Of a stretch of 64,000 bases of DNA, positions 1-64,000 are shown in pieces. The notes under the pieces were generated by a model. It saw nothing but the letters and a program-made list of their open reading frames with translations. It had not been told where the DNA came from and made no database searches. This DNA comes from Pseudomonas baltica (GTDB lineage Bacteria > Pseudomonadota > Gammaproteobacteria > Pseudomonadales > Pseudomonadaceae). Location of the stretch: assembly GCF_031880315.1 (NCBI RefSeq), contig NZ_CP134771.1:3312501-3376500 (forward strand). The letters are read 5' to 3'. The position numbers were made by a program, and so were the translations under genes. Positions within the stretch are counted from its first letter, which is position 1. Every line of letters starts with the position of its first letter.

Positions 1-767
1 ATGAAGTCGCCATCGGCTGTAGGAAAATCCTGATAGGGCACGATATTGGGGTGAGCATTGCCCAGCCGTCGAGGGGCGGCCCCCGTGGTCATGTAATTCA
101 TCGCCTGATTCGCCAGGCAGGCCACCTGCACATCCAGCAGGGCCATGTCGATGTGCTGCCCCACGCCCTGCAGATCCCGATGGGCGAGGGCGGCGAGCAC
201 CGCGACAGCCGAGTACAAACCGGTAAGGATATCGGTCAGCGCGACACCCACCTTGACCGGACCGGCGCCTTCCTCCGCTTCGGATCGACCGGTCAGGCTC
301 ATCAGGCCACCGAGCCCCTGAATCATGAAGTCGTAACCCGCCCGCGTCGCATACGGCCCCGTCTGACCAAAGCCCGTGATCGAACAATAAATAAGCCGCG
401 GATTGATTGCCTTGAGCGCCGCATAATCGAGCCCATAGGCCGCCAGCCCACCGACCTTGAAGTTCTCGATCACGATATCCGACTGCGCCACCAGCTCACG
501 CACCAACTGCTGACCCTCGGGCCGCGTGAAATCGATGGTCACCGACTGCTTGTTGCGATTGGCCGACAGGTAATAAGCCGCCTCGCTGGTATCGCTGCCC
601 CCGGCGTCCTTGAGGAAGGGCGGCCCCCAGGCGCGGGTATCATCACCCTTGCCTGGTCGCTCCACCTTGATGACATCGGCGCCCAGGTCGGCGAGGATTT
701 GCCCGGCCCACGGCCCCGCCAGTACCCGGGACAAATCCAGCACCCGCACATGCGATAGCGCGCCCAT
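1..767 (-). CDS. gcdG: CoA transferase family III (glutarate CoA-transferase-like), C-terminus outside window
   Basis: Class III (CaiB/BaiF, formyl-CoA-transferase fold) CoA transferase. Reading from the ATG at 767, 255 residues are in the window and the rest lies beyond base 1. The N-terminus has the family pattern VRVLDLSRVLAGPWA (residues 7-21), then LGADVIKVERP near 29-38. The catalytic Asp is probably D179 in ALTDILTG, which aligns with the active-site Asp of formyl-CoA transferase. It starts 14 bp after the gcdH stop on the same strand, so the two form an operon. Next to gcdH the likely job is making glutaryl-CoA from glutarate with succinyl-CoA as donor, in lysine degradation. The family is clear; the substrate is inferred from context. 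Confidence 0.88.
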   Translation of the reverse strand, partial: MGALSHVRVLDLSRVLAGPWAGQILADLGADVIKVERPGKGDDTRAWGPPFLKDAGGSDTSEAAYYLSANRNKQSVTIDFTRPEGQQLVRELVAQSDIVIENFKVGGLAAYGLDYAALKAINPRLIYCSITGFGQTGPYATRAGYDFMIQGLGGLMSLTGRSEAEEGAGPVKVGVALTDILTGLYSAVAVLAALAHRDLQGVGQHIDMALLDVQVACLANQAMNYMTTGAAPRRLGNAHPNIVPYQDFPTADGDF

Positions 768-781
768 GACGTGCCCCTCTA

Positions 782-1963
782 TTAATAGAACGCCTGCAAG
801 CCGGTTTGCGCACGCCCGAGAATCAACGCATGGACGTCATGGGTGCCCTCGTAGGTATTGACCACCTCAAGGTTGACCAAGTGGCGGGCCACACCGAATT
901 CGTCGCTGATCCCGTTGCCGCCGAGCATGTCCCGCGCCATACGGGCGATCTCCAGCGACTTGCCGCAGGAGTTGCGCTTCATGATCGAGGTGATCTCCAC
1001 GGCGGCCGTGCCTTCATCCTTCATGCGCCCCAGCCGCAGGCAGCCTTGCAAGGCCAGGGTGATCTCGGTCTGCATGTCGGCGAGTTTCTTCTGGATCAGT
1101 TGGGTGGCCGCCAACGGCCGCCCGAATTGCTTGCGATCAAGGGTGTATTGGCGCGCCGTGTGCCAGCAGAACTCGGCCGCACCCAGCGCGCCCCACGAAA
1201 TCCCGTAACGGGCGGAGTTGAGGCAGGTAAAAGGCCCTTTGAGGCCACGCACATCCGGGAAGATGTTTTCCTCAGGGACAAACACATTGTCCATGACGAT
1301 CTCGCCAGTGATCGAGGCGCGCAAGCCCACCTTGCCATGGATCGCAGGCGCACTCAGGCCTGCCCAGCCTTTCTCCAGCACAAAGCCGCGGATATCACCC
1401 GCATCATCCTTGGCCCAGACCACGAACACATCGGCGATCGGGCTGTTGGTAATCCACATCTTGGCGCCGCTCAGGCGATAACCGCCATCGACCTTGCGCG
1501 CCCGACTGACCATATTGCCGGGATCGGAGCCGTGGTCGGGCTCGGTCAAGCCAAAGCAACCAATCCATTCGCCCGAAGCCAGCCTGGGAAGGTACTTCTG
1601 TTTTTGCGCCTCGGTGCCAAACTCGTTGATCGGCACCATCACCAGGGAGGACTGCACACTCATCATCGAGCGGTAGCCGGAGTCCACTCGCTCCACCTCA
1701 CGGGCAATCAGGCCATAGCACACATAGTTGAGGCCGCTGCCACCGTATTGCTCAGGGATAGTCGCCCCCAACAGACCGACCTCGCCCATCTCGCGAAAGA
1801 TCGCCGGGTCGGTCTTCTCGTGCCGAAAGGCTTCGAGGACGCGCGGCGCCAGCTTGTCCTTGGCGAACTGCTCGGCACTGCTCTGCACCATGCGCTCTTC
1901 ATCGCTGAGCTGTTGGTCAAGCAGCAGCGGGTCGATCCAGTTGAAGCTTGCCTTGCCAGCCAT
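782..1963 (-). CDS. gcdH: Glutaryl-CoA dehydrogenase
   Basis: FAD-dependent acyl-CoA dehydrogenase of 393 residues, full length for GcdH. It oxidises and decarboxylates glutaryl-CoA to crotonyl-CoA in the lysine/tryptophan/glutarate pathway. The motif [11 protein letters not shown] (97-107) carries the Arg (R98) typical of glutaryl-CoA dehydrogenases that binds the distal carboxylate. [12 protein letters not shown] and MWITNS are flavin-site motifs. The C-terminal [10 protein letters not shown] holds the catalytic base E372. The cofactor is probably re-oxidised by ETF. It is the first gene of a minus-strand pair with the CoA transferase, divergent from the LysR gene at 2116, so their shared 150-bp spacer probably holds the regulator's operator. 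Confidence 0.95.
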
Positions 1964-2115
1964 GTACGCATCCTCGATCAGTTGGAATCATGCGTCGAGC
2001 CTAGGCGGGGCGGGCGCAACGAGCAAACGAGGAATCCGCATGGCGTTGTGCTAATTTCTCACTCCATAAAGCCAATAAAGCCGAATCAGCCAACGCTGTA
2101 GTGAGGTATAGGTAC

Positions 2116-3021
2116 ATGCGCCGCAAAATCCCCAGCACCACGGCACTGGTGTGCTTCGAAGCCGCCGCACGCCACGAGAGCTTCACCAAGGCCTCGCTGG
2201 AACTGTCCTCGACTCAGGGAGCGGTGTGCCGCCAGATCGCCAGCCTTGAGGAATTCCTCAACGTCGAACTGTTCCGCCGTTCGCGCAGGGGCGTCAAGCT
2301 GACCGAGGCAGGGCTGTCCTATAGCCGCCGCGTCGCTACGCAACTGGATGCCGTCGAGCGCGATACCCTCTCGGTGATGGGCCAGCAGGGTAGCAATGTC
2401 ATCGAAGTCGCCGTGGTGCCGACCTTCGGCACTCAATGGCTGTTGCCACGTTTGAAGCACTTTCAGGCGCTGCACCCGGATATCACCGTCAACCTCACCA
2501 ACCGCACGCGACCATTTCTGTTCGCCGATACCGATTTCGATGCGGCCATCTATTTTGGCGATGGCGAGTGGTCCGGCACCCAGGCCTACGCGCTGATGAT
2601 GGAAGCTCCCGTGCCGGTATGCAGCCCGGCCACCATCGCCAATCAGCCGAGCCTCGACGCCGAGACCCTGGCGCGCATGCCGCTGCTGCAGCAAAGCACG
2701 CGCCCTTATGCCTGGCGCCAGTGGTTCGGCTCGCTGGGCATGAATGTGTCGCGCGACATGACTGGTCCGCGCTATGAGCTGTTCTCGATGCTGGCCCAGG
2801 CCGCCATGCATGACATGGGCGTGGCGCTGATCCCACCGTTCCTGATCCGCCGCGAACTGGAGGAGGGCAGGCTTACAGTGTGCAATGCCCATGCATTGAC
2901 CAGCACCAAGGCTTATCACTTGATGATTCCCGAACGAAAAGTCGAATCTGCTTCGCTAAAGGCATTCCAGAACTGGCTGACCACCGAAGCACGCGGTTAC
3001 ACCGCGCAGAATCAGGGCTAA
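2116..3021 (+). CDS. gcdR: LysR-family regulator of the glutarate genes
   Basis: LysR-type regulator of about 301 residues. The winged helix-turn-helix covers roughly residues 4-63 (STTALVCFEAAARHESFTKA, TQGAVCRQIASLEEFL, LFRRSRRGVKLTEAG). A periplasmic-binding-protein-like effector domain follows from about residue 90. I chose the ATG at 2116 because GAGGT ends 9 bp upstream; an in-frame GTG at 2101 would put that ribosome site inside the gene. It is divergent from gcdH, the usual arrangement for a LysR activator and its target. The name GcdR follows from this context; the effector is probably glutarate or a derivative, which the sequence does not show. Confidence 0.88.
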   Translation: MRRKIPSTTALVCFEAAARHESFTKASLELSSTQGAVCRQIASLEEFLNVELFRRSRRGVKLTEAGLSYSRRVATQLDAVERDTLSVMGQQGSNVIEVAVVPTFGTQWLLPRLKHFQALHPDITVNLTNRTRPFLFADTDFDAAIYFGDGEWSGTQAYALMMEAPVPVCSPATIANQPSLDAETLARMPLLQQSTRPYAWRQWFGSLGMNVSRDMTGPRYELFSMLAQAAMHDMGVALIPPFLIRRELEEGRLTVCNAHALTSTKAYHLMIPERKVESASLKAFQNWLTTEARGYTAQNQG

Positions 3022-3448
3022 TCCAGGTAGTGGCATGCAGAAATCACCTACAGATATAACTATTTGACGCCATTACGACATCTGTACTCCAACAAACTCG
3101 AACTGGCGCTCAGCCCTTATATCCCGTGGCCTGCAGGGAATCAAACCGCGACTTTCTGCCGCACTGAAGGTAAAGCTGCAAAAATATTCACCCCCGCTCG
3201 AAATTGGCTGAACCCCCCACAATTAAAGGATTAAACCCTCTTAGGTGCGTCAATGCACCACAGGAAAATATGTAGTAATAATCTATCCCCCTTACATATG
3301 CTGTTGAAAGCGCCTCGGTAACCCCTGCAAAATGCCGCGCCCCGCCCACTTGCGGCGGGTTGGTGCTGATCCGCCGCCCCAGTTGCCACCTTGCTGTCTC
3401 ATAACAAAAGTAGCGCTGGGTACTCTAAAAAGATCACGGAGAAACGAC
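3022..3448. other. Intergenic region between gcdR and pntAA, no gene seen
   Basis: This 427-bp spacer has no open frame with coding character. It must hold the pnt promoter and leader. A 7-bp inverted repeat (GCGGCGG at 3352-3358 with CCGCCGC at 3371-3377) could fold in the leader but has no T-run, so it is not a clear terminator. GGAG at 3438-3441 is the ribosome site for pntAA. I see no riboswitch. Confidence 0.6.
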
Positions 3449-4570
<1,122 letters not shown>

Positions 4571-4581
4571 GGATAACAATA

Positions 4582-4908
4582 ATGGAAGACATGCTGATTT
4601 CTCACGGCGTCTACAACCTGATCATCTTCGTGCTGGCGATCTACGTCGGCTACCACGTGGTCTGGAACGTCACCCCTGCGCTGCACACGCCACTGATGGC
4701 GGTGACCAACGCGATTTCCGCGATCGTCATCGTCGGTGCCATGCTCGCAGCCGCCCTGACCGTCACGCCACTGGGCAAGACCATGGGCACCCTGGCCGTG
4801 GCCCTGGCCGCGGTCAACGTGTTCGGCGGCTTCCTGGTGACGCGCCGCATGCTGGAAATGTTCAAGAAGAAAGCTCCTAAAGTGAAGGACGAGGCTGCCA
4901 AACCATGA
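4582..4908 (+). CDS. pntAB: NAD(P) transhydrogenase subunit alpha, part 2 (membrane)
   Basis: Small membrane subunit of the transhydrogenase, 108 residues. Three to four hydrophobic segments are visible, for example [18 protein letters not shown] and [17 protein letters not shown]. The family element [14 protein letters not shown] matches the C-terminal membrane domain of single-chain PntA. The start ATG at 4582 follows AGGATAA. It overlaps pntB by 4 bp (ATGA), so the two are translationally coupled. The charged tail ([14 protein letters not shown]) is cytoplasmic. Confidence 0.95.
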
Positions 4909-6338
4909 GCATGAACCTGGTAACCATCCTTTACCTGATCGCCTCGATCTGCTTCATCCAGGCCCTTAAAGGCTTGTCGCACCCGACCACGTCGCGCCGC
5001 GGCAACCTGTTCGGCATGCTGGGCATGACCTTGGCAGTGCTGACCACGGTCGGCTTGATCTACAAGCTGGGCAGCGAGATCGCCACCGCCGGCATCGGCT
5101 ACGTCATCGTCGGCCTGCTGGTCGGCGGTACCGTGGGCTCGATCATGGCCAAGCGCGTCGAAATGACCAAGATGCCCGAGCTGGTGGCGTTCATGCACAG
5201 CATGATCGGCCTGGCCGCGGTATTCATCGCCATTGCGGCGGTGGTCGAACCGCAGTCCCTGGGCATCGTGGCGCAGCTGGGCGATGCCATCCCTACCGGT
5301 AACCGCCTGGAACTGTTCCTTGGCGCGGCCATTGGCGCGATCACCTTCTCGGGTTCGGTCATCGCTTTCGGCAAGCTGTCCGGCAAGTACAAGTTCCGTC
5401 TGTTCCAGGGCGCACCGGTACAGTTTCCCGGCCAGCACAAGCTGAACCTGGTGATCGGCCTCGGCGCGCTGTTCTTCGGCCTGACCTTCATGTTCACCGG
5501 CAGCTACCTGGCCTTCAGCATCATGTTGGCTTTGGCTTTCGTGCTGGGCGTGCTGCTGATCATCCCGATCGGTGGTGCCGACATGCCGGTAGTGGTCTCG
5601 ATGCTCAACAGCTACTCGGGCTGGGCGGCGGCCGGTATCGGCTTCTCGCTGAACAACTCGATGCTGATCATCGCCGGCTCCCTGGTGGGCTCATCGGGCG
5701 CGATTCTGTCGTACATCATGTGCAAGGCCATGAACCGCTCGTTCTTCAATGTGATCGGCGGTGGTTTCGGCGCTGTGGCAGATGCAGGTCCTGCCGGCGC
5801 CAAGGAAGCACGACCGGTGAAATCCGGTTCGGCTGACGACGCCGCCTTTCTGCTGACCAACGCCGACACGGTGATCATCGTGCCGGGTTACGGCCTGGCC
5901 GTGGCCCGCGCCCAGCACGCCCTGAAGGAACTGACCGAGAAGCTGACCCACGCCGGTGTGACCGTGAAGTACGCGATCCACCCGGTGGCGGGGCGCATGC
6001 CTGGCCATATGAACGTCCTGCTGGCCGAGGCCGAAGTGCCTTACGACCAGGTGTTCGAGATGGACGACATCAACACCGAGTTCGGCCAGGCCGACGTGGT
6101 GCTGGTACTGGGCGCCAACGACGTGGTCAACCCGGCCGCGAAGAACGATCCCAAGTCGCCGATCGCCGGCATGCCGATCCTGGAAGCCTTCAAGGCCAAG
6201 ACCATCATCGTCAACAAGCGCTCGATGGCCAGCGGCTATGCCGGCCTGGACAACGAACTGTTCTACCTGGACAAGACCATGATGGTGTTCGGTGACGCTA
6301 AAAAGGTCATCGAGGATATGGTCAAGGCTGTCGAATAG
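4905..6338 (+). CDS. pntB: NAD(P) transhydrogenase subunit beta
   Basis: Beta subunit of 477 residues. Residues 1-270 form the proton-channel membrane domain with about eight hydrophobic helices. The C-terminal third is the NADP(H)-binding domain III with VPGYGLAVA at 327-335 and [18 protein letters not shown] after it. [10 protein letters not shown] is the other nucleotide-site element. It is the last gene of the pnt operon; a hairpin terminator lies about 120 bp downstream beyond a REP element. The complex makes NADPH from NADH using the proton gradient. Confidence 0.96.
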
Positions 6339-6353
6339 TAGCGTCGCTGTTCT

Positions 6354-6437
6354 TCCTGCAGGATTAGGCTTGCCCGCGAAAAAGTTGATGCAGTGCACCT
6401 GCTGACGCTTTCGCGAGCAAGCTTTGCTCCTACAGGG
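6354..6437. repeat. REP element pair
   Basis: Two facing copies of the Pseudomonas REP core, GGCTTGCCCGCGAA and TTCGCGAGCAAGCTTTGCTCC, form a large imperfect inverted repeat between CCTGCAGG and CTACAGGG. It lies after pntB, a typical site for these elements. Confidence 0.75.
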
Positions 6438-6456
6438 ACACGACTCCGACACAGAT

Positions 6457-6484
6457 AAAACCCGGCTTCTATGGCCGGGTTCTT
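6457..6484 (+). terminator. Rho-independent terminator after the pnt operon
   Basis: Stem AACCCGGC / GCCGGGTT (6459-6466 with 6474-6481) with a short TTCTATG loop, followed by CTTA. It is placed to end pntB transcription before the CoA-transferase gene. Confidence 0.65.
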
Positions 6485-6615
6485 ACATCCCCGGCAACGG
6501 TGTTTTACCGCAAACCCCTGCAATAGAGCCCCCACCTTCGACCATGGTCGCGGCGCCACACAGTGCGGCTTTCAATAGACTGCGCTCTTTGCCCCGTGAA
6601 CCCGAGATAATAATC

Positions 6616-8109
6616 ATGCACCGTGATCGTATCCGCCTGGACTCCTTGCACAGCAAGGTGATGACTGCGGCACAAGCTGCTGCTCTTATAGAAGATGGCA
6701 TGACCGTCGGCATGAGCGGCTTCACCCGCGCCGGTGAAGCCAAGGCCGTGCCTACCGCGCTGGCCGAGCGCGCCCGCGTGACACCGCTGAAGATCAGCCT
6801 GATGACCGGCGCCAGCCTGGGCAACGACCTCGACAAGCAGCTCACCGAGGCCAGCGTATTGGCCCGGCGCATGCCGTTCCAGGTCGACAGCACCTTGCGC
6901 AAGGCCATCAACGACGGCACCGTGATGTTTATCGACCAGCACCTGTCGGACACCGTCGAGCAGTTGCGCAATCGGCAGATCAAGGCCGTCGACCTGGCAG
7001 TGATCGAATGCGTCGCCATCACTGAAGAGGGCCATCTGGTGCTCAGCACCTCAGTGGGCAACTCCGCCAGTTTCGCCATCCTCGCCAAGCAGGTGATCAT
7101 CGAGATCAACCTGTCGCAGCCGCTGGAGCTCGAAGGCCTGCACGACATCTATATCCCCAGCTATCGCCCGACGCGCCTGCCCATCCCGGTGCTCAACGCT
7201 GACACGCGCATCGGCAACATCGCCGTACAGATCGACCCGGCGAAAATCGTCGGCATCGTCATCAGCAACCAGCCTGACTCCCCGTCCACGGTGCTACCAC
7301 CGGACGACGAGACCAAGGCCATCGCCAGCCACCTGGTGGAATTCTTCAAGAACGAAGTCCGTGAAAACCGCCTGACCAACAGCCTGATGCCGTTGCAGGC
7401 CGGGATCGGCACCATCGCCAACGCGGTGATGCACGGCCTGATCGACTCGCCGTTCACCGACATGACCATGTATTCCGAAGTGCTGCAGGACTCCACCTTC
7501 GATCTGTTCGACGCGGGCAAGCTGGCCTTCGCCTCAGGCAGCTCCATGACCCTGTCGGCACGCAAGCACGAAGAAGTGTTCGCCGACTTCAACCGGTACA
7601 AGTCACGCCTGGTGCTGCGCCCGCAGGAGATCTCCAACCATCCGGAGGTGATCCGCCGCCTGGGGATCATTGGTATCAACACGGCGCTGGAGTTCGATCT
7701 GTACGGCAACGTCAACTCCACCCATGTGTGCGGTACGCGGATGATGAACGGCATCGGCGGTTCGGGGGATTTTGCGCGCAATGCGCACCTGGCGATCTTC
7801 GTCACCAAGTCGATCGCCAAGGGCGGCGCCATCTCCAGTGTGGTGCCCATGGTCAGCCACGTCGACCACACCGAGCACGACGTCGATATCCTCGTCACCG
7901 AGCAGGGTCTGGCCGATCTGCGTGGCTTGGCGCCACGGGAACGCGCACGTGTGATCATCGACAACTGTGTGCACCCGGACTTCCGCCAGCCGCTCAACGA
8001 TTACTTCAGCAAGGCCTGCGAGGTGGGCGGCCATACCCCGCATATCCTGCGTGATGCACTCGCCTGGCACATCAATCTGGAGGAGACCGGGCAGATGCTG
8101 GCAAGCTGA
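6616..8109 (+). CDS. Acetyl-CoA hydrolase/transferase family protein (succinate CoA-transferase type)
   Basis: Class I CoA transferase of 497 residues, similar in length to AarC/ScpC succinyl-CoA:acetate CoA-transferases. The likely catalytic Glu is E288 in MYSEVLQD, at the place of the active-site Glu of AarC. GNSASFAILAKQVIIEIN and the C-terminal GGSGDFARNAHLAI with TEQGLADLRG are family signatures. The ATG at 6616 starts the recognisable protein (MHRDRIRLDSLHSKVM); earlier in-frame codons run through the terminator and are not coding. Reaction: CoA transfer between acetate and succinate, or acetyl-CoA hydrolysis. Which one is not visible, though transferase is more likely for this length. 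Confidence 0.9.
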   Translation: MHRDRIRLDSLHSKVMTAAQAAALIEDGMTVGMSGFTRAGEAKAVPTALAERARVTPLKISLMTGASLGNDLDKQLTEASVLARRMPFQVDSTLRKAINDGTVMFIDQHLSDTVEQLRNRQIKAVDLAVIECVAITEEGHLVLSTSVGNSASFAILAKQVIIEINLSQPLELEGLHDIYIPSYRPTRLPIPVLNADTRIGNIAVQIDPAKIVGIVISNQPDSPSTVLPPDDETKAIASHLVEFFKNEVRENRLTNSLMPLQAGIGTIANAVMHGLIDSPFTDMTMYSEVLQDSTFDLFDAGKLAFASGSSMTLSARKHEEVFADFNRYKSRLVLRPQEISNHPEVIRRLGIIGINTALEFDLYGNVNSTHVCGTRMMNGIGGSGDFARNAHLAIFVTKSIAKGGAISSVVPMVSHVDHTEHDVDILVTEQGLADLRGLAPRERARVIIDNCVHPDFRQPLNDYFSKACEVGGHTPHILRDALAWHINLEETGQMLAS

Positions 8110-8119
8110 TCGAACAGTT

Positions 8120-8160
8120 GGCGGACTGATTGTGCCCATCTGTATCAGTCCGCCGGTTTC
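8120..8160 (+). terminator. Hairpin after the CoA-transferase gene
   Basis: Perfect 11-bp inverted repeat GGCGGACTGAT (8120-8130) / ATCAGTCCGCC (8144-8154) with a 13-base loop, then GGTTTC. It starts 10 bp after the stop. The T-run is weak, so termination strength is uncertain. Confidence 0.55.
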
Positions 8161-8180
8161 GGACCTGCCAATATTCAAAA

Positions 8181-8346
8181 ACTGTACTACTGTGCCTATG
8201 TTTTATCCCTGTTTGTCGATAAAAAAACAGTCAAATTCACTTGCATGGCACTTTTTCAGTGCAGACCAATACAGTTGCTTCATTTTCGATCAAAACAGTC
8301 TCGTTAAACAGTTAACTGAGCTCTCACAATACAGTTGAACTGTGCC
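8181..8346. promoter_or_regulatory. Cluster of ACTGTAC/ACAGTT repeats upstream of the DUF1127 gene
   Basis: The 319-bp spacer before the DUF1127 gene is AT-rich and carries repeated half-sites. They are a tandem ACTGTACT-ACTGTGCC (8181-8196), single ACAGT sites at 8227, 8271 and 8295, the palindrome CAGTTAACTG (8309-8318) and the palindrome ACAGTTGAACTGT (8331-8343), which runs into GTGCC. The pattern looks like a multi-site operator. Similar words recur at 8801-8980 before the DUF2388 genes. The regulator is not encoded beside it. Confidence 0.5.
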
Positions 8347-8428
8347 TTGGGAGAAAGCCTGCGCAGGAGGATCATTACTCCCAGACAAACCACTGACTGA
8401 TCCCGCCACAAGCGGAAGGATGTACACC

Positions 8429-8644
8429 ATGGAACGCACCGTAAGTTCCGACCTGCTCTTCAAATCCAGCACTGCAAACGCTTCGACTTCTGCACCGTTG
8501 CGCGTACTCGCCAACCTCATGCTGTGGCAACGCCGTATCGCCAGCCGCCATCAATTGGCCCGTCTGGATGCCCGCCTGCTGGCCGATGCCGGTATCAGCG
8601 AAGCACAACGTTCCGAAGAGCTGAGCAAGCCTTTCTGGCGTTAA
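8429..8644 (+). CDS. DUF1127 domain small protein
   Basis: Protein of 71 residues with the DUF1127 domain in its C-terminal half: LMLWQRRIASRHQLARLDARLLADAGIS. The start at 8429 is set by AAGGA at 8416-8420, eight bases upstream. DUF1127 proteins are short, Arg-rich and often stress- or phosphate-linked; some related ones bind RNA. No catalytic residue is visible. The gene stands alone between a repeat-rich promoter and a strong terminator, so it is probably monocistronic and heavily controlled. The precise role is unknown. Confidence 0.85.
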   Translation: MERTVSSDLLFKSSTANASTSAPLRVLANLMLWQRRIASRHQLARLDARLLADAGISEAQRSEELSKPFWR

Positions 8645-8697
8645 GCAACACCCGCTGGCCCAGGACTGCGCGTCCCTACCCAGCACCCCAAATTCCG

Positions 8698-8734
8698 AAA
8701 AACCGCCGCAGGCAACTGCAGGCGGTTTTTTTTC
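8698..8734 (+). terminator. Rho-independent terminator of the DUF1127 gene
   Basis: AAACCGCC / GGCGGTTT arms (from 8699 and ending at 8729) around an inner GCAGGCAACTGCA loop, followed by eight Ts. It is a classic strong terminator 55 bp after the stop. Confidence 0.85.
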
Positions 8735-8797
8735 GCCTGCTGAAAAAAAGCGTTTCGCATGAAAGCCCTGCGGTCCGGACTGCTGACTTGCTAACGA

Positions 8798-8980
8798 CAA
8801 GTACAGTTTTAATTATCCAAAAATACTACAAGTACAATTATGTGCTTCAATAGCTGTGCCACCGCAGCTCACTTCCAATGGATTGGCCGAACAGGCCAAG
8901 CGTTTCCAGTACGATTAGAGGCGTCACAGCAGTCTGTACTGGTATTGCCATGCCGCAACGGCTCTAATAGGACTGTGCCA
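8798..8980. promoter_or_regulatory. Repeat-rich promoter region of the first DUF2388 gene
   Basis: No gene lies in the 386 bp between 8645 and 9030. Beyond the terminator there are two ACAAGTACA words (8798-8806 and 8828-8836, 30 bp apart), GTACAGTTTT (8801-8810), AGCTGTGCCA (8852-8861), TCTGTACTGG (8933-8942) and GACTGTGCCA (8971-8980). These resemble the half-sites before the DUF1127 gene, suggesting one regulator acts on both. A promoter is inferred, not shown. Confidence 0.45.
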
Positions 8981-9030
8981 GAGCTGCCCAGCAGTTCGCT
9001 CTCATATCGCCATCATCCAGGAGAACCACC

Positions 9031-9348
9031 ATGTTCCGTTCCCGACTGCTCGGCGCTGCCCTGCTGCTGGCCCTGCCCCTGGCGGCCAGCGCGTCCAGCT
9101 TTGTCGTTACCACCGACTCCATCGTGCGCGGCCTCAAAGCGTCGTCCGATACCACCACGGACCTGTCTTCTTCGTTGCGCGACAAGAAGATCGTCCGCGA
9201 AGCCCGCGAAGACGCCGCCAGCTTTGTCGCCTCCCAAGGTGATATCCGTGGTGTGCGCCTGGAAAGCGCCCTGGCGTATATCCGTACTGAACAGCCACAG
9301 TTGCGAGCCACCGATGCGCAATTGGCGCAGGCTATTCTGGCGATCTGA
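9031..9348 (+). CDS. DUF2388 secreted protein, paralogue 1
   Basis: Exported protein of 105 residues. A signal peptide (FRSRLLGAALLLALPLAASA) is followed by an approximately 84-residue mature part with no Cys. The DUF2388 core reads DTTTD..SLRDKKIVREAREDAASF, then GDIRGVRLESALAYIR and LAQAILAI at the end. CCAGGAGAACC provides a good ribosome site. It is the first of three tandem paralogues (9031, 9482, 9809), followed by a large envelope protein. The family's function is not known. The conserved charged helix and LAQAIL tail suggest a small helical periplasmic protein. Confidence 0.85.
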   Translation: MFRSRLLGAALLLALPLAASASSFVVTTDSIVRGLKASSDTTTDLSSSLRDKKIVREAREDAASFVASQGDIRGVRLESALAYIRTEQPQLRATDAQLAQAILAI

Positions 9349-9481
9349 TTGCTTCGCTGGTGGACTTCGGTTGATTCGACCGACGTCCCCAGATGAATGT
9401 TTTGCCATATACCGCCAGGCACTGGCCCTCAAACACCGCCTTACGCTAGCCTGTATCGACTTCCACTACATACCGAGACTC

Positions 9482-9775
9482 ATGCGTTATCTGCTCCCGC
9501 TGTGCCTGCTCTGTGCCTGGACCTCCTCGGCCATGGCCTTCGACACCACGACCCAGGGTGTGGTCATGACCGGCTATGTCACCAGCCAGGTCACCACGGC
9601 GCCCTTCGATCGCAAGATCGTCCTGCATGCCCGCGACGATGCGGCCGCATTTGTCGCCACCAATGGCGCGATGCGCGGAGTACAATTGGAGTCGGCCCTG
9701 GACTACCTGCGCACACGAAGTGCAAAACTTCATGCGAGTGATCTTGAACTGGCGCAGGCAATTCTCGTCCAATAG
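9482..9775 (+). CDS. DUF2388 secreted protein, paralogue 2
   Basis: Exported protein of 97 residues starting at the ATG at 9482, with signal peptide RYLLPLCLLCAWTSSAMA. The core is more divergent than in its neighbours: the DTTT block is shifted to SQVTTAPFDRKIVLHARDDA, then MRGVQLESALDYLR and LAQAILVQ. A much longer open frame runs in from 8840 but its upstream part is not protein-like. The ribosome site is weak. The 133-bp gap before it leaves room for its own promoter. Function unknown. Confidence 0.8.
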   Translation: MRYLLPLCLLCAWTSSAMAFDTTTQGVVMTGYVTSQVTTAPFDRKIVLHARDDAAAFVATNGAMRGVQLESALDYLRTRSAKLHASDLELAQAILVQ

Positions 9776-9808
9776 CCACTTTCTTAAATCTGTATCCGGA
9801 GCACCTCA

Positions 9809-10129
9809 ATGCGTAACTCGCTGATCGCCGTCACTCTTGGCCTGCTGTGCGTGGCCGACATGGCCCAAGCGCACACTCTCGTCGCCACCAGCAACATCAT
9901 CGTCAATGCTTCGCGGCGCAGTGTTAACTTCACCTCCGATACCACCACCTCGATCCGCGACTCGAAAATCGTCCGCGAAGCCAAGGACGATGCCGCCAGC
10001 TACGTGGGCAGCAATGGTGACATCCGTGGCGCCCAGCTCGAAGCCGCCTTTGTGGCCGTGCGCAACGCCGTGCCCGAAGCCCGCAACGCCAGCGACCAGG
10101 ACCTCGCAGAAGCCATCCTCGCGCTGTGA
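9809..10129 (+). CDS. DUF2388 secreted protein, paralogue 3
   Basis: Exported protein of 106 residues with signal peptide RNSLIAVTLGLLCVADMAQA. The core DTTTSIRDSKIVREAKDDAA and GDIRGAQLEAAFVAVR matches paralogue 1 closely. CCGGAG lies just upstream. Its stop overlaps the GTG start of the next gene by 4 bp (GTGA), so it is translationally coupled to the DUF4105 protein. That coupling suggests the small proteins and the large one work together. Confidence 0.85.
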   Translation: MRNSLIAVTLGLLCVADMAQAHTLVATSNIIVNASRRSVNFTSDTTTSIRDSKIVREAKDDAASYVGSNGDIRGAQLEAAFVAVRNAVPEARNASDQDLAEAILAL

Positions 10130-12084
10130 GGCGCCTATGGGCCTGGCTGACGGCCTGCACCCTCTTGCTGTCGTGTCATACCGCCGTTGCCGCCCTGCAG
10201 CTTGATCTTCAGACTCAGGGCCTGACACCGGCACAAGTGCAGGCCACCCAGACCCTGCTCGACGATGCCATGCATGCGCTGCCGCCGAGCTTTATCGAAC
10301 GCCTGGATCGACGCATCACGGTCGGCTGGACCGACCACATGCCTGACGACGCCTACGGACAGGCCTCGCCAGTGTCCAGCCTCGACCTCAATATTCGCCA
10401 GCTGGCCAGCCTCACCGACGGCACTGCCGCCACCGAGCAGACCGGCCGCCCCCACGGCACCGTGCGCGCAGAACTGCTGGCCACGGTATTGCACGAACTC
10501 ACCCATATCTACGATCGCGCTCGCCTGTGGGCACCGGATCAGCGCCTGTTGCTCAGCCGCTGTGCGCGGCGCAACGCCAGCCTCGGCGATGTCGGCCTGC
10601 CCAGCGAGTGCCGTGGAGAAACGGCCCGGCGCTTCACGCTGAGCGACGATCCACGTCTGCTCGACCTGGCGGGCTGGCCGCAATATGTAGGCCGTCGCGG
10701 CGAACGGGAAATCCAGAATCACCAGGTCGCCCGCAGCCCGGACCTGTACGAAGCCAGCAGCCCGAAGGAATTCATCGCGGTCAACATGGAGTATTTCCTC
10801 CTCGACCCGAGTTACGCCTGCCGCCGCCCGGCGCTGTTCGAGTACCTGCGCGATCATTTCGGCTGGGCACCTGCCCATCAGGACGCCTGCGAGAAGAGCC
10901 TGCCGTACCTCAACGCCGGCAGCGACTTCGCCAAGGAGCCACTGGGCCACATTGATCCGGAGCGCGTCTACGAGGTCGACTACCTGCTGGCCGAAGCCAA
11001 TCAGAACTGGGTCAGCCGCTGGGGCCACAGCATGTTGCGCCTGGTGATCTGCGCCCCAGGACGGCCGCGCGGCCCGGACTGCCGCCTCGACCTGGACCAA
11101 AGCCTGGTGCTGTCCTATCGGGCATTCGTCAATGACGTGCAGCTGTCCACCTGGGGCGGGCTGATGGGTCAGTACCCGTCGCGGCTGTTCGTGCTGCCGT
11201 TGTCCCAAGTGATCGACGAATACACCAAGACCGAACTGCGCAGCCTGGCCTCGGTGCCGCTCAAATTGACCCGCAGCGAAATCGAATCGCTGGTGCGCCA
11301 CGCGGCGGAGATGCACTGGAGCTACGACGGCAACTACTATTTCGTCTCCAACAATTGCGCGGTAGAGAACCTCAAGCTGCTGCGCAGCGGTACCGGCAAC
11401 CCCAAGCTCGGCGACCTCGACAGTATCGTCCCCAACGGCTTGCTGCAGGTGCTCGAAGGCCGCGGCATGGCCGATGGCAGCGTGCTCGACGACCCCAAGG
11501 AGGCGCTGCGCCGCGGCTACCGCTTCGACTCCTACCGCGATCGCTACGCTGCCATGTTCAAGGTCCTCAAACAGCATCTCGACATCCCCCAGACCACAGT
11601 CGAAAGCTGGCTCGAGCAATCTGCCGCAGACCGCCGCGCCTGGTTCGCCAAGGCCGACCTGCGCACCAGCGCGGCCTTGCTGCTGCTCGAGCAGGCCAGC
11701 TACCGCCGCCAATTGCTGTTGGCTCAGGATGAGGTCAAGCAGAAGTACCTCGGCGCCCGCGAGCTCAAGAACGGCGGCATGGACAACGCCAACAAGACCC
11801 TGCAGCAGATCCTCGCCAACAGCGGATTCCTCAGCCGCCCGGCGGAGTTGCTGGGCGCCGACGGCTACGGCTTGCCGCAAGGGCCGGAGATGCAACGCCT
11901 GCAGTCCGAGAGCAAGCAACGCCAGGCGCAGCTGTTGAGCCTGAGCGTCGATCTCGACAAGGAAGTGCGCAAGCTGCTGACCCCCGAGCGCCAGGCCGAG
12001 ATCACTGCCAACGAGGACAACCTCAAACAGATCGGCGAGCATCTGCGGGCGCTGCATAAAGCGGCTGGCGGGTTGGAGTTGTAG
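10126..12084 (+). CDS. DUF4105 envelope protein with an HExxH domain
   Basis: Exported protein of 652 residues from a GTG start, with signal peptide RRLWAWLTACTLLLSCHTAVA. The N-terminal half has a zinc-peptidase pattern: HELTH at 123-127 and KEFIAVNMEYF at 214-224, whose E215 could be the third ligand, as in gluzincins. The C-terminal half is DUF4105. It has H301 in WGHSMLRL and C411 in SNNCAVENLKLL, a His/Cys pair reminiscent of permuted papain-like (NlpC/P60-like) folds. A coiled, Gln/Lys-rich tail follows from about 545. Active-site assignments are inference from motifs. It is coupled to the third DUF2388 gene and probably acts in the periplasm. Confidence 0.8.
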   Translation: MRRLWAWLTACTLLLSCHTAVAALQLDLQTQGLTPAQVQATQTLLDDAMHALPPSFIERLDRRITVGWTDHMPDDAYGQASPVSSLDLNIRQLASLTDGTAATEQTGRPHGTVRAELLATVLHELTHIYDRARLWAPDQRLLLSRCARRNASLGDVGLPSECRGETARRFTLSDDPRLLDLAGWPQYVGRRGEREIQNHQVARSPDLYEASSPKEFIAVNMEYFLLDPSYACRRPALFEYLRDHFGWAPAHQDACEKSLPYLNAGSDFAKEPLGHIDPERVYEVDYLLAEANQNWVSRWGHSMLRLVICAPGRPRGPDCRLDLDQSLVLSYRAFVNDVQLSTWGGLMGQYPSRLFVLPLSQVIDEYTKTELRSLASVPLKLTRSEIESLVRHAAEMHWSYDGNYYFVSNNCAVENLKLLRSGTGNPKLGDLDSIVPNGLLQVLEGRGMADGSVLDDPKEALRRGYRFDSYRDRYAAMFKVLKQHLDIPQTTVESWLEQSAADRRAWFAKADLRTSAALLLLEQASYRRQLLLAQDEVKQKYLGARELKNGGMDNANKTLQQILANSGFLSRPAELLGADGYGLPQGPEMQRLQSESKQRQAQLLSLSVDLDKEVRKLLTPERQAEITANEDNLKQIGEHLRALHKAAGGLEL

Positions 12085-12360
12085 CGGCGTTTGCAGATCC
12101 GACCCCTTTCGCGCGCAAGCCTTGAATTCTCGCCCTCGAAAGCTGCCTGAAAGCTTCACCCCTTATCATCACCTCAACCCCGGCAACAGACCGGCTGGTT
12201 CGCACGCCCGCGTGCAGCCCTATGACAACAACAATTGGTGATCCTGTATGACGTGCACTCCCGCCTTCGCTGCGCCTCCGATACTCCCAGCCTCCGCCGC
12301 CCAGTACTGACCCCATCCCGGTTCGTCCTTCCCTAGCCGCGCTACGCCTGGAGTATCCCT

Positions 12361-13668
12361 ATGCTGACTTTCCTTGGCTTTGCCATGGTCATCGCCTTCA
12401 TGTTCCTGATCATGACCAAGCGCCTGTCCGCGCTGATCGCCTTGATCATCGTCCCGATCCTGTTCGCGCTGTTCGGTGGCTTCGGGCCGAAAATCGGCCC
12501 GATGATGCTCGAAGGCATCACCAAACTGGCGCCCACCGGCGTCATGCTGATGTTCGCCATTCTCTACTTCGCCCTGATGATCGACTCCGGGCTCTTCGAC
12601 CCGGCGGTGCGCAAGATCCTCAAGCTGGTCAAGGGCGATCCGCTGAAAGTCTCGGTCGGCACCGCCGTGCTGGCGCTGGTGGTATCGCTGGATGGAGACG
12701 GCGCGACTACCTACATGATCTGCGTCGCCGCCCTGTTGCCGCTGTACAGCCGCATAGGCATGAGCCCACGGATCATGGCCGGGCTGATCATCCTCGCGGG
12801 CGGGATCATGAACATGACCCCTTGGGGTGGCCCGACCGCCCGTGCGGCCAGCGCGCTGCACGTCGACCCTTCAGACATCTTCGTGCCGATGATTCCGGCC
12901 ATGGCCTGCGGCGTCATCGCCTTGCTGGCCATCGCATACTTTTACGGCAAGCGTGAACGCGCGCGCCTGGGCGAACTGCACCTGCCTGGCGAAGAAGTCG
13001 ACCACAGCGAAATCAGTGTGTCGCAGTTCCCCGATGCACGTCGGCCCAAGCTGATCTGGTTCAACGGCCTGCTCACCCTGGTGCTCATGGTTGCGCTGAT
13101 CAAAGGCCTGCTCCCGCTGCCGGTGCTGTTCATGATCGCCTTCAGCATCGCCATGATCGTCAACTACCCGAACCTGGATCATCAGAAAGAGCGCATCGCC
13201 GCCCATGCCGGTAGCGTGCTGGCGGTGGTCGGGCTGATTTTTGCGGCGGGTATCTTCACCGGCATCCTTTCGGGCACAGGCATGGTCGACGCCATGTCGA
13301 AAAGCCTGTTGGCAGTGATTCCGGATGCGCTGGGGCCTTACCTGGCGGTGATTACTGCGCTGGTGAGCATGCCGTTCACCTTCTTCATGTCCAACGACGC
13401 CTTCTACTACGGCGTGCTGCCGGTACTCGCCGAGGCTGCCGCGCATTACGGCATCAGCCCGGTGGAGATGGCGCGCGCCTCGATCGTCGGCCAACCGGTA
13501 CATCTGCTCAGCCCACTTGTGCCCTCGACCTACCTGCTGGTGGCATTGGCGGGCATCGAATTCGGCGATCATCAGCGCTTCACCCTCAAATGGGCGGTGC
13601 TGGTGTGCCTGGTGATTTTGCTTGGCGCGCTGGTGATGGGCGTGTTCCCGGTCGTCGGCAGTCTATAA
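12361..13668 (+). CDS. CitMHS-family citrate/Mg2+ transporter
   Basis: Inner-membrane protein of 435 residues with about twelve hydrophobic segments. It belongs to the citrate-Mg2+:H+ / citrate-Ca2+:H+ symporter family. Characteristic stretches are SLDGDGATTYMICVAALLPLY (117-137), IMNMTPWGGPTARAAS and FFMSNDAFYYGVLPVL. The translated N-terminus LTFLGFAMVIAFMFLIMTK is a membrane helix right at the ATG. It probably imports metal-complexed citrate; the metal preference is not visible. The 276-bp upstream spacer holds only a single degenerate REP core (12099-12124) and no gene. Confidence 0.88.
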   Translation: MLTFLGFAMVIAFMFLIMTKRLSALIALIIVPILFALFGGFGPKIGPMMLEGITKLAPTGVMLMFAILYFALMIDSGLFDPAVRKILKLVKGDPLKVSVGTAVLALVVSLDGDGATTYMICVAALLPLYSRIGMSPRIMAGLIILAGGIMNMTPWGGPTARAASALHVDPSDIFVPMIPAMACGVIALLAIAYFYGKRERARLGELHLPGEEVDHSEISVSQFPDARRPKLIWFNGLLTLVLMVALIKGLLPLPVLFMIAFSIAMIVNYPNLDHQKERIAAHAGSVLAVVGLIFAAGIFTGILSGTGMVDAMSKSLLAVIPDALGPYLAVITALVSMPFTFFMSNDAFYYGVLPVLAEAAAHYGISPVEMARASIVGQPVHLLSPLVPSTYLLVALAGIEFGDHQRFTLKWAVLVCLVILLGALVMGVFPVVGSL

Positions 13669-13758
13669 CTATCATTTACCCAGTGCTGCAACGGACACTG
13701 CGCGCGGTGCCCGTTTCAGCCCGTCGGGGGCAAGCCCCCTCACTACAAAGGAAACGAC

Positions 13759-14490
13759 ATGGAATGGCTGACCAACCCGGAAATCTGGGTTGCCTTCTTT
13801 ACCCTGACCGCCCTCGAGATCGTCCTCGGGATCGACAACATCATCATGATCTCGATCCTGGTCAGCCGCATGCCCAAGCACATGCAAAAGCGCACGCGCC
13901 TGTTCGGGCTGGCGCTGGCCATGGTGACGCGGATCCTTTTGCTGCTGTCGATCACCTGGGTCATGCGCCTGACCGCCGACCTGTTCGTGGTGTTCGGGCA
14001 GGGGATATCCGGACGTGACCTGATCCTGTTCTTCGGTGGCCTGTTCCTGATCTGGAAGAGCTCCCAAGAGATCTACCAAGGCATGGAAGGCGAAGAGGAG
14101 GGCGACGGCACGCCAGGCGGCAAGGGCGGCAACTTCCTCTATACCATCGTGCAGATCGCGATCATCGACATCGTCTTCTCCCTCGACTCAGTGATCACTG
14201 CAGTCGGCATGGTGTCCCATGTGCCGGTGATGATCGCCGCCATCGTGGTCGCGGTATTGGTGATGATGCTGTGCGCGGGGGTCATCAGTGACTTCATCGA
14301 CAAACATCCATCGCTTAAAATGCTGGCACTTTCCTTCCTGATGGTGGTCGGAACCGTGCTGATTGCCGAATCGTTCGATATCCACGTGCCCAAAGGCTAC
14401 GTTTATTTCGCGATGGCATTCTCGCTGGCAGTCGAAGCGATCAACATCAAGATGCGCACCAGCCACGCGAAGAAGAAAAAGGCGGAGTAA
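13759..14490 (+). CDS. TerC-family integral membrane protein
   Basis: Membrane protein of 243 residues with about seven segments. TerC family hallmarks are ALEIVLGIDNIIMISILV near the N-terminus and IVFSLDSVITAVGMV in the second half, each with membrane Asp residues. Some relatives export Mn2+ or are linked to tellurite resistance and to metal loading of exported enzymes. The tail ends in a Lys-rich cytoplasmic stretch (HAKKKKAE). AAAGGAAACGAC before the ATG is a good ribosome site. The ion handled here is unknown. Confidence 0.88.
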   Translation: MEWLTNPEIWVAFFTLTALEIVLGIDNIIMISILVSRMPKHMQKRTRLFGLALAMVTRILLLLSITWVMRLTADLFVVFGQGISGRDLILFFGGLFLIWKSSQEIYQGMEGEEEGDGTPGGKGGNFLYTIVQIAIIDIVFSLDSVITAVGMVSHVPVMIAAIVVAVLVMMLCAGVISDFIDKHPSLKMLALSFLMVVGTVLIAESFDIHVPKGYVYFAMAFSLAVEAINIKMRTSHAKKKKAE

Positions 14491-14502
14491 GCGCCGCCGC
14501 CC

Positions 14503-14541
14503 ACCCCTGTGGAACGGGCCGTGCTCGCTCCCGCAGGGGTT
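14503..14541. repeat. REP-like hairpin
   Basis: Inverted repeat ACCCCTG / CAGGGGT around GGAACGGGCCGTGCTCGCTCC, a REP-type element just after the TerC gene. It may also slow read-through. Confidence 0.5.
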
Positions 14542-14696
14542 GTGTCAACCGCAGGACCATGAAAAATATGACAGTTTTGTTTCAAAGATCTTATTCGCTG
14601 TGCCATGCTGGCGCACGGCCTGGAAGCGGACTAAAGCTTAACCGGGTGTCTATTCGAATCAGCCCTTAACGGGCAGTCAACAGGGGGCCGTCGTCA

Positions 14697-16391
14697 ATGC
14701 TGACCCTGCTCAATCTACTTTCTGCAGTCGCGTTGCTCATCTGGGGCACGCATATCGTTCGTACCGGCATCCTGCGGGTCTACGGCACGGCCTTGCGCCG
14801 CCTGCTCAGCCAGAACATGTCCAAGCGGCCACTGGCGTTCATCGCCGGGATACTGGTCACCGCCGTGGTGCAAAGCAGCAACGCCACGGCGATGCTGACC
14901 ACCTCCTTCGTCGGCCAAGGCCTGATGGCGCTCACCCCGGCGCTGGCGATCATGCTTGGCGCCGATGTCGGTACCGCGATCATGTCGCGGGTCCTGACGT
15001 TCGACCTGTCCTGGCTCTCGCCCCTGCTGATATTCCTCGGCGTGATCTTCTTCCTGTCGCGCAAGCAGACGCCGCTCGGGCAGCTTGGCCGGGTCGGTAT
15101 CGGCCTGGGGCTGATCATCCTGGCCTTGCAGCTGATCGTCGAAGCCGCAGGCCCGATTACCCACGCTCAGGGCGTAAAAGTCCTGTTTGCCTCGCTGACC
15201 GGCGATATTCTGCTCGACGCCTTGATCGGCGCGCTGTTCGCGATGATTTCCTATTCCAGCCTGGCCGCAGTGCTGTTGACCGCGACGCTGGCCGAATCCG
15301 GGGTGATCAGCCTGCCGGTGGCCATCGGCCTGGTGATCGGGGCCAACATCGGCAGCGGTCTGCTGGCATTCATCTCCACCAACATGCAGAACACCGCTGG
15401 CCGCCAGGTCGCGCTGGGCAGCCTGCTGTACAAGCTGATCGGCCTGCTGCTGATCATCCCGGTGCTGAGCCCGCTGGTGCACTGGATGGACAGCCTCAAT
15501 TACGATGCGCAGACCATGGTGATCAGCTTCCATGTGCTCTACAACTCCATCCGCTGCCTGATCATGCTGCCCACGGTGGGGCCGATGGCCAAGCTCTGCG
15601 CCAACATCCTGCCAAAGCGCGCCGAAGCCAATGGCCAGAGCAAGCCGCGTCACCTCGATCCCGCCGCCCTGGACACGCCCAGCCTGGCCATGGCCAACGC
15701 CGTGCGCGAAACCCTGCGCATGGGCGACCTGATCGACAGCATGCTGGCGGCGATGCTCAACGTGTTGCGCGGCACCCAGACCGCCGTGACCCAGGAAGTC
15801 CGCACCCTGGGCGATGACGCTGAGGCGTTGTACGTGGCGATCAAGCTGTATCTGGCGCAAATGCCCCGTGAAGACCTCGGCGAGCTCGACAGCCGGCGCT
15901 GGGCCGAAATCATCGAACTGACCCTCAACCTCAAGCTCAGCGCCGACCTGATCGAACGCATGCTGCGCAAAGTGCAGCAGCAAAAGACCTCGCAGCGCCG
16001 CTCGTTCTCCGATGTCGGCCTCGAAGAGCTCACCGGCCTGCACAACCAGTTGATAGCCAACTTGCGCTTGGGCCTGACGGTGTTCCTCACCGGCGACCCA
16101 GAAAGCGCCCGCCAGTTGTTGCGGGAAAAACGCCGCTTCCGCGCGCAGGAAAGGCGCCTGGCGCACTCCCATGTCAGCCGCCTGCAGCGCAAAGTGGTGC
16201 AGAGCATCGAGACCAGCTCGCTGCACCTGGAGCTGATCGCCGATATGAAGCGCCTCAACTCGCTATTCTGCAGCAGCGCCTATGCGGTGCTCGGCACCTC
16301 GGAAACCGGTTCGCTGATGTCCGAGAGCGAAGTCGAGGAGGCTGTCGAAGCGGCCACTGAAGCCAGCATCGAGGCCCGCGAAGCGACCTGA
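14697..16391 (+). CDS. Na/Pi cotransporter family protein
   Basis: Protein of 564 residues in the NptA/YjbB-type sodium:phosphate family. Two inverted membrane repeats are marked by VVQSSNATAMLTTSFV (about 57-72) and SYSSLAAVLLTATLAES (about 184-200). These are the QSS-type phosphate/Na sites. The C-terminal 220 residues are a soluble PhoU-like helical domain rich in Arg and Glu. AGGGGGCC sits before the ATG. Such proteins export or balance inorganic phosphate; direction cannot be read from sequence. Confidence 0.87.
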   Translation: MLTLLNLLSAVALLIWGTHIVRTGILRVYGTALRRLLSQNMSKRPLAFIAGILVTAVVQSSNATAMLTTSFVGQGLMALTPALAIMLGADVGTAIMSRVLTFDLSWLSPLLIFLGVIFFLSRKQTPLGQLGRVGIGLGLIILALQLIVEAAGPITHAQGVKVLFASLTGDILLDALIGALFAMISYSSLAAVLLTATLAESGVISLPVAIGLVIGANIGSGLLAFISTNMQNTAGRQVALGSLLYKLIGLLLIIPVLSPLVHWMDSLNYDAQTMVISFHVLYNSIRCLIMLPTVGPMAKLCANILPKRAEANGQSKPRHLDPAALDTPSLAMANAVRETLRMGDLIDSMLAAMLNVLRGTQTAVTQEVRTLGDDAEALYVAIKLYLAQMPREDLGELDSRRWAEIIELTLNLKLSADLIERMLRKVQQQKTSQRRSFSDVGLEELTGLHNQLIANLRLGLTVFLTGDPESARQLLREKRRFRAQERRLAHSHVSRLQRKVVQSIETSSLHLELIADMKRLNSLFCSSAYAVLGTSETGSLMSESEVEEAVEAATEASIEAREAT

Positions 16392-16505
16392 ACGATGGCG
16401 TCTGAATAAAAAGCACTTGAACATCCGGGGGACCGTGAAGTCTGTTCAAACAGACCCATCCGCCTGGCGCGCGGACTCTCAGGTTCCCGCAAGGAAACTC
16501 GCCCC

Positions 16506-17903
16506 ATGCGTTGTCTGTTGTTGCTCGTTGCACTGCTTGGCGTTATTCAGGTTGATTGCGTATCCGCCGCCGACCGTTATCAGGTCGAAGGCTATCTGCT
16601 CCCCAATGGCTTGCAGCTGGTACTCAAGCCAGGCAGCGAGCCAGGCCACGTGGCGATTCGCCTGGTGGTAGGGGTGGGTTTCAGCGACTTCAATTGCGCC
16701 GATCAAGAACTCCCCCACTTGCTCGAACACTTGATGTTCAGCGGCCTCGACGCCCGCGGCGAAGGCGGCCTCGAAGAACGCATGCAGGCGCTGGGCGGCG
16801 AGTGGAACGCTTTTACCGGCGACACCGACACCACCTATGTGATCGAGGCCCCCGCGCGCAATCAGCGCAAGGTGCTCGACTTGCTGCTCGCTGCGCTGAC
16901 CCAGACCCGTATCGACCAGCAGGCCCTCGACACCGCCAAAGCCATCGTCACCCGTGAAGATGGTGGCCACGCCTCGCATCTGCAGAGTTGGCTCGACCAT
17001 CAGGATTTCGGCCATGGCGCCAGCGACCAATTGGCTATCGAACTGGGCCTCAAGTGCCAGGAGCGGCCTTCGGTCGAGGCGCTGACGCTGAGTCAGATCA
17101 ATGCCGTGCGCAAGGAATGGTACGCACCTAATAACATGTCGCTGATAGTGGTCGGCCAGTTGGATCGATTGCTGCCGGCCTATCTGGAACGCGCCTGGGG
17201 CGAGCTCAAGGCCATCGACCCTACCGAGCACCCAGACTCGACCCTGGTCAAGGGCAGTGCCGAGCAGCGCCGCACGATCATCCAAGGCTGGCTCGGCGAC
17301 AGCGCCCGGTTGCATTGGTATTACCTCGAACCGACCTTGGACGACGTTCCGGATCAGGCTTTCGATCTGGTACAGCGTTACCTGGATTGGACCTTGTACC
17401 AGGACCTGCGCCTGGCTCATGGCCTGTCCTACGGGCCGAGCAGCCAGCGCGATGCCTTTGGCGATACCGGCCTGCTGAGCCTGAATGCCGACCTCGAGCG
17501 CAACGACATCGAACCCGCCGAACAACTCCTCACCCAACGCATGGCGCAATTGCGCCGCGACGGCATGGACCCGAACACCTTCGCCCGCCTCAAGCAGGTG
17601 GCGGTCGACCAGCAGGCCTGGGCCATTCAGGGCGACAGCGGGCTGGCGGATTATTACTGGAACGCCTTGGGCGATTACGCCGATGGCCACTTCACTAATC
17701 CGGTGGCAGGACTGCGCAAGGTCACCCTGGAAGACGCCAACAAAGCGCTCAAGGCGCTATTGGCCGAGCCGCCATATGTACGCATCGAGAAGCCGTTGTT
17801 GAGCTATGACGAACTGGATCAGCTGTTGATGGTGACCGCTGCGGTAGCGCTGGGATTACTGATCGGGGCGATACTGTTATTGCGCCGCCGCTCCAGAAGA
17901 TGA
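16506..17903 (+). CDS. M16-family zinc metallopeptidase with C-terminal anchor
   Basis: Insulinase-like peptidase of 465 residues. A signal peptide (RCLLLLVALLGVIQVDCVSA) directs export. The inverted zinc motif HLLEH is at 71-75, with GLEERMQALGGEWNAFTGDTD after it, so the N-terminal M16 domain looks active. A second M16 domain without the motif follows. The C-terminus has a membrane helix (LMVTAAVALGLLIGAILLL) and a basic RRRSRR end. It is probably an anchored periplasmic peptidase. PqqL and YhjJ are related; the substrate is unknown. Confidence 0.88.
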   Translation: MRCLLLLVALLGVIQVDCVSAADRYQVEGYLLPNGLQLVLKPGSEPGHVAIRLVVGVGFSDFNCADQELPHLLEHLMFSGLDARGEGGLEERMQALGGEWNAFTGDTDTTYVIEAPARNQRKVLDLLLAALTQTRIDQQALDTAKAIVTREDGGHASHLQSWLDHQDFGHGASDQLAIELGLKCQERPSVEALTLSQINAVRKEWYAPNNMSLIVVGQLDRLLPAYLERAWGELKAIDPTEHPDSTLVKGSAEQRRTIIQGWLGDSARLHWYYLEPTLDDVPDQAFDLVQRYLDWTLYQDLRLAHGLSYGPSSQRDAFGDTGLLSLNADLERNDIEPAEQLLTQRMAQLRRDGMDPNTFARLKQVAVDQQAWAIQGDSGLADYYWNALGDYADGHFTNPVAGLRKVTLEDANKALKALLAEPPYVRIEKPLLSYDELDQLLMVTAAVALGLLIGAILLLRRRSRR

Positions 17904-18029
17904 CGACTATCCCTGTGGCGGCAAGACCTACCGGCGAAGACGGCCGGTACAGACGCCCCATCGGCAACCGATCACGGTGCCTGAAGTATCCTGTAACATT
18001 TATCGTTTAAACCAAGGCCGCCACCGCCC

Positions 18030-19058
18030 ATGCCGCTTTTCATCCTGCGCCTGATCGACCTCATAAAGCGCTACCCCGGCGTCATCGCCATCGGCGGTTT
18101 CATCTCCGGGGTGGGCAGCTTCATCATGGTCGATCGCCAGGCCGGTCTGGCCAGTTGGGTCGCCGTGGTGATGCTGCTCACCTGGCTGTGGCTGATGTTC
18201 GAAAACGCCTTCACCCAGTTGTTCACTCGGGTGTTCAAGCGCGAGATTCCGCCGCACCTGCTGCGCTACGCCACGCAGATGATCCACCAGGAAAGCCTGT
18301 TCTTCGTCCTGCCGTTCTTTTACATCACTACGACCTGGAACAGCGGCCAGGCGATTTTCACCGGGCTGCTGACCGCAGCCGGGCTGGTGTCGATCATCGA
18401 CCCGCTGTACTACAAATGGGTGGCGCCACGGCGCTGGCTGTTCATGGCCATGCACACCGTCACGCTGTTCGCGGCCATGCTCACGGCGCTGCCGATCATT
18501 CTCCATCTGACCACCGCCGAAAGCTTCAAACTGGCGCTCGGCACCGCCATGCTGTTGTCGTTTCCGAGCCTGGCGGTGAGCTTCCCGATCACCCATTGGC
18601 GACGTGGCGTGGCGTTAGTGGCGGTGACCCTGGCGGTCGGTGGCGGCGGCTGGCTGCTGCGTTCGTGGGTGCCGCCGGCCACCTTGTGGATGACCGAAAA
18701 CGCCATTACCGACAGCCTCGACGGCCAGAACCGCACCCCCGGCGAAGACCTGCAGCAGGTCACCGCCAGCCAGGTGCGCAATGGCGGGCTGTTCGCCTAC
18801 ACCGCCATCAACGCACCGCGCGGGCTGGACGAGCGGATCTTCCACGTGTGGAAATTCAACGGCAACGAAATGGACCGCATTGCCCTGGAGATCCACGGTG
18901 GGCGCAAGGAAGGCTACCGCGCCTGGACCCACAAGCAAAATTTCCCCGGCGACCCGGTAGGCAACTGGCAGGTGCGGGTGATGACCGAAGATGGCCAGGT
19001 GATCGGGGTATTGCGGTTCAAGGTGGTGGCGGATGCCGATAAAGCGTCGGGGTCATGA
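18030..19058 (+). CDS. DUF5924/DUF2914 membrane protein
   Basis: Protein of 342 residues. Residues 1-220 contain about six membrane segments (DUF5924), for example VIAIGGFISGVGSFIMV and LVALVAVTLAV-like stretches. The C-terminal 110 residues form a periplasmic DUF2914 domain with FAYTAINAPRGLDERIFHVW and GNWQVRVMTEDGQVIG. DUF2914 resembles a small beta-sandwich found in cell-envelope proteins. There is no enzyme motif. The function is unknown. Confidence 0.82.
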   Translation: MPLFILRLIDLIKRYPGVIAIGGFISGVGSFIMVDRQAGLASWVAVVMLLTWLWLMFENAFTQLFTRVFKREIPPHLLRYATQMIHQESLFFVLPFFYITTTWNSGQAIFTGLLTAAGLVSIIDPLYYKWVAPRRWLFMAMHTVTLFAAMLTALPIILHLTTAESFKLALGTAMLLSFPSLAVSFPITHWRRGVALVAVTLAVGGGGWLLRSWVPPATLWMTENAITDSLDGQNRTPGEDLQQVTASQVRNGGLFAYTAINAPRGLDERIFHVWKFNGNEMDRIALEIHGGRKEGYRAWTHKQNFPGDPVGNWQVRVMTEDGQVIGVLRFKVVADADKASGS

Positions 19059-19070
19059 ATTTGCGCAATC

Positions 19071-19106
19071 CAGGCCGACCCTTTCGCGGGCAAGCCTTGC
19101 TTCTAC
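19071..19106. repeat. Single REP element
   Basis: GGCCGACCCTTTCGCGGGCAAGCCTTGCTTCTACAG-type unit, one copy, between convergent genes. Confidence 0.6.
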
Positions 19107-19165
19107 AGCGTTGGCATATCTAGAGTCGTACACCTGTGCTTGCGAAGAGGCCGGCCCTGGCTCCA

Positions 19166-20407
19166 TCAAGCCGCCGTCGCCCCAAAAAACCAGTAACACA
19201 CCGCAATCGCCGCCACCACGCCGGAAAACTCCGCCAATAACGCGCATCCCACCGCGTGCCGCGCGCGCTTGATGCCCACGGCGCCGAAATACACCGCCAG
19301 CACGTAAAAGGTCGTCTCGGTGCTGCCCTGGATCGTCGCCGCCACCAACGCCGGGAAGCTGTCGACGCCCTTGCTCTGCATGGTCTCGATCAACATCGCC
19401 CGCGCCGCGCTGCCCGAGAACGGCTTCACCAATGCGGTTGGCAGCGCATCGACGAATCGCCCATCGAGCCCGGCCCATTCCACGGCATGGCGAATCCCCT
19501 CCAGCACGAACCCCAACGCTCCCGACGCCCGCAACACGCCAACGGCGCAGAGCATCGCCACCAGATAAGGCAGGAGGTTCTTTGCCACGTCGAAGCCTTC
19601 CTTGGCGCCTTCGACGAAGGTTTCGTACACCGGTACTTTCTTCAGCGCGCCAATCAGCAAGAACAGGATGATCAAACCGAACAGCGTCAGGTTGCCGAGG
19701 ATCGACGACAGACTCGCCAGCGCCGTCGCCGACAGACCGGCCAGCAGGGCCATGAACGCGCCCAGCAACAAGGCTCCCGGAATCAGATAGGCAAGCACCA
19801 CCGGGTCCCACAGGCGCAGCCGTTGCATGACCGCGACCGACAACAGCCCCACCAGCGTCGACGCACTGGTGGCCAGCAGGATCGGCAGGAATACCAGGGT
19901 CGGGTCCAGCGCACCTTGCTGCGCGCGGTACATGAAGATGGTCACCGGCAGCAACGTCAGCGACGAGGCGTTGAGCACCAGAAACAGAATCTGCGCATTG
20001 CTGGCCGTGTCTGGCAGCGGATTGAGCTCTTGCAGCGCGCGCATGGCCTTGAGGCCGATAGGCGTGGCGGCGTTGTCCAGGCCCAGGCCGTTGGCAGCGA
20101 AATTGAGGGTAATCAGGCCCAGCGCCGGATGCCCCGGCGGGACCTCGGGCATCAGCCGCGCGAACAAGGGGCCCAGCACCTTGGCCAGCCAGTCGACGAT
20201 GCCGGCCTTCTCGGCGATTTTCAGAAAACCAAGCCACAGCGTCAGGGTGCCGAACAGCAGCACCATGACATCCACCGACAGCTTGGCCATGGCGAAAATG
20301 CTCTCGACCATCGCCGCGAAGACCCCAGCGTTGCCGCCCACCAGCCACTGCGCGAGACCGGACACCGCCGCCACCAGGAAAAACCCGAGCCATAGGCCAT
20401 TAAGCAT
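19166..20407 (-). CDS. SpmA/SpmB-like nucleoside-recognition membrane protein
   Basis: Protein of 413 residues that fuses the equivalents of spore maturation proteins SpmA and SpmB. Non-sporulating bacteria commonly have this fusion. Two Gate (nucleoside recognition) domains are visible. The first has LNFAANGLGLDNAATPIGLKA (about 106-126) and the second has IQGSTETTFYVLAVYFGAVG near 370-390. There are about ten membrane segments. Convergent with the DUF5924 gene. The role in Pseudomonas is unknown; it may be a transporter or a fusion-protein scaffold. Confidence 0.85.
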   Translation of the reverse strand: MLNGLWLGFFLVAAVSGLAQWLVGGNAGVFAAMVESIFAMAKLSVDVMVLLFGTLTLWLGFLKIAEKAGIVDWLAKVLGPLFARLMPEVPPGHPALGLITLNFAANGLGLDNAATPIGLKAMRALQELNPLPDTASNAQILFLVLNASSLTLLPVTIFMYRAQQGALDPTLVFLPILLATSASTLVGLLSVAVMQRLRLWDPVVLAYLIPGALLLGAFMALLAGLSATALASLSSILGNLTLFGLIILFLLIGALKKVPVYETFVEGAKEGFDVAKNLLPYLVAMLCAVGVLRASGALGFVLEGIRHAVEWAGLDGRFVDALPTALVKPFSGSAARAMLIETMQSKGVDSFPALVAATIQGSTETTFYVLAVYFGAVGIKRARHAVGCALLAEFSGVVAAIAVCYWFFGATAA

Positions 20408-20486
20408 TTGTCACACCCCCAAAACGATGCGCCGATGATAACGGCGTGGCCCCGGACTACCAAACCGATAAGGCGAAATGCAGCAG

Positions 20487-20515
20487 ATAAAAACCAGCCC
20501 CGAATATCCGGGGCT
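20487..20515 (-). terminator. Rho-independent terminator of gltP
   Basis: Read on the minus strand: AGCCCCG / CGGGGCT (20515-20509 with 20502-20496), six-base loop, then GGTTTTTAT. It begins 23 bp after the gltP stop. Confidence 0.82.
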
Positions 20516-20537
20516 CGCCAACCGCAGATAAATCGGT

Positions 20538-21908
20538 TTATTCGGTAACGACCTTGCCGGCTGGCGCCTTGGTGCTACGACCGCGCAAGTGCGGCAGGCT
20601 GTTCCAGTAACGCTCGCCCTTGGTCGCGTCGTACATGCCCTCCCACTTGGCGATCACCAGTACCGCCAGGGCGTTGCCGACCACGTTGAGTGCGGTGCGG
20701 GCCATGTCCATGATGCGGTCGACGCCAGCGATGAACGCCAGGCCTTCCAGCGGGATGCCCACGCTGCCGAGCGTCGCCAGCAGCACCACGAAGGACACAC
20801 CCGGTACGCCGGCGATGCCCTTGGAGGTGACCATCAGGGTCAGGATCAGCATCAGTTGCTGACCGATCGACAGATCGATCCCGTACAGCTGAGCGATGAA
20901 CAACGCCGCAATGCTCTGGTACAGCGTCGAACCATCGAGGTTGAACGAGTAACCGGTCGGCACCACGAAGCTGCTGATCGCTTTCGGCGCTCCGTAGGCT
21001 TCCATCTTCTCGATGATACGCGGCAGTACGGTTTCCGAACTGGCGGTGGAGTAGGCCAGGATCAGCTCATCCTTGAGGATGCGCATCAGCTTGAGGATCG
21101 AGAAGCCGAACATCCGCGCCACCAGCCCCAGCACCCCAAAGGCGAAGAAGGCGATGGCCACGTAGACCAGGATCACCAGCTTGGCCAATGGCAGCAACGA
21201 GCTGAAGCCGAACTTGGCCACGGTCACCGCGATCAGGGCGAAAACGCCGATCGGCGCATAGTTCATGATCATGTGAGTGACCTTGAACATAGCTTCCGAG
21301 ACACCCTGGAACACCTTCACCAGCGGATCGCGCAGGTCCGCCTGCAGGCTCGACAGCCCCATGCCGAACATCACCGAAAAGAAAATGATCGGCAGCATGT
21401 CGCCGCGGGCGATCGAGGCAAAGATGTTCGACGGAATCAGGTTGAGCAGGGTGGCGACAAAAGCGTGGTCATGCTGCACTTCGGCCGTGGTCTTCTGGTA
21501 CTGAGAGATATCCACTGTCGACAGGGTGCTCATGTCGATCCCCGCGCCGGGGTGTAAGGCATTGGCCAGGCCTACACCCACCAGAATCGCCAAAGTGGTG
21601 ACGATCTCGAAGTAAATGATGGTTTTCAGCCCGATGCGGCCCAGCTTCTTGGCATCGCCCACGCCCGCGATACCGACGATCAGCGAGGCGATCACGATAG
21701 GCACCACGATCATCTTGATCAGGCGAATAAAGATATCGCCAGCCGGTTGCAGCACGGTGCTGATCCACCACGAGGAGTCTTCCCACCAGTTTTTGGCTTC
21801 CATGCCGGCGGTGGCTTTGCCCAGATGGTTGAGCGCTGCGCCGATTGCAATTCCGAGCACAAGGCCGATGAGAATTTGCCAAGCCAGGCTGAGTTTCGCC
21901 TTTTTCAT
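20538..21908 (-). CDS. gltP: Glutamate/aspartate:proton symporter
   Basis: Dicarboxylate/amino acid:cation symporter of 456 residues, close to E. coli GltP in length. Family motifs are present: AYSTASSETVLPRIIEKMEAYG (the serine-rich motif), GYSFNLDGSTLYQS and TSKGIAGVPG. Eight membrane helices plus two re-entrant loops are expected. It imports Glu and Asp with protons. The upstream region (21909-22250) has dyad operators, AauR-like boxes and a possible sigma-54 promoter. Some paralogues carry C4-dicarboxylates instead; GltP is preferred on overall sequence. Confidence 0.9.
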   Translation of the reverse strand: MKKAKLSLAWQILIGLVLGIAIGAALNHLGKATAGMEAKNWWEDSSWWISTVLQPAGDIFIRLIKMIVVPIVIASLIVGIAGVGDAKKLGRIGLKTIIYFEIVTTLAILVGVGLANALHPGAGIDMSTLSTVDISQYQKTTAEVQHDHAFVATLLNLIPSNIFASIARGDMLPIIFFSVMFGMGLSSLQADLRDPLVKVFQGVSEAMFKVTHMIMNYAPIGVFALIAVTVAKFGFSSLLPLAKLVILVYVAIAFFAFGVLGLVARMFGFSILKLMRILKDELILAYSTASSETVLPRIIEKMEAYGAPKAISSFVVPTGYSFNLDGSTLYQSIAALFIAQLYGIDLSIGQQLMLILTLMVTSKGIAGVPGVSFVVLLATLGSVGIPLEGLAFIAGVDRIMDMARTALNVVGNALAVLVIAKWEGMYDATKGERYWNSLPHLRGRSTKAPAGKVVTE

Positions 21909-22037
21909 AGATTACCCCTTGTTGCAGTGACCCTGGAGCACCTCGCGGCGCTGCGGGAAAAGCTCGCCAACCCTGAATGGCGGGGCTGGCCAACGAAAAA
22001 AAGGGTGCACTATTCCCATGCAGAAAAGACCCGTCTA

Positions 22038-22072
22038 ATGCCGGAACGGCATGGGTCATGCCGAAACGGTAT
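22038..22072. promoter_or_regulatory. Tandem 15-bp dyads and possible sigma-54 promoter before gltP
   Basis: ATGCCGGAACGGCAT (22038-22052, perfect dyad) and ATGCCGAAACGGTAT (22058-22072, near-perfect) start exactly 20 bp apart, two helical turns. The minus-strand sequence between them contains CGGCATGACCCATGC (GG at 22062-22061, GC at 22050-22049), which has the GG-N10-GC spacing of a sigma-54 promoter reading toward gltP. The dyads may be operators that block or overlap it. Confidence 0.4.
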
Positions 22073-22119
22073 AAGGCTTGGATATCTGTGTGGATGTGCG
22101 AATTACTGCCATCGGGTCG

Positions 22120-22207
22120 TTCGGAATGTCGAATCGGTGAGGGCAGGCTGGCTGGCGCCTGTAGAGCGGAGGGGGTTTTCAAACGGCGGGATGTTCGAAT
22201 TTCCGAT
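22120..22207. promoter_or_regulatory. AauR-like boxes upstream of gltP
   Basis: TTCGGAATGTCGAA (22120-22133) and, in reverse orientation, ATCGGAAATTCGAA (22207-22194). They match the TTCGG-N4-CCGAA consensus reported for AauR, the acidic-amino-acid activator, with one or two mismatches. They lie 70 and 145 bp upstream of the possible sigma-54 site, the usual enhancer distance. The rest of the 583-bp spacer (21909-22491) holds a REP pair and no gene. Confidence 0.4.
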
Positions 22208-22255
22208 CAGAAAGATGCTGAAACTAAATCAAAATGAAACCTCCGCAGAAAGTAC

Positions 22256-22338
22256 TTGTGGGAGCGAGCTATGTTCGCGAACAGACGCCGTTATGTAACG
22301 GCTGGCCTCTTCGCCAGCATACCTGGCTCCCACAGAGT
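22256..22338. repeat. REP element pair
   Basis: CTTGTGGGAGCGAGCTATGTTCGCGAA facing CTTCGCCAGCATACCTGGCTCCCACAG around a central ACGCCGTTATGTAACGGC. Both arms are REP cores with diverged tails. Confidence 0.7.
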
Positions 22339-22491
22339 TGTGAGCTGGTTTCCAGCTCGGCCATGATCGCGCATGACCACTTCCCCTGACCCGGTCCTCA
22401 TCGAAGGTACTCCCTGTACCCTTAGGTCACTTCAACCATGACGGTCAAAGCATCCCGACCCCTTGGTCGCTTTGCGACTCCGTACTATCGG

Positions 22492-22656
22492 TCAGGGTCG
22501 ACCGCGACGCCCCATGAAGAAGGACACCACGAACAGCACCAGGAAGATGATGAACAGGATTTTGGCAATGCCTGCGGCAGTACCGGCGATGCCACCGAAG
22601 CCCAGGACCGCAGCGATGACGGCGATGATGAGGAATGTAACTGCCCAACTCAGCAT
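22492..22656 (-). CDS. DUF1328 small membrane protein
   Basis: A 54-residue protein, [21 protein letters not shown] at the N-terminus and [19 protein letters not shown] at the C-terminus. That is two hydrophobic helices with a Gly turn ([13 protein letters not shown]), the typical DUF1328/YtjA pattern. AAGGAGATACATC is a strong ribosome site before the ATG at 22656. It is too short for many ORF callers. Family members are often stress-induced; role unknown. Confidence 0.88.
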
Positions 22657-22730
22657 GATGTATCTCCTTATGTTACGTCTCTAGGTTTGAAGCATTGCCT
22701 TCCGGCCTGTTCGGCTCGGATGTTTACCGA

Positions 22731-22751
22731 GACGCCGCCGATAGCGGCGTC
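22731..22751 (-). terminator. Hairpin after the 92-residue protein gene
   Basis: GACGCCGC / GCGGCGTC (22731-22738 with 22744-22751), loop CGATA, ten bases past the stop of the minus-strand gene at 22761. No clear T-run, so it may be a weak terminator or a 3' stabiliser. Confidence 0.45.
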
Positions 22752-22760
22752 TGTCGATTC

Positions 22761-23039
22761 TTAGAACGTCCAGCGCTGCTGTGGTGCGGCGGGGGCGTTC
22801 ACTTCAGCTGTTTGTTCGAAGTCGCGGGCACTGGGCATTTCCATGCCGCGGCTGCTGACCGGGCTGAAGTGCGAGCTCTGCGCATGCGGCACCATGTGGA
22901 GCAATGGCTCGGGCGCTTGAGTCATGCGTTGATACGCCATGCAGCCCAACAGGGTGACCAGCATGGCGAACAGCAGGAAGAGCCCCTGTTGAACGTGGGA
23001 GGAGGCGACAGCAGCGGTGGCGAGAGGTGTGCGGTTCAT
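22761..23039 (-). CDS. Small single-helix membrane protein, unrecognised
   Basis: Protein of 92 residues. One membrane helix spans about 18-36 (QQGLFLLFAMLVTLLGCMAY), followed by a roughly 55-residue soluble tail rich in Pro, Ser and Met. AGGAGCCACAGG is a good ribosome site before the ATG at 23039. I do not recognise a domain. The notable point is upstream: a near-consensus sigma-54 promoter about 85 bp before the start. It lies between DUF1328 and BON-domain genes, suggesting an envelope or stress role, but this is only context. Confidence 0.7.
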   Translation of the reverse strand: MNRTPLATAAVASSHVQQGLFLLFAMLVTLLGCMAYQRMTQAPEPLLHMVPHAQSSHFSPVSSRGMEMPSARDFEQTAEVNAPAAPQQRWTF

Positions 23040-23121
23040 CCTGTGGCTCCTGACCTTCAGTGATGGCTGCTGAAGGATTGGTCGTAGCGTTCAACGACGA
23101 TAATTCTGTTATCGAAGTTAT

Positions 23122-23137
23122 TGCAGACGTCGTGCCA
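23122..23137 (-). promoter_or_regulatory. Sigma-54 promoter of the 92-residue protein gene
   Basis: On the minus strand TGGCACGACGTCTGCA matches the sigma-54 consensus TGGCACG-N4-TTGCA at all but one position, with GG and GC ten bases apart. The expected start site is near 23112, giving a leader of roughly 72 bases before the ATG at 23039. Confidence 0.72.
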
Positions 23138-23275
23138 CATTTTGTTACCGAATAAAACATAGTTAAATCAATAGCTTATGATTAAAAGTGCGCGCTTGTG
23201 ACGTTCATCCTGCACGATACCCCCTCGGTAGGTCGGGCGATTTGCACGACCCAGTCAGCCTTGCGCCGTCGGCCC

Positions 23276-24127
23276 TTACAGCGCCGGCTTGATGGCCACT
23301 TTGAGCAGGTCGGCATCCACCCCGCGAACGCCGCGAATATTGCGGGCCAGCTCCAGCGCCACAGTCTTTTCCTCGCTGCTGCCCACATCGCCGCTCAGGC
23401 TGACCATACCGGTGTGGGTTTCGACATTGATGGTCAGGCCATCGAGGCTGCGGCTATATAGCAGGCTGGCCTTCACCTTGCTCGTGATCCAGGCATCGCT
23501 CAGAGCGTCTTCGGTGGTTTTGGCGGCTGTTTCGGCGCGGGTGGTCGACGTATCGGCCGCGCCCAGGCTGATCAGGTTGTTGACCTGATAGACCCCTTCG
23601 GTATTGCTCGCCAGGCTGCCGGCCAGCAATTTGGCATCGGCGGTCGGCGCTTTGCCCTTGAGCGTCACCACACCGTTTTCGGTGGCAACGCTGCCGTGCA
23701 GGTCGCGGGTGCTGGTGTTCCACAGCAATTTGGATTTGATAGTGGCTGTGAGGGTCGCGTCATCGAAGCGCTGGGCAAGCGACTGGCGCGCGGGCATCTG
23801 CTCGGCCAGGTGGTCATCCACCTTCAGTTGATTGTCGACCTTGGTAATCCCATCCACGTCCCCGGCGATCTGCGCCGCGAGCTCGCGATCCACTTCGTTT
23901 TCCACCGAGCCACTGAGGGTTGCCGTGCCTTGGTGCACGACCACCCCAAGCTTGAACGGGCTCAGGTGACGGTTAAGGGCGAATGCCGTCCAGATCGACC
24001 CTTCTTGCCTGGCCGCTTGCAGTTGACTGGCCAGACTGCTGTCGGCGGCAATACTGGGCGCACTGTGCATTGACAGTACCGTCAGCGCGGCGGAAGCAAG
24101 AGCCAGCTTTTTGAGGGTTTGCATCAA
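23276..24127 (-). CDS. Periplasmic protein with three BON domains
   Basis: Exported OsmY-like protein of 283 residues. The signal peptide is LKKLALASAALTVLSMHSAPSIAA. Three BON domains follow. Their typical cores are GVVVHQGTATLSGSVENEVD, GSVATENGVVTLKGKAPTA and VETHTGMVSLSGDVGSSEE. BON domains bind phospholipid or attach to membranes and are common in osmotic-stress proteins. The domains start at about residues 43, 125 and 213. The gene is divergent from algB across a 220-bp spacer. The specific role is inferred to be envelope protection. Confidence 0.88.
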   Translation of the reverse strand: MMQTLKKLALASAALTVLSMHSAPSIAADSSLASQLQAARQEGSIWTAFALNRHLSPFKLGVVVHQGTATLSGSVENEVDRELAAQIAGDVDGITKVDNQLKVDDHLAEQMPARQSLAQRFDDATLTATIKSKLLWNTSTRDLHGSVATENGVVTLKGKAPTADAKLLAGSLASNTEGVYQVNNLISLGAADTSTTRAETAAKTTEDALSDAWITSKVKASLLYSRSLDGLTINVETHTGMVSLSGDVGSSEEKTVALELARNIRGVRGVDADLLKVAIKPAL

Positions 24128-24347
24128 TAATTCTCCATGTTTTTGGATTGCCCCAGATGTCGCAACCCTTATGCCAGGCCTTTGACAGCACGGATTTGGA
24201 GAAAAATCAGAAAGTTAGCGATTGTTTGTTCAGCGAACTACCATGCAGGGTGCGGAATGAATCAGAATAAACCCTGCAACTTGCACGATTTTTCCCTGAC
24301 TAATGTAAGACATTTCTGTAAGACCAATCTGATAGAGGCGTAGGAAA

Positions 24348-25694
24348 ATGGAACCAGGCACGGACCATCAAGGCCGAATTTTGCTTGTCGATGATGAGTC
24401 CGCCATTCTGCGTACCTTTCGTTACTGCCTCGAGGATGAAGGCTATAGCGTGGCGACAGCCAATAGCTCGGCCCAGGCCGAGGCATTGCTGCAACGCCAG
24501 GTGTTTGACTTGTGCTTCCTCGATCTGCGGCTGGGCGATGACAACGGCCTCGACGTATTAGCGCAGATGCGCGTGCAGGCGCCTTGGATGCGAGTTGTCA
24601 TCGTCACCGCTCACTCGGCAGTGGATACCGCCGTCGACGCCATCCAGGCGGGCGCTGCGGATTATCTGGTCAAACCGTGCAGCCCCGATCAGCTGCGTCT
24701 GGCCACCGCCAAGCAGCTGGAAGTGCGGCAACTGTCGGCGCGGCTCGAAGCGCTCGAAGGCGAAGTGCGCAAACCTAAAGACGGCCTCGACTCCCACAGT
24801 CCGGCGATGATGGTCGTGCTGGAGACCGCTCGACAGGTCGCCACTACCGACGCCAACATCCTCATCCTCGGCGAATCGGGTACGGGTAAAGGGGAACTGG
24901 CCCGCGCCATCCATGGCTGGAGCAAACGCGCGAAAAAATCCTGCGTAACCATCAATTGCCCGTCGCTGACTGCCGAACTGATGGAAAGCGAGCTGTTCGG
25001 CCACAGCCGCGGCGCCTTCACCGGTGCCAGCGAGAGCACCTTGGGCCGGGTCAATCAGGCCGATGGCGGGACCTTGTTCCTCGACGAAATCGGCGACTTC
25101 CCGCTAACCCTGCAGCCCAAATTGCTGCGTTTTATTCAGGACAAGGAATACGAGCGCGTCGGCGACCCGGTGACCCGCCGCGCCGACGTGCGCATCCTCG
25201 CCGCGACCAACCTCAACCTCGAGGACATGGTGCGCGACGGTCGCTTCCGCGAAGACCTGCTCTACCGCCTCAACGTCATCACCTTGCACCTGCCGCCGTT
25301 GCGCGAGCGCAGCGAAGACATCCTCACCTTGGCCGAGCGCTTCCTGGCGCGCTTCGTCAAGGAATACGCCCGCCCGGCACGGACCTTCAGCGAAGAAGCC
25401 CGCGCGGCACTGCTCAACTACCGCTGGCCCGGCAATATCCGCGAACTGCGTAACGTCATCGAGCGCGCGAGCATCATCTGCGCCAAGGACAAGGTCGAGG
25501 TCAGCCACTTGGGCATGGCCGAGCAACCGGTCAACAACGCGCCGCGTATCGGTGCCGCCTTGAGCCTGGACGAGCTGGAAAAAGCCCACATCGGCGCGGT
25601 GCTGTCCACCAGCGACACCCTTGACCAAGCCGCCAAGACTTTGGGTATCGATGCCTCGACCCTGTACCGCAAACGCAAACAGTACAACCTATGA
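24348..25694 (+). CDS. algB: Two-component response regulator AlgB (NtrC family)
   Basis: NtrC-type regulator of 448 residues. The receiver domain (11-125) has the phospho-acceptor D59 in CFLDLRLG and conserved K near 107. The AAA+ domain has the Walker A ESGTGKGE and the sigma-54 contact loop RGAFTGASE. The Fis-type helix-turn-helix is at the end (LDQAAKTLGIDASTLYRKRK). AlgB activates alginate genes in P. aeruginosa and acts in quorum and biofilm control. It overlaps kinB by 4 bp. The GAFTGA loop is intact, so a sigma-54 role is possible even though its alginate function there has been reported to be unusual. Confidence 0.95.
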   Translation: MEPGTDHQGRILLVDDESAILRTFRYCLEDEGYSVATANSSAQAEALLQRQVFDLCFLDLRLGDDNGLDVLAQMRVQAPWMRVVIVTAHSAVDTAVDAIQAGAADYLVKPCSPDQLRLATAKQLEVRQLSARLEALEGEVRKPKDGLDSHSPAMMVVLETARQVATTDANILILGESGTGKGELARAIHGWSKRAKKSCVTINCPSLTAELMESELFGHSRGAFTGASESTLGRVNQADGGTLFLDEIGDFPLTLQPKLLRFIQDKEYERVGDPVTRRADVRILAATNLNLEDMVRDGRFREDLLYRLNVITLHLPPLRERSEDILTLAERFLARFVKEYARPARTFSEEARAALLNYRWPGNIRELRNVIERASIICAKDKVEVSHLGMAEQPVNNAPRIGAALSLDELEKAHIGAVLSTSDTLDQAAKTLGIDASTLYRKRKQYNL

Positions 25695-27478
25695 AGCTGC
25701 CGATGAAATTGCGGACGCGCTTGTTCCTGAGCATTTCCGCATTGATCACTGTTGCCTTGCTGGGGCTGTTGCTGGGCCTGGTCAGCGTCATTCAGATGGC
25801 CAAGGCCCAGCAGTCGCTGATTCACAACAACTTCGTCACCCTGGACCTCGGCCTGAAACTGCGCCAGACCTTGGGCGATCAATTGTTCATGACCCAGAAC
25901 GATGTGCCCGACAAGACAGCGCTCCAACGGTCTCAGGTGCAATTTCGCACACTGCTCGATGAAGCGCTCGCGGCGCCCATTACCGTCGAGCAACAGCGCG
26001 CCTTCGTACAGGCCGCCAGCGATTACCAAGGCTACGTAGAGGCGCTGGCACAAGCCGTGCACAATGCCAGCAATGTCAGCGACGATGGCAACCAGAATGA
26101 GGCTTTCAACCGAGTCCGCAACGATCTGATCGAAACCCACCGTGCCACGCTCGACCTGATCACCGCTGGCGAGATGGCCTCCCACGATCGCGCGGTGCTG
26201 ATCTCCACGCTGCTGGGGCTGGTGGGTATTGCCGTGCTGATCATCGGCTTCATCACCGCCCATGGCATCGCCAAGCGTTTCGGCGGACCGATCGAAGCGC
26301 TGGCGACCGCCGCCGACCATATCAGCCAAGGTAATTTCGAGGTGACCCTGCCGACCTCGTCGGCCGTCGAGATGAATCAGCTGACCGATCGCTTCGGCAC
26401 CATGGCCGCGGCCTTGCGTCGCCATCAGGAAACCAATGTCGACGAGCTGCGCGCGGGCCAGCAACGCTTGCAAGCGGTGCTCGACAGCATCGACGACGGT
26501 TTGCTGATGATCGATCGCCAGGGCCTGCTGGAACATCTCAACCCGGTGGCGCAACGCCAGCTTGGCTGGGACGACAGCCAGCTGGGCAACCCCTTGGGCC
26601 AGGCATTGCGACGTCCGGAGATGGACGAACAGCTGCAATTGATCCTCCGTGGCGGCTCGCTGGAACGTGCTCTGGAGGACCTGAGTTTCGAAGTCGAGGG
26701 CGAGACTCGCCTGCTGTCCTACAGCTTGACCCCGGTCAGCCACCCGACCGGGCAGATCCTAGGCGCCGTGATGGTGCTCCACGACGTCACCGAGCAACGC
26801 GCTTTCGAACGCGTGCGCAGCGAGTTCGTGCTGCGCGCCTCCCACGAGCTGCGCACGCCGGTGACCGGCATGCACATGGCCTTCGGGCTGCTGCAAGAGC
26901 GAGTCCACTTCGACCCGGCGTCGCGCGAATACGACCTGCTGAGCACGGTCAACGAAGAAATGCAGCGCCTGATGCAACTGATCAACGACCTGCTGAATTT
27001 CTCGCGTTACCAGAGTGGGCAGCAAAAGCTCAACCTGGCACCCTGCACCATCGGCGATCTGCTGCTGCGCGCCGAAGCCCGCTATCAGGGGCCGGCGCAG
27101 GAGAAAGGCATCGTACTCGCCATCGAGGAGCAAGAGGCCTTGCCCCGGCTACTGGCCGATCAGGCACAACTCGATCGGGTGATCGACAACCTGATGGACA
27201 ACGCCTTGCGCCATACCCCGGAAAACGGTCGCATCCATCTGCAGGCCCGACGGCATGCCGAGCGCGTCATCATCAGCGTGGAGGACAACGGCGAAGGCAT
27301 CGCCTACGGCCAGCAGGGGCGGATCTTCGAGCCCTTCGTGCAGGTCGGGCGCAAAAAGGGCGGTGCCGGCCTGGGTCTGGCGTTGTGCAAGGAAATCGTG
27401 CAACTGCACGGCGGACGCATGGGGGTCTATTCGCGGCCGGGGCAGGGCACGCAGTTCTATATGACGCTGCCGGTCTAG
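25691..27478 (+). CDS. kinB: Sensor histidine kinase KinB
   Basis: Membrane sensor kinase of 595 residues. Helices lie at about 11-35 and 168-190 and flank a periplasmic helical sensor domain. HAMP covers about 190-245, PAS about 255-370, and DHp carries H385 in ASHELRTP with P390, matching positions known to matter in P. aeruginosa KinB. HATPase_c follows with DNLMDNALRHTP, VEDNGEGI and GAGLGLAL. KinB controls AlgB phosphorylation and restrains alginate. The ATGA overlap with algB implies coupling. Confidence 0.95.
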   Translation: MKLPMKLRTRLFLSISALITVALLGLLLGLVSVIQMAKAQQSLIHNNFVTLDLGLKLRQTLGDQLFMTQNDVPDKTALQRSQVQFRTLLDEALAAPITVEQQRAFVQAASDYQGYVEALAQAVHNASNVSDDGNQNEAFNRVRNDLIETHRATLDLITAGEMASHDRAVLISTLLGLVGIAVLIIGFITAHGIAKRFGGPIEALATAADHISQGNFEVTLPTSSAVEMNQLTDRFGTMAAALRRHQETNVDELRAGQQRLQAVLDSIDDGLLMIDRQGLLEHLNPVAQRQLGWDDSQLGNPLGQALRRPEMDEQLQLILRGGSLERALEDLSFEVEGETRLLSYSLTPVSHPTGQILGAVMVLHDVTEQRAFERVRSEFVLRASHELRTPVTGMHMAFGLLQERVHFDPASREYDLLSTVNEEMQRLMQLINDLLNFSRYQSGQQKLNLAPCTIGDLLLRAEARYQGPAQEKGIVLAIEEQEALPRLLADQAQLDRVIDNLMDNALRHTPENGRIHLQARRHAERVIISVEDNGEGIAYGQQGRIFEPFVQVGRKKGGAGLGLALCKEIVQLHGGRMGVYSRPGQGTQFYMTLPV

Positions 27479-27489
27479 GCGGACCGGGT

Positions 27490-29112
27490 TCAGGCTTCGT
27501 CTTCGACCCTCCGGCCGATCTTCTTGCGCCGGCCACGGGTCACCAGCTCGCTGAACTGGCGCGAATTGAGCGCCTGAGCGAACAACCAGCCCTGTCCGTA
27601 ATTGACCCCTTCGCTGCCCAGCAGAATCGCCTGGGCCTCGGACTCGATGCCCTCGGCGATCACCTTGAGGTCGAGCGCGTGGGCCATGCGAATGATGTGC
27701 GGTGCCACTCCACTGCTGGCGGCGTCATGGCCAAGGGCATCGATGAAGGCCTTGTCGATTTTCAGGCAATCCACCGGCAGCGTCTGCAGATAGGCCAGGC
27801 TGCAATAGCCCGTACCGAAGTCGTCGATCAATACCTGATGGCCCAGGTCGCGCAGGCTTTGCAGGTTTTCCCGCGCGGGCACTACGTCGATCAGGCCACG
27901 CTCGGTGACTTCGAACGCGATCTGGCGCGGCGACACCCGATACAGATCCAGCAACTGTCCCACCACCGTGCCAATGCGCGGCTCCATGACATCGCAGGCC
28001 GCCAGATTGACCGAAATATACAGGTGCGGATTGGCGCGCAGCACCTGGCCGAGCTGTTCGAGCAGCTGCTGGAGCACGAAGTCGGTGATCTCGCGAATCA
28101 ACCCGGTGTTCTCCGCCAACGGAATGAACAGGTCGGGGCTGGTCAGCGTGCCGTCTGGGCGCCGCCATCGCACCAGCGCCTCGGCACCCACGCAGCGGCG
28201 GCTGCTCAAATCGAAGATCGGCTGATACAGCACGCGTATCTCGCCACGGCGCAGGGCGCCCTGCAGCTCACCGTTCAGGGTGCGGCGCTGGCGCACCAGC
28301 ACCAACACCGACCAGCCGGAGAAGATGGCAATCAGCAAGCTCGCCGGGAACAACAGCCATAATGGCGAGTTGAGCCGGGCCATCAGGTTGATCCGTGGGG
28401 TGATCAATACCAGCTGGTAGTCCGGCGATTTGGTCGACATGCGATAGATCAGGCGGTCGGCGGTGATGGTCAGCGCGTCCCCCGAGCTGGGCGGCCAGTT
28501 GCGCGTCGGTGGCCAGACCTGCGGCGGGCCCAGCACCGGCACCGCACGCTGGCCTTTGTCGAGCAGCACCAGCAGGCTGCCGTTATCGGACAGATCGACG
28601 ACGTCGGTCAGATGCCCACGGGAGGTGGACACACGAAAATTGCCCCGTCCCAGCATCAGTGCCGCCAGGTTGTCGTTAGGCTCGGTCGAAGTGTTCAGCC
28701 AGTACTTGTAGGTGGGGCCCTCGATATCCGGGGGCCGATCCAGGTCGGCAGTGGCGCGACCCGGGCGACTGGAGCACGGTTGATTGCCGTTGACAAACGC
28801 CGCCTCGAACACGAAGCGATAGTCGAACCCGACCTGGTTGAGCGCCGCCAGCATGGGGGCGTCGCACTGGCGCGACGGCTGCGCCGCGAGTTGATCGACG
28901 CCTTCGCGCAACTGACCGAAGATCTGCTCCAGACGATCGAGGAAGCGTTCGCCGCGGGCGTTCATCTGCTCGGCTTCGCTTTGCTCCAACGCGTGCTTGA
29001 CCAGCATGTAGCTGCCTGCCGAGAGCAGCAGCGCCACTGCAATAGCCGTCAGCGTCGCCAGTATCCAGGGACGGCCCAAGTTGCTGCGCAGCGCTGCGGT
29101 GGCAAATAACAT
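27490..29112 (-). CDS. CSS-motif EAL-domain cyclic-di-GMP phosphodiesterase
   Basis: Protein of 540 residues. A helix (about 18-38) leads to a periplasmic CSS domain with C83 and the CSS motif at 113-115 (NQPCSS). A second helix is at 251-272, then a cytoplasmic EAL domain. The EAL residues are 311-313 (GAEALVRW). DDFGTGYCSLAYL and CLKIDKAF are catalytic-domain motifs, so hydrolysis of c-di-GMP is expected. In related enzymes such as PdeC the CSS cysteines form a DsbA/DsbB-dependent disulfide that limits activity. It sits between kinB and ampDh2, which I recall as adjacent in P. aeruginosa. Confidence 0.92.
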   Translation of the reverse strand: MLFATAALRSNLGRPWILATLTAIAVALLLSAGSYMLVKHALEQSEAEQMNARGERFLDRLEQIFGQLREGVDQLAAQPSRQCDAPMLAALNQVGFDYRFVFEAAFVNGNQPCSSRPGRATADLDRPPDIEGPTYKYWLNTSTEPNDNLAALMLGRGNFRVSTSRGHLTDVVDLSDNGSLLVLLDKGQRAVPVLGPPQVWPPTRNWPPSSGDALTITADRLIYRMSTKSPDYQLVLITPRINLMARLNSPLWLLFPASLLIAIFSGWSVLVLVRQRRTLNGELQGALRRGEIRVLYQPIFDLSSRRCVGAEALVRWRRPDGTLTSPDLFIPLAENTGLIREITDFVLQQLLEQLGQVLRANPHLYISVNLAACDVMEPRIGTVVGQLLDLYRVSPRQIAFEVTERGLIDVVPARENLQSLRDLGHQVLIDDFGTGYCSLAYLQTLPVDCLKIDKAFIDALGHDAASSGVAPHIIRMAHALDLKVIAEGIESEAQAILLGSEGVNYGQGWLFAQALNSRQFSELVTRGRRKKIGRRVEDEA

Positions 29113-29182
29113 TGACGTAGATCCAGTGGGTACACGGGGTGGCAGCGGGTCAGATATCAGCCGGTGGACGGCTCCCGGTATA

Positions 29183-29965
29183 TCACTTCATATTATTGAG
29201 CGCCTGCAGGATCGCGGCGCTTTGCGCATCGGCGCTGCCATCAAAACGCTCCGGACGATAATGCATCTGGAATGCGGCAATGACGTGGACAGTGGTGACA
29301 TCGAACTCGCCGGTTTGCGGGACCGCATAACCCAACTGCGCGAGCTGCTGCTGGAACCAGGTCGCGCTCGGCAGATTGACATCGAATCGAGCCTTGTAGC
29401 GGGCGACCTCGTTGGCGTCCGGCCAGATTCCGAAACCCTCCTGGGCCAGGCGTTTCCAAGGGAACAGCGGCCCTGGATCAAGTTTTCGCAGCGGCGCGAT
29501 ATCACTATGACCGACATAATTGCGCGGGTCGATCTTATATCGCGAACGAATGTCCTTGAGCAGGTAGATCAGCGAGTTGATCTGCCCCTCGGTGTAGGGG
29601 TACCAGACACGCCCGTTGGGGCCATCGGTATAGCCCGGGCTGACGATTTCGATGCCCAGCGAGCTGGAGTTGAGCCAGGTGCGGCCCGCCCACTCGCTTT
29701 CGCCGGCATGCCAGGCGCGCTGGTTTTCGTCCACCAACTGGTAGAGGGTCGGCGGGTTGTCGCCAATCAGGTAGTGGGCGCTGACTTCGCCGTGGGTCAG
29801 CAAGGCCAGTGAGCGGGGCAGGGATGCCGAGGTGTAGTGCATCACTACGAACTGGATGCGGCTGTCGTGGTTGGCCGAAGGGAAGCTCTTGTCGATCTTC
29901 GGTTCGCTGCTGCAGGCGGCGAGCAGGATCAACAGCGGGGCAGCGAAATAACGGAGTAGTTTCAA
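29183..29965 (-). CDS. ampDh2: Lipoprotein N-acetylmuramoyl-L-alanine amidase (AmpDh2-like)
   Basis: Amidase_2 family enzyme that removes peptides from murein fragments, anchored in the envelope. The TTG start at 29965 gives a 260-residue protein and a compact lipoprotein signal (KLLRYFAAPLLILLAACSS, lipobox LAAC), close to AmpDh2 length in P. aeruginosa. An ATG at 30004 would add 13 residues and lacks a ribosome site. Zinc ligands are likely H in VMHYTS, H in GHSDIAP and D in LDPGPLFPW. A C-terminal peptidoglycan-binding-1 domain follows (VPQTGEFDVTTVHVIAAFQ). The link to beta-lactamase control is known for the family, not shown here. Confidence 0.88.
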   Translation of the reverse strand: MKLLRYFAAPLLILLAACSSEPKIDKSFPSANHDSRIQFVVMHYTSASLPRSLALLTHGEVSAHYLIGDNPPTLYQLVDENQRAWHAGESEWAGRTWLNSSSLGIEIVSPGYTDGPNGRVWYPYTEGQINSLIYLLKDIRSRYKIDPRNYVGHSDIAPLRKLDPGPLFPWKRLAQEGFGIWPDANEVARYKARFDVNLPSATWFQQQLAQLGYAVPQTGEFDVTTVHVIAAFQMHYRPERFDGSADAQSAAILQALNNMK

Positions 29966-30073
29966 GGTGGCGGGACACGTGTGAAGTCGGCAATGCAATA
30001 TCATAACGTAAAGGTTATTGGAATTTCGTGATTTGGCAGGTGGGTTGAGCTTTGGATTTTGTGTGATGGCCGC

Positions 30074-30160
30074 CGGCCCCTTAGCGGGCAAGCCTTGCTC
30101 TTACAGGTGCTCGACTCGCGTCTTGCCCTGTGGGAGCAAGGCTTGCCCGCAAGGAGGCCA
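30074..30160. repeat. REP element pair
   Basis: GGCCCCTTAGCGGGCAAGCCTTGCTCTTACAGG faces CTGTGGGAGCAAGGCTTGCCCGC, an inverted pair in the spacer between ampDh2 and the cyclase gene. Confidence 0.8.
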
Positions 30161-30176
30161 GTGGAGGCACCGCAGT

Positions 30177-32288
30177 TCAGCCCGGCATCACCGTATTGCG
30201 TCCTGCCTCTTTGGCCTTGTAAAGCGCCTGGTCAGCACGCTTGAGTACGGCATCGGCGCGCTCATGGGGTTTGAACCCGCTGAAACCAATGGACGTGGTA
30301 ATGGTGACCCGCTGGCCCTTGAAGTGGAACGGGCAGGCTTCGATCGCCGCGCGCATGCTTTCGAGTACGGCGGCGCCATCCGCCTGGGCCGTGCGTGGCA
30401 TCGATACGACGAACTCTTCGCCACCGAAGCGGGCGATGAAATCACCCGGGCGCAGGCGTTTTTGCAACTGCGACGCGATGATTTTCAGCACTTTATCGCC
30501 GGCCAGGTGACCGTAACTGTCGTTGATGACCTTGAAGTGGTCGAGATCGACCATGGCCAGCATCAATGGATCGCCGGTTTCCTGCCACTGTGCGACTTCC
30601 TGTTCGAGCCGCTCGCTCCAGGCTGCGCGATTGGGCAGGCCGGTGAGCGGGTCGTTGAGGGCTTTCTGGCGTTGTTCTTCGAGGTGTTCGCGGTAGCCCA
30701 ACGCCTCGGTTTCCATGGTGCTGACCCGCTCGGCCAACGCTTGCAAGCGGCTCGCCACCTCCTGCTCGCGCAGGTCGCGCTGCTGCTGGTGCGCGTCGAG
30801 CGTGCCGAGCAAGCCTTCGAGTCGGCTGTCGAGGATGCCCTTGAGGCTGATGATGTCGGTGGCGCCAGCGACGCTGCTTTGCAAGCCGTCGACCTGTTCG
30901 CGCAGCTCGCTGTCCATCTCGCGCGCCACGTTATGGTTGTCGGCGTGACCGTCGCTGGCTTCGCGCAATTGGCTCTGGAAACCTTCGAGGCGGCGATTGA
31001 GCTCCTGCAGGTAGGTTTCGAATTCATGCTGGCCACTGTCATTGACCGCCAACATGAGCACAGCCAGATCGTCGAGAATCGGTAGCAGTTCGTACCAGTT
31101 GAGACCGTGTTCGAGGCGGCCTTTGAGACTGTCGGCCTGGGGCTGGTGACGCTCGGGGACGCTCAGGTCGTTGAGCAGGCCCAGCAAGGTGTCCTCGATA
31201 TGGGTAGCCACCGAGCTGTAGGACGGTTCGGGGGTGTCGGGCAGAGCGTAGAGAATATCCTCGGCCGGTGCGTGCGGGTCGATGGCGGCGAAGGCTTCGG
31301 CCATGACCGGGGGCAAAGGCAGGCTGTCGAGGAAGATCGGCAGCGGGGCGGGTTGGGGCGACGGTTCATCCGCATCGGCTTGATCGAGGGGCACGGAGGC
31401 GGCGGCGGGCTCACGGGTATCGGCATCGGCTTCGGCTTCGGCTTCGGCTTCGGCTTCGGCTTCAGCTTCAGCTTCAGGCTCGGGCGTTGCCGCAGGCGTG
31501 TCGAGTGCTTTTTGCGCTTCTTCCACAGACGCTGCTGGTGGTTCAACCTCTGCTTCGGGCGCTTTGAGAGGGGGTGGCGTCAACCGCTCTTCGGCGGGCA
31601 AGGCAGGCCGAACGGCCTCCGCCAGCGTTGGAGCCGGCACAACAGCGCTCGATTCGCCGACTTCATCGTCATGCTCGACGGGTGCCGGTAACGAACCGCC
31701 CACCGCCGCCGCGTGAGTCGTCTCGACCGCCGCGCCAGGCGCCTGCGCCTCTTGCACCTCGGGCTCCTTGCCGCCGAACAGCCGTTGCAACAAGCCAGGC
31801 CGAACGGGCTGCTCGGGCATCTCCAGCTGTGACAAGGCATCGCCCTGCAACTTGCTCAGCTCACCCAACAGCAACGGGATTTCCCGCGCCTGACCGGCAC
31901 GCTCATCAAGGCTTTTGGCAAACTTCTTCAGTGGCCGGCTGACATCGCGGCTCAGCGGTAGGGCCTGCAACTGAGTGACCAACGCCCCCAAGGCACTGCC
32001 GATCTGCTCTACACGCACCTCGCGGCGCTGCTCGGAATCAAGAACGGCCTTCTCCAGCCTCGGCAGCAGGCCCGCCAAGGCGGCATCCATGTCGTCGGTG
32101 CGCACGACCTCGCGCATTTCCTTCATACATTGGTCAACCACCTTGTCGCTGCCTTCGGCGGCCAGGGTACTGCGCACCAGGCCACGGCGCAGCAAGTCGA
32201 GACGGGCTTCCCAACGACGCTCAAGCTTCTCCTGGCGCTCCAGGCTCTTGAGGTATTTTTCTTTCCAGCGTTCGGATTCTTCGCTCAT
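30177..32288 (-). CDS. dgcH: GGDEF-domain diguanylate cyclase (DgcH-like)
   Basis: Cytoplasmic cyclase of 703 residues. A long N-terminal helical region precedes a low-complexity acidic linker made of Glu-Ala repeats (EAEAEAEAEA near residue 280), then coiled segments, then a C-terminal GGDEF domain from about 535. The active motif is GGEEF at 622-626, and RPGD five residues before it is an intact inhibitory I-site. It makes c-di-GMP. No membrane helix or sensory domain is recognisable. Neighbouring dsbA and cc4 give the same order as PA5487-PA5490. Confidence 0.92.
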   Translation of the reverse strand: MSEESERWKEKYLKSLERQEKLERRWEARLDLLRRGLVRSTLAAEGSDKVVDQCMKEMREVVRTDDMDAALAGLLPRLEKAVLDSEQRREVRVEQIGSALGALVTQLQALPLSRDVSRPLKKFAKSLDERAGQAREIPLLLGELSKLQGDALSQLEMPEQPVRPGLLQRLFGGKEPEVQEAQAPGAAVETTHAAAVGGSLPAPVEHDDEVGESSAVVPAPTLAEAVRPALPAEERLTPPPLKAPEAEVEPPAASVEEAQKALDTPAATPEPEAEAEAEAEAEAEAEADADTREPAAASVPLDQADADEPSPQPAPLPIFLDSLPLPPVMAEAFAAIDPHAPAEDILYALPDTPEPSYSSVATHIEDTLLGLLNDLSVPERHQPQADSLKGRLEHGLNWYELLPILDDLAVLMLAVNDSGQHEFETYLQELNRRLEGFQSQLREASDGHADNHNVAREMDSELREQVDGLQSSVAGATDIISLKGILDSRLEGLLGTLDAHQQQRDLREQEVASRLQALAERVSTMETEALGYREHLEEQRQKALNDPLTGLPNRAAWSERLEQEVAQWQETGDPLMLAMVDLDHFKVINDSYGHLAGDKVLKIIASQLQKRLRPGDFIARFGGEEFVVSMPRTAQADGAAVLESMRAAIEACPFHFKGQRVTITTSIGFSGFKPHERADAVLKRADQALYKAKEAGRNTVMPG
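31429..31478. repeat. Hexamer tandem repeat (GGCTTC)n inside dgcH
   Basis: About eight copies of GGCTTC/AGCTTC in a row encode the alternating Glu-Ala run on the minus strand. Slippage would add or drop whole codon pairs without a frameshift. Confidence 0.85.
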
Positions 32289-32436
32289 GCGGGTCTGCCA
32301 GAAAAACCGTTACCTGCTGGCAGAGGGGTCGCCGCTCCTGCAGAACGCAGGAGCGGCAAGACGCTCGAACTTCCAGCGCCACCACCGGGCTGGGGGCCCG
32401 GCGTCGTTGCTATGTACTAATACTGTAGCGCAGCTG

Positions 32437-33087
32437 TTACTGAGCGACCTTCATGGAGGCACGTTCTTTGGCGATCAGTTGATCGGCCACGTTCAATGCT
32501 TGCTCTTCACCGCCGGCACTGCCCACATCGAAACGGTACTTGCCGTTGACGATCATGGTCGGCACGCCAGAAATATTGTATTTCTTGGCCAAATCCTTGT
32601 ACTGGGTAATCTTGCCCTTCACCGCGAACGAATCGAAGGTCTCAAGGAACTGCTGCTTGTCGACACCTTGAGTAGCGACGAAATCAGCCATGGCCTCCTT
32701 GTCGGTCAGGCGCTTGCCTTCCTTCTGGATCGCATTGAATACGGCGGCATGCACCTTTTTCTCGACGCCCATGATATCGAGGGTGATGAACAGCTGGCCG
32801 TGGGCATCCCATGGGCCGCCGAACATGGCCGGAATGCGGATGAAGTGCACATCGGCAGGCAGTTTTTCAATCCAGGGATTGATCACCGGCTCGAACGCGA
32901 AACAGTGCGGGCAGCCGTACCAGAACATCTCGACCACTTCGATCTTGCCAGGTACTTGTACGGGCACCGGACTGTCCAACTGAACGTAGGTCTTGCCGGG
33001 CTCAAGCTGGACATTGTCGGCCGCCTGGGCAGTCAGGCCGAACAGGCTGACAACCATGAGGGCGGCGCTGAGAATCAGATTACGCAT
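32437..33087 (-). CDS. dsbA: Thiol:disulfide interchange protein DsbA
   Basis: Periplasmic oxidase of 216 residues. The signal peptide is RNLILSAALMVVSLFGLTAQA. The active site is C59-P-H-C62 in WYGCPHCF, with the cis-Pro loop GVPTMIVNG. It introduces disulfides into exported proteins and is re-oxidised by DsbB. CAGGAGTAACGC precedes the ATG. It is next to the cytochrome c4 gene, and the two are on one strand. Confidence 0.95.
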   Translation of the reverse strand: MRNLILSAALMVVSLFGLTAQAADNVQLEPGKTYVQLDSPVPVQVPGKIEVVEMFWYGCPHCFAFEPVINPWIEKLPADVHFIRIPAMFGGPWDAHGQLFITLDIMGVEKKVHAAVFNAIQKEGKRLTDKEAMADFVATQGVDKQQFLETFDSFAVKGKITQYKDLAKKYNISGVPTMIVNGKYRFDVGSAGGEEQALNVADQLIAKERASMKVAQ

Positions 33088-33324
33088 GCGTTACTCCTGT
33101 GCAAGATGGATCGCCATGAAACGACCAGCGTGAGACTGGCCACGGCAAGATTCAGTTCGGTAGTGTAACGGCAGTTGTTGGCAAAAAGGCCACCGGGCAC
33201 CCAGGTTTCTTTTCCATGACAGGGATTTCATCTCGATTAATCGTAACCAATCGTTAACAACTGCGAGAACCAACGCTGCAACTGCCATGACCCGCCATGC
33301 TGGCGCGGCTGCATTACCGCAGCG

Positions 33325-33930
33325 TTAACGCAGGCCTTGGATATAGGCCGCCAGCGCGGCGATATCGCTGTCCGTGAGCTTGCCTGCGACCGTGCGCATG
33401 GGCGCGGTATCGCCATCGTTGGCACGCGCACCACTGCGAAAGTTGGTCAACTGTTTGAGGGTGTAGGCGGCCTGCTGGCCGCTCAACTGCGGGAAGCCTG
33501 CGGCCGCCAGCCCCGCACCATCGGGGCCGTGGCAGGCGCTGCAAGCGGGCAGACCGGCCTCCAGGCGGCCGCCGTGATACAGCGCTGCGCCTTGGGCGGC
33601 GAGGGCGGGGTCGGTCACGCCGACATTGGCCGTTTTGCCTGCATAGAACGCGGCGATGTCGGCCAGATCCTGTGGAGCGAGATCGGTCAACTGCCCGGCC
33701 ATCTCCGGCACCGCGCGGTGCCCGGCCTGGATATCCAGCAGTTCCTTGAGCAGGTAACGCTCCCCTTGCCCGGCCAGCTTGGGGAAGATCGGCACCAGGC
33801 TGTTGCCATCCGGGCCGTGACAGGCGCCGCACACGGCCACCTTGGTCTGACCGGCAGCGGCATCGCCCGCAGCCTGGGCGACCACGCACCATCCCAGGCT
33901 CAACAGCAGGCACAGCATCCATCTGTTCAT
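33325..33930 (-). CDS. cc4: Cytochrome c4
   Basis: Di-haem c-type cytochrome of 201 residues. A signal peptide ending AQAAG is followed by two haem-binding CXXCH motifs, CGACH at 34-38 and CSACH near 136. Distal Met residues are plausible in the VPEMAGQL and MRTVAGKL stretches. Cytochrome c4 carries electrons between the bc1 complex and terminal oxidases in the periplasm. The order dsbA-cc4-engB matches other Pseudomonas. Confidence 0.94.
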   Translation of the reverse strand: MNRWMLCLLLSLGWCVVAQAAGDAAAGQTKVAVCGACHGPDGNSLVPIFPKLAGQGERYLLKELLDIQAGHRAVPEMAGQLTDLAPQDLADIAAFYAGKTANVGVTDPALAAQGAALYHGGRLEAGLPACSACHGPDGAGLAAAGFPQLSGQQAAYTLKQLTNFRSGARANDGDTAPMRTVAGKLTDSDIAALAAYIQGLR

Positions 33931-34109
33931 CCGTCGTTCTCACACAGCCAGGCCAGTCTTCAAGTATGTCACCGGTCATTTCTAGCGGGATAAAAGCCAC
34001 CACCGCGCGCGCAACGACCGCAGACAATCGGCGGCATTGTATACTGGCGCACCAGTAGCGGAACATCGCGCCCAATCGGGCCTCCCACCGCGCCCTCATC
34101 GGATATCAC

Positions 34110-34745
34110 ATGCACGTCAAGAACCCCATCCTCGGTCTGTGCCAGCAGGCTACTTTTTCCCTCAGCGCCGCCAAGGTCGACCAGTGCCCGGATGACGAGG
34201 GCTTTGAGGTCGCGTTCGCCGGCCGCTCCAATGCGGGTAAATCCAGCGCGCTGAATACCCTGACCCACGCCAGCCTGGCCCGCACCTCGAAAACCCCAGG
34301 TCGCACGCAACTGCTCAACTTTTTCCAGCTCGACGAGCAACGCCGGCTGGTCGACTTGCCCGGTTACGGCTACGCCAAGGTGCCGATCCCGCTCAAGCTG
34401 CACTGGCAGCGCCACCTGGAAGCCTATCTGGGCAGCCGCGAAAGCCTCAAGGGCTTGATCCTGATGATGGACATTCGCCATCCGATGACCGACTTCGACA
34501 TTCTCATGCTCGATTGGGCGGTCGCCAGCCACATGCCCATGCACATCCTGTTGACCAAGGCCGACAAGCTCACCTTCGGTGCGGCCAAGAACACCTTGCT
34601 CAAGGTGCAGAGCGAAATTCGCAAGGGCTGGGGCGATGCGGTGAGCATCCAGCTATTCTCCGCGCCCAAGCGCATGGGCCTCGAAGACGCTTACGCGGTC
34701 CTGGCCAACTGGATGGAACTGCCGGACAAAGTCGTCGAAGCGTGA
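34110..34745 (+). CDS. engB: Ribosome biogenesis GTPase EngB
   Basis: YihA/EngB GTPase of 211 residues needed for 50S assembly. G1 is GRSNAGKS (38-45), then G3 DLPGYG and G4 TKADKL. The N-terminus [17 protein letters not shown] is family-like. Divergent from cc4 with a 179-bp spacer, and convergent with the LysR gene, whose stop is 3 bp away. Confidence 0.95.
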
Positions 34746-34748
34746 CGG

Positions 34749-35654
34749 CTAGGTCACCTTGACCTGCCGCGCCATATCGACAAAATTCAATACCACTGGG
34801 TTGCTCGCATCTCGGCCATGCACCAGAGTGATCGGCGCGATCAGTTTGGGCGTCGACTCCCTTAGCGAGCAATACACGACGCTCGCGCCGTGAAAGCCAC
34901 GCATCGACGCCGGCACCACCGAGATGCCGGCGCCCGCCGCGACCAGATTGATATTGGTCAGCATGCGCTCCACCTCGAACGCGATGCGCGGGCTGAAGCC
35001 AGCGTTCTCACAGGCCTGAATCAGATCGGCGTACAGCCCCGGAGCGCCATTGCGGCGCACCAGGATAAACGCTTCATCAGCCAGTTGCGCCAGGCTGAAG
35101 CCATCAGCCCCCTGTTGCTCCAGCAACGGGTGACCAACCGGCAGCACCAGCAGCATCTCTTCCTCTAACAGCGCATGAAACACCAGGTTCGGCGGACGTG
35201 CCACCGGCGCGCGCAGAAACCCGATATCGAGGCGCTGCTCTGCGAGCTCCGCGGTCAACTCCCGGGCATTGCCTTCGCTGAGCAGCAGGCTGACCCCAGG
35301 GTATTGCGCACGGTAAGCCCGCAGCAGCGATGGGATCGCCGGGTGGGCGGCGGCCGATGTGGTAAAGCCGACCTTGAGGCTGCCCGCGAAACCGGCGGCC
35401 GCCAGCGCGGCGTGGCGGCTGGCGTCTTCGACCCGATTGAGGATATCCCGCGCTTCGGCGAGAAAAACCTGACCGCCGGGGGTCAGGTCGACGCCCTTGG
35501 GATGACGCACGAACAACGCAAAGCCCAACTCCTGTTCCAGCGCACGGATCTGCTGGCTGAGTGGCGGCTGCTGCATGTTCAGGCGGGCCGCAGCGCGAGT
35601 GAAGTGGCGTTCCTCAGCGACCATGAGGAAGTAACGCAGGTGGCGAAGCTCCAT
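34749..35654 (-). CDS. LysR-family regulator (BenM/CatM-like)
   Basis: LysR-type regulator of 301 residues. The N-terminal helix-turn-helix reads LRHLRYFLMVAEERHFTRAA and PPLSQQIRALEQEL, a form common in the BenM/CatM group. The effector domain contains VGFTTSAAAHPAIPSLLRAY and LDIGFLRAPV. It starts 7 bp after the stop of the exported lyase homologue on the same strand, so they share an operon. It likely controls that gene. The effector is not visible. Confidence 0.88.
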   Translation of the reverse strand: MELRHLRYFLMVAEERHFTRAAARLNMQQPPLSQQIRALEQELGFALFVRHPKGVDLTPGGQVFLAEARDILNRVEDASRHAALAAAGFAGSLKVGFTTSAAAHPAIPSLLRAYRAQYPGVSLLLSEGNARELTAELAEQRLDIGFLRAPVARPPNLVFHALLEEEMLLVLPVGHPLLEQQGADGFSLAQLADEAFILVRRNGAPGLYADLIQACENAGFSPRIAFEVERMLTNINLVAAGAGISVVPASMRGFHGASVVYCSLRESTPKLIAPITLVHGRDASNPVVLNFVDMARQVKVT

Positions 35655-35661
35655 AAGTGGG

Positions 35662-37260
35662 TCAACCCTTGGGCGGCAGCAACTGGCCGAAGGCGCGGTC
35701 GAGATTGCTCTCGGCCTGGGTCAACTTTTCACGGCGCTCCTTGAGCCATTGGCGGTCGCCGTCGAGGGTCTTGTGGGCTTCGGCGAGCATGCGCTTGACC
35801 TCCTCCGGCTGTGGACCGCCAGTGCCTTTGCGGGTATTGACCATGTTCTGCGGCGACAGCGACGCGCGGAAGGTGGCCTCGTCGAGCGGCAGGGTGTTGG
35901 GCGTCCAGTGGTATTTGTCGGCGGCCTGGGCGTAGAGCGTCTGGGCGTGATCGTAGGGGAAGGTCTTGGGCGTGAAGCCGTTGTCACGGGCCTCTTCGAC
36001 GATCAGCGACGCAAAGCTGTGGCCAATGCGGAACGGTACTTTTTGCGTGCGTTCCAGGGTGTCGGCCAGCTCCATGGAGGTGGTCCACTCGTTTTCGAGT
36101 TCTTCGCGGGCGCGCTGGGGATTGACCTGCAAGGCTTCGAGCACGGCGTCCATGGCGCCGAACATGTCCTTGGTCGAATCGAATACGCCCAGCGAATCGA
36201 AAGCGAACTTGTAGTCGGTCATGCCAGTAGTGACGTTATGGGCGCGCAGGGTCACGGTCTGGGCCAGGCCAACGACATCCGATGACGTCTCGCGTGCTCG
36301 CATCAGCAAACCGGGGTTACGCTTTTGCGGCATAGCGCTGCTGGTGTAGGTCTTTTCTTCATCCAGCAGCAACCAGGGGCGGATCTGATGATATTGAGTA
36401 TGAATATCGCCGATCATCGCGCCGATGCGGATTGCCGATGACGCCGCGATGTTTGCCGCTTCGATCGGAATGTCATAGGTCGAGACCTGACTCGAATCCA
36501 GCGAGTTCTCGCGCACGCCATCGAACCCCAAGAGTTCGGCCAGGCGCTCGCGATTCAGCGGGTAGGCGGAGTTGGCCAGCACTGCGGTGCCCATGGGGCT
36601 GAGGTTCAGGCGCTGGTACAGCTCGCGGATGCGCTGGCCATCGCGGTCGAAGGAGGCTTCGTACGCCAGCAGGTAGTGGGCGTAAGTGATCGGCATCGCC
36701 TGCACGCCGTTGGTATAGGCGGGCACCAGGGTGTCGATGTTCTTGTCGGCCAGCTCGAGGATGCGCTGGCGCGTAGCGTTCAGCGCTTCATCGACAGCCA
36801 GCACGTCGGAGCGCAATTTGGCCAGCCGGTAGGTGGCAAGCATGTCCTGACGACTGCGGCCGGAGTGGATCAACGACGCCTCCGGGCCGATCTTGTCGGT
36901 CATGATCTGCTCGAGCTGCAGCACATCGGTCGGGCGCTTGCCATCGGGCTGGTCGCCTTGCTCGATGGCGTAGCGCACACCACCAGCGAGTTTCTGGCCC
37001 ATTTGCGGGGTGACAATGCCTTGCTCGATCAGCATCACCAACGAGGCCTTGTTGATGCGGTTCAGCCAGGCGAACTGGCTTTCGCTCTTGTCACCCTTGC
37101 CTTTGGATTTGTCGACGGTGGCGCCGATCTTTGCCGCTTGGGCGGCGCATTGCTCAGTGGTGGCGCAGGGCAGGTCGGCGGTATTGGCGGCGTAGGCGGC
37201 GTAACTGCCGCTCAGGGCAAAGGCGACGGCCAGGTGCAGGAGGGTCTTGGTGGCAGGCAT
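35662..37260 (-). CDS. Exported argininosuccinate-lyase-like protein
   Basis: Protein of 532 residues in the fumarase/aspartase superfamily, closest to argininosuccinate lyase by motif: IHSGRSRQDM (131-140) and the signature TSSAMPQKRNPG (306-317). The Ser in SSAM is the usual catalytic acid/base region. Unlike cytoplasmic ArgH it has a signal peptide (KTLLHLAVAFALSGSYAAYA) and a CxxxxxC N-terminal pair (PCATTEQC). So it should act in the periplasm, where urea-cycle substrates are not expected. Likely another amino-acid-type C-N lyase substrate. The family is sure; reaction unknown. Confidence 0.85.
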   Translation of the reverse strand: MPATKTLLHLAVAFALSGSYAAYAANTADLPCATTEQCAAQAAKIGATVDKSKGKGDKSESQFAWLNRINKASLVMLIEQGIVTPQMGQKLAGGVRYAIEQGDQPDGKRPTDVLQLEQIMTDKIGPEASLIHSGRSRQDMLATYRLAKLRSDVLAVDEALNATRQRILELADKNIDTLVPAYTNGVQAMPITYAHYLLAYEASFDRDGQRIRELYQRLNLSPMGTAVLANSAYPLNRERLAELLGFDGVRENSLDSSQVSTYDIPIEAANIAASSAIRIGAMIGDIHTQYHQIRPWLLLDEEKTYTSSAMPQKRNPGLLMRARETSSDVVGLAQTVTLRAHNVTTGMTDYKFAFDSLGVFDSTKDMFGAMDAVLEALQVNPQRAREELENEWTTSMELADTLERTQKVPFRIGHSFASLIVEEARDNGFTPKTFPYDHAQTLYAQAADKYHWTPNTLPLDEATFRASLSPQNMVNTRKGTGGPQPEEVKRMLAEAHKTLDGDRQWLKERREKLTQAESNLDRAFGQLLPPKG

Positions 37261-37391
37261 TGGGGATCTCCGATTGTGCTTTTTATTAGGGGTCCAAGCC
37301 CGAAAAGCCTACGCCGGTGATCTGCAAATATGAAATATATAAAAAATGCGATTCTGATACTTTTTAAATATGGACGTCCCTTATCGCAGGC

Positions 37392-37526
37392 AAAAAAAAC
37401 CCCTGGACTTCGTATGGGGAGGGGGAAGTCCGGGGGTTCAAGTTCCAGACCACCCAGGGAAAGGGGTCCGGATATCTGCCAACACTTAACACAACATAGG
37501 AGCATGAACGGCATCGCTGCCATTCA
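37392..37526 (-). ncRNA. ersA: Small RNA ErsA (Spot 42 positional analogue)
   Basis: About 135 bases transcribed on the minus strand just downstream of polA, where P. aeruginosa encodes the 132-base ErsA. The 3' end is a terminator: GGACTTC / GAAGTCC stem extended by CCCC/GGGG, then eight Ts (A-run at 37392-37399 on the + strand). Its loop is C-rich (CCCCCTCCCC), as expected for pairing with Shine-Dalgarno sequences. The upstream AlgU-like promoter supports the start. ErsA is known to act on algC and oprD in P. aeruginosa. The identity is inferred from place, length, promoter type and C-rich loop. Confidence 0.72.
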
Positions 37527-37531
37527 CGTTC

Positions 37532-37560
37532 TCTGAGTGCCGGCAAAGCCGATTAGTTCC
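37532..37560 (-). promoter_or_regulatory. AlgU (sigma-22/E)-type promoter of ersA
   Basis: On the minus strand GGAACTA (37560-37554) and TCAGA (37536-37532) are separated by 17 bases, resembling the AlgU consensus GAACTT-N16/17-TCTGA. The predicted start is near 37526. Confidence 0.55.
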
Positions 37561-37616
37561 GGACCGATTGGTAAACAGCACCTATCAAGTCCTTGTTTCA
37601 TAATCAGAACCGAGCA

Positions 37617-37644
37617 TGACAGCGGCTTCATCTGAACGCTGTCA
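37617..37644 (-). terminator. Hairpin at the polA stop
   Basis: Perfect inverted repeat TGACAGCG (37617-37624) / CGCTGTCA (37637-37644); the polA stop codon is in the stem. No T-run, so it may be a stabiliser rather than a terminator. Confidence 0.4.
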
Positions 37645-40407
37645 GTGCGCCTCGTCCCAGTTCAGGCCGACGCCCACTTCCACCAGCAGCGGCACGTCCA
37701 GCTGCGCCGCGTCGCTCATGTGCGGGCGGATCTGGGCGCTGACTTGCTCGACCAGATCGTCACGCACTTCCAGCACCAGTTCATCGTGCACCTGCAGGAT
37801 CACCCGCGCATCTAGGCCCGAGGTGTCGAGCCACTGGTCGACCTTGACCATCGCGCGCTTGATGATATCCGCCGCCGTGCCCTGCATCGGCGCGTTGATC
37901 GCGGTACGTTCGGCGCCTTTGCGCAGGGCCGGGTTCTTGGCGTTGATGTCGGGCAGGTACAGCCGCCGGCCAAACAGGGTTTCGACGAAGCCTTGCTCGG
38001 CGGCCTGGGCGCGGGTGCGCTCCATATAAGCCAGTACGCCGGGATACTGGGTGAAATAGCGGTCGATATAGGCTTGCGACTGCTTGCGATCGACACCGAT
38101 CTGCTTGGCCAGGCCAAACGCGCTCATGCCATAGATCAAGCCGAAGTTGATCGCCTTGGCGCTACGGCGCTGATCGGTGGTGACGTCGGCCAGCTCGACG
38201 CCGAACACTTCTGCCGCCGTCGCGCGGTGTACGTCGAGGTCGTTCTGGAAGGCGTGCAGCAGGCTTTCGTCACGGGCCAGGTGGGCCATGATGCGCAGCT
38301 CGATCTGCGAGTAGTCCGCCGCCAGCAGCTTGTACCCCGGCGGGGCCACGAACGCCTGCCGAATGCGCCGCCCTTCGGCGGTACGGATCGGGATGTTCTG
38401 CAAGTTCGGATCGCTGGACGACAAGCGCCCGGTGGCCGCCACCGCCTGGTGATAGGACGTGTGGATACGCCCGGTGCGCGGGTTGATCTGCTCGGGCAGG
38501 CGGTCGGTGTAGGTGCTTTTCAGCTTGCTCAGCGAGCGGTACTGCATCAGCACCTTGGGCAGCGGGAAATCCAGCTCGGCCAGTTCCGCGAGCACGGCTT
38601 CGGCGGTGGAGGCCTGGCCCTTGGCGGTCTTGTTGAGGATCGGCATGCCGAGCTTCTCGTACAGGATCACGCCGAGCTGCTTGGGCGAACCAAGGTTGAA
38701 CTCTTCACCGGCGATGTCGAACGCCTCGCGCTCCAACGCCACCAGCTTGTCGCCCAGTTCGACGCTCTGCACGCCCAGCAGCTTGGCATCCACCAGCGCG
38801 CCCTGGCGCTCGATCTTGGCCAGCACCGGCACCAGCGGCATTTCGATGTCTTCAAGCACCGGCTTGAGGCTAGGGGTCGCGGCGAGTTTTTCCTGCAAGT
38901 GCAAGTGCAGGCGCAGAGTGATATCGGCGTCTTCGGCGGCGTAGGGGCCGGCCTGTTCCAGGGCGATCTGGTCGAACGTCAGCTGCTTGGCGCCCTTGCC
39001 GGCGATGTCCTGGAAAGCGATGTTGGTGTGATTGAGGTACTTGTAGGCCAGGCTGTCCATGTCGTGGCGGGTCGCGGTGGAGTCCAGCACGTAGGACTCG
39101 AGCATGGTGTCGTAAGCCACGCCCTGCACCAGGATGCCCTGGCTGATATCTCCCCCGATGGCGCAGTTGGCGAGGATGTTCATGTCGTACTTGGCGTGCT
39201 GGCCGACCTTGAGCTTGGTCGGGTCTTCGAGCAGCGGCTTGAGGGCCCGCAGCACGGTGTCGCGGTCCAGTTGCTCGGGCACGCCCATGTACGAATGGGT
39301 CAAGGGAATGTATGCGGCCTCGTGAGGCTCGACGGCAAACGACAGGCCGACCAGTTGCGCCTTCTGGGCATCCAGGCCGGTGGTTTCGGTGTCGAAGGCG
39401 AACAGTTTGGCGGCCTTGAGCTTCTCCAGCCAGACGTCGAAGCGGGCCTGGTCGAGAATGGTCTCGTAGCGGCTTTCGACTACCAACTCAGGTTCGCTCG
39501 GCGTGGCGATTTCGGTGCCGGCGCGCTTGGCGTCGCGCTGGATCTCGTCGACCCAGCTGCGGAATTCCAACTCGCTGTACAGCGCCAGGAGGGCTTCGCG
39601 ATCCGGCTCGGTGCACATCAGCGCATCGACTTCGATATCCAGCGGCACGTCGATCTTGATGGTCGCCAGTTCGTAGGACAAGAACGCCATCTCGCGATGC
39701 TCTTCGAGCTTGGCGGAGAGATTCTTGGCGCCTCGAATAGGCAACGCCGCGACCTTGTCGAGGTTGGCGTAGAGCTCGGCCAGGCCGCCGCCGATACCCA
39801 CCAGCAAGCCCTGAGCAGTCTTTTCACCGACACCGGGCACGCCTGGAATGTTGTCGACCTTGTCGCCCATCAGCGCGAGGAAGTCGATGATGTGCTCGGG
39901 ACCGACACCGAACTTCTCTTTGACGCCAGGGATGTCAAGGACACTGCCGGTCATGGTGTTGACCAGCGTAATATGGCCGTCGACCAGCTGGGCCATGTCC
40001 TTGTCGCCGGTGGAGATGATTACCGGGCGGTCGCTGGCGGCGCTGCTGCGGGCCAGGGTGCCGATCACGTCATCGGCTTCGACATTGTCGACGCACAACA
40101 GCGGATAGCCCAAGGCGCGAACCGACGCGTGCAGCGGCTCGACCTGCACGCGCAGGTCGTCGGGCATGCTCGGGCGGTTGGCCTTGTATTCGGCGTAAAG
40201 GTCGTCACGGAAGGTCCCGCCCTTGGCGTCGAACACCACTGCAAAGGGGCTGTCCGGATATTGCCGGCGCAGGCTCTTGAGCATGTTCAGCACGCCCTTG
40301 ACCGCACCGGTCGGCATGCCCTTGGACGTAGCGAGGGGTGGCAGCGCATGGAAGGCGCGGTACAAGTAAGAGGAACCGTCCACCAGGACGAGGGGGGCTT
40401 TGCTCAT
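37642..40407 (-). CDS. polA: DNA polymerase I
   Basis: Full-length PolA of 921 residues from the ATG at 40407. A TTG four codons earlier is possible, but SKAPLVLVDGSSYLYRAFHAL is the normal N-terminus. It has the 5'-3' exonuclease (about 1-300), a 3'-5' exonuclease with FAFDTETTG, and the polymerase with motif A DYSQIELR and motif C QVHDELVLEV. It handles Okazaki-fragment maturation and repair. The start overlaps nothing; thrB is divergent. ErsA lies directly downstream, as in P. aeruginosa. Confidence 0.96.
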   Translation of the reverse strand: MSKAPLVLVDGSSYLYRAFHALPPLATSKGMPTGAVKGVLNMLKSLRRQYPDSPFAVVFDAKGGTFRDDLYAEYKANRPSMPDDLRVQVEPLHASVRALGYPLLCVDNVEADDVIGTLARSSAASDRPVIISTGDKDMAQLVDGHITLVNTMTGSVLDIPGVKEKFGVGPEHIIDFLALMGDKVDNIPGVPGVGEKTAQGLLVGIGGGLAELYANLDKVAALPIRGAKNLSAKLEEHREMAFLSYELATIKIDVPLDIEVDALMCTEPDREALLALYSELEFRSWVDEIQRDAKRAGTEIATPSEPELVVESRYETILDQARFDVWLEKLKAAKLFAFDTETTGLDAQKAQLVGLSFAVEPHEAAYIPLTHSYMGVPEQLDRDTVLRALKPLLEDPTKLKVGQHAKYDMNILANCAIGGDISQGILVQGVAYDTMLESYVLDSTATRHDMDSLAYKYLNHTNIAFQDIAGKGAKQLTFDQIALEQAGPYAAEDADITLRLHLHLQEKLAATPSLKPVLEDIEMPLVPVLAKIERQGALVDAKLLGVQSVELGDKLVALEREAFDIAGEEFNLGSPKQLGVILYEKLGMPILNKTAKGQASTAEAVLAELAELDFPLPKVLMQYRSLSKLKSTYTDRLPEQINPRTGRIHTSYHQAVAATGRLSSSDPNLQNIPIRTAEGRRIRQAFVAPPGYKLLAADYSQIELRIMAHLARDESLLHAFQNDLDVHRATAAEVFGVELADVTTDQRRSAKAINFGLIYGMSAFGLAKQIGVDRKQSQAYIDRYFTQYPGVLAYMERTRAQAAEQGFVETLFGRRLYLPDINAKNPALRKGAERTAINAPMQGTAADIIKRAMVKVDQWLDTSGLDARVILQVHDELVLEVRDDLVEQVSAQIRPHMSDAAQLDVPLLVEVGVGLNWDEAH

Positions 40408-40624
40408 GAGCAGAATCAACCTTTTCGACGGGTCTGGCGCTAGAATGGCCGGATCATTGACGACAAAGCCACAAGGTTATCACTGGGCAGCGCAAACTGC
40501 CCGGCCGACATGTCCATGTGCGTGGCGCGCTGGTAGCATCAGCGGGTTTTTTACCCAAGGGGCGCCTGGCGCCAATTTCAACCGGGCGGCCCGCAGCGGC
40601 ACGCCAAGATGGGCAACTTTCGAC

Positions 40625-41575
40625 ATGTCTGTGTTTACTCCGCTGACGCGGCCCCAGCTGGAACAATTTCTCGCCCCCTACGGCCTGGGTCGCCTGCGCG
40701 ACTTCCAGGGCATTGCCGCCGGGACGGAAAACAGCAATTTCTTCATCAGCATGGAGCAAGGCGAGTTCGTCCTGACCCTGGTGGAACGGGGCCCGGTGCA
40801 GGACTTGCCGTTCTTTATCGAATTGCTCGACGTGCTCCATGAAGCCGACATCCAGGTGCCTTACGCACTGCGTACCACCGACGGCGTGGCCCTGCGCGAA
40901 CTGGCGGGCAAGCCGGCGTTGCTGCAGCCGCGCCTCGACGGCAAGCATATTTCCACGCCCAACAATCAACATTGCGTGCAGGTGGGCGAGCTGCTCGGCC
41001 ATATCCACCTGGCCACGCGGCCGGCGGTGCTGGAGCGCAAGACCGATCGCGGGCTGGATTGGATGCTCGAAGAGGGCGCCGCGATGGTGCAACGTCTCGA
41101 AGCCGGCTCGGCGGCGCTGCTGAGCTCGGCGCTGGAGGAGATCCGCACACACAAGCAGGGGATACTCGACCTGCCGCGGGCCAACCTGCATGGCGATCTG
41201 TTCCGCGACAACGTGATGTTCGAAGGCACTCACCTCACAGGCGTGATCGATTTCTATAACGCCTGTTCCGGGCCGATGCTGTACGACCTGGCAATCACGC
41301 TCAACGACTGGTGTTCTACCGGCGACGGGCAGATCGATGCGCCACGGGCACGGGCGATGCTGGGCGCTTATGCGGCGCTGCGGCCGTTCACCGCGGCAGA
41401 AGCGCAGCTGTGGCCAGTAATGTTGCGGGTGGCGTGCGTGCGGTTCTGGGTGTCTCGGCAGATTGCTGCCGAGTCGTTCGCGGGAATGGACGTGATGATC
41501 CATGATCCGAAGGATTTCGAGGTTCGATTGGCGCAGCGGCAGAAGGTTGGGGTGGTGCTGCCGTTTGCTTTGTGA
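40625..41575 (+). CDS. thrB: Homoserine kinase
   Basis: ThrB of the aminoglycoside-phosphotransferase fold, 316 residues, as in other Pseudomonas; this is not the GHMP type of E. coli. N-terminal SVFTPLTRPQLEQFL, nucleotide-loop region GTENSNFF and the catalytic loop LHGDLFRDNVMF with IDFYNA. It phosphorylates homoserine for threonine synthesis. The ATG at 40625 fits the family; the frame is open farther upstream but crosses the polA promoter region. Confidence 0.94.
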   Translation: MSVFTPLTRPQLEQFLAPYGLGRLRDFQGIAAGTENSNFFISMEQGEFVLTLVERGPVQDLPFFIELLDVLHEADIQVPYALRTTDGVALRELAGKPALLQPRLDGKHISTPNNQHCVQVGELLGHIHLATRPAVLERKTDRGLDWMLEEGAAMVQRLEAGSAALLSSALEEIRTHKQGILDLPRANLHGDLFRDNVMFEGTHLTGVIDFYNACSGPMLYDLAITLNDWCSTGDGQIDAPRARAMLGAYAALRPFTAAEAQLWPVMLRVACVRFWVSRQIAAESFAGMDVMIHDPKDFEVRLAQRQKVGVVLPFAL

Positions 41576-41583
41576 TTATCCGC

Positions 41584-41670
41584 AGGCCTTGTAGCGGGCA
41601 AGCCTTGCTCCCAAAAGCGCAAGGCTCTTGGCCCGCCCTGTGGGATCAAGGCTTGCCCGCGAAGGGCCCG
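41584..41670. repeat. REP element pair
   Basis: GGCCTTGTAGCGGGCAAGCCTTGCTCCC facing GGGATCAAGGCTTGCCCGCGAAGGGCCC between the convergent thrB and znuA genes. Confidence 0.8.
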
Positions 41671-41678
41671 TACAGACG

Positions 41679-42608
41679 CTAGAGACTGTTCAGGCACCCC
41701 ACCAAATCATCCCCCAGCTCGCTCAGCAGCTGTTCATAGCCATTGGCAGTCGCCTCGTTGAATCCTCCCAGCGCATCCAGCTCGGCCAGCTTGACTGGCA
41801 ATCCTGCCGTCAGCGTCTCGGCCAGCCGTGGGCGCATCGGTGGCTCGCTGAACACGCAGGTCTTGCCCACCGCCTGCAACTGCGCGCGCATGGCAGCGAC
41901 GTGCTGGGCACCCGGCTGCACCTCGGCGGCCACGGTGAACACCCCGGCGTGCTTGAGCCCGTAAGCATCCTCGAAATAATCGAACGCCTCGTGGAACACG
42001 AAGAACGGCTTGCCGGCAATCGGCGCCACTTGCGCCTTGAGCTTGGCATCCACGGCATCCAGCCGCGTCGCGAATGCCTTGGCGTTGGCCTGGTAGCGCG
42101 CCGCATTGGCCGGATCGGCCTTGCTCAAGTCCGCGGCCATGCTGGCAGCGATCACCCGCGCGTTGACGGTCGACAGCCACAGATGCTCGTCGAGCGAACC
42201 AGGCTGGTGGTCGTGGTCATGCTCGTCGGCGTCTTCGTGAGAACCGCTGTCTGCAACGAAATGGCGCAGCTTGAGGCCCGGCACAGTAGCCACGGCGACG
42301 GTCGGTTTGCTGCGCCCCTGCAACGGCCGCTCGAGGAAGTTCTCCATTTGCGGGCCGATCCAGTAGAACAGATCGGCATCGCCCAACCGACGCACATCCG
42401 ACAGGCGCAAGGCGTAATGATGAGGGGAAGCACCCGGCGGCAGCAGTACGTCCGGCGTACCGACCCCGTCCTGCACGGCAGCGGCGATGAGCTGCAGCGG
42501 TTTGATGCTGGTCAAGACCTTCACCGGCCCCTGATCGGCAGCCTGGGCACCGGCAAAAACGCCGCAGCTGATCAAAAAAGCGACAAAAACTGCAAAAAAT
42601 CGGGACAC
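41679..42608 (-). CDS. znuA: Zinc ABC transporter substrate-binding protein
   Basis: Periplasmic zinc-binding protein of about 309 residues. I chose the GTG at 42608 (SRFFAVFVAFLISCGVFAGAQA signal peptide); another GTG is 9 bp upstream. The mature part has TSIKPLQLIAAAV, ASPHHYALRLSD and a His/Asp-rich zinc loop (SHEDADEHDHDH at about 123-134). The family site H ligands lie in SPHHY, FVFHEAFDY and EHLW. It delivers Zn2+ to ZnuBC. It is divergent from zur and shares a Zur box with it. Confidence 0.93.
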   Translation of the reverse strand: MSRFFAVFVAFLISCGVFAGAQAADQGPVKVLTSIKPLQLIAAAVQDGVGTPDVLLPPGASPHHYALRLSDVRRLGDADLFYWIGPQMENFLERPLQGRSKPTVAVATVPGLKLRHFVADSGSHEDADEHDHDHQPGSLDEHLWLSTVNARVIAASMAADLSKADPANAARYQANAKAFATRLDAVDAKLKAQVAPIAGKPFFVFHEAFDYFEDAYGLKHAGVFTVAAEVQPGAQHVAAMRAQLQAVGKTCVFSEPPMRPRLAETLTAGLPVKLAELDALGGFNEATANGYEQLLSELGDDLVGCLNSL

Positions 42609-42635
42609 AGTGACCACTCGAAGAGGCGAGAACAG

Positions 42636-42648
42636 GTAACATAATAAC
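42636..42648. promoter_or_regulatory. Zur box between znuA and zur
   Basis: GTAACATAATAAC; read on the minus strand GTTATTATGTTAC, which agrees at 10 of 13 positions with the gamma-proteobacterial Zur core GTTATAATATAAC. It sits in the 68-bp space between divergent znuA and zur, so it can repress both when zinc is plentiful. Confidence 0.68.
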
Positions 42649-42676
42649 GTCTCTCTCAAAAGCCGTCGCTGCCCCC

Positions 42677-43159
42677 ATGTCAAAAACTCCCCTGGCCAGT
42701 CGCCCCCACGATCACTCCCACTGCGTGCACACCGCGCTCACGGAGGCCGATGCCCTGTGCGCCAAGAGCGGCCAGCGCCTGACCGCACTGCGCCGCCGCG
42801 TGCTGGAGCTGGTCTGGCAAAGCCACAAGCCACTGGGTGCCTATGACATCCTCGCTGTGCTCAGCGAGCAGGACGGTCGCCGCGCCGCGCCGCCTACCGT
42901 GTACCGCGCGCTGGATTTTCTGCTCGACAACAATCTGGTGCACCGCATCGCCTCGCTCAACGCCTTCATGGGCTGTAACCACCCCGAGCATGCGCACCAA
43001 GGGCAATTCCTGATCTGCCGCGAATGCCACATCGCCATCGAGCTGGAACAGGCGAGCATCAGCGAAGCCATCACCCTCGGCGCCAAAAACGTAGGCTTTC
43101 GTGCCGAAGGGCAAACGGTCGAAGTGGTCGGGATTTGTTCGGCCTGCGTGGGGGCCTGA
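42677..43159 (+). CDS. zur: Zinc uptake regulator Zur
   Basis: Fur-family repressor of 160 residues. A DNA-binding winged helix covers [26 protein letters not shown] and [20 protein letters not shown]. The dimer domain has CRECH and a final CSAC that binds structural zinc. It represses znuA and the zur-znuCB operon at high zinc. Its stop overlaps the znuC ATG by one base (TGATG). Confidence 0.94.
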
Positions 43160-43956
43160 TGAGCACTGCGTTGATCAGCCTCGATCAGGTCACGGTCAAT
43201 TTCGCCGGTCAGGCCGTACTGGACAACGTTCAGCTCAGCGTCAACGCCGGCGAGATCGTCACCCTGATCGGTCCCAATGGCGCCGGCAAGACCACCCTGG
43301 TGCGCGCCGTGCTCGGGCTGCTCAAGCCGGACAGCGGCAGCGTCTGGCGCAAACCGCGCCTGCGCATTGGCTACATGCCGCAAAAACTGCAAGTGGACGC
43401 TACCCTGCCGCTGTCGGTGCTGCGCTTTCTGCGCCTGGTGCCGGGGGTCGATCGCAAGCGCGCCCTGGCCGCGCTGGAAGAGGTCGGTGCCATGCAGGTC
43501 ATCGACAGCCCCGTGCAGACCATCTCCGGCGGCGAGATGCAACGCGTGCTGCTCGCCCGGGCATTGCTGCGCGAGCCTGAACTGCTGGTGCTCGACGAGC
43601 CGGTGCAGGGCGTCGATGTCAACGGTCAACTGGAGCTGTACAGCCTGATCACCCGTCTGCGCGAGCGCCACGGCTGCGGCGTGCTGATGGTCTCCCACGA
43701 CTTGCACCTGGTGATGAGCACCACCGACCAGGTGGTCTGCCTGAACCGTCACGTGTGCTGTTCCGGGCATCCGGAACAGGTCAGCGGCGATCCAGCCTTC
43801 GTCGCGCTGTTCGGCCAGAATGCCGCCAATCTGGCGATCTACCACCACCATCACGACCACGCCCACGACCTGCACGGCGCCGTGGTGGGTGAGGGCGGCG
43901 AAGCGCTGCCCCAGGCTCATGTCCACGTTCATGGAGACGGCTGCAAGCATGGCTGA
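43159..43956 (+). CDS. znuC: Zinc ABC transporter ATP-binding protein
   Basis: ATPase of 265 residues starting at the ATG at 43159. Walker [10 protein letters not shown] (38-46), signature ISGGEMQRV and Walker [14 protein letters not shown]. The C-terminus is His-rich ([22 protein letters not shown]), a zinc-binding tail seen in some ZnuC. It powers ZnuB-mediated zinc import. It overlaps znuB by 8 bp. Confidence 0.94.
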
Positions 43957-44734
43957 TTTTCTGTTGTATGCCTTGCTCGCCGGCCTGGCGCTGGCGATCG
44001 TCGCGGGGCCGTTGGGGTCGTTCGTGGTCTGGCGGCGCATGGCCTATTTCGGCGACACGCTGTCTCACGCAGCGCTGCTGGGCGTGGCCCTGGGGTTCGT
44101 GCTGGATGTCAGCCCGGCACTGGCGGTGACGGTGGGTTGCCTGTTGCTGGCCATCCTGCTGGTGACCCTGCAGCAACGCCAACCCCTGGCGTCGGACACG
44201 CTGTTGGGTATTCTGGCGCCGAGTACGTTGTCTCTTGGTTTGGTCGTACTGAGTTTCATGCACAACGTGCGCATCGATCTGATGGGGTATCTATTCGGCG
44301 ACCTGCTAGCCATCAGCCCCGTTGATCTGGGCTGGATTCTCGGCGGCAGTGCAGCGGTACTGGTGCTGTTGGCGATACTCTGGCGGCCGCTGCTGGCGAT
44401 GACCGTGCACGAAGAGCTGGCCAAGGTCGAGGGCTTGCCGGTGGCGACCCTGCGGATGGCGCTGATGCTGCTGATCGCCATCGTCATTGCGGTGGCGATG
44501 AAGATCGTCGGCGTACTGTTGATTACCTCGCTGCTGATCATTCCCGCCGCGGCGGCGCAGCGTCACGCTCGCTCCCCGGAACAGATGGCCGTGGGCGCCA
44601 GCGTGCTGGGCGTGGTGGCGGTGTGCAGCGGGCTGGCGATGTCGTGGTTCAAGGACACTCCAGCCGGGCCGTCCATCGTCGTCGCCGCGGCGGTGCTGTT
44701 CCTGTTCAGCTTTGCCTTGCCCAAGCGCACTTGA
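43949..44734 (+). CDS. znuB: Zinc ABC transporter permease
   Basis: Membrane permease of 261 residues (ABC-3 family), starting at the ATG at 43949 ([20 protein letters not shown]). Seven to eight helices; the family loop [16 protein letters not shown] is the contact with ZnuC. A family element near the end is [15 protein letters not shown]. Last gene of the zur-znuC-znuB operon. Confidence 0.94.
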
Positions 44735-44737
44735 TCC

Positions 44738-44770
44738 TTGTGGGAGCGAACTCTGTTCACTCCCACAGGT
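44738..44770. terminator. REP-type hairpin after znuB
   Basis: TGTGGGAG / CTCCCACA arms around CGAACTCTGTTCA, just after the znuB stop. The inverted repeat could end transcription although no T-run follows. Confidence 0.45.
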
Positions 44771-44854
44771 AACGAGTAGATCACGCGTGGTTTTCTCCTA
44801 GGCCCTCTTGGGTGTAGACTTGCTCGTTTTTTGCGCAAACAGAGAGTCGCAGGA

Positions 44855-45565
44855 ATGAAGCCGTACGCCTCCCGTTATCTGCTCCTTGTTCTATTTTCGC
44901 TGACGTTGGCTGCTTGTCAGACCAAGCCGGCCGATACTGCGCCGCCGCCCGAACCCGAGGCGTACCAGCAGCTGTCGCAAAATATCACCAGCAACGAGCT
45001 GGCGACCGCTGAAGACCAACTCACCGCCCTGCAAAAACAGAATCCGACCGACGAGCGCCTGGTGAACTACCAGCGTCAGTTGGCAGAGGCGTATCTGCAG
45101 CGCAGTCAGGTGGTATTGCAAAAAGGCGATGTCAACGCTGCCGCCAGTGCCTTGGCCAGGGCCCGCGCCCTGATGCCGACCGCGCCCGCGCTTACCAGTG
45201 GGGTCAACGGTGCCATCGCCCACGCCCGCAAGGCAGAGCTGGATCAGGCTGAAGCCGCAGTGAAAGCCGCCGAGGCGCGCCCGCCGGCAAAGCTGCTGGA
45301 TCCGACTGCTGCTTTCACACCTATCGAGTTGAACATCGCCGATATCAACGAGCTACGTAGCCAGTTGGACGATCTTGCGGTCGATATCGTCAACTACAAG
45401 TGCAACGTGATCCTGCAGGTGCCACGAGCGGCGGATTATCCATGGCTAGCTAGCTTGCTGAAGAAGCGCGTGATCAAGCAGGCGCCTGATCTGCAATGGA
45501 AAATCGGCCGTCACCTGGAACCCAGGCAACGGCCGATCGTGGTGTTGATTCCGAGCAAGCCCTGA
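44855..45565 (+). CDS. Lipoprotein of unknown function (PA5502-like)
   Basis: Lipoprotein of 236 residues starting at 44855 (AGGA four bases before). Signal ends at the lipobox LAAC (KPYASRYLLLVLFSLTLAAC). The mature part has a Pro-rich spacer, then a long TPR-like/alpha-helical region (about 45-140, NPTDERLVNYQRQLAEAYLQ, ALARARALMPTAPAL). A C-terminal domain ends LEPRQRPIVVLIPSKP. It lies between znuB and the KatE/Met genes, as PA5502 does before metN in P. aeruginosa. No function is known to me. Confidence 0.82.
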   Translation: MKPYASRYLLLVLFSLTLAACQTKPADTAPPPEPEAYQQLSQNITSNELATAEDQLTALQKQNPTDERLVNYQRQLAEAYLQRSQVVLQKGDVNAAASALARARALMPTAPALTSGVNGAIAHARKAELDQAEAAVKAAEARPPAKLLDPTAAFTPIELNIADINELRSQLDDLAVDIVNYKCNVILQVPRAADYPWLASLLKKRVIKQAPDLQWKIGRHLEPRQRPIVVLIPSKP

Positions 45566-45625
45566 GGCTTCGCGGCGATATCGGCCCATGGGGCTGATGT
45601 CTTGATTCGCGGCGAGGCTTCAGGG

Positions 45626-45712
45626 TCCCCTCGCGGGTGAGCCTTGCTCCCACAGTGCAAACAGTACCGAAGTGGTACAGCTGTGGGAGCAAGGGTTGCC
45701 CGCGAAGGGCGG
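45626..45712. repeat. REP element pair
   Basis: CCCCTCGCGGGTGAGCCTTGCTCCCACAG faces CTGTGGGAGCAAGGGTTGCCCGCGAAGGG around AGTACCGAAGTGGTAC. Confidence 0.8.
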
Positions 45713-45719
45713 CACGGCT

Positions 45720-45745
45720 GGCGCAACATCCAACGATGTTGCGCC
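45720..45745 (-). terminator. Hairpin at the katE 3' end
   Basis: Perfect 11-bp stem GGCGCAACATC / GATGTTGCGCC with a CAAC loop, 9 bases past the katE stop. A strong hairpin with a poor T-run; probably ends katE transcripts. Confidence 0.55.
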
Positions 45746-45753
45746 CCCCGGTA

Positions 45754-47889
45754 TCAGGCCGGCACTGCCTTGGCCTTCGGCTCCCGCGCCCATACCCGAT
45801 GCTGGGCGATGGCCTGGACGAAAGCCTTGAACGTCTTGGCGTCCTGCCCCACCAGTAACCCTGCGTCTTCGTCCAGCTTCAGCGCATCGATCAACACCTT
45901 GGCGTCCGGGCTGATGCCGATCGCCTTGAGATGCTTGTACGCCTCCAGCAGATAGTGCAACGCCACCCCATCGGTGCTTAGCGCTTTTACCGAAGCCGCA
46001 CCGCCAGGCACCCAGACGGCATCGAAAGCCACCGAAGGCAAACCTTCCATCGACGCATCCACGGCCAATGTCTTGCCATCGGCCGTCTTGACCGGCGAAG
46101 AAGTCGGGCCCAGCACCTTGGCGTGGGCACCCTCGCTTTCAAGCACTTTCTTCAGCGCATCGATCGCCGCCGAATCGACGCCATTCGCCACCAGAATCGC
46201 TACTTTTCGCGTCTTGATATCGCCCGACAGCAAGTTGACCTGGCTCAGCGCGGGCGAGGCCTTCAACGACGACGGTTTGGTCTGTACGGTCGCCGCTTTT
46301 GGCGCCGGCAGTCCCAGGTTCTCGGCCACGCGGGCGGCCAGCGTCAGGTCGATATTGGCCAGGATCTCGTTCACTTGGCGCACGCGGATATGCTCACGCT
46401 CGACCTTGCCCAGCTCAAAGCTGTACGCCGCGATGATGTGCTCCTGCTCGGCCGTGCTCATGCTGTTGAAAAACAGCGTGGCCTGGGAGAAGTGATCGCC
46501 GAACGATTCGCTGCGCTCACGCACCTTGTGCGCATCGACGCGCTCTGGATAGGTCTCGAAGCCACCGTCCTGCGGCCCGGCAGGGGTTTCCTTCGGCCAG
46601 CCGCCATCGATCGAGTTGGGCTCGTAAGACGCTCGGCCTTTATCGATCGTGGTGCGATGCATGGCATCGCGCTGGCCGTTATGGTTGGGCGCCAGCGGCC
46701 GATTGATCGGCAGCTCGTGGAAATTCGGCCCACCCAGGCGGCTGATTTGCGTGTCGGTGTAGGAGAACAACCGGCCTTGCAGCAACGGATCGTTGGAGAA
46801 GTCGATGCCCGGCACGATATGCCCTGGGCAAAACGCGACCTGCTCGGTCTCGGCAAAGTAGTTATCGGGGTTGCGGTTGAGCACCATCTTGCCCAGCGGT
46901 GTCACCGGTACCAGCTCTTCAGGGATGATCTTGGTCGGGTCGAGCAGGTCGAAGTCGAACTTGTGCTCGTCCTCTTCGGCGACGATCTGCACGCCGAATT
47001 CCCATTCAGGGTAATCGCCCGTCTCGATCGATTCCCACAGGTCGCGGCGGTGGAAATCGGTGTCCTTGCCTGCCAGTTTCTGCGCCTCGTCCCAGACCAG
47101 CGAACAAACGCCCTGCTTGGGCTTCCAGTGGAATTTGACGAACGAGGCTTTGCCCTCGGCGTTGATCAACCGGAAGGTATGAATGCCGAAGCCTTCAATG
47201 GTGCGCAGGCTCTTGGGAATGGCACGGTCGGACATGGTCCACAGCACCATGTGCGCGGACTCAGGCACCAGCGAGACGAAGTCCCAGAAGGTGTCGTGGG
47301 CCGAGCCGCCGGTAGGGATCTCGTTGTGCGGCTCGGGTTTGACCGCATGCACGAAGTCCGGAAACTTGATCGCGTCCTGGATGAAGAACACTGGCATGTT
47401 GTTGCCAACGAGGTCGAAATTGCCTTCATCGGTATAGAACTTGACGGCAAAACCACGCACGTCGCGCACCGTATCGCCCGAGCCCCGCGGGCCCTGCACG
47501 GTAGAGAAGCGCACGAACACCGGGGTGATCTTGGACGGATCGGTGAGGAAGCCCGCCTTGGTCAGCGCCGCGTGGGACTCGTAGGCCTGGAAGTAACCAT
47601 GAGCCGCCGTGCCACGGGCATGCACAATGCGCTCGGGAATGCGCTCGTGGTCAAAATGGGTGATTTTCTCACGCATGATGAAGTCTTCGAGCAGCGACGG
47701 CCCGCGGGCGCCGGCTTTCAGGGTGTTCTGGTTGTCGCTGACCTTGACGCCCTGGTTGGTGCGCAAGGCTTGCTCGGTGGCATCCGAGCGAAACTTCTCG
47801 AGGCTCTCGAGCTTTTCGTTGGTATTGGCGCGATCCAGCGTGTCAGTACCCGCGAGCTGGCTGGTTCCTGGTGCTTTGGCTTTCGTCAT
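45754..47889 (-). CDS. katE: Catalase HPII (large-subunit catalase)
   Basis: Clade 2 catalase of 711 residues, with the family's long C-terminal flavodoxin/DJ-1-like domain ([20 protein letters not shown], about 560 on). The distal His is in [13 protein letters not shown] and the haem-ligand Tyr in [26 protein letters not shown] is typical. The ATG at 47889 follows AGGAG by ten bases; longer frames start at 47940 without a ribosome site. It removes H2O2 and is usually RpoS-controlled. It lies between the lipoprotein gene and metN, which are neighbours in P. aeruginosa, so it was probably inserted or lost there. Confidence 0.95.
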
Positions 47890-48148
47890 CTGACCTAGAC
47901 TCCTCATGGTTTGGCCCATTGCAACGGGCTCTGCATTCAAGCGCCGCGCTCAGCGGCACCCTCACGGTGTCTACTAATGACCGGTCAGGAATTTTGTCCG
48001 TTCCTTTTATTTATGACCTCTCATCGCCTTATGCCAAATATGCAGGGATAGCCATGAAATAAATGCTAATACACTCTATACAGACAGGCTAAAATGCGCG
48101 CCCAGCTATCCGCTGCTCCTAATTCATGCGCCCCACAAGGTTCGCTAA

Positions 48149-49156
48149 GTGATCGAGTTCCAACAGGTAAATAAAACCTACCGCGTCGCCGGTAGGGACA
48201 TCCCGGCGTTGCACCCCACCTCCCTGATCGTTCCCCAGGGCCAGGTGTTCGGCTTGATCGGGCACTCCGGCGCCGGCAAGAGCACGCTGCTGCGCCTGAT
48301 CAACCGCCTCGAGACCCCGAGCGGCGGCACCATCATCGTCGACGGTGAAGACGTGACCGCGTTCAATGCCGACCAGCTGCGGCGCTTCCGCCAACGTGTC
48401 GGCATGATCTTCCAGCACTTCAACCTGCTGTCGTCCAAGACCGTGGCCGATAACGTCGCCTTGCCCTTGAGCCTGGCCGGCGAGCTGTCGCGCAAGCAGA
48501 TCGACCAGCGCGTCGCCGAACTGCTGGCCCGCGTCGGTTTGCAGGACCATGCGAAAAAATATCCTGCGCAGTTGTCCGGCGGCCAGAAGCAGCGCGTCGG
48601 CATCGCCCGCGCCTTGGCGACCGAGCCGAAAATTTTGCTCTGCGACGAAGCCACCAGTGCCCTCGATCCGCAGACCACCGCCTCGGTACTCAAGCTACTG
48701 GCCGAGATCAATCGCGAGCTGAACCTGACCATCGTGCTGATCACCCATGAAATGGACGTGATCCGCCGGGTCTGCGATCAGGTCGCGGTGATGGACGCCG
48801 GGGTGATCGTCGAACAAGGCCCGGTGGCCAAAGTGTTCCTGCATCCGCAGCACCCAACCACCAAGCGCTTCGTGCAGGAGAGCGAAAATGTCGACGAAAA
48901 CGAGCAGCACGACGATTTCGCCCATGTGCCGGGGCGCATCGTGCGCCTGACCTTCCAGGGCGAGTCGACCTATGCGCCGTTGCTGGGCACGGTCGCGCGC
49001 GAGACCGGCGTTGATTACAGCATCCTCGCCGGCCGCATCGACCGCATCAAGGACGCCCCCTACGGCCAGTTGACCCTGGCCATCACGGGGGGTGACATGG
49101 ACGCCGCGTTCGCGCGCTTCACCGAGGCGGATGTCCATATGGAGGTACTGCGCTGA
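48149..49156 (+). CDS. metN: Methionine ABC transporter ATP-binding protein
   Basis: ATPase of 335 residues from a GTG start at 48149 (CCACAAGG upstream). [21 protein letters not shown], Walker A GHSGAGKS, signature [10 protein letters not shown] and Walker [14 protein letters not shown]-terminal NIL/ACT-like domain (from about 255) is the methionine-sensing regulatory part known in MetN. Overlaps metI by one base. Confidence 0.94.
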
Positions 49157-49827
49157 TGGACTTGTTGAATTATTTTGCCGACGTCGACTGGCTCGACATC
49201 GGCCAAGCCACCCTCGACACCCTGACGATGCTCGGCGCCTCGCTGCTGTTCACCGTGGTGCTGGGCTTGCCGCTGGGCGTGCTGTTGTTCGTCTTCGGCC
49301 CGCGCCAACTGTTCGAGCACAAGGGCCTCTATGCCGCCCTGGCGTTCGCGGTCAACGTACTGCGTTCGCTGCCGTTCATCATCCTGCTGATCGTGCTGAT
49401 CCCGACCACCATGTTCCTGGTCGGCACCTCACTGGGGGTGATGGGCGCGATTCCACCGCTGGTGATCGGCTGCACGCCGTTTTTCGCGCGGCTGGTGGAG
49501 ACCGCGTTGCGCGAGGTCGACCGCGGCATCATCGAGGCGACCCAGGCCATGGGCGCCACGCCCCGGCAGATCATCATGCGCGCGCTGCTGCCCGAAGCGC
49601 TGCCGGGGATCTTCGCGGCTGTGACCGTCACCGCCATCACGCTCGTCTCCTATACCGCAATGGCGGGTGTGGTCGGCGCCGGCGGCCTGGGCGACCTGGC
49701 CATCCGCTTCGGCTACCAGCGTTTCCAGGACAACGTGATGTACGTGACCGTGATCATCCTGATCATCATGGTGCAGGTACTGCAATCGATCGGCGACAGG
49801 CTGGTGGTGCACTTTTCCCGCAAGTAG
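49156..49827 (+). CDS. metI: Methionine ABC transporter permease
   Basis: Permease of 223 residues with five helices. The ABC loop is EVDRGIIEATQAMGATPRQI. LSTVSYTAMAGVVGAGGLGDLA is typical of MetI-type permeases. It forms the MetNI importer for D/L-methionine. The binding protein gene comes next but across a REP-containing gap. Confidence 0.93.
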   Translation: MDLLNYFADVDWLDIGQATLDTLTMLGASLLFTVVLGLPLGVLLFVFGPRQLFEHKGLYAALAFAVNVLRSLPFIILLIVLIPTTMFLVGTSLGVMGAIPPLVIGCTPFFARLVETALREVDRGIIEATQAMGATPRQIIMRALLPEALPGIFAAVTVTAITLVSYTAMAGVVGAGGLGDLAIRFGYQRFQDNVMYVTVIILIIMVQVLQSIGDRLVVHFSRK

Positions 49828-49839
49828 CGCGTACGAGGC

Positions 49840-49930
49840 TGCCACCTTGTGCGAGCGGGCTCTGCTCGCGAACAGGCCCGACCAGACACCGCGTCGCGGC
49901 CTTCGCTTGCGACGCTCGCTCCCACATGGG
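49840..49930. repeat. REP element pair between metI and metQ
   Basis: CCTTGTGCGAGCGGGCTCTGCTCGCGAA faces TTCGCTTGCGACGCTCGCTCCCACATGGGG. It may separate or process the metNI and metQ parts of the transcript. Confidence 0.75.
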
Positions 49931-49971
49931 GTCTATCGCGCACTAACCGAATTACACAAGGAGTAAGCCCT

Positions 49972-50745
49972 ATGAAAAAACTACTGGCCATCGCTGCCGC
50001 CCTGGCCTCTTTTGCCGTGCACGCCAACGACACCCTCACTGTCGCCGCCACCGCCGTGCCGCACGCCGAGATCCTCGAATTCATCAAGCCACAACTGGCC
50101 AAGGAAGGCGTGGACCTGAACGTCAAAGTGTTCAGCGACTACGTGCAACCGAACGTGCAAGTGGCGCAAAAGCAGATGGATGCCAACTTCTTCCAGCACC
50201 AACCGTACCTTGACGAGTTCAACAAGGCCCGCGGGACCGATCTGGTTGCCGTCGTTGGCGTGCATCTGGAGCCGCTGGGTATCTATTCGACCAAGTACAA
50301 GACACTGGACGAAATCCCGGGGGGCGCCCAGGTCGTCATTCCCAACGACGCCACCAACGGCGGTCGTGCGCTGTTGTTACTGCAGGGTGCCAAGCTGATC
50401 ACCCTGAAGGAGCCGACCAATATCCTCTCGACGGTCAAGGACATCACCGCCAATCCCAAGGACCTGAAGATTCGTGAGTTGGAAGCGGCCACTCTGCCGC
50501 GCGTGCTGACCCAGGTCGACCTGGCGCTGATCAACACCAACTATGCGCTGGCGGCCAAACTGGATCCGACCAAGGATGCGCTGATGATCGAAGGCCCGGG
50601 CTCGCCGTACGTGAACATCCTCGTGGCCCGTCCGGACAACAAGGATTCGCCCGCCATGCAGAAACTGGCTGCGGCGCTGCACAGCCCCGAGGTGAAGAAA
50701 TTCATCGAAGATAAGTACAAAGGCGCTGTGGTTCCGGCGTTCTGA
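49972..50745 (+). CDS. metQ: Methionine-binding protein of ABC transporter
   Basis: Periplasmic NLPA/MetQ-family protein of 257 residues. AAGGAG lies 8 bases before the ATG. The signal peptide (KKLLAIAAALASFAVHA) has no lipobox Cys, so the protein is probably soluble. Core motifs are ATAVPHAEILEFIKP, MDANFFQHQPYLDEFN and PNDATNGGRALLLLQ. Binds methionine for MetNI. Confidence 0.92.
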   Translation: MKKLLAIAAALASFAVHANDTLTVAATAVPHAEILEFIKPQLAKEGVDLNVKVFSDYVQPNVQVAQKQMDANFFQHQPYLDEFNKARGTDLVAVVGVHLEPLGIYSTKYKTLDEIPGGAQVVIPNDATNGGRALLLLQGAKLITLKEPTNILSTVKDITANPKDLKIRELEAATLPRVLTQVDLALINTNYALAAKLDPTKDALMIEGPGSPYVNILVARPDNKDSPAMQKLAAALHSPEVKKFIEDKYKGAVVPAF

Positions 50746-50763
50746 TTATCGATGCCAGGCTTG

Positions 50764-50855
50764 CCGGCCCCTTCGCGGGCAAGCCTTGCTCCCACAGGTG
50801 TAAGGCGCTGGCACTACTTGCACTGTGGGAGCAAGGCTTGCCCGCGAGGGGCCAG
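50764..50855. repeat. REP element pair (REPIN-like)
   Basis: GGCCCCTTCGCGGGCAAGCCTTGCTCCCACAGG faces CTGTGGGAGCAAGGCTTGCCCGCGAGGGGCC. This is the cleanest copy in the window, between convergent metQ and senC. Confidence 0.88.
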
Positions 50856-50868
50856 CACAGTCACACAT

Positions 50869-51501
50869 TCAATCGCCCTTGAATACCGCCGGTAACTGCG
50901 CCACCAGCTTCGGCGTGCTGAACGGCGCGCGGATAAACCCGCGCTGGGTGCCATCCGGCCCGAGCAGCGCCAGATTGCCGCTGTGGCTCACCGTGTAGTT
51001 CGGCTTGCTGGTGTCCGGCTGCACGTAGGGCATGCTTACCGCCTTGGCGAATGACTCCAGCACCGACACGGGGGCATTGAAGCCGCGGAAATCCTTGTCG
51101 AAATACCCCAGATACTCCTTGAGCTTGGCCGGCGTATCGCGCTGCGGATCGACGCTGACCAAAATCACCTGCATGCGCGCGACGGTGGTCTTCGGCAACT
51201 CGGCCTTGATCTGCCGCAGCTGCGCCAAGGTGGTCGGGCAGATGTCCGGGCAAAAGGTGTAGCCGAAGAACAGCACAGACCATTTGCCCTTCAGCTGATC
51301 GAGGCTGACGGGCTGGCCGTCCTGATCGGTCATCTGCAATGCCGGGATCGCCCGGCTCTGGGGCAGCAGGATGATCCCGGCATCGATCTGCTCGGGCGAG
51401 AAGCTGGCTTTACGCTGGTCGAGCACGGTCTTGACGGCCACGCCAAGGATCAACGCCACCACGACGAACAGCGCGAAAACGGTCTTTTGGGTTCGAGTCA
51501 T
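50869..51501 (-). CDS. senC: SCO1/SenC copper chaperone for cytochrome oxidase
   Basis: Membrane-anchored thioredoxin-fold protein of 210 residues. An N-terminal helix (TVFALFVVVALILGVAV) is followed by the copper site C84-P-D-I-C88 (FCPDICP) and H173 in TVSHSGN. SCO proteins load copper into CuA of aa3/ba3 oxidases. In P. putida and P. aeruginosa this gene ends the cox operon; here no coxB/coxA/ctaG/coxC, ctaA or cyoE gene follows upstream. It has no clear ribosome site and overlaps the end of a small open frame. Confidence 0.92.
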   Translation of the reverse strand: MTRTQKTVFALFVVVALILGVAVKTVLDQRKASFSPEQIDAGIILLPQSRAIPALQMTDQDGQPVSLDQLKGKWSVLFFGYTFCPDICPTTLAQLRQIKAELPKTTVARMQVILVSVDPQRDTPAKLKEYLGYFDKDFRGFNAPVSVLESFAKAVSMPYVQPDTSKPNYTVSHSGNLALLGPDGTQRGFIRAPFSTPKLVAQLPAVFKGD

Positions 51502-51710
51502 ACATTCAACGCAACGGGGTGATCTTGGGGCAACGCGATGAGCCGTGGCAGCAAGCCATTGATGCTGGACCGGGTCGCCACGCGCGACAGTCCGCTACGG
51601 TACAACACCCGACAGGCACGCAGGAAGCGCAATACCGAGCGGGCCTCAGTACAATTTGCACAGCAATGATGGCCTTTCGATATAACGCATTTATCACGCG
51701 TGGAAAATAA
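51498..51710 (-). other. Short open frame overlapping the senC start, possible gene remnant
   Basis: A 70-codon frame without an ATG ends at TGA 51500-51498 in a 4-bp ATGA overlap with senC. Its last 50 residues have G/C-rich third positions (TEARSVLRFLRACRVLYRSG, then NGLLPRLIALPQDHP). It looks like the 3' end of an upstream gene that once coupled senC translation. It may also be non-coding. No family recognised. Confidence 0.25.
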
Positions 51711-51799
51711 TTATGACAAATGCGTCTGAGCAGTCGTCATAACCCAGCTATCGTAGGACTTTCGTCGCGTTTATCGCCTATTCAGTAACCGGAGCGTTC

Positions 51800-52441
51800 A
51801 TGAACACCGCCGCATTGCGCGAGCAGATCAAAAGTGCCCACCAGCACGAAGCCAAAAGCGGCCGCCTGGCTCAGCAGCTCAAGGAACAACTGCCTCATCT
51901 GCATCGGGCCATTCATCTGCCCGACAGTGACGCCGCAGGTGTTTTAGTCCGCTTTGTGAGCGCTTACATCGAGCAGGTGCCCGACCTTCTGGACGCTGCC
52001 AACGAGGTCGCGCGCAAAGCCGGTATCGAGTCGCAGATCAAACCGGTGCTGAAGATCGCCGAGGAATACTTCACCAGCCCGCCCTCGGCACTGGATGGTC
52101 ATGAGGGCCTGGATTGCCTGCTGGATGAAGCCTATCTGGCCCATCGGCTGGTCGAGGAGGTCAACGATCTGTACATCAAACACCTCGGCCAGCCGCTGAT
52201 TCCGCTGGATACCACAGTAGCCAGCTTGATCGTGCATCAACTGATCGGCGAAGCCTTCGGCAATGAGCTGGACGAAGTAGTGCACCACTCGGTGGACAAC
52301 ATGCTCAATGATGAGAGCTTTGAGGTGGAAAAGGTCGAGGCCTACCGCGATAAACTTACCAGCCCGGACACAGGCTCGGCCTGGAAGCAATGGCCGTGCA
52401 TGTCACGCCAGCTGAGCGTCGGGCTGTCGCTGGAGCAGTAA
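51800..52441 (+). CDS. Conserved-looking hypothetical protein, unrecognised
   Basis: Soluble protein of 213 residues with no signal peptide or membrane helix. CCGGAG lies 8 bases before the ATG. It is rich in alpha-helix-forming, acidic sequence: EQIKSAHQHEAKSGRLAQQL, then VRFVSAYIEQVPDLLDAANE and VHQLIGEAFGNELDEVVHH. Repeated His/Glu positions in the second half could bind metal, but this is weak. It lies beside senC and a SulP transporter. I do not recognise a family. Confidence 0.72.
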   Translation: MNTAALREQIKSAHQHEAKSGRLAQQLKEQLPHLHRAIHLPDSDAAGVLVRFVSAYIEQVPDLLDAANEVARKAGIESQIKPVLKIAEEYFTSPPSALDGHEGLDCLLDEAYLAHRLVEEVNDLYIKHLGQPLIPLDTTVASLIVHQLIGEAFGNELDEVVHHSVDNMLNDESFEVEKVEAYRDKLTSPDTGSAWKQWPCMSRQLSVGLSLEQ

Positions 52442-52457
52442 GGCAGACGGTGCATAT

Positions 52458-52486
52458 ACCTGCGGGCAAAGCCCACTCCCGCAGGT
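52458..52486. terminator. Hairpin between convergent genes
   Basis: ACCTGCGGG / CCCGCAGGT stem of nine with an 11-base loop, REP-like, in the 58-bp space between the hypothetical gene and the SulP gene. It may end both transcripts. Confidence 0.5.
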
Positions 52487-52499
52487 GCGACTCGCTGCT

Positions 52500-54020
52500 C
52501 TAGCCGGCACTGGTCCGTAATTGCCCCTCGATCCGCCGCTTCAGCCCACGGCTTTCAATCTCCATCCGCGAGCCATTGGCCTTGTTGGCCCGGCCCCAGT
52601 CCTCCAGCAGTTCCAGGCAGGAGTGGTCGATGTAGCTCAGGTAGCCCATCGGCACCTGCACCGTAGTGCCCGGCGCAATACCTTCGAGTGCCCGGGTCAG
52701 GGCCGGCACCTTGAGAAAGGTCGCGGCCCCGATCAGGCGCAATTCCACCTGCTTGGGCCCGGTCTCGATCACGCTGATCTTCAGCCGCGCGGCCTTCAAT
52801 GCGAGGCGCAGCAGCGTCAGGGCGAAGCCCAGCAACACGCCGGTCAGCAAGTCGGTAAAAATGATCGCCAGGGCGGTCACGCCATAGGTGAGCATCGGGA
52901 TCCGCCCGTAACGGCCCAGACCACGCAACGCCTTGAGGTCCACCAGCTTGAAGCCGGTATACACCAAAACGCCCGCCAGGCTGGCGACCGGAATGCTTTG
53001 CAGCACGCTGGACAGGATCACCACGAACGCCAGCAGCCACACCCCATGCAAGATCGCCGACATCCGCGTGCGGGCCCCGGCCTGAACGTTCGCCGAGCTG
53101 CGCACGATCACTCCGGTCATCGGCAACGCACCCAGCAGCCCGCAGAGCATGTTGCCCACACCTTGGGCCGACAATTCGCGATCGAAGTCCGAACGCACAC
53201 CGCTGTGCATGCGGTCCACCGCCGCGGCCGACAGCAGGGTCTCGGCACTGGCGATAAAGGCCACCGCAAAGGCGGCGATCAACAACGTCGGATCGGCCAG
53301 GTTGAGCAAGTCGGCCGGGCGCAGCCAGTCGATAGCCTCGGCGAGGTTGGCGGGCACTTCGACGCGTTTGACCGACAACGCCAGCGCCAGACTGATCCCG
53401 GTAGCCGCCCCGACACCCAATAAAGCACCTGGGACAAAGCGCAACGATTGCGGCCGGTAATGCTCCCAGCACCACATGATGGCGATGGTCAAAAGCCCCA
53501 ACAAACCGGCCTGCCAACCCAGGCTGCCGCCCATCACCGGCATCGCCTGCGCTAAGGTCGCGGGGAAGCCCAGCAAGTTGTCGAGCCCGGAGGGCTTGGG
53601 TGCGCTGTCGAACATCACATGCACTTGCGACAGCACGATCAACACACCGATGCCCGCGAGCATGCCATACACCACTGCCGGGGCAGTGACGCGGAACCAG
53701 CACCCCAGCTTGAAGCGCCCCGCCAGCAGCTGCAGGAACCCCGCCAGCAACAGGATCGGCCCGAGCATGGCCATACCGTGCTGGCGCACCAGCTCGAACA
53801 CCAACACCGCCAGGCCTGCTGCCGGACCGCTCACTTGCAGCGGCGACCCCGCGAGGAAGCCCACCACCACACCGCCGATGATCCCGGTAATCAGGCCCTT
53901 GGCCGGAGGCATCCCGGATGCGATAGCGATGCCCATGCACAACGGCAGCGCCACCAGGAACACCACCACCGAGGCCAGCAATTCCCGGGGCAAAGCCGCT
54001 TTCATTTGCGCCATATTCAT
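52500..54020 (-). CDS. SulP-family anion transporter
   Basis: Membrane protein of 506 residues from the ATG at 54020, chosen because CAGGAG is 8 bases upstream. About 12 helices; early motif LPLCMGIAIASGMPPAKGLI and then GPAAGLAVLVF. The C-terminal STAS domain (about 420-506) ends with LSYIDHSCLELLEDWG. The next gene upstream on the same strand is a beta-carbonic anhydrase. That pairing suggests bicarbonate uptake rather than sulfate, as for BicA-like SulP proteins, but specificity is inferred. Confidence 0.88.
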   Translation of the reverse strand: MNMAQMKAALPRELLASVVVFLVALPLCMGIAIASGMPPAKGLITGIIGGVVVGFLAGSPLQVSGPAAGLAVLVFELVRQHGMAMLGPILLLAGFLQLLAGRFKLGCWFRVTAPAVVYGMLAGIGVLIVLSQVHVMFDSAPKPSGLDNLLGFPATLAQAMPVMGGSLGWQAGLLGLLTIAIMWCWEHYRPQSLRFVPGALLGVGAATGISLALALSVKRVEVPANLAEAIDWLRPADLLNLADPTLLIAAFAVAFIASAETLLSAAAVDRMHSGVRSDFDRELSAQGVGNMLCGLLGALPMTGVIVRSSANVQAGARTRMSAILHGVWLLAFVVILSSVLQSIPVASLAGVLVYTGFKLVDLKALRGLGRYGRIPMLTYGVTALAIIFTDLLTGVLLGFALTLLRLALKAARLKISVIETGPKQVELRLIGAATFLKVPALTRALEGIAPGTTVQVPMGYLSYIDHSCLELLEDWGRANKANGSRMEIESRGLKRRIEGQLRTSAG

Positions 54021-54273
54021 GACCGTTCTCCTGAAAAGTCCTGCAGGGCCGTCGGTCGGTGTCAGTGGCGAAGGGCGGCGTTCGCGGCGACGCAAACGCC
54101 GCTGGGCGAAAGCGGCCGGCAACGATTGGCAATCGCCCGGCAACACCATTGCCCAGTCAACAGATCTGTTTTTGTTGTTATGGGTATGGCCTTTCTACAC
54201 CGACAACGAAGCGGGCCGCGCACGCAGGCGCAGCCGTTGAAGGGCCCATCAACTACATGTCATGCAACGTCGG

Positions 54274-55002
54274 TCAGAAGCGACCTTTGGGCGTTGCGCA
54301 GGGGATTGGATGGTTTCTGTCCAAGGGGATGAAACGATCCTGTTCGGCGTCATACGCCTTGATTTCACTGGTTTCGATGCTGTAAACCCAGCCATGGATA
54401 AACAGCTGGCCGCTGGCCATGCGCGAGGCCACCGACGGGTGTGTTCGCAAGTGTTGCAGCTGGCAGATGATGTTCTCTTCGGTCAGCACCTGCATGCTTT
54501 CGGCTTCGGTGGTGCAGTTGCAGTTGTCCTCGACCACGATCCGCGCCACCTCGGCATGCCGCAGCCAGGCCTTGACGGTGGGCATCTTGTCGAGGCTCTG
54601 GGGGTTGAGCACTGCGCGCATGGCGCCGCAGTCCGAGTGCCCGCAGACGATCACGTGCTGCACGCCCAAGGCGAGGATGGCGTATTCCAGCGCCGTCGAC
54701 ACGCCGCCGTTCATTTGCCCGTAGGGCGGCACGACGTTACCCACGTTGCGGGTGACGAACAGATCGCCGGGCGAGCTTTGGGTGATGAGTTCAGGAACGA
54801 TGCGCGAGTCGGCACAGGTGATGAACATCGCACGCGGCGCCTGCGCCGTGGCCAGCTTCTTGAACAGCTCTTGCTGCTCCGGGAACACTTCGTGATGGAA
54901 ATGCAGGAAGCCATCGACGATGTGCCGAAGGGCCTCATCGGCGCTCTCGCAACCTTCGTGGCTGTGGGGGGCTGGAACCTTGTCATGGTCGCGGTCGGGC
55001 AT
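54274..55002 (-). CDS. Beta-class carbonic anhydrase
   Basis: Carbonic anhydrase of 242 residues. Zinc ligands C63 in ITCADSRIV, H122 and C125 in GHSDCGAM; D65-R67 is the catalytic dyad. FVTRNVGNVVPPYG is typical. The N-terminus is His-rich (KVPAPHSHEG). It interconverts CO2 and bicarbonate in the cytoplasm. It precedes the SulP gene by 253 bp on the same strand. That gap holds no gene, and neither does the 268 bp on its other side (55003-55270), which only has a degenerate REP core near 55240. Confidence 0.93.
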   Translation of the reverse strand: MPDRDHDKVPAPHSHEGCESADEALRHIVDGFLHFHHEVFPEQQELFKKLATAQAPRAMFITCADSRIVPELITQSSPGDLFVTRNVGNVVPPYGQMNGGVSTALEYAILALGVQHVIVCGHSDCGAMRAVLNPQSLDKMPTVKAWLRHAEVARIVVEDNCNCTTEAESMQVLTEENIICQLQHLRTHPSVASRMASGQLFIHGWVYSIETSEIKAYDAEQDRFIPLDRNHPIPCATPKGRF

Positions 55003-55270
55003 ACTTCATCCTCTCTGACGGTCGGGCCATAGGGTTAACAGGTGAAATACCGAACCTGATGCTACACCCAACCTGGTAATGCGGGAATCTGGGACCCTAC
55101 GGGTCGTTCGCTAGTGAAACTACCGGGTCAAACTTAATTGAACCTGAATAAGAGATATTCAACATTTTAAAGATTGCAATCAGACACGTCCTAAATCTTT
55201 ACCCATTGGATACTGGCTATTGCACACCATTTTTGAAGGCAAGCCTCCTCGCTACAGGTGGGGCTGGACA

Positions 55271-56329
55271 TCAGAGCAGTGACATTTGCTGCCCCGGCGG
55301 GCAGAACGCCGTGCAGTCCAGCCGATAGCCCTCGCGGCGCTCCAGGCCGAAACGCTTGATCGCTTTGGCGAAACGCTGGGCCAGCAATTGCGCGAACACG
55401 CCCTCGCCGCGCATCCGGCTGCCAAAGCGGCTGTCGTAAAGCTCGCCGCCGCGACTTTGGCGGATCAGACTCAATACGTGTTCGGCGCGCTGCGGATAAT
55501 GGGCATGCAGCCACTCCTCGAACAGCGGCGCCACCTCCAACGGCAGCCTCAGCATCATGTAGTTGGCACTCACCGCGCCGGCCGCGTGGGCCTCGGCCAG
55601 CAGGTGCTCCAACTCCATATCGTTGATCATCGGAATCATCGGCGAACACAGCACCCCCACCGGGATACCGGCTTCACGCATTACGCGTATGGCCCGCAGA
55701 CGCGCCTTGGGGGCCGCTGCGCGGGGTTCGAGAATGCGTTTGAGCTCGTCGTCCAGCGTGGTCAGGCTGATCATCACCGACACCAGCCGCTGCTCCGCCA
55801 GCTGCTTGAGCAGGTCGAGATCGCGCAAAATCAACGACCCCTTGGTGACAATGGTCACCGGATGCCGATAGCGCAGCAGCACTTCAAGCAGTTGCCGGGT
55901 CAGGCGTTGCTCGCGCTCGATCGGCTGATAAGGGTCGGTGTTGGAGCCCAGGTTGATGGGCGCGCACACATACCCGCGCTTGCTCAATTGCTGTTCGAGC
56001 AAGTCGGCGGCGTTGGTCTTGGCGATCAGGCGGGTTTCGAAATCCAGGCCCGGGGACATGTCCCAATAGGCGTGACTGGGCCTGGCGTAGCAATAGATAC
56101 AGCCATGCTCGCAGCCGCGGTAGGGATTGATGGAGCGATCGAACGGCAGGTCCGGGGACTGGTTGCGGGTGATGATGGTCTTGGCGGTCTCGAACATCAC
56201 CTCGGTGCCCTGCGTGACCGGCGCCTCCTGGTGCCAGCCGTCGTCCTCGGCCACGGAGCGGTTAGGCGCGAAGCGGTTGTGAGGATTGCTCGCGGTGCCG
56301 CGCCCGCGGGGAGGGAGAGAGGATGACAT
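55271..56329 (-). CDS. PA0069-family radical SAM protein (spore photoproduct lyase-like)
   Basis: Radical SAM protein of 352 residues from the ATG at 56329; TGGAG lies 6 bases before it. The [4Fe-4S] cysteines are C73, C77 and C80 in GCEHGCIYCYARPS. GSNTDPYQPIE and TLDDELKRILEPRAAAP are typical of the group. It is related to spore photoproduct lyase (SplB), which repairs UV-damaged DNA, though it lacks proof of that reaction. A LexA-like box covers its -10/start region, pointing to the SOS response. Confidence 0.88.
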   Translation of the reverse strand: MSSSLPPRGRGTASNPHNRFAPNRSVAEDDGWHQEAPVTQGTEVMFETAKTIITRNQSPDLPFDRSINPYRGCEHGCIYCYARPSHAYWDMSPGLDFETRLIAKTNAADLLEQQLSKRGYVCAPINLGSNTDPYQPIEREQRLTRQLLEVLLRYRHPVTIVTKGSLILRDLDLLKQLAEQRLVSVMISLTTLDDELKRILEPRAAAPKARLRAIRVMREAGIPVGVLCSPMIPMINDMELEHLLAEAHAAGAVSANYMMLRLPLEVAPLFEEWLHAHYPQRAEHVLSLIRQSRGGELYDSRFGSRMRGEGVFAQLLAQRFAKAIKRFGLERREGYRLDCTAFCPPGQQMSLL

Positions 56330-56342
56330 AGGGCGCTCCAGA

Positions 56343-56358
56343 CTGTACAGGCATACAG
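56343..56358. promoter_or_regulatory. LexA (SOS) box of the radical SAM gene
   Basis: CTGTACAGGCATACAG is a perfect CTGT-N8-ACAG match. It lies 13 bp upstream of the ATG at 56329 and overlaps the minus-strand -10 element TATACT (56362-56357), so bound LexA would block transcription. Confidence 0.72.
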
Positions 56359-56455
56359 TATAGCGAAGGTCTGCCATCGGCAAGGCGCCAGCCAGCGGAA
56401 AAACGGCCGACGCTTTAACCGCACGGCCCTCGGCCTTACCGAGGGCCGTCGGGTG

Positions 56456-58501
56456 TCAGCCTGCCAGCCCCATATTGACCAATAACGCCTCGATCCCCGG
56501 CCGCCGACCAGTGAACCGCTCCAGCAGTTGGCCAATCGGCAGTGTCCCGCCTTTGCTCAGAATCAACTCGCGCAGTTGCTCGCCAACCTGCGCCGACATC
56601 ACCCCTTCGCGCCGAAAACGCGCGAATGTTTCAGCCGCAAGCACCTGTGACCACACATAGGTGTAATAACCCGAGGCATAGTCTTCAGTGCCGAACAGAT
56701 GAATAAATGAGTGGGCATAACGCACGGCCGCTGGCACGGGCAGCACCTGCACCGCGGCGGCCACACTGTCCAGCACCGGCATCAGCACCGGCTCGCGTGG
56801 CTGCATGTGCAGACGCAGGTCCAGCAGCGAAAACTCGATCTGCTGCAACATCTGCGTGGCCTGGAACGCGCGTCGCGAGGCCAGCACGCGGCCCAGAAAT
56901 TCTTCGGCAATCGGCTCACCGGTCAGCCTGTGTGCCGACATCAGCGCAACGCTCGAGGGCTCCTGCGCCCATAACTCGAACAAGCTGCTGGGGAACTCGA
57001 CTGCATCCTCGGCCACACCCTTGATGCCTGCAACGCTGCCATGGTCGACCTGGGTCAGCACATGATGCAGCACATGACCAAACTCGTGCAGCAGGTTCAC
57101 CAACTGACTCAGGCTCAGCCGCGCGTCGTCATCGCCGGGCTTGATGAAGTCGCAGCCCAGGTGCGCCAAAGGCAGTTGCAGGCTGCCATCGGCGAATCGA
57201 TGCCGGTCGCGCAAGCCTTGCATCCAGATACCCGGCGACTTGCCAACGCGCGGGTAGAGATCGAAGTAGACGTAACCCAGCGTTGCGTCACCGGCCTGCA
57301 ACTCGAAAACCCTGACATCGCTATGCCAGGTATCGGCATCCGCTACCTCGCCCATTGTTACATCGAACAGTTGCTGTACCAGAGAAGCCAGCCCTTGCAG
57401 GACTGTCGGTACAGCGAAGTAGTCACGGACCGCCGTTTCGGACACGCCAAAGTGCGCCCGACGATACAGCTCCTGATAGTAATCGATGTCCCAGGCTTGC
57501 AGTTCGGGGGCGCCGGCGTGCTCGGCCATATCGCGCAGTTGCTCTAGCTCCGCCTGGGCCGCCGGCCGAATTTCGGCCAGCAAGGCCAGTAACAAGCGCT
57601 CGACTTCTTGCGGCGTATCGAACATGCGGGTGGCCATCGCTCGCTGGGCGTAGCTTTCATGCCCCAGCAGATTGGCCAGTTCGAGCCGCGCGGCAAGAAT
57701 GCGCTCGATGACCGGGCCGTTGTCCGGCGCACCCACCGACGGGCTCTGGTCCGAGGCCTGGGAGTAATACGCCAGATAGACTTCTTCGCGCAACGCACGG
57801 CTGTGAGCATGGGACAGCACGTCCCTGACCAAGGGTGTGCCGAGTGTCAGGCGCCAACCCGCAGCACCCTGCTGCGATGCTTCGTCGGCGAGGGCCTGGC
57901 GCTGAACGGCGGTGAGCCCGGCCAGGTCTGTTTCATCGCTGAAATCCTTGAACCAGGCCTCGTGAGCTGCCTGGGCGTTTTGGCCAAAACGTTGGAACAG
58001 CGTGTTGAGCTCCAGCTGCAAGCCCTGCATGCGGTAGCGCACCTGCTGCTCGTAGCCGATACCGGACAACCTCGCGTCCCTGAGCCAATAGGTCAGGGCA
58101 TAGTGACGCTCAGGGGAATACCCGGCAGCAGCAGGGCTCTCCTGCAGTTTTTGCAGCAGGCCAAACAGGCTGGCGTTCTGCCGCAGCGCGGTTTGATAGA
58201 GGATGACCTGCCTCATGCCAGACTCATAAGCCTCAGCCAGTGCACCCTGATCGGCTTCGTCGGCCAGCCGGGCAAGGGGCATGATCAGCGCCAGCAAGCG
58301 CTGGTCCATATCTTCCAAAGGCTGCATCAGGCCTTCCCAGGTGGGCTCGACCTGGTGTTCGATGAGGATATGCGAGAGCTGTTCGAGATTGCGCTTGAGC
58401 AGTTGCTGGATCGCCGGGCCGACCTGTTCGGCACGGATCCGACTGAAAGGGGGAAGGGCGTGAGAGCTGAGCAGCGGGTTGTCGTTCATGTTCGTGTCCA
58501 T
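56456..58501 (-). CDS. M3-family oligopeptidase, PrlC paralogue
   Basis: Zinc oligopeptidase of 681 residues. The zinc site is intact: H472-E-F-G-H476 in LLHEFGHVLHH, with E502 in DAVEFPSS. It starts NDNPLLSSHALPPFSRIRAE, close to PrlC's SANNPLLQSYDLPPFSAIRP, and aligns along its full length, but it is clearly diverged. No ribosome site is obvious; a second ATG is four codons later. It is a cytoplasmic peptidase cutting short peptides. It lies directly next to prlC-yheV, so it looks like a tandem duplication. Confidence 0.88.
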   Translation of the reverse strand: MDTNMNDNPLLSSHALPPFSRIRAEQVGPAIQQLLKRNLEQLSHILIEHQVEPTWEGLMQPLEDMDQRLLALIMPLARLADEADQGALAEAYESGMRQVILYQTALRQNASLFGLLQKLQESPAAAGYSPERHYALTYWLRDARLSGIGYEQQVRYRMQGLQLELNTLFQRFGQNAQAAHEAWFKDFSDETDLAGLTAVQRQALADEASQQGAAGWRLTLGTPLVRDVLSHAHSRALREEVYLAYYSQASDQSPSVGAPDNGPVIERILAARLELANLLGHESYAQRAMATRMFDTPQEVERLLLALLAEIRPAAQAELEQLRDMAEHAGAPELQAWDIDYYQELYRRAHFGVSETAVRDYFAVPTVLQGLASLVQQLFDVTMGEVADADTWHSDVRVFELQAGDATLGYVYFDLYPRVGKSPGIWMQGLRDRHRFADGSLQLPLAHLGCDFIKPGDDDARLSLSQLVNLLHEFGHVLHHVLTQVDHGSVAGIKGVAEDAVEFPSSLFELWAQEPSSVALMSAHRLTGEPIAEEFLGRVLASRRAFQATQMLQQIEFSLLDLRLHMQPREPVLMPVLDSVAAAVQVLPVPAAVRYAHSFIHLFGTEDYASGYYTYVWSQVLAAETFARFRREGVMSAQVGEQLRELILSKGGTLPIGQLLERFTGRRPGIEALLVNMGLAG

Positions 58502-58572
58502 TCGGGTGGGGCACCAGAATGGGGACGCGCAAGGGGTGATCGGTATTGGCCATATACCGCAGATGAATCAAT

Positions 58573-58601
58573 GAAAACGGCAGCCCAAGGCTGCCGTTTT
58601 C
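58573..58601 (-). terminator. Rho-independent terminator of prlC-yheV
   Basis: GAAAACGGCAGCC / GGCTGCCGTTTTC, a perfect 13-bp stem with a CAA loop. On the minus strand it ends in a T-run inside the stem, 7 bases after the yheV stop. It separates the operon from the second oligopeptidase gene. Confidence 0.82.
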
Positions 58602-58607
58602 AGGGTA

Positions 58608-58871
58608 TCACTCAGCGGGTTTTTTCAGCTTCGGATTCGGGAAGAACTGCACGACCTGGACTTTCGGGTTGGCCACCTTCGGCGCCGGCTTGTTGACCCG
58701 CGTCCCCAGTTCGCTCGGCACCGAGTTGCCTTGCTCGTTGAGGGTGTCGGCATAGCCACAGGCCACACATTCCCGGTGGGGAACGTCATCGACGCTCCAC
58801 ATCATCAGTTTGTCCGGCTCGCTGCACGCCGGGCACACTGCCCCGGCGATAAAGCGCTTCTTGGTGATCAT
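58608..58871 (-). CDS. YheV-family zinc-ribbon protein
   Basis: DUF2387/YheV protein of 87 residues. Four cysteines form a ribbon: CPAC at 13-16 and CVAC near 35-38, with MMWSVDDVPHRE between. The C-terminus is Lys/Pro-rich. It starts within the prlC stop (4-bp overlap) and is translationally coupled. YheV commonly sits beside prlC; function unknown. Confidence 0.87.
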   Translation of the reverse strand: MITKKRFIAGAVCPACSEPDKLMMWSVDDVPHRECVACGYADTLNEQGNSVPSELGTRVNKPAPKVANPKVQVVQFFPNPKLKKPAE

Positions 58872-60919
58872 GCCGCCGCGTCCTCGCTCAAGCCGCTATG
58901 GCGCAGCAACGCATCGATGGAAGGCTCGCGACCGCGGAAGTCGACGAACAGCACCATCGGCGCCTGAGAACCGCCGCGGGCCAGGATGGCTTCACGGAAG
59001 GCACGCCCTGTCTGCTCGTTGAGCACGCCTTCTTCCTCGAACTTGGAGAACGCATCCGCCGACAGCACTTCAGCCCACTTGTAGCTGTAGTAACCCGCCG
59101 CGTAACCGCCGGCGAAGATGTGCGCGAAGCTGTTAGGGAAGCGGTTGTAGGCCGGTGGACGCATGACCGAGACTTCGTCGCGAATACCTTCCAGCACTTG
59201 CGCCACGCTGCGGCCATCGCCGTGGGTGGCGTGCATCTCGAAGTCGAACAGCGAGAACTCCAGCTGGCGGACCATCATCAAGCCGGACTGGAAGTTCTTG
59301 GCGGCGAGCATTTTTTCCAGCAGGTCCTGGGGCAAGGCTTCGCCGGTCTCGTAGTGACCAGAGATCAGCGCCAGGCCCTCGGGCTCCCAGCACCAGTTTT
59401 CCATGAACTGGCTCGGCAGCTCGACCGCATCCCAGGCCACGCCGTTGATGCCGGATACCCCAGCATGCTCGACGCGGGTCAGCAGGTGATGCAGGCCATG
59501 GCCGAATTCGTGGAACAGCGTGGTGACTTCATCGTGGGTCAGCAACGCGGGCTTGCCGGCATCGGCGGGGGTGAAGTTGCACACCAGGTTGGCCACCGGG
59601 CTCTGCAACACGCCGTCCAGGGTGCGGCGACGATCGCGGGCGCCGTCCATCCAGGCCCCGCCACGCTTGTTGGCGCGGGCATACAGGTCGAAGAAGAAGC
59701 GCCCGACGTGCTGGCCGTTTTCCTTGATCTCGAACAGACGTACGTCCGGGTGCCAGGTGTCGAAGCCTTTTTGCTCGGCAATCTCGATGCCGTACAAGCG
59801 TTGCACGATAGAGAACAGACCGCCGAGCACCTTGTCGATCGGGAAGTACGCACGCAGGGCTTCCTGAGACACGCTGTAGCGCTGCTCGCGCAGTTTTTCG
59901 CCGTAGAAGCCGCTGTCCCAGCTTTGCAGATCGGCGCAGCCCTGCTCGGCGGCATAGGCCCGCAGCTGTTGCAGGTCCTGCGCAGCGAACGGCTTGCTGC
60001 GCTTGGCCAGATCGCGCAGGAAGCTCAGCACCTGATCGCTGGACTCGGCCATCTTGGTGGCCAGGCTCAGTTCGGCGAAGTTGGCGTAGCCCAGCAGGCT
60101 GGCCAGCTCCTGGCGCAGGTCGAGGATCTGCTCCATGACCGGGCCGTTGTCGTTCTGGCCGGCATTCGGGCCCTGATCCGAGGCGCGGGTGCAGTAGGCC
60201 GCGTAGACCTCTTCACGCAGTGCGCGGTCATGGGCGTAGGTCATCACCGCGTAGTAGCTGGGGAACTCGAGGTTGATCAGCCAGCCGTCGAGGTCCTTGG
60301 CCTTGGCCGCCGCGGCCATTTGCGCCTTGGCCGAGTCGGTCAGGCCGGCGAGCTTGGCCTCGTCAGTGACGTGCTTGGTCCAGGCCTGAGTGGCGTCCAG
60401 CAACTGGTTGGAGAATTTGCTGCCAAGCTCCGAGAGGGTACTCTGCACTTCGGCATAGCGCTTCTGCTGCTCAGGCGGCAGGTCGATGCCCGACAGGCGG
60501 AAATCGCGCAGCGAATGCTCGAGGATGGTTTTCTGGGCGATGTCGAAGCCCGCCGCTTCAGGGCCATTGGCCAGTGCTTCGAAGGCCTGGAACAGCTGGC
60601 GATTCTGGCCCATCTCGGTGGAGTAGGCGCTCAGTGCAGGCAGGCAGCCTTCGTAGGCCTGGCGCAGTTCAGGGCTGTTGCACACGGCATTGAGGTGGCT
60701 GACCGGGCTCCAGGCGGCGCCCAAACGGTCGTTGAGTTCGTCCATGGCCAGCACCAGGCCGGCCCAGGTCGGTTGGCTGCCCTGGTTGGCCAGCAGCTCG
60801 GCGATGGCTTTGCGGTTGTCGGCCAGGATCTGTTCAATCGCTGGTTGCACGTGCTCTGGACGGATCGCAGAGAACGGTGGCAGGTCGTAGGACTGCAGAA
60901 GCGGATTGTTCGCGCTCAC
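58868..60919 (-). CDS. prlC: Oligopeptidase A
   Basis: M3 zinc peptidase of 683 residues. The zinc site is H470-E-F-G-H474 in LFHEFGHGLHH with E500 in DAVELPSQF. GGAWMDGARDRRR is the usual PrlC loop. It degrades oligopeptides and signal-peptide remnants in the cytoplasm. Coupled to yheV. Divergent from the gamma-carbonic-anhydrase gene with 91 bp between. Confidence 0.94.
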   Translation of the reverse strand: MSANNPLLQSYDLPPFSAIRPEHVQPAIEQILADNRKAIAELLANQGSQPTWAGLVLAMDELNDRLGAAWSPVSHLNAVCNSPELRQAYEGCLPALSAYSTEMGQNRQLFQAFEALANGPEAAGFDIAQKTILEHSLRDFRLSGIDLPPEQQKRYAEVQSTLSELGSKFSNQLLDATQAWTKHVTDEAKLAGLTDSAKAQMAAAAKAKDLDGWLINLEFPSYYAVMTYAHDRALREEVYAAYCTRASDQGPNAGQNDNGPVMEQILDLRQELASLLGYANFAELSLATKMAESSDQVLSFLRDLAKRSKPFAAQDLQQLRAYAAEQGCADLQSWDSGFYGEKLREQRYSVSQEALRAYFPIDKVLGGLFSIVQRLYGIEIAEQKGFDTWHPDVRLFEIKENGQHVGRFFFDLYARANKRGGAWMDGARDRRRTLDGVLQSPVANLVCNFTPADAGKPALLTHDEVTTLFHEFGHGLHHLLTRVEHAGVSGINGVAWDAVELPSQFMENWCWEPEGLALISGHYETGEALPQDLLEKMLAAKNFQSGLMMVRQLEFSLFDFEMHATHGDGRSVAQVLEGIRDEVSVMRPPAYNRFPNSFAHIFAGGYAAGYYSYKWAEVLSADAFSKFEEEGVLNEQTGRAFREAILARGGSQAPMVLFVDFRGREPSIDALLRHSGLSEDAAA

Positions 60920-61010
60920 GGTTAAACACCTTGGCTGAGAAGAAACACTGGGACATCTTAATTACAATCGACGCTGACCGCAGCTATCGCTATCAAAGAA
61001 GGAGACTATC

Positions 61011-61559
61011 GTGGCCATTCGTACATTCCACAAGCACACGCCAGCGCTGGGCGAGCGGGTCTTCGTCGACCGCTCGGCGGTGGTCATCGGCGATGTCGAA
61101 CTGGGCGCCGACAGCTCGGTGTGGCCACTGACGGTAATCCGCGGCGACATGCACCGCATCCGGATCGGCCAGCGCACCAGCGTGCAGGACGCGAGCGTGT
61201 TGCACATCACCCATGCGGGGCCGTTCAATCCGGAGGGCTTCCCCCTGATCATCGGCGACGACGTGACCATCGGCCACAAGGTCATGCTCCACGGTTGCAC
61301 TCTGGGCAGTCGCATTCTGGTGGGCATGGGCAGCACCGTGATGGACGGCGCAGTGGTCGAGGACGAGGTGATCATCGGTGCCGGCAGCCTGGTGCCGCCG
61401 GGCAAGCGGCTGGAGAGTGGTTATCTCTACGTCGGCAGCCCGGTCAAACAGGCACGGCCGTTGACCGACAAAGAGCGGGCGTTCTTTACCTACACCGCAG
61501 GCAACTACGTGAAGCTCAAGGACCAACACCTGGCCGAAGGCTTCGACCAGAGCGAATAA
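61011..61559 (+). CDS. Gamma-carbonic-anhydrase-family protein
   Basis: Left-handed beta-helix hexapeptide protein of 182 residues from a GTG start; AAGGAGA is 6 bases upstream. Zinc-ligand candidates are H65 (VLHITH), H89 and H94 (IGHKVMLHGC), matching Cam/YrdA. RGDMHRIRIG and QDASVLHITH are conserved. Many YrdA-type members show no carbonic-anhydrase activity. It is followed by a HAD gene 13 bp on, so probably an operon. Confidence 0.9.
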   Translation: MAIRTFHKHTPALGERVFVDRSAVVIGDVELGADSSVWPLTVIRGDMHRIRIGQRTSVQDASVLHITHAGPFNPEGFPLIIGDDVTIGHKVMLHGCTLGSRILVGMGSTVMDGAVVEDEVIIGAGSLVPPGKRLESGYLYVGSPVKQARPLTDKERAFFTYTAGNYVKLKDQHLAEGFDQSE

Positions 61560-61572
61560 GATCGGGACCCTC

Positions 61573-62226
61573 ATGCATTATCAAAATATTCTGTTCGACC
61601 TCGATGGCACGCTGACCGACCCGCGCCTGGGCATCACCCGCTCGGTGCAGTATGCGCTGGCCAAGCTGGGTATCGACGAGCCGGACCTGGTGGCGCTGGA
61701 GCATTTTATCGGACCGCCGCTGCTGGAGCAGTTCATGCTTGCCTATGGCTTCGACGAGGCGTGGGGCTGGGAGGCGCTGAATCATTATCGTGATCGCTTC
61801 AAAGTGACCGGCATTTACGAAAACCAGGTGTTCGATGGCGTCGTGGACTTGCTGGAGACCTTGGTAGCGCAGGGCAGACACCTGTATATCGCCACTTCCA
61901 AGCCGTGGGAATTCGCCCGCGAGATCGCCCGACATTTCGACTTCGCTCGGCATTTCAAGGTGATCTACGGCAGCGAGCTGGACGGCACACGGACCAACAA
62001 GGTCGAGCTGATTAGGCACATTCTCGAGCAGGAACGGCTTGATCCCGTGCATACCTTGATGATTGGCGACCGCAAGCATGATTTGATCGGTGGCAAGCTC
62101 AACGGCCTGGATGTGGCGGCGGTGGGGTATGGGTTTGGCAGTCGGGAAGAGCTGCAGGCCGAGCAGCCGACTTGGCATTTCGAGACGTTGGCCGAGTTGC
62201 GTGGCGCGTTCCTGCAAATGCCATAG
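61573..62226 (+). CDS. HAD-family phosphatase
   Basis: HAD hydrolase of 217 residues. D9 and D11 in LFDLDGTLTD are the nucleophile and acid/base. IATSKP is motif II and MIGDRKHDLIGG is motif IV. The cap between is helical, as in phosphoglycolate phosphatase and beta-phosphoglucomutase-like enzymes. Substrate unknown. Same strand and close to the gamma-carbonic-anhydrase gene. Confidence 0.88.
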   Translation: MHYQNILFDLDGTLTDPRLGITRSVQYALAKLGIDEPDLVALEHFIGPPLLEQFMLAYGFDEAWGWEALNHYRDRFKVTGIYENQVFDGVVDLLETLVAQGRHLYIATSKPWEFAREIARHFDFARHFKVIYGSELDGTRTNKVELIRHILEQERLDPVHTLMIGDRKHDLIGGKLNGLDVAAVGYGFGSREELQAEQPTWHFETLAELRGAFLQMP

Positions 62227-62242
62227 GCCAGCGGCGAGCTCA

Positions 62243-62322
62243 CGGCCCCTTCGCGAGCAGAACTCACTCCCACAGGTGAATGCGGCCAACGTGGGAGCGG
62301 GCTCTGCCCGCGAAGGGGCCAT
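62243..62322. repeat. REP element pair
   Basis: GGCCCCTTCGCGAGCAGAACTCACTCCCACAGG faces CGTGGGAGCGGGCTCTGCCCGCGAAGGGGCC between convergent genes. Confidence 0.82.
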
Positions 62323-62327
62323 CAGCC

Positions 62328-63419
62328 TCAGCGCATCAATTGCTGGAGGAATGCCTTGCGCTCAGCCGCCGGCAACCCGCCCAGGCGTCTGACTTCGGCA
62401 TAAAACGCCAGCCAGTTACCGTTCACCTGCTTGAACACTTGCGCAAACGCCGGCACGTACTGGTCGTACAGCCCGAACGGCAGCAACTTGGCGTTGTTCA
62501 GCGGCGAATACACCCAGGCATCGAACCGCCCCTTGCCGCCCCACTGGCTCATCTTCAGGACTTCATACTGCTGGCGCAGGCGCTGAAACTCCGCCGCCTT
62601 GGCGCTGCGCATGGGATCAGCGCTCAATGGCTGCGCATAGAGCTGCTGCAGGCGCGCGCGTGTCTCCAGCACCAGCTGGGTAAACTGGTCCAGCTGGCGG
62701 CTCAGATCGACGTTGGCCGGCGCCAGCCCCCGCGCCACACGCCATTGTCGAGTGCCTTCCTGCTCAACGAAGGTGGCGTAGGATTCATTGAATTCGGTGT
62801 CGTTCTTCACGTAGAAATTCTGATGGGCCAGCTCGTGGAAAATCAGCGTGGCGAGGCGCTCATCGCCCCAGGTCATCATCGAGCTGATGATGGGGTCATC
62901 GAACCAGCCCAAGGTCGAATAGGCCTCTACGCCCCCCACATAGACATCCATGCCCTGCTGGCGCTGTAACGCCGCCGCCCCTCGAGCCGCGCCCTGGCTG
63001 TAATACCCGCGGTACGCCACGCAGCCGGCAATAGGGAAGCAGTGGGTTTGCGGATTGAGGGAAAACTCCGCCGTCGCGAACACGTTCCACACCACTGACG
63101 GTCTATGGATATCAACATACAACCGATAGCTGCGGTTATCCGGCAGATGCAGGTGCTGGCTGGCGAAATCCCGCGCCGCCTGAGAGCGCTCGAGGCGCGC
63201 GCGCAACCTGGCGTCGGTGGCTGGATCAGCGATGACGGCGGTCACCGGCTGCCGCCCGCGCAGTAGCTGCCACTGGCCGTCCGCCAGCTGCCCGTAATAG
63301 CTCAGGGTGGAGCAACCACTGAGCAGCCCGAGGAGCGCCAAGGGAACCAACACCCGAAAAAAACGGTCGAGTGAGCCAAGGTTTGAGCGTACCAACGAAA
63401 AAAATCCCATCTGCGCCAT
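62328..63419 (-). CDS. Lipoprotein aminopeptidase (DUF2265 type)
   Basis: Predicted zinc aminopeptidase of 363 residues, outer-membrane or envelope lipoprotein (lipobox LLSGC, C36). The zinc site is HELAH (195-199) in LIFHELAHQNFY with E212 in NESYATFVE. PAGCVAYRGYYSQ-like and GGVEAYSTLGWFDDP stretches are typical of the group. GGACAACC lies before the ATG at 63419. The activity is by homology only; substrate unknown. Confidence 0.87.
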   Translation of the reverse strand: MAQMGFFSLVRSNLGSLDRFFRVLVPLALLGLLSGCSTLSYYGQLADGQWQLLRGRQPVTAVIADPATDARLRARLERSQAARDFASQHLHLPDNRSYRLYVDIHRPSVVWNVFATAEFSLNPQTHCFPIAGCVAYRGYYSQGAARGAAALQRQQGMDVYVGGVEAYSTLGWFDDPIISSMMTWGDERLATLIFHELAHQNFYVKNDTEFNESYATFVEQEGTRQWRVARGLAPANVDLSRQLDQFTQLVLETRARLQQLYAQPLSADPMRSAKAAEFQRLRQQYEVLKMSQWGGKGRFDAWVYSPLNNAKLLPFGLYDQYVPAFAQVFKQVNGNWLAFYAEVRRLGGLPAAERKAFLQQLMR

Positions 63420-63513
63420 CGGTTGTCCTGCCCTATGTACAAAATCCGTCCGAGTTGTCAGTCACGACGCTATAGGCGGGCAGGGCACCATGTTGCCTCT
63501 TCGGAGTTTTGCC

Positions 63514-63930
63514 ATGCGTGAAATATTGTTCGTCTGTACGGTGATGGCCATGCTGTCCGGCTGCAGCACCCTGCCCGATCCCGATCCTAACCAAGCCTGG
63601 ATCGACCTGCACCCCAAGGCAGACACCTCGCTGCGTGCTGAACAAGTGGACGCCCATGACTGGACCGACAAACGTTATTTCGAAGTACAACCCGGCAGCC
63701 ATGAACTCAAAGTACGCTATCAGTTTGCCGTCGATCCCACCAATATTGGCCCCAACAGCGAAACCCTGTGGCGCGACTGCCAGTTGAGCCTGAACTTCAA
63801 GACCTTCAATGCGGGCGAGCGCTATGAGCTGGAAGCCGGCAGCCTGGGCTTTCAGCCGTGGGCGAAACTCTATGACCAGCAGCGCAAGGTAGTTGGCCAA
63901 GCCAAACCGGCCGGCTGCCAGAGCGCTTGA
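63514..63930 (+). CDS. Small lipoprotein of unknown function (PA0063-like)
   Basis: Lipoprotein of 138 residues starting at the ATG at 63514, with CGGAG 7 bases before it. The lipobox is SGC in AMLSGCSTLPDP. The mature part is a beta-rich domain: EQVDAHDWTDKRYFEVQPGS, then ELKVRYQFAVD and GERYELEAGSLGFQPWAKL. Two Cys remain near the end. It resembles DUF-type lipoproteins that follow the DUF2265 gene in other Pseudomonas. Function unknown. The final 70 bases of the window hold no gene. Confidence 0.8.
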   Translation: MREILFVCTVMAMLSGCSTLPDPDPNQAWIDLHPKADTSLRAEQVDAHDWTDKRYFEVQPGSHELKVRYQFAVDPTNIGPNSETLWRDCQLSLNFKTFNAGERYELEAGSLGFQPWAKLYDQQRKVVGQAKPAGCQSA

Positions 63931-64000
63931 GGTAGCGGGGAGACTAAGCCTAGGTTAAGCGCAAGAGGTGCAGCGATGCTGTGGCCTGCTAGCGAGCAGC

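Follow-up and report, generated by a model that had tools for sequence, protein, structure and literature searches.

The question raised by this locus of Pseudomonas baltica is what three small DUF2388 proteins, encoded in a row, do for the large protein whose gene follows them (Table 1). The stretch analysed, referred to here as the window, comprises 64,000 nucleotides. An earlier note on the same DNA had described the three paralogues, with the third joined to the large gene by a GTGA sequence; both the genes and the overlap are confirmed. The TIGR02448 model, too, scores above its cut-off in all three small proteins. By a crude measure of hydropathy, each of them and the large protein begins with a hydrophobic segment resembling a Sec signal, and no second strong 19-residue hydrophobic window is found in any of the four. 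From these features we infer that all four are exported. The two flanking genes scanned by Pfam encode a CoA hydrolase/transferase and a CitMHS transporter.

Table 1. Features of the DUF2388 locus, numbered from the first nucleotide of the window
Feature	Position	Strand	Basis and details
Half-sites TACAGTT/AACTGTA ahead of DUF1127, among them the inverted repeat TACAGTTGAACTGT at 8330-8343	8180-8343	.	sequence; density
DUF1127 small protein	8429-8644	+	71 aa with the ATG start used here; PF06568 E 8.6e-9
Hairpin and U-run after DUF1127, probable intrinsic terminator	8697-8731	+	-22.7 kcal/mol, z -3.75
Direct repeat TACAGTT-N24-TACAATT, probable operator for the DUF2388 operon	8802-8839	+	single genomic match
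DUF2388-1, "first" copy, predicted exported	9031-9348	+	105 aa; PF09498 E 4.9e-30; copy class from tree
DUF2388-2, "mid" copy, predicted exported	9482-9775	+	97 aa; PF09498 E 9e-30; copy class from tree
DUF2388-3, "adjacent" copy, predicted exported	9809-10129	+	106 aa; PF09498 E 2.4e-28; tree group support 100/100
GTGA stop/start overlap of DUF2388-3 and the large gene	10126-10129	+	sequence
Large two-domain protein (DUF7844-Lnb_N) with helical tail, predicted exported	10126-12084	+	652 aa
DUF7844 domain, residues 25-253, HELTH 123-127 and E215	10198-10884	+	
Lnb_N / DUF4105 domain, residues 274-429, H301 and C411	10945-11412	+	
C-terminal mostly helical region, invariant Y581, G582, P584 and E588	11443-12081	+	homologue alignment, structure model

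The large protein carries two recognizable domains. PF13387 (Lnb_N) scores 93.3 bits in it, against a cut-off of 22.2, and His123, Glu124, His127, Glu215, His301, and Cys411 are each invariant in all 47 aligned homologues; the positions that had been assigned earlier to the HELTH motif, Glu215, His301, and Cys411 prove to be correct. A structure model (pLDDT 85.0, pTM 0.82) places the HExxH motif within a single helix and Glu215 in another, and positions His301 where a strand begins and Cys411 at the N-terminus of a helix. Such placement of HExxH/Glu and His/Cys is familiar from zincins and papain-like enzymes. DUF7844 displays the HExxH motif and downstream glutamate that characterize gluzincins (His123, Glu124, His127, and Glu215), and profile comparisons suggest a remote relationship of this metallopeptidase-like domain to MtfA. 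The Lnb_N domain, with a papain-like fold in which the histidine precedes the cysteine, is a permuted NlpC/P60 domain.

The earlier note had proposed a neighbourhood survey, to be read as a refutation if DUF2388 genes were usually unlinked to DUF4105 genes; the outcome did not refute it. DUF2388 adjoins the DUF7844-Lnb_N gene in all of the 80 best named loci, and the 4-nt overlap is retained in 77 of them and across two families, on the Pseudomonas side and in the Lysobacter family. Both DUF2388 and DUF7844 are present in every one of the 149 Pseudomonas genomes sampled. Among 119 Lysobacter-family genomes, 45 have both, as neighbours in each case, one has DUF7844 alone, and none has DUF2388 alone. 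The two families form an evolutionary pair. The tight coupling of their genes in Pseudomonas and in some of the Lysobacter-family genomes examined points to an uncharacterised cell-envelope module; a search of the literature found no paper treating DUF2388 and DUF7844-Lnb_N together.

The DUF1127 protein had been grouped with DUF2388 and the large protein as one system. The link between the latter two stands, but a core role for DUF1127 is unsupported. Its gene is present in 74 of the 80 best named loci (74 of 75 outside Lysobacter and none of the five from Lysobacter); it is not considered a core member because it is absent from these five, and in the window a probable terminator splits it from DUF2388-1. 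By a simple criterion, a hairpin and T-run follow DUF1127 in 50 of the 74 named loci that have it, and no terminator is found in the remaining 24. In 12 of the 74, six of them titled Stutzerimonas, DUF1127 lies only 50–117 nt ahead of DUF2388-1, and there the two genes may share a transcript.

The interval of the earlier note starts at 8120, ahead of the DUF1127 gene, and takes in its upstream region, which was thought to share half-sites with the region upstream of DUF2388-1. Such sites are indeed enriched overall: across 75 sequences, ACTGT/ACAGT reaches 16.9 sites per kb ahead of DUF1127 and 5.8 per kb ahead of DUF2388-1, compared with 1.4 per kb for the loci as a whole and 1.7–1.8 per kb in shuffles. 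Of 12 listed regions upstream of DUF2388-1, however, seven contain none. The spaced pattern TACAGTT-N20..26-TACARTT has exactly one match per genome in all six chosen Pseudomonas genomes (reversed control, 0/6), and in the genome of the window this match is the probable operator at 8802-8839, ahead of DUF2388-1. The shared TACAGTT-type sites suggest that DUF1127 and the DUF2388 operon are probably co-regulated in Pseudomonas.

Shared expression by itself can hold neighbouring genes together, and the products of this operon might be mere neighbours that make no direct contact. The co-regulation suggested by the common sites is consistent with this explanation, as is a mirror-tree test that is not specific: with two neighbours removed, the correlation with the enzyme is 0.30 for the adjacent copy, 0.32 for DUF1127, 0.45 for the first copy, and 0.62 for the mid copy. 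Co-expression alone, however, hardly explains why the two occur or are missing together across 119 genomes and why a 4-nt overlap persists in two families, and we regard mere proximity as quite improbable.

The reading that we favour, tentatively and at somewhat less than an even chance, is that of a two-gene envelope module in which the adjacent DUF2388 is a dedicated periplasmic partner, an adaptor or activator, of a bifunctional enzyme acting on lipids or lipoproteins. The core would consist of this small exported helical protein and of an exported enzyme that joins a gluzincin-like metallopeptidase domain (DUF7844) to an Lnb_N-family domain of the permuted NlpC/P60 type. In the latter, Cys411 with His301 would form an acyl-thioester, and acyl chains of phospholipids or lipoproteins would be the targets; DUF7844 would hold zinc through His123, His127, and Glu215 and cleave a peptide. 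Coupled translation would make the adjacent DUF2388 in step with the enzyme; as an obligate adaptor or activator, it would bind the enzyme in the periplasm. Duplication of the partner in Pseudomonas and close kin would have given rise to the first, mid, and further unlinked copies, which probably act as alternative adaptors for, or clients of, the single enzyme.

Small proteins are also encoded beside other Lnb_N proteins. DUF3015 is found upstream within 2.5 kb of 47 of the 81 Lnb_N matches in a class sample. As with DUF2388, the gene for a small exported-looking protein lies immediately ahead of that for a large Lnb_N protein; the one such enzyme read differs in its flanking domains (DUF7843-Lnb_N-DUF7840). 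Sequence kinship between DUF3015 and DUF2388 is unsupported (hhalign P 0.13 over 8 columns). Thirty matches of the sample, G159 among them, have neither DUF3015 nor DUF2388 upstream, and in three of these (G237, G269, and G384) DUF3015 lies on the opposite side of the enzyme. The idea that every Lnb_N protein has a small exported partner is not supported: of 20 loci examined from the 30, 18 have no small signal-like ORF just upstream of the Lnb_N gene, and two (L250 and L262) have one by a crude call.

Several observations count against an adaptor or activator. In the mirror-tree test the adjacent copy correlates with the enzyme no better than does DUF1127. Sequence and fold searches with DUF2388 returned no neighbour hinting at an adaptor, some of the extra copies in Pseudomonas are unlinked to the enzyme gene, and the ORF of G159 aligns weakly (hhalign probability 9.3%, E 0.0035; HMMER domain E-value 0.28). 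Moreover, a single DUF7844 match is present in 146 of the 149 Pseudomonas genomes, against two to nine DUF2388 matches per genome, some of them unlinked, and one enzyme with so many copies fits substrates as well as, or better than, an adaptor. A close rival, possible though on balance doubtful, is that DUF2388 proteins are substrates, several of which the single enzyme trims and/or acylates and which then work elsewhere in the envelope. The form of the family favours such a role: Ser/Thr makes up 34% of the opening 25 residues in the aligned segments and 8% of what follows, and this low-confidence, probably disordered stretch precedes a predicted helical bundle; one lysine is kept in 67 of 69 alignment rows, and the C-terminus is fixed in the 69. 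Lnb is reported to N-acylate lipoproteins (PMC12994826). Translational coupling, on the other hand, is not required of a substrate, and each of the 45 Lysobacter-family genomes having DUF2388 has a single match. Any cysteine occurs in just three of the 69 rows, so the acylation would not be of the ordinary lipoprotein kind; the nearly invariant lysine is not retained in the G159 ORF, as judged from the weak hhalign alignment; and the unlinked copy in the genome of the window has a longer C-terminus. In a specific and very improbable version, DUF7844 would trim the Ser/Thr-rich tail of DUF2388, and the Lnb-like domain would then move a phospholipid acyl chain onto the amine so exposed or onto the nearly invariant lysine. 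If true, trimming followed by acylation would lipidate exported proteins by way of a single enzyme and with no need of a lipobox cysteine, and each genome would encode several DUF2388 clients.

The production of a small exported protein just ahead of, and coupled to, a potentially harmful hydrolase would also suit an inhibitor or latency factor that restrains the enzyme until it is needed, like periplasmic protease inhibitors. The permuted NlpC/P60 group does contain a phospholipase toxin (PMC12994826). Several conserved copies, two to nine per genome, would be unexpected for a simple inhibitor, and no known inhibitor fold was matched in searches with DUF2388; an inhibitory role is unlikely.

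DUF2388 and DUF7844, each found in 149 of 149 Pseudomonas genomes sampled, are still named domains of unknown function. The pairing of Lnb_N with DUF2388 and DUF3015 ties a lipid-acting family to dedicated small exported partners of two forms, and two unknown families thereby gain one testable role. If the module modifies envelope lipids or proteins, it would represent a conserved envelope route.

Known systems resemble parts of this pair. MtfA and peptidase family M90 share the HExxH motif and downstream glutamate of DUF7844. Profile matches over the Glu215 region were obtained with the MtfA structure 9srw (E 1.7e-4) and with 3dl1, a putative metal-dependent hydrolase (E 2e-4); the two leading rows of a Foldseek search, 3dl1 and 3khi, are weak (E 0.46 and 0.53). 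The Pfam M90 model reaches 18.3 bits on the large protein, under its cut-off of 26.2, and kinship is seen by alignment profile only. Unlike MtfA and M90, the large protein is predicted to be exported and is fused to Lnb_N. It differs from TseH and Tox-Act1, permuted NlpC/P60 effectors of the T6SS, in its signal-like N-terminal segment and in the presence of DUF7844 in 149 of 149 Pseudomonas genomes sampled, which would not be expected of an accessory effector. Lipoprotein N-acylation in Staphylococcus aureus by LnsA/LnsB, as described in the excerpted report, likewise combines an NlpC/P60 superfamily enzyme with a second protein (PMC7387801). LnsB, however, is remotely homologous to the CPBP family, for which the Pfam scan gave no match in DUF2388; the lnsA and lnsB genes are noncontiguous; and the excerpts mention no metallopeptidase domain for LnsA/LnsB. 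A further resemblance is to Lnb of Bacteroides (Lnb_N, PF13387, DUF4105), identified in the passages available as a lipoprotein N-acyltransferase (PMC12994826, PMC13103446, PMC13251419). The large protein likewise matches Lnb_N above the Pfam cut-off and has the His-then-Cys order of permuted NlpC/P60 enzymes, but it has no strong hydrophobic segment beyond the N-terminal one, is fused to DUF7844, and is paired with DUF2388.

The pairing of DUF2388 with DUF7844, the metallopeptidase-like domain that is joined to Lnb_N (DUF4105) in the 652-residue large protein, runs through the Pseudomonas genomes sampled. Both families occur in all 149 genomes of the Pseudomonas sample, DUF7844 as a single match in 146 of them and DUF2388 as two to nine matches per genome. 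The two genes adjoin with a 4-nt overlap in all 30 loci that scored highest there, which were read directly, and in 40 of 43 further DUF2388 loci, some from genomes already counted. Loci of named relatives were also read directly, the 80 best of 578: 77 carry the GTGA overlap, and in the remaining three, all Lysobacter, DUF2388 adjoins the enzyme gene without that overlap. Unlinked DUF2388 copies also occur in Pseudomonas. The one in the window's genome, its fourth, adjoins an NfeD-like gene, and genes nearby look, from their translations, to be of SPFH and glycine-cleavage type.

Within the window, the coordinates and features of the earlier note, which had proposed a DUF1127 protein, three DUF2388 paralogues and the large protein as one candidate system, are borne out. 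The GTGA overlap between the third DUF2388 gene and the large gene is present in the sequence, as are HELTH (123–127), E215, H301 and C411 of the large protein. In its C-terminal helical part, Y581, G582, P584 and E588 show no variation among the 47 homologues.

Features of the window and of fetched loci (L-numbers, each with its own coordinates)
Feature	Sequence	Position	Strand	Remark
DUF1127 gene	window	8429-8644		
TACAGTT direct repeat	window	8802-8839		
DUF2388 genes, three	window	9031-9348, 9482-9775, 9809-10129		
Large gene (DUF7844-Lnb_N)	window	10126-12084		
DUF3015 gene, then DUF7843-Lnb_N-DUF7840 gene	L001	509-997, 1147-3000		window's own genome
Alpha/beta hydrolase gene and 334-aa Lnb_N gene	L002	1345-3452	minus	4-nt overlap; window's own genome
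Unlinked DUF2388 gene	L004	1474-1851	minus	window's own genome
Small ORF, 103 aa, exported-looking	L056	491-802		9 nt upstream of DUF7844-Lnb_N gene of genome G159

Outside Pseudomonas, in a class-wide sample of 274 genomes, DUF7844 exceeds the cut-off in five and DUF2388 in four, the two being adjacent in all four; two more genomes have DUF7844 matches below the cut-off. The fifth genome, G159, carries a diverged DUF7844-Lnb_N gene, and the small ORF upstream of it bears a weak likeness to DUF2388 (hhalign probability 9.3%, E 0.0035; HMMER 9.8 bits, domain E 0.28). Of 5000 shuffles, 4889 of which gave a score, 4 came up to its HMMER value; of 3527 control ORFs, 2988 of them scored, none did. 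Weak as the similarity is, this ORF is possibly a DUF2388 overlooked by Pfam. The 119 genomes of the family of another genome, G160, are taken to represent the Lysobacter family, because sequence grouping equates one of their loci with that of a named Lysobacter. DUF7844 is present in 46 of them and DUF2388 in 45, with both in 45 and neither in 73 (Fisher p 3e-32, uncorrected for relatedness). Where both occur they always share contig and strand, with 357–527 bases between the DUF2388 match and the second DUF7844 piece. Of four such loci, two have neighbours in common, and the flanks of the other two look different.

A tree of DUF2388 was built from 71 short rows with few alignment columns, which drew a warning from the tool; it took in every copy from 19 of the 80 named loci, five named and six unnamed Lysobacter-family rows, the copies of the window and some unlinked ones. 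The 20 copies adjacent to the enzyme gene form one side of a branch (support 100/100). Eighteen of 20 middle copies group together (100/100), the two others coming from loci with two copies only; the 11 Lysobacter-family rows form one group (95/81), the 18 first copies do not, and two unlinked copies lie on a separate long branch. Across 55 loci the adjacent copy changes least (0.12), followed by DUF1127 (0.16), the enzyme (0.19), the first copy (0.22) and the middle copy (0.33). Mirror-tree comparison with the enzyme did not single out the adjacent copy: its partial r was 0.30, that of the middle copy 0.62, of the first 0.45 and of DUF1127 0.32, and this lack of specificity counts against a simple one-partner reading. 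DUF2388 would be a dedicated partner of the large enzyme. Obligate pairing, coupling and the low rate of change favour an adaptor or activator; the copy number in Pseudomonas favours a substrate of the enzyme, and the data do not decide between the two.

The DUF2388 protein has a hydrophobic N-terminal start and a stretch rich in serine and threonine (34% over the first 25 residues, 8% thereafter, in 69 aligned segments). In the helical part that follows, K53 is conserved in 67 of 69 aligned rows, and D96 and L99 in all; the rows share a C-terminal end point, with ILAL or ILVQ in 47, beyond which the window genome's unlinked copy extends. The predicted structure (pLDDT 75.8, pTM 0.65) would be a helical bundle, with helices at 22–29, 32–46, 54–66, 68–72 and 75–84 in mature numbering, and residues 1–19 modelled at low confidence. 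None of the solved structures compared was convincingly alike.

DUF1127 neighbours the operon in all but six of the 80 named loci (74), and is missing from five Lysobacter and one Stutzerimonas. A hairpin and U-run lie 3′ of it in the window, and by a simple criterion a hairpin of that kind follows it in 50 of the 74; the distance to the first DUF2388 gene is 50–117 nt in 12 of the 74. TACAGTT-type half-sites are enriched overall upstream of both DUF1127 and DUF2388 units, and 7 of 12 regions inspected upstream of the first DUF2388 gene contained none. The direct repeat gave a single match per genome in six of six Pseudomonas genomes searched, each, by coordinates, at most about 0.5 kb upstream of an operon DUF2388 gene. 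We infer a regulator in common. The sole expression datum met in the literature searched, from an excerpt of PMC6034422, is a roughly five-fold rise of PP_3743, a DUF2388 gene, in a P. putida alr mutant.

The window's genome has two additional Lnb_N genes, one of them preceded by DUF3015. In the class sample, Lnb_N gave 81 matches in 65 genomes and DUF3015 62 in 49, all 49 of which have Lnb_N; 53 of the 62 lie less than 3 kb from it. Upstream of the 81 Lnb_N matches stand DUF3015 in 47, DUF2388 in four and neither in 30, and a small signal-like upstream gene was absent from 18 of 20 regions examined in the last group. DUF3015 with Lnb_N is a small-partner pairing parallel to that of DUF2388, and the profiles of the two small families showed no relationship.

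Searches by family and locus names, with DUF3015 among the families and PP_3743 as the one individual Pseudomonas locus tag, met no functional study of the DUF2388/DUF7844-Lnb_N pair in the literature covered. In the excerpts seen, DUF2388 is merely a label of predicted clusters (PMC11963402) and the role of DUF4105 is guessed from gene context only (PMC10318531). By analogy, peptide cutting would be expected of the N-terminal domain of the large protein, and lipid hydrolysis or acyl transfer of its C-terminal domain. Excerpted accounts of permuted NlpC/P60 enzymes describe action on lipids through an acyl-enzyme formed by a Cys/His dyad (PMC7387801, PMC12994826), and Lnb itself is reported, in passages of PMC12994826, PMC13103446 and PMC13251419, to be the lipoprotein N-acyltransferase of Bacteroides.
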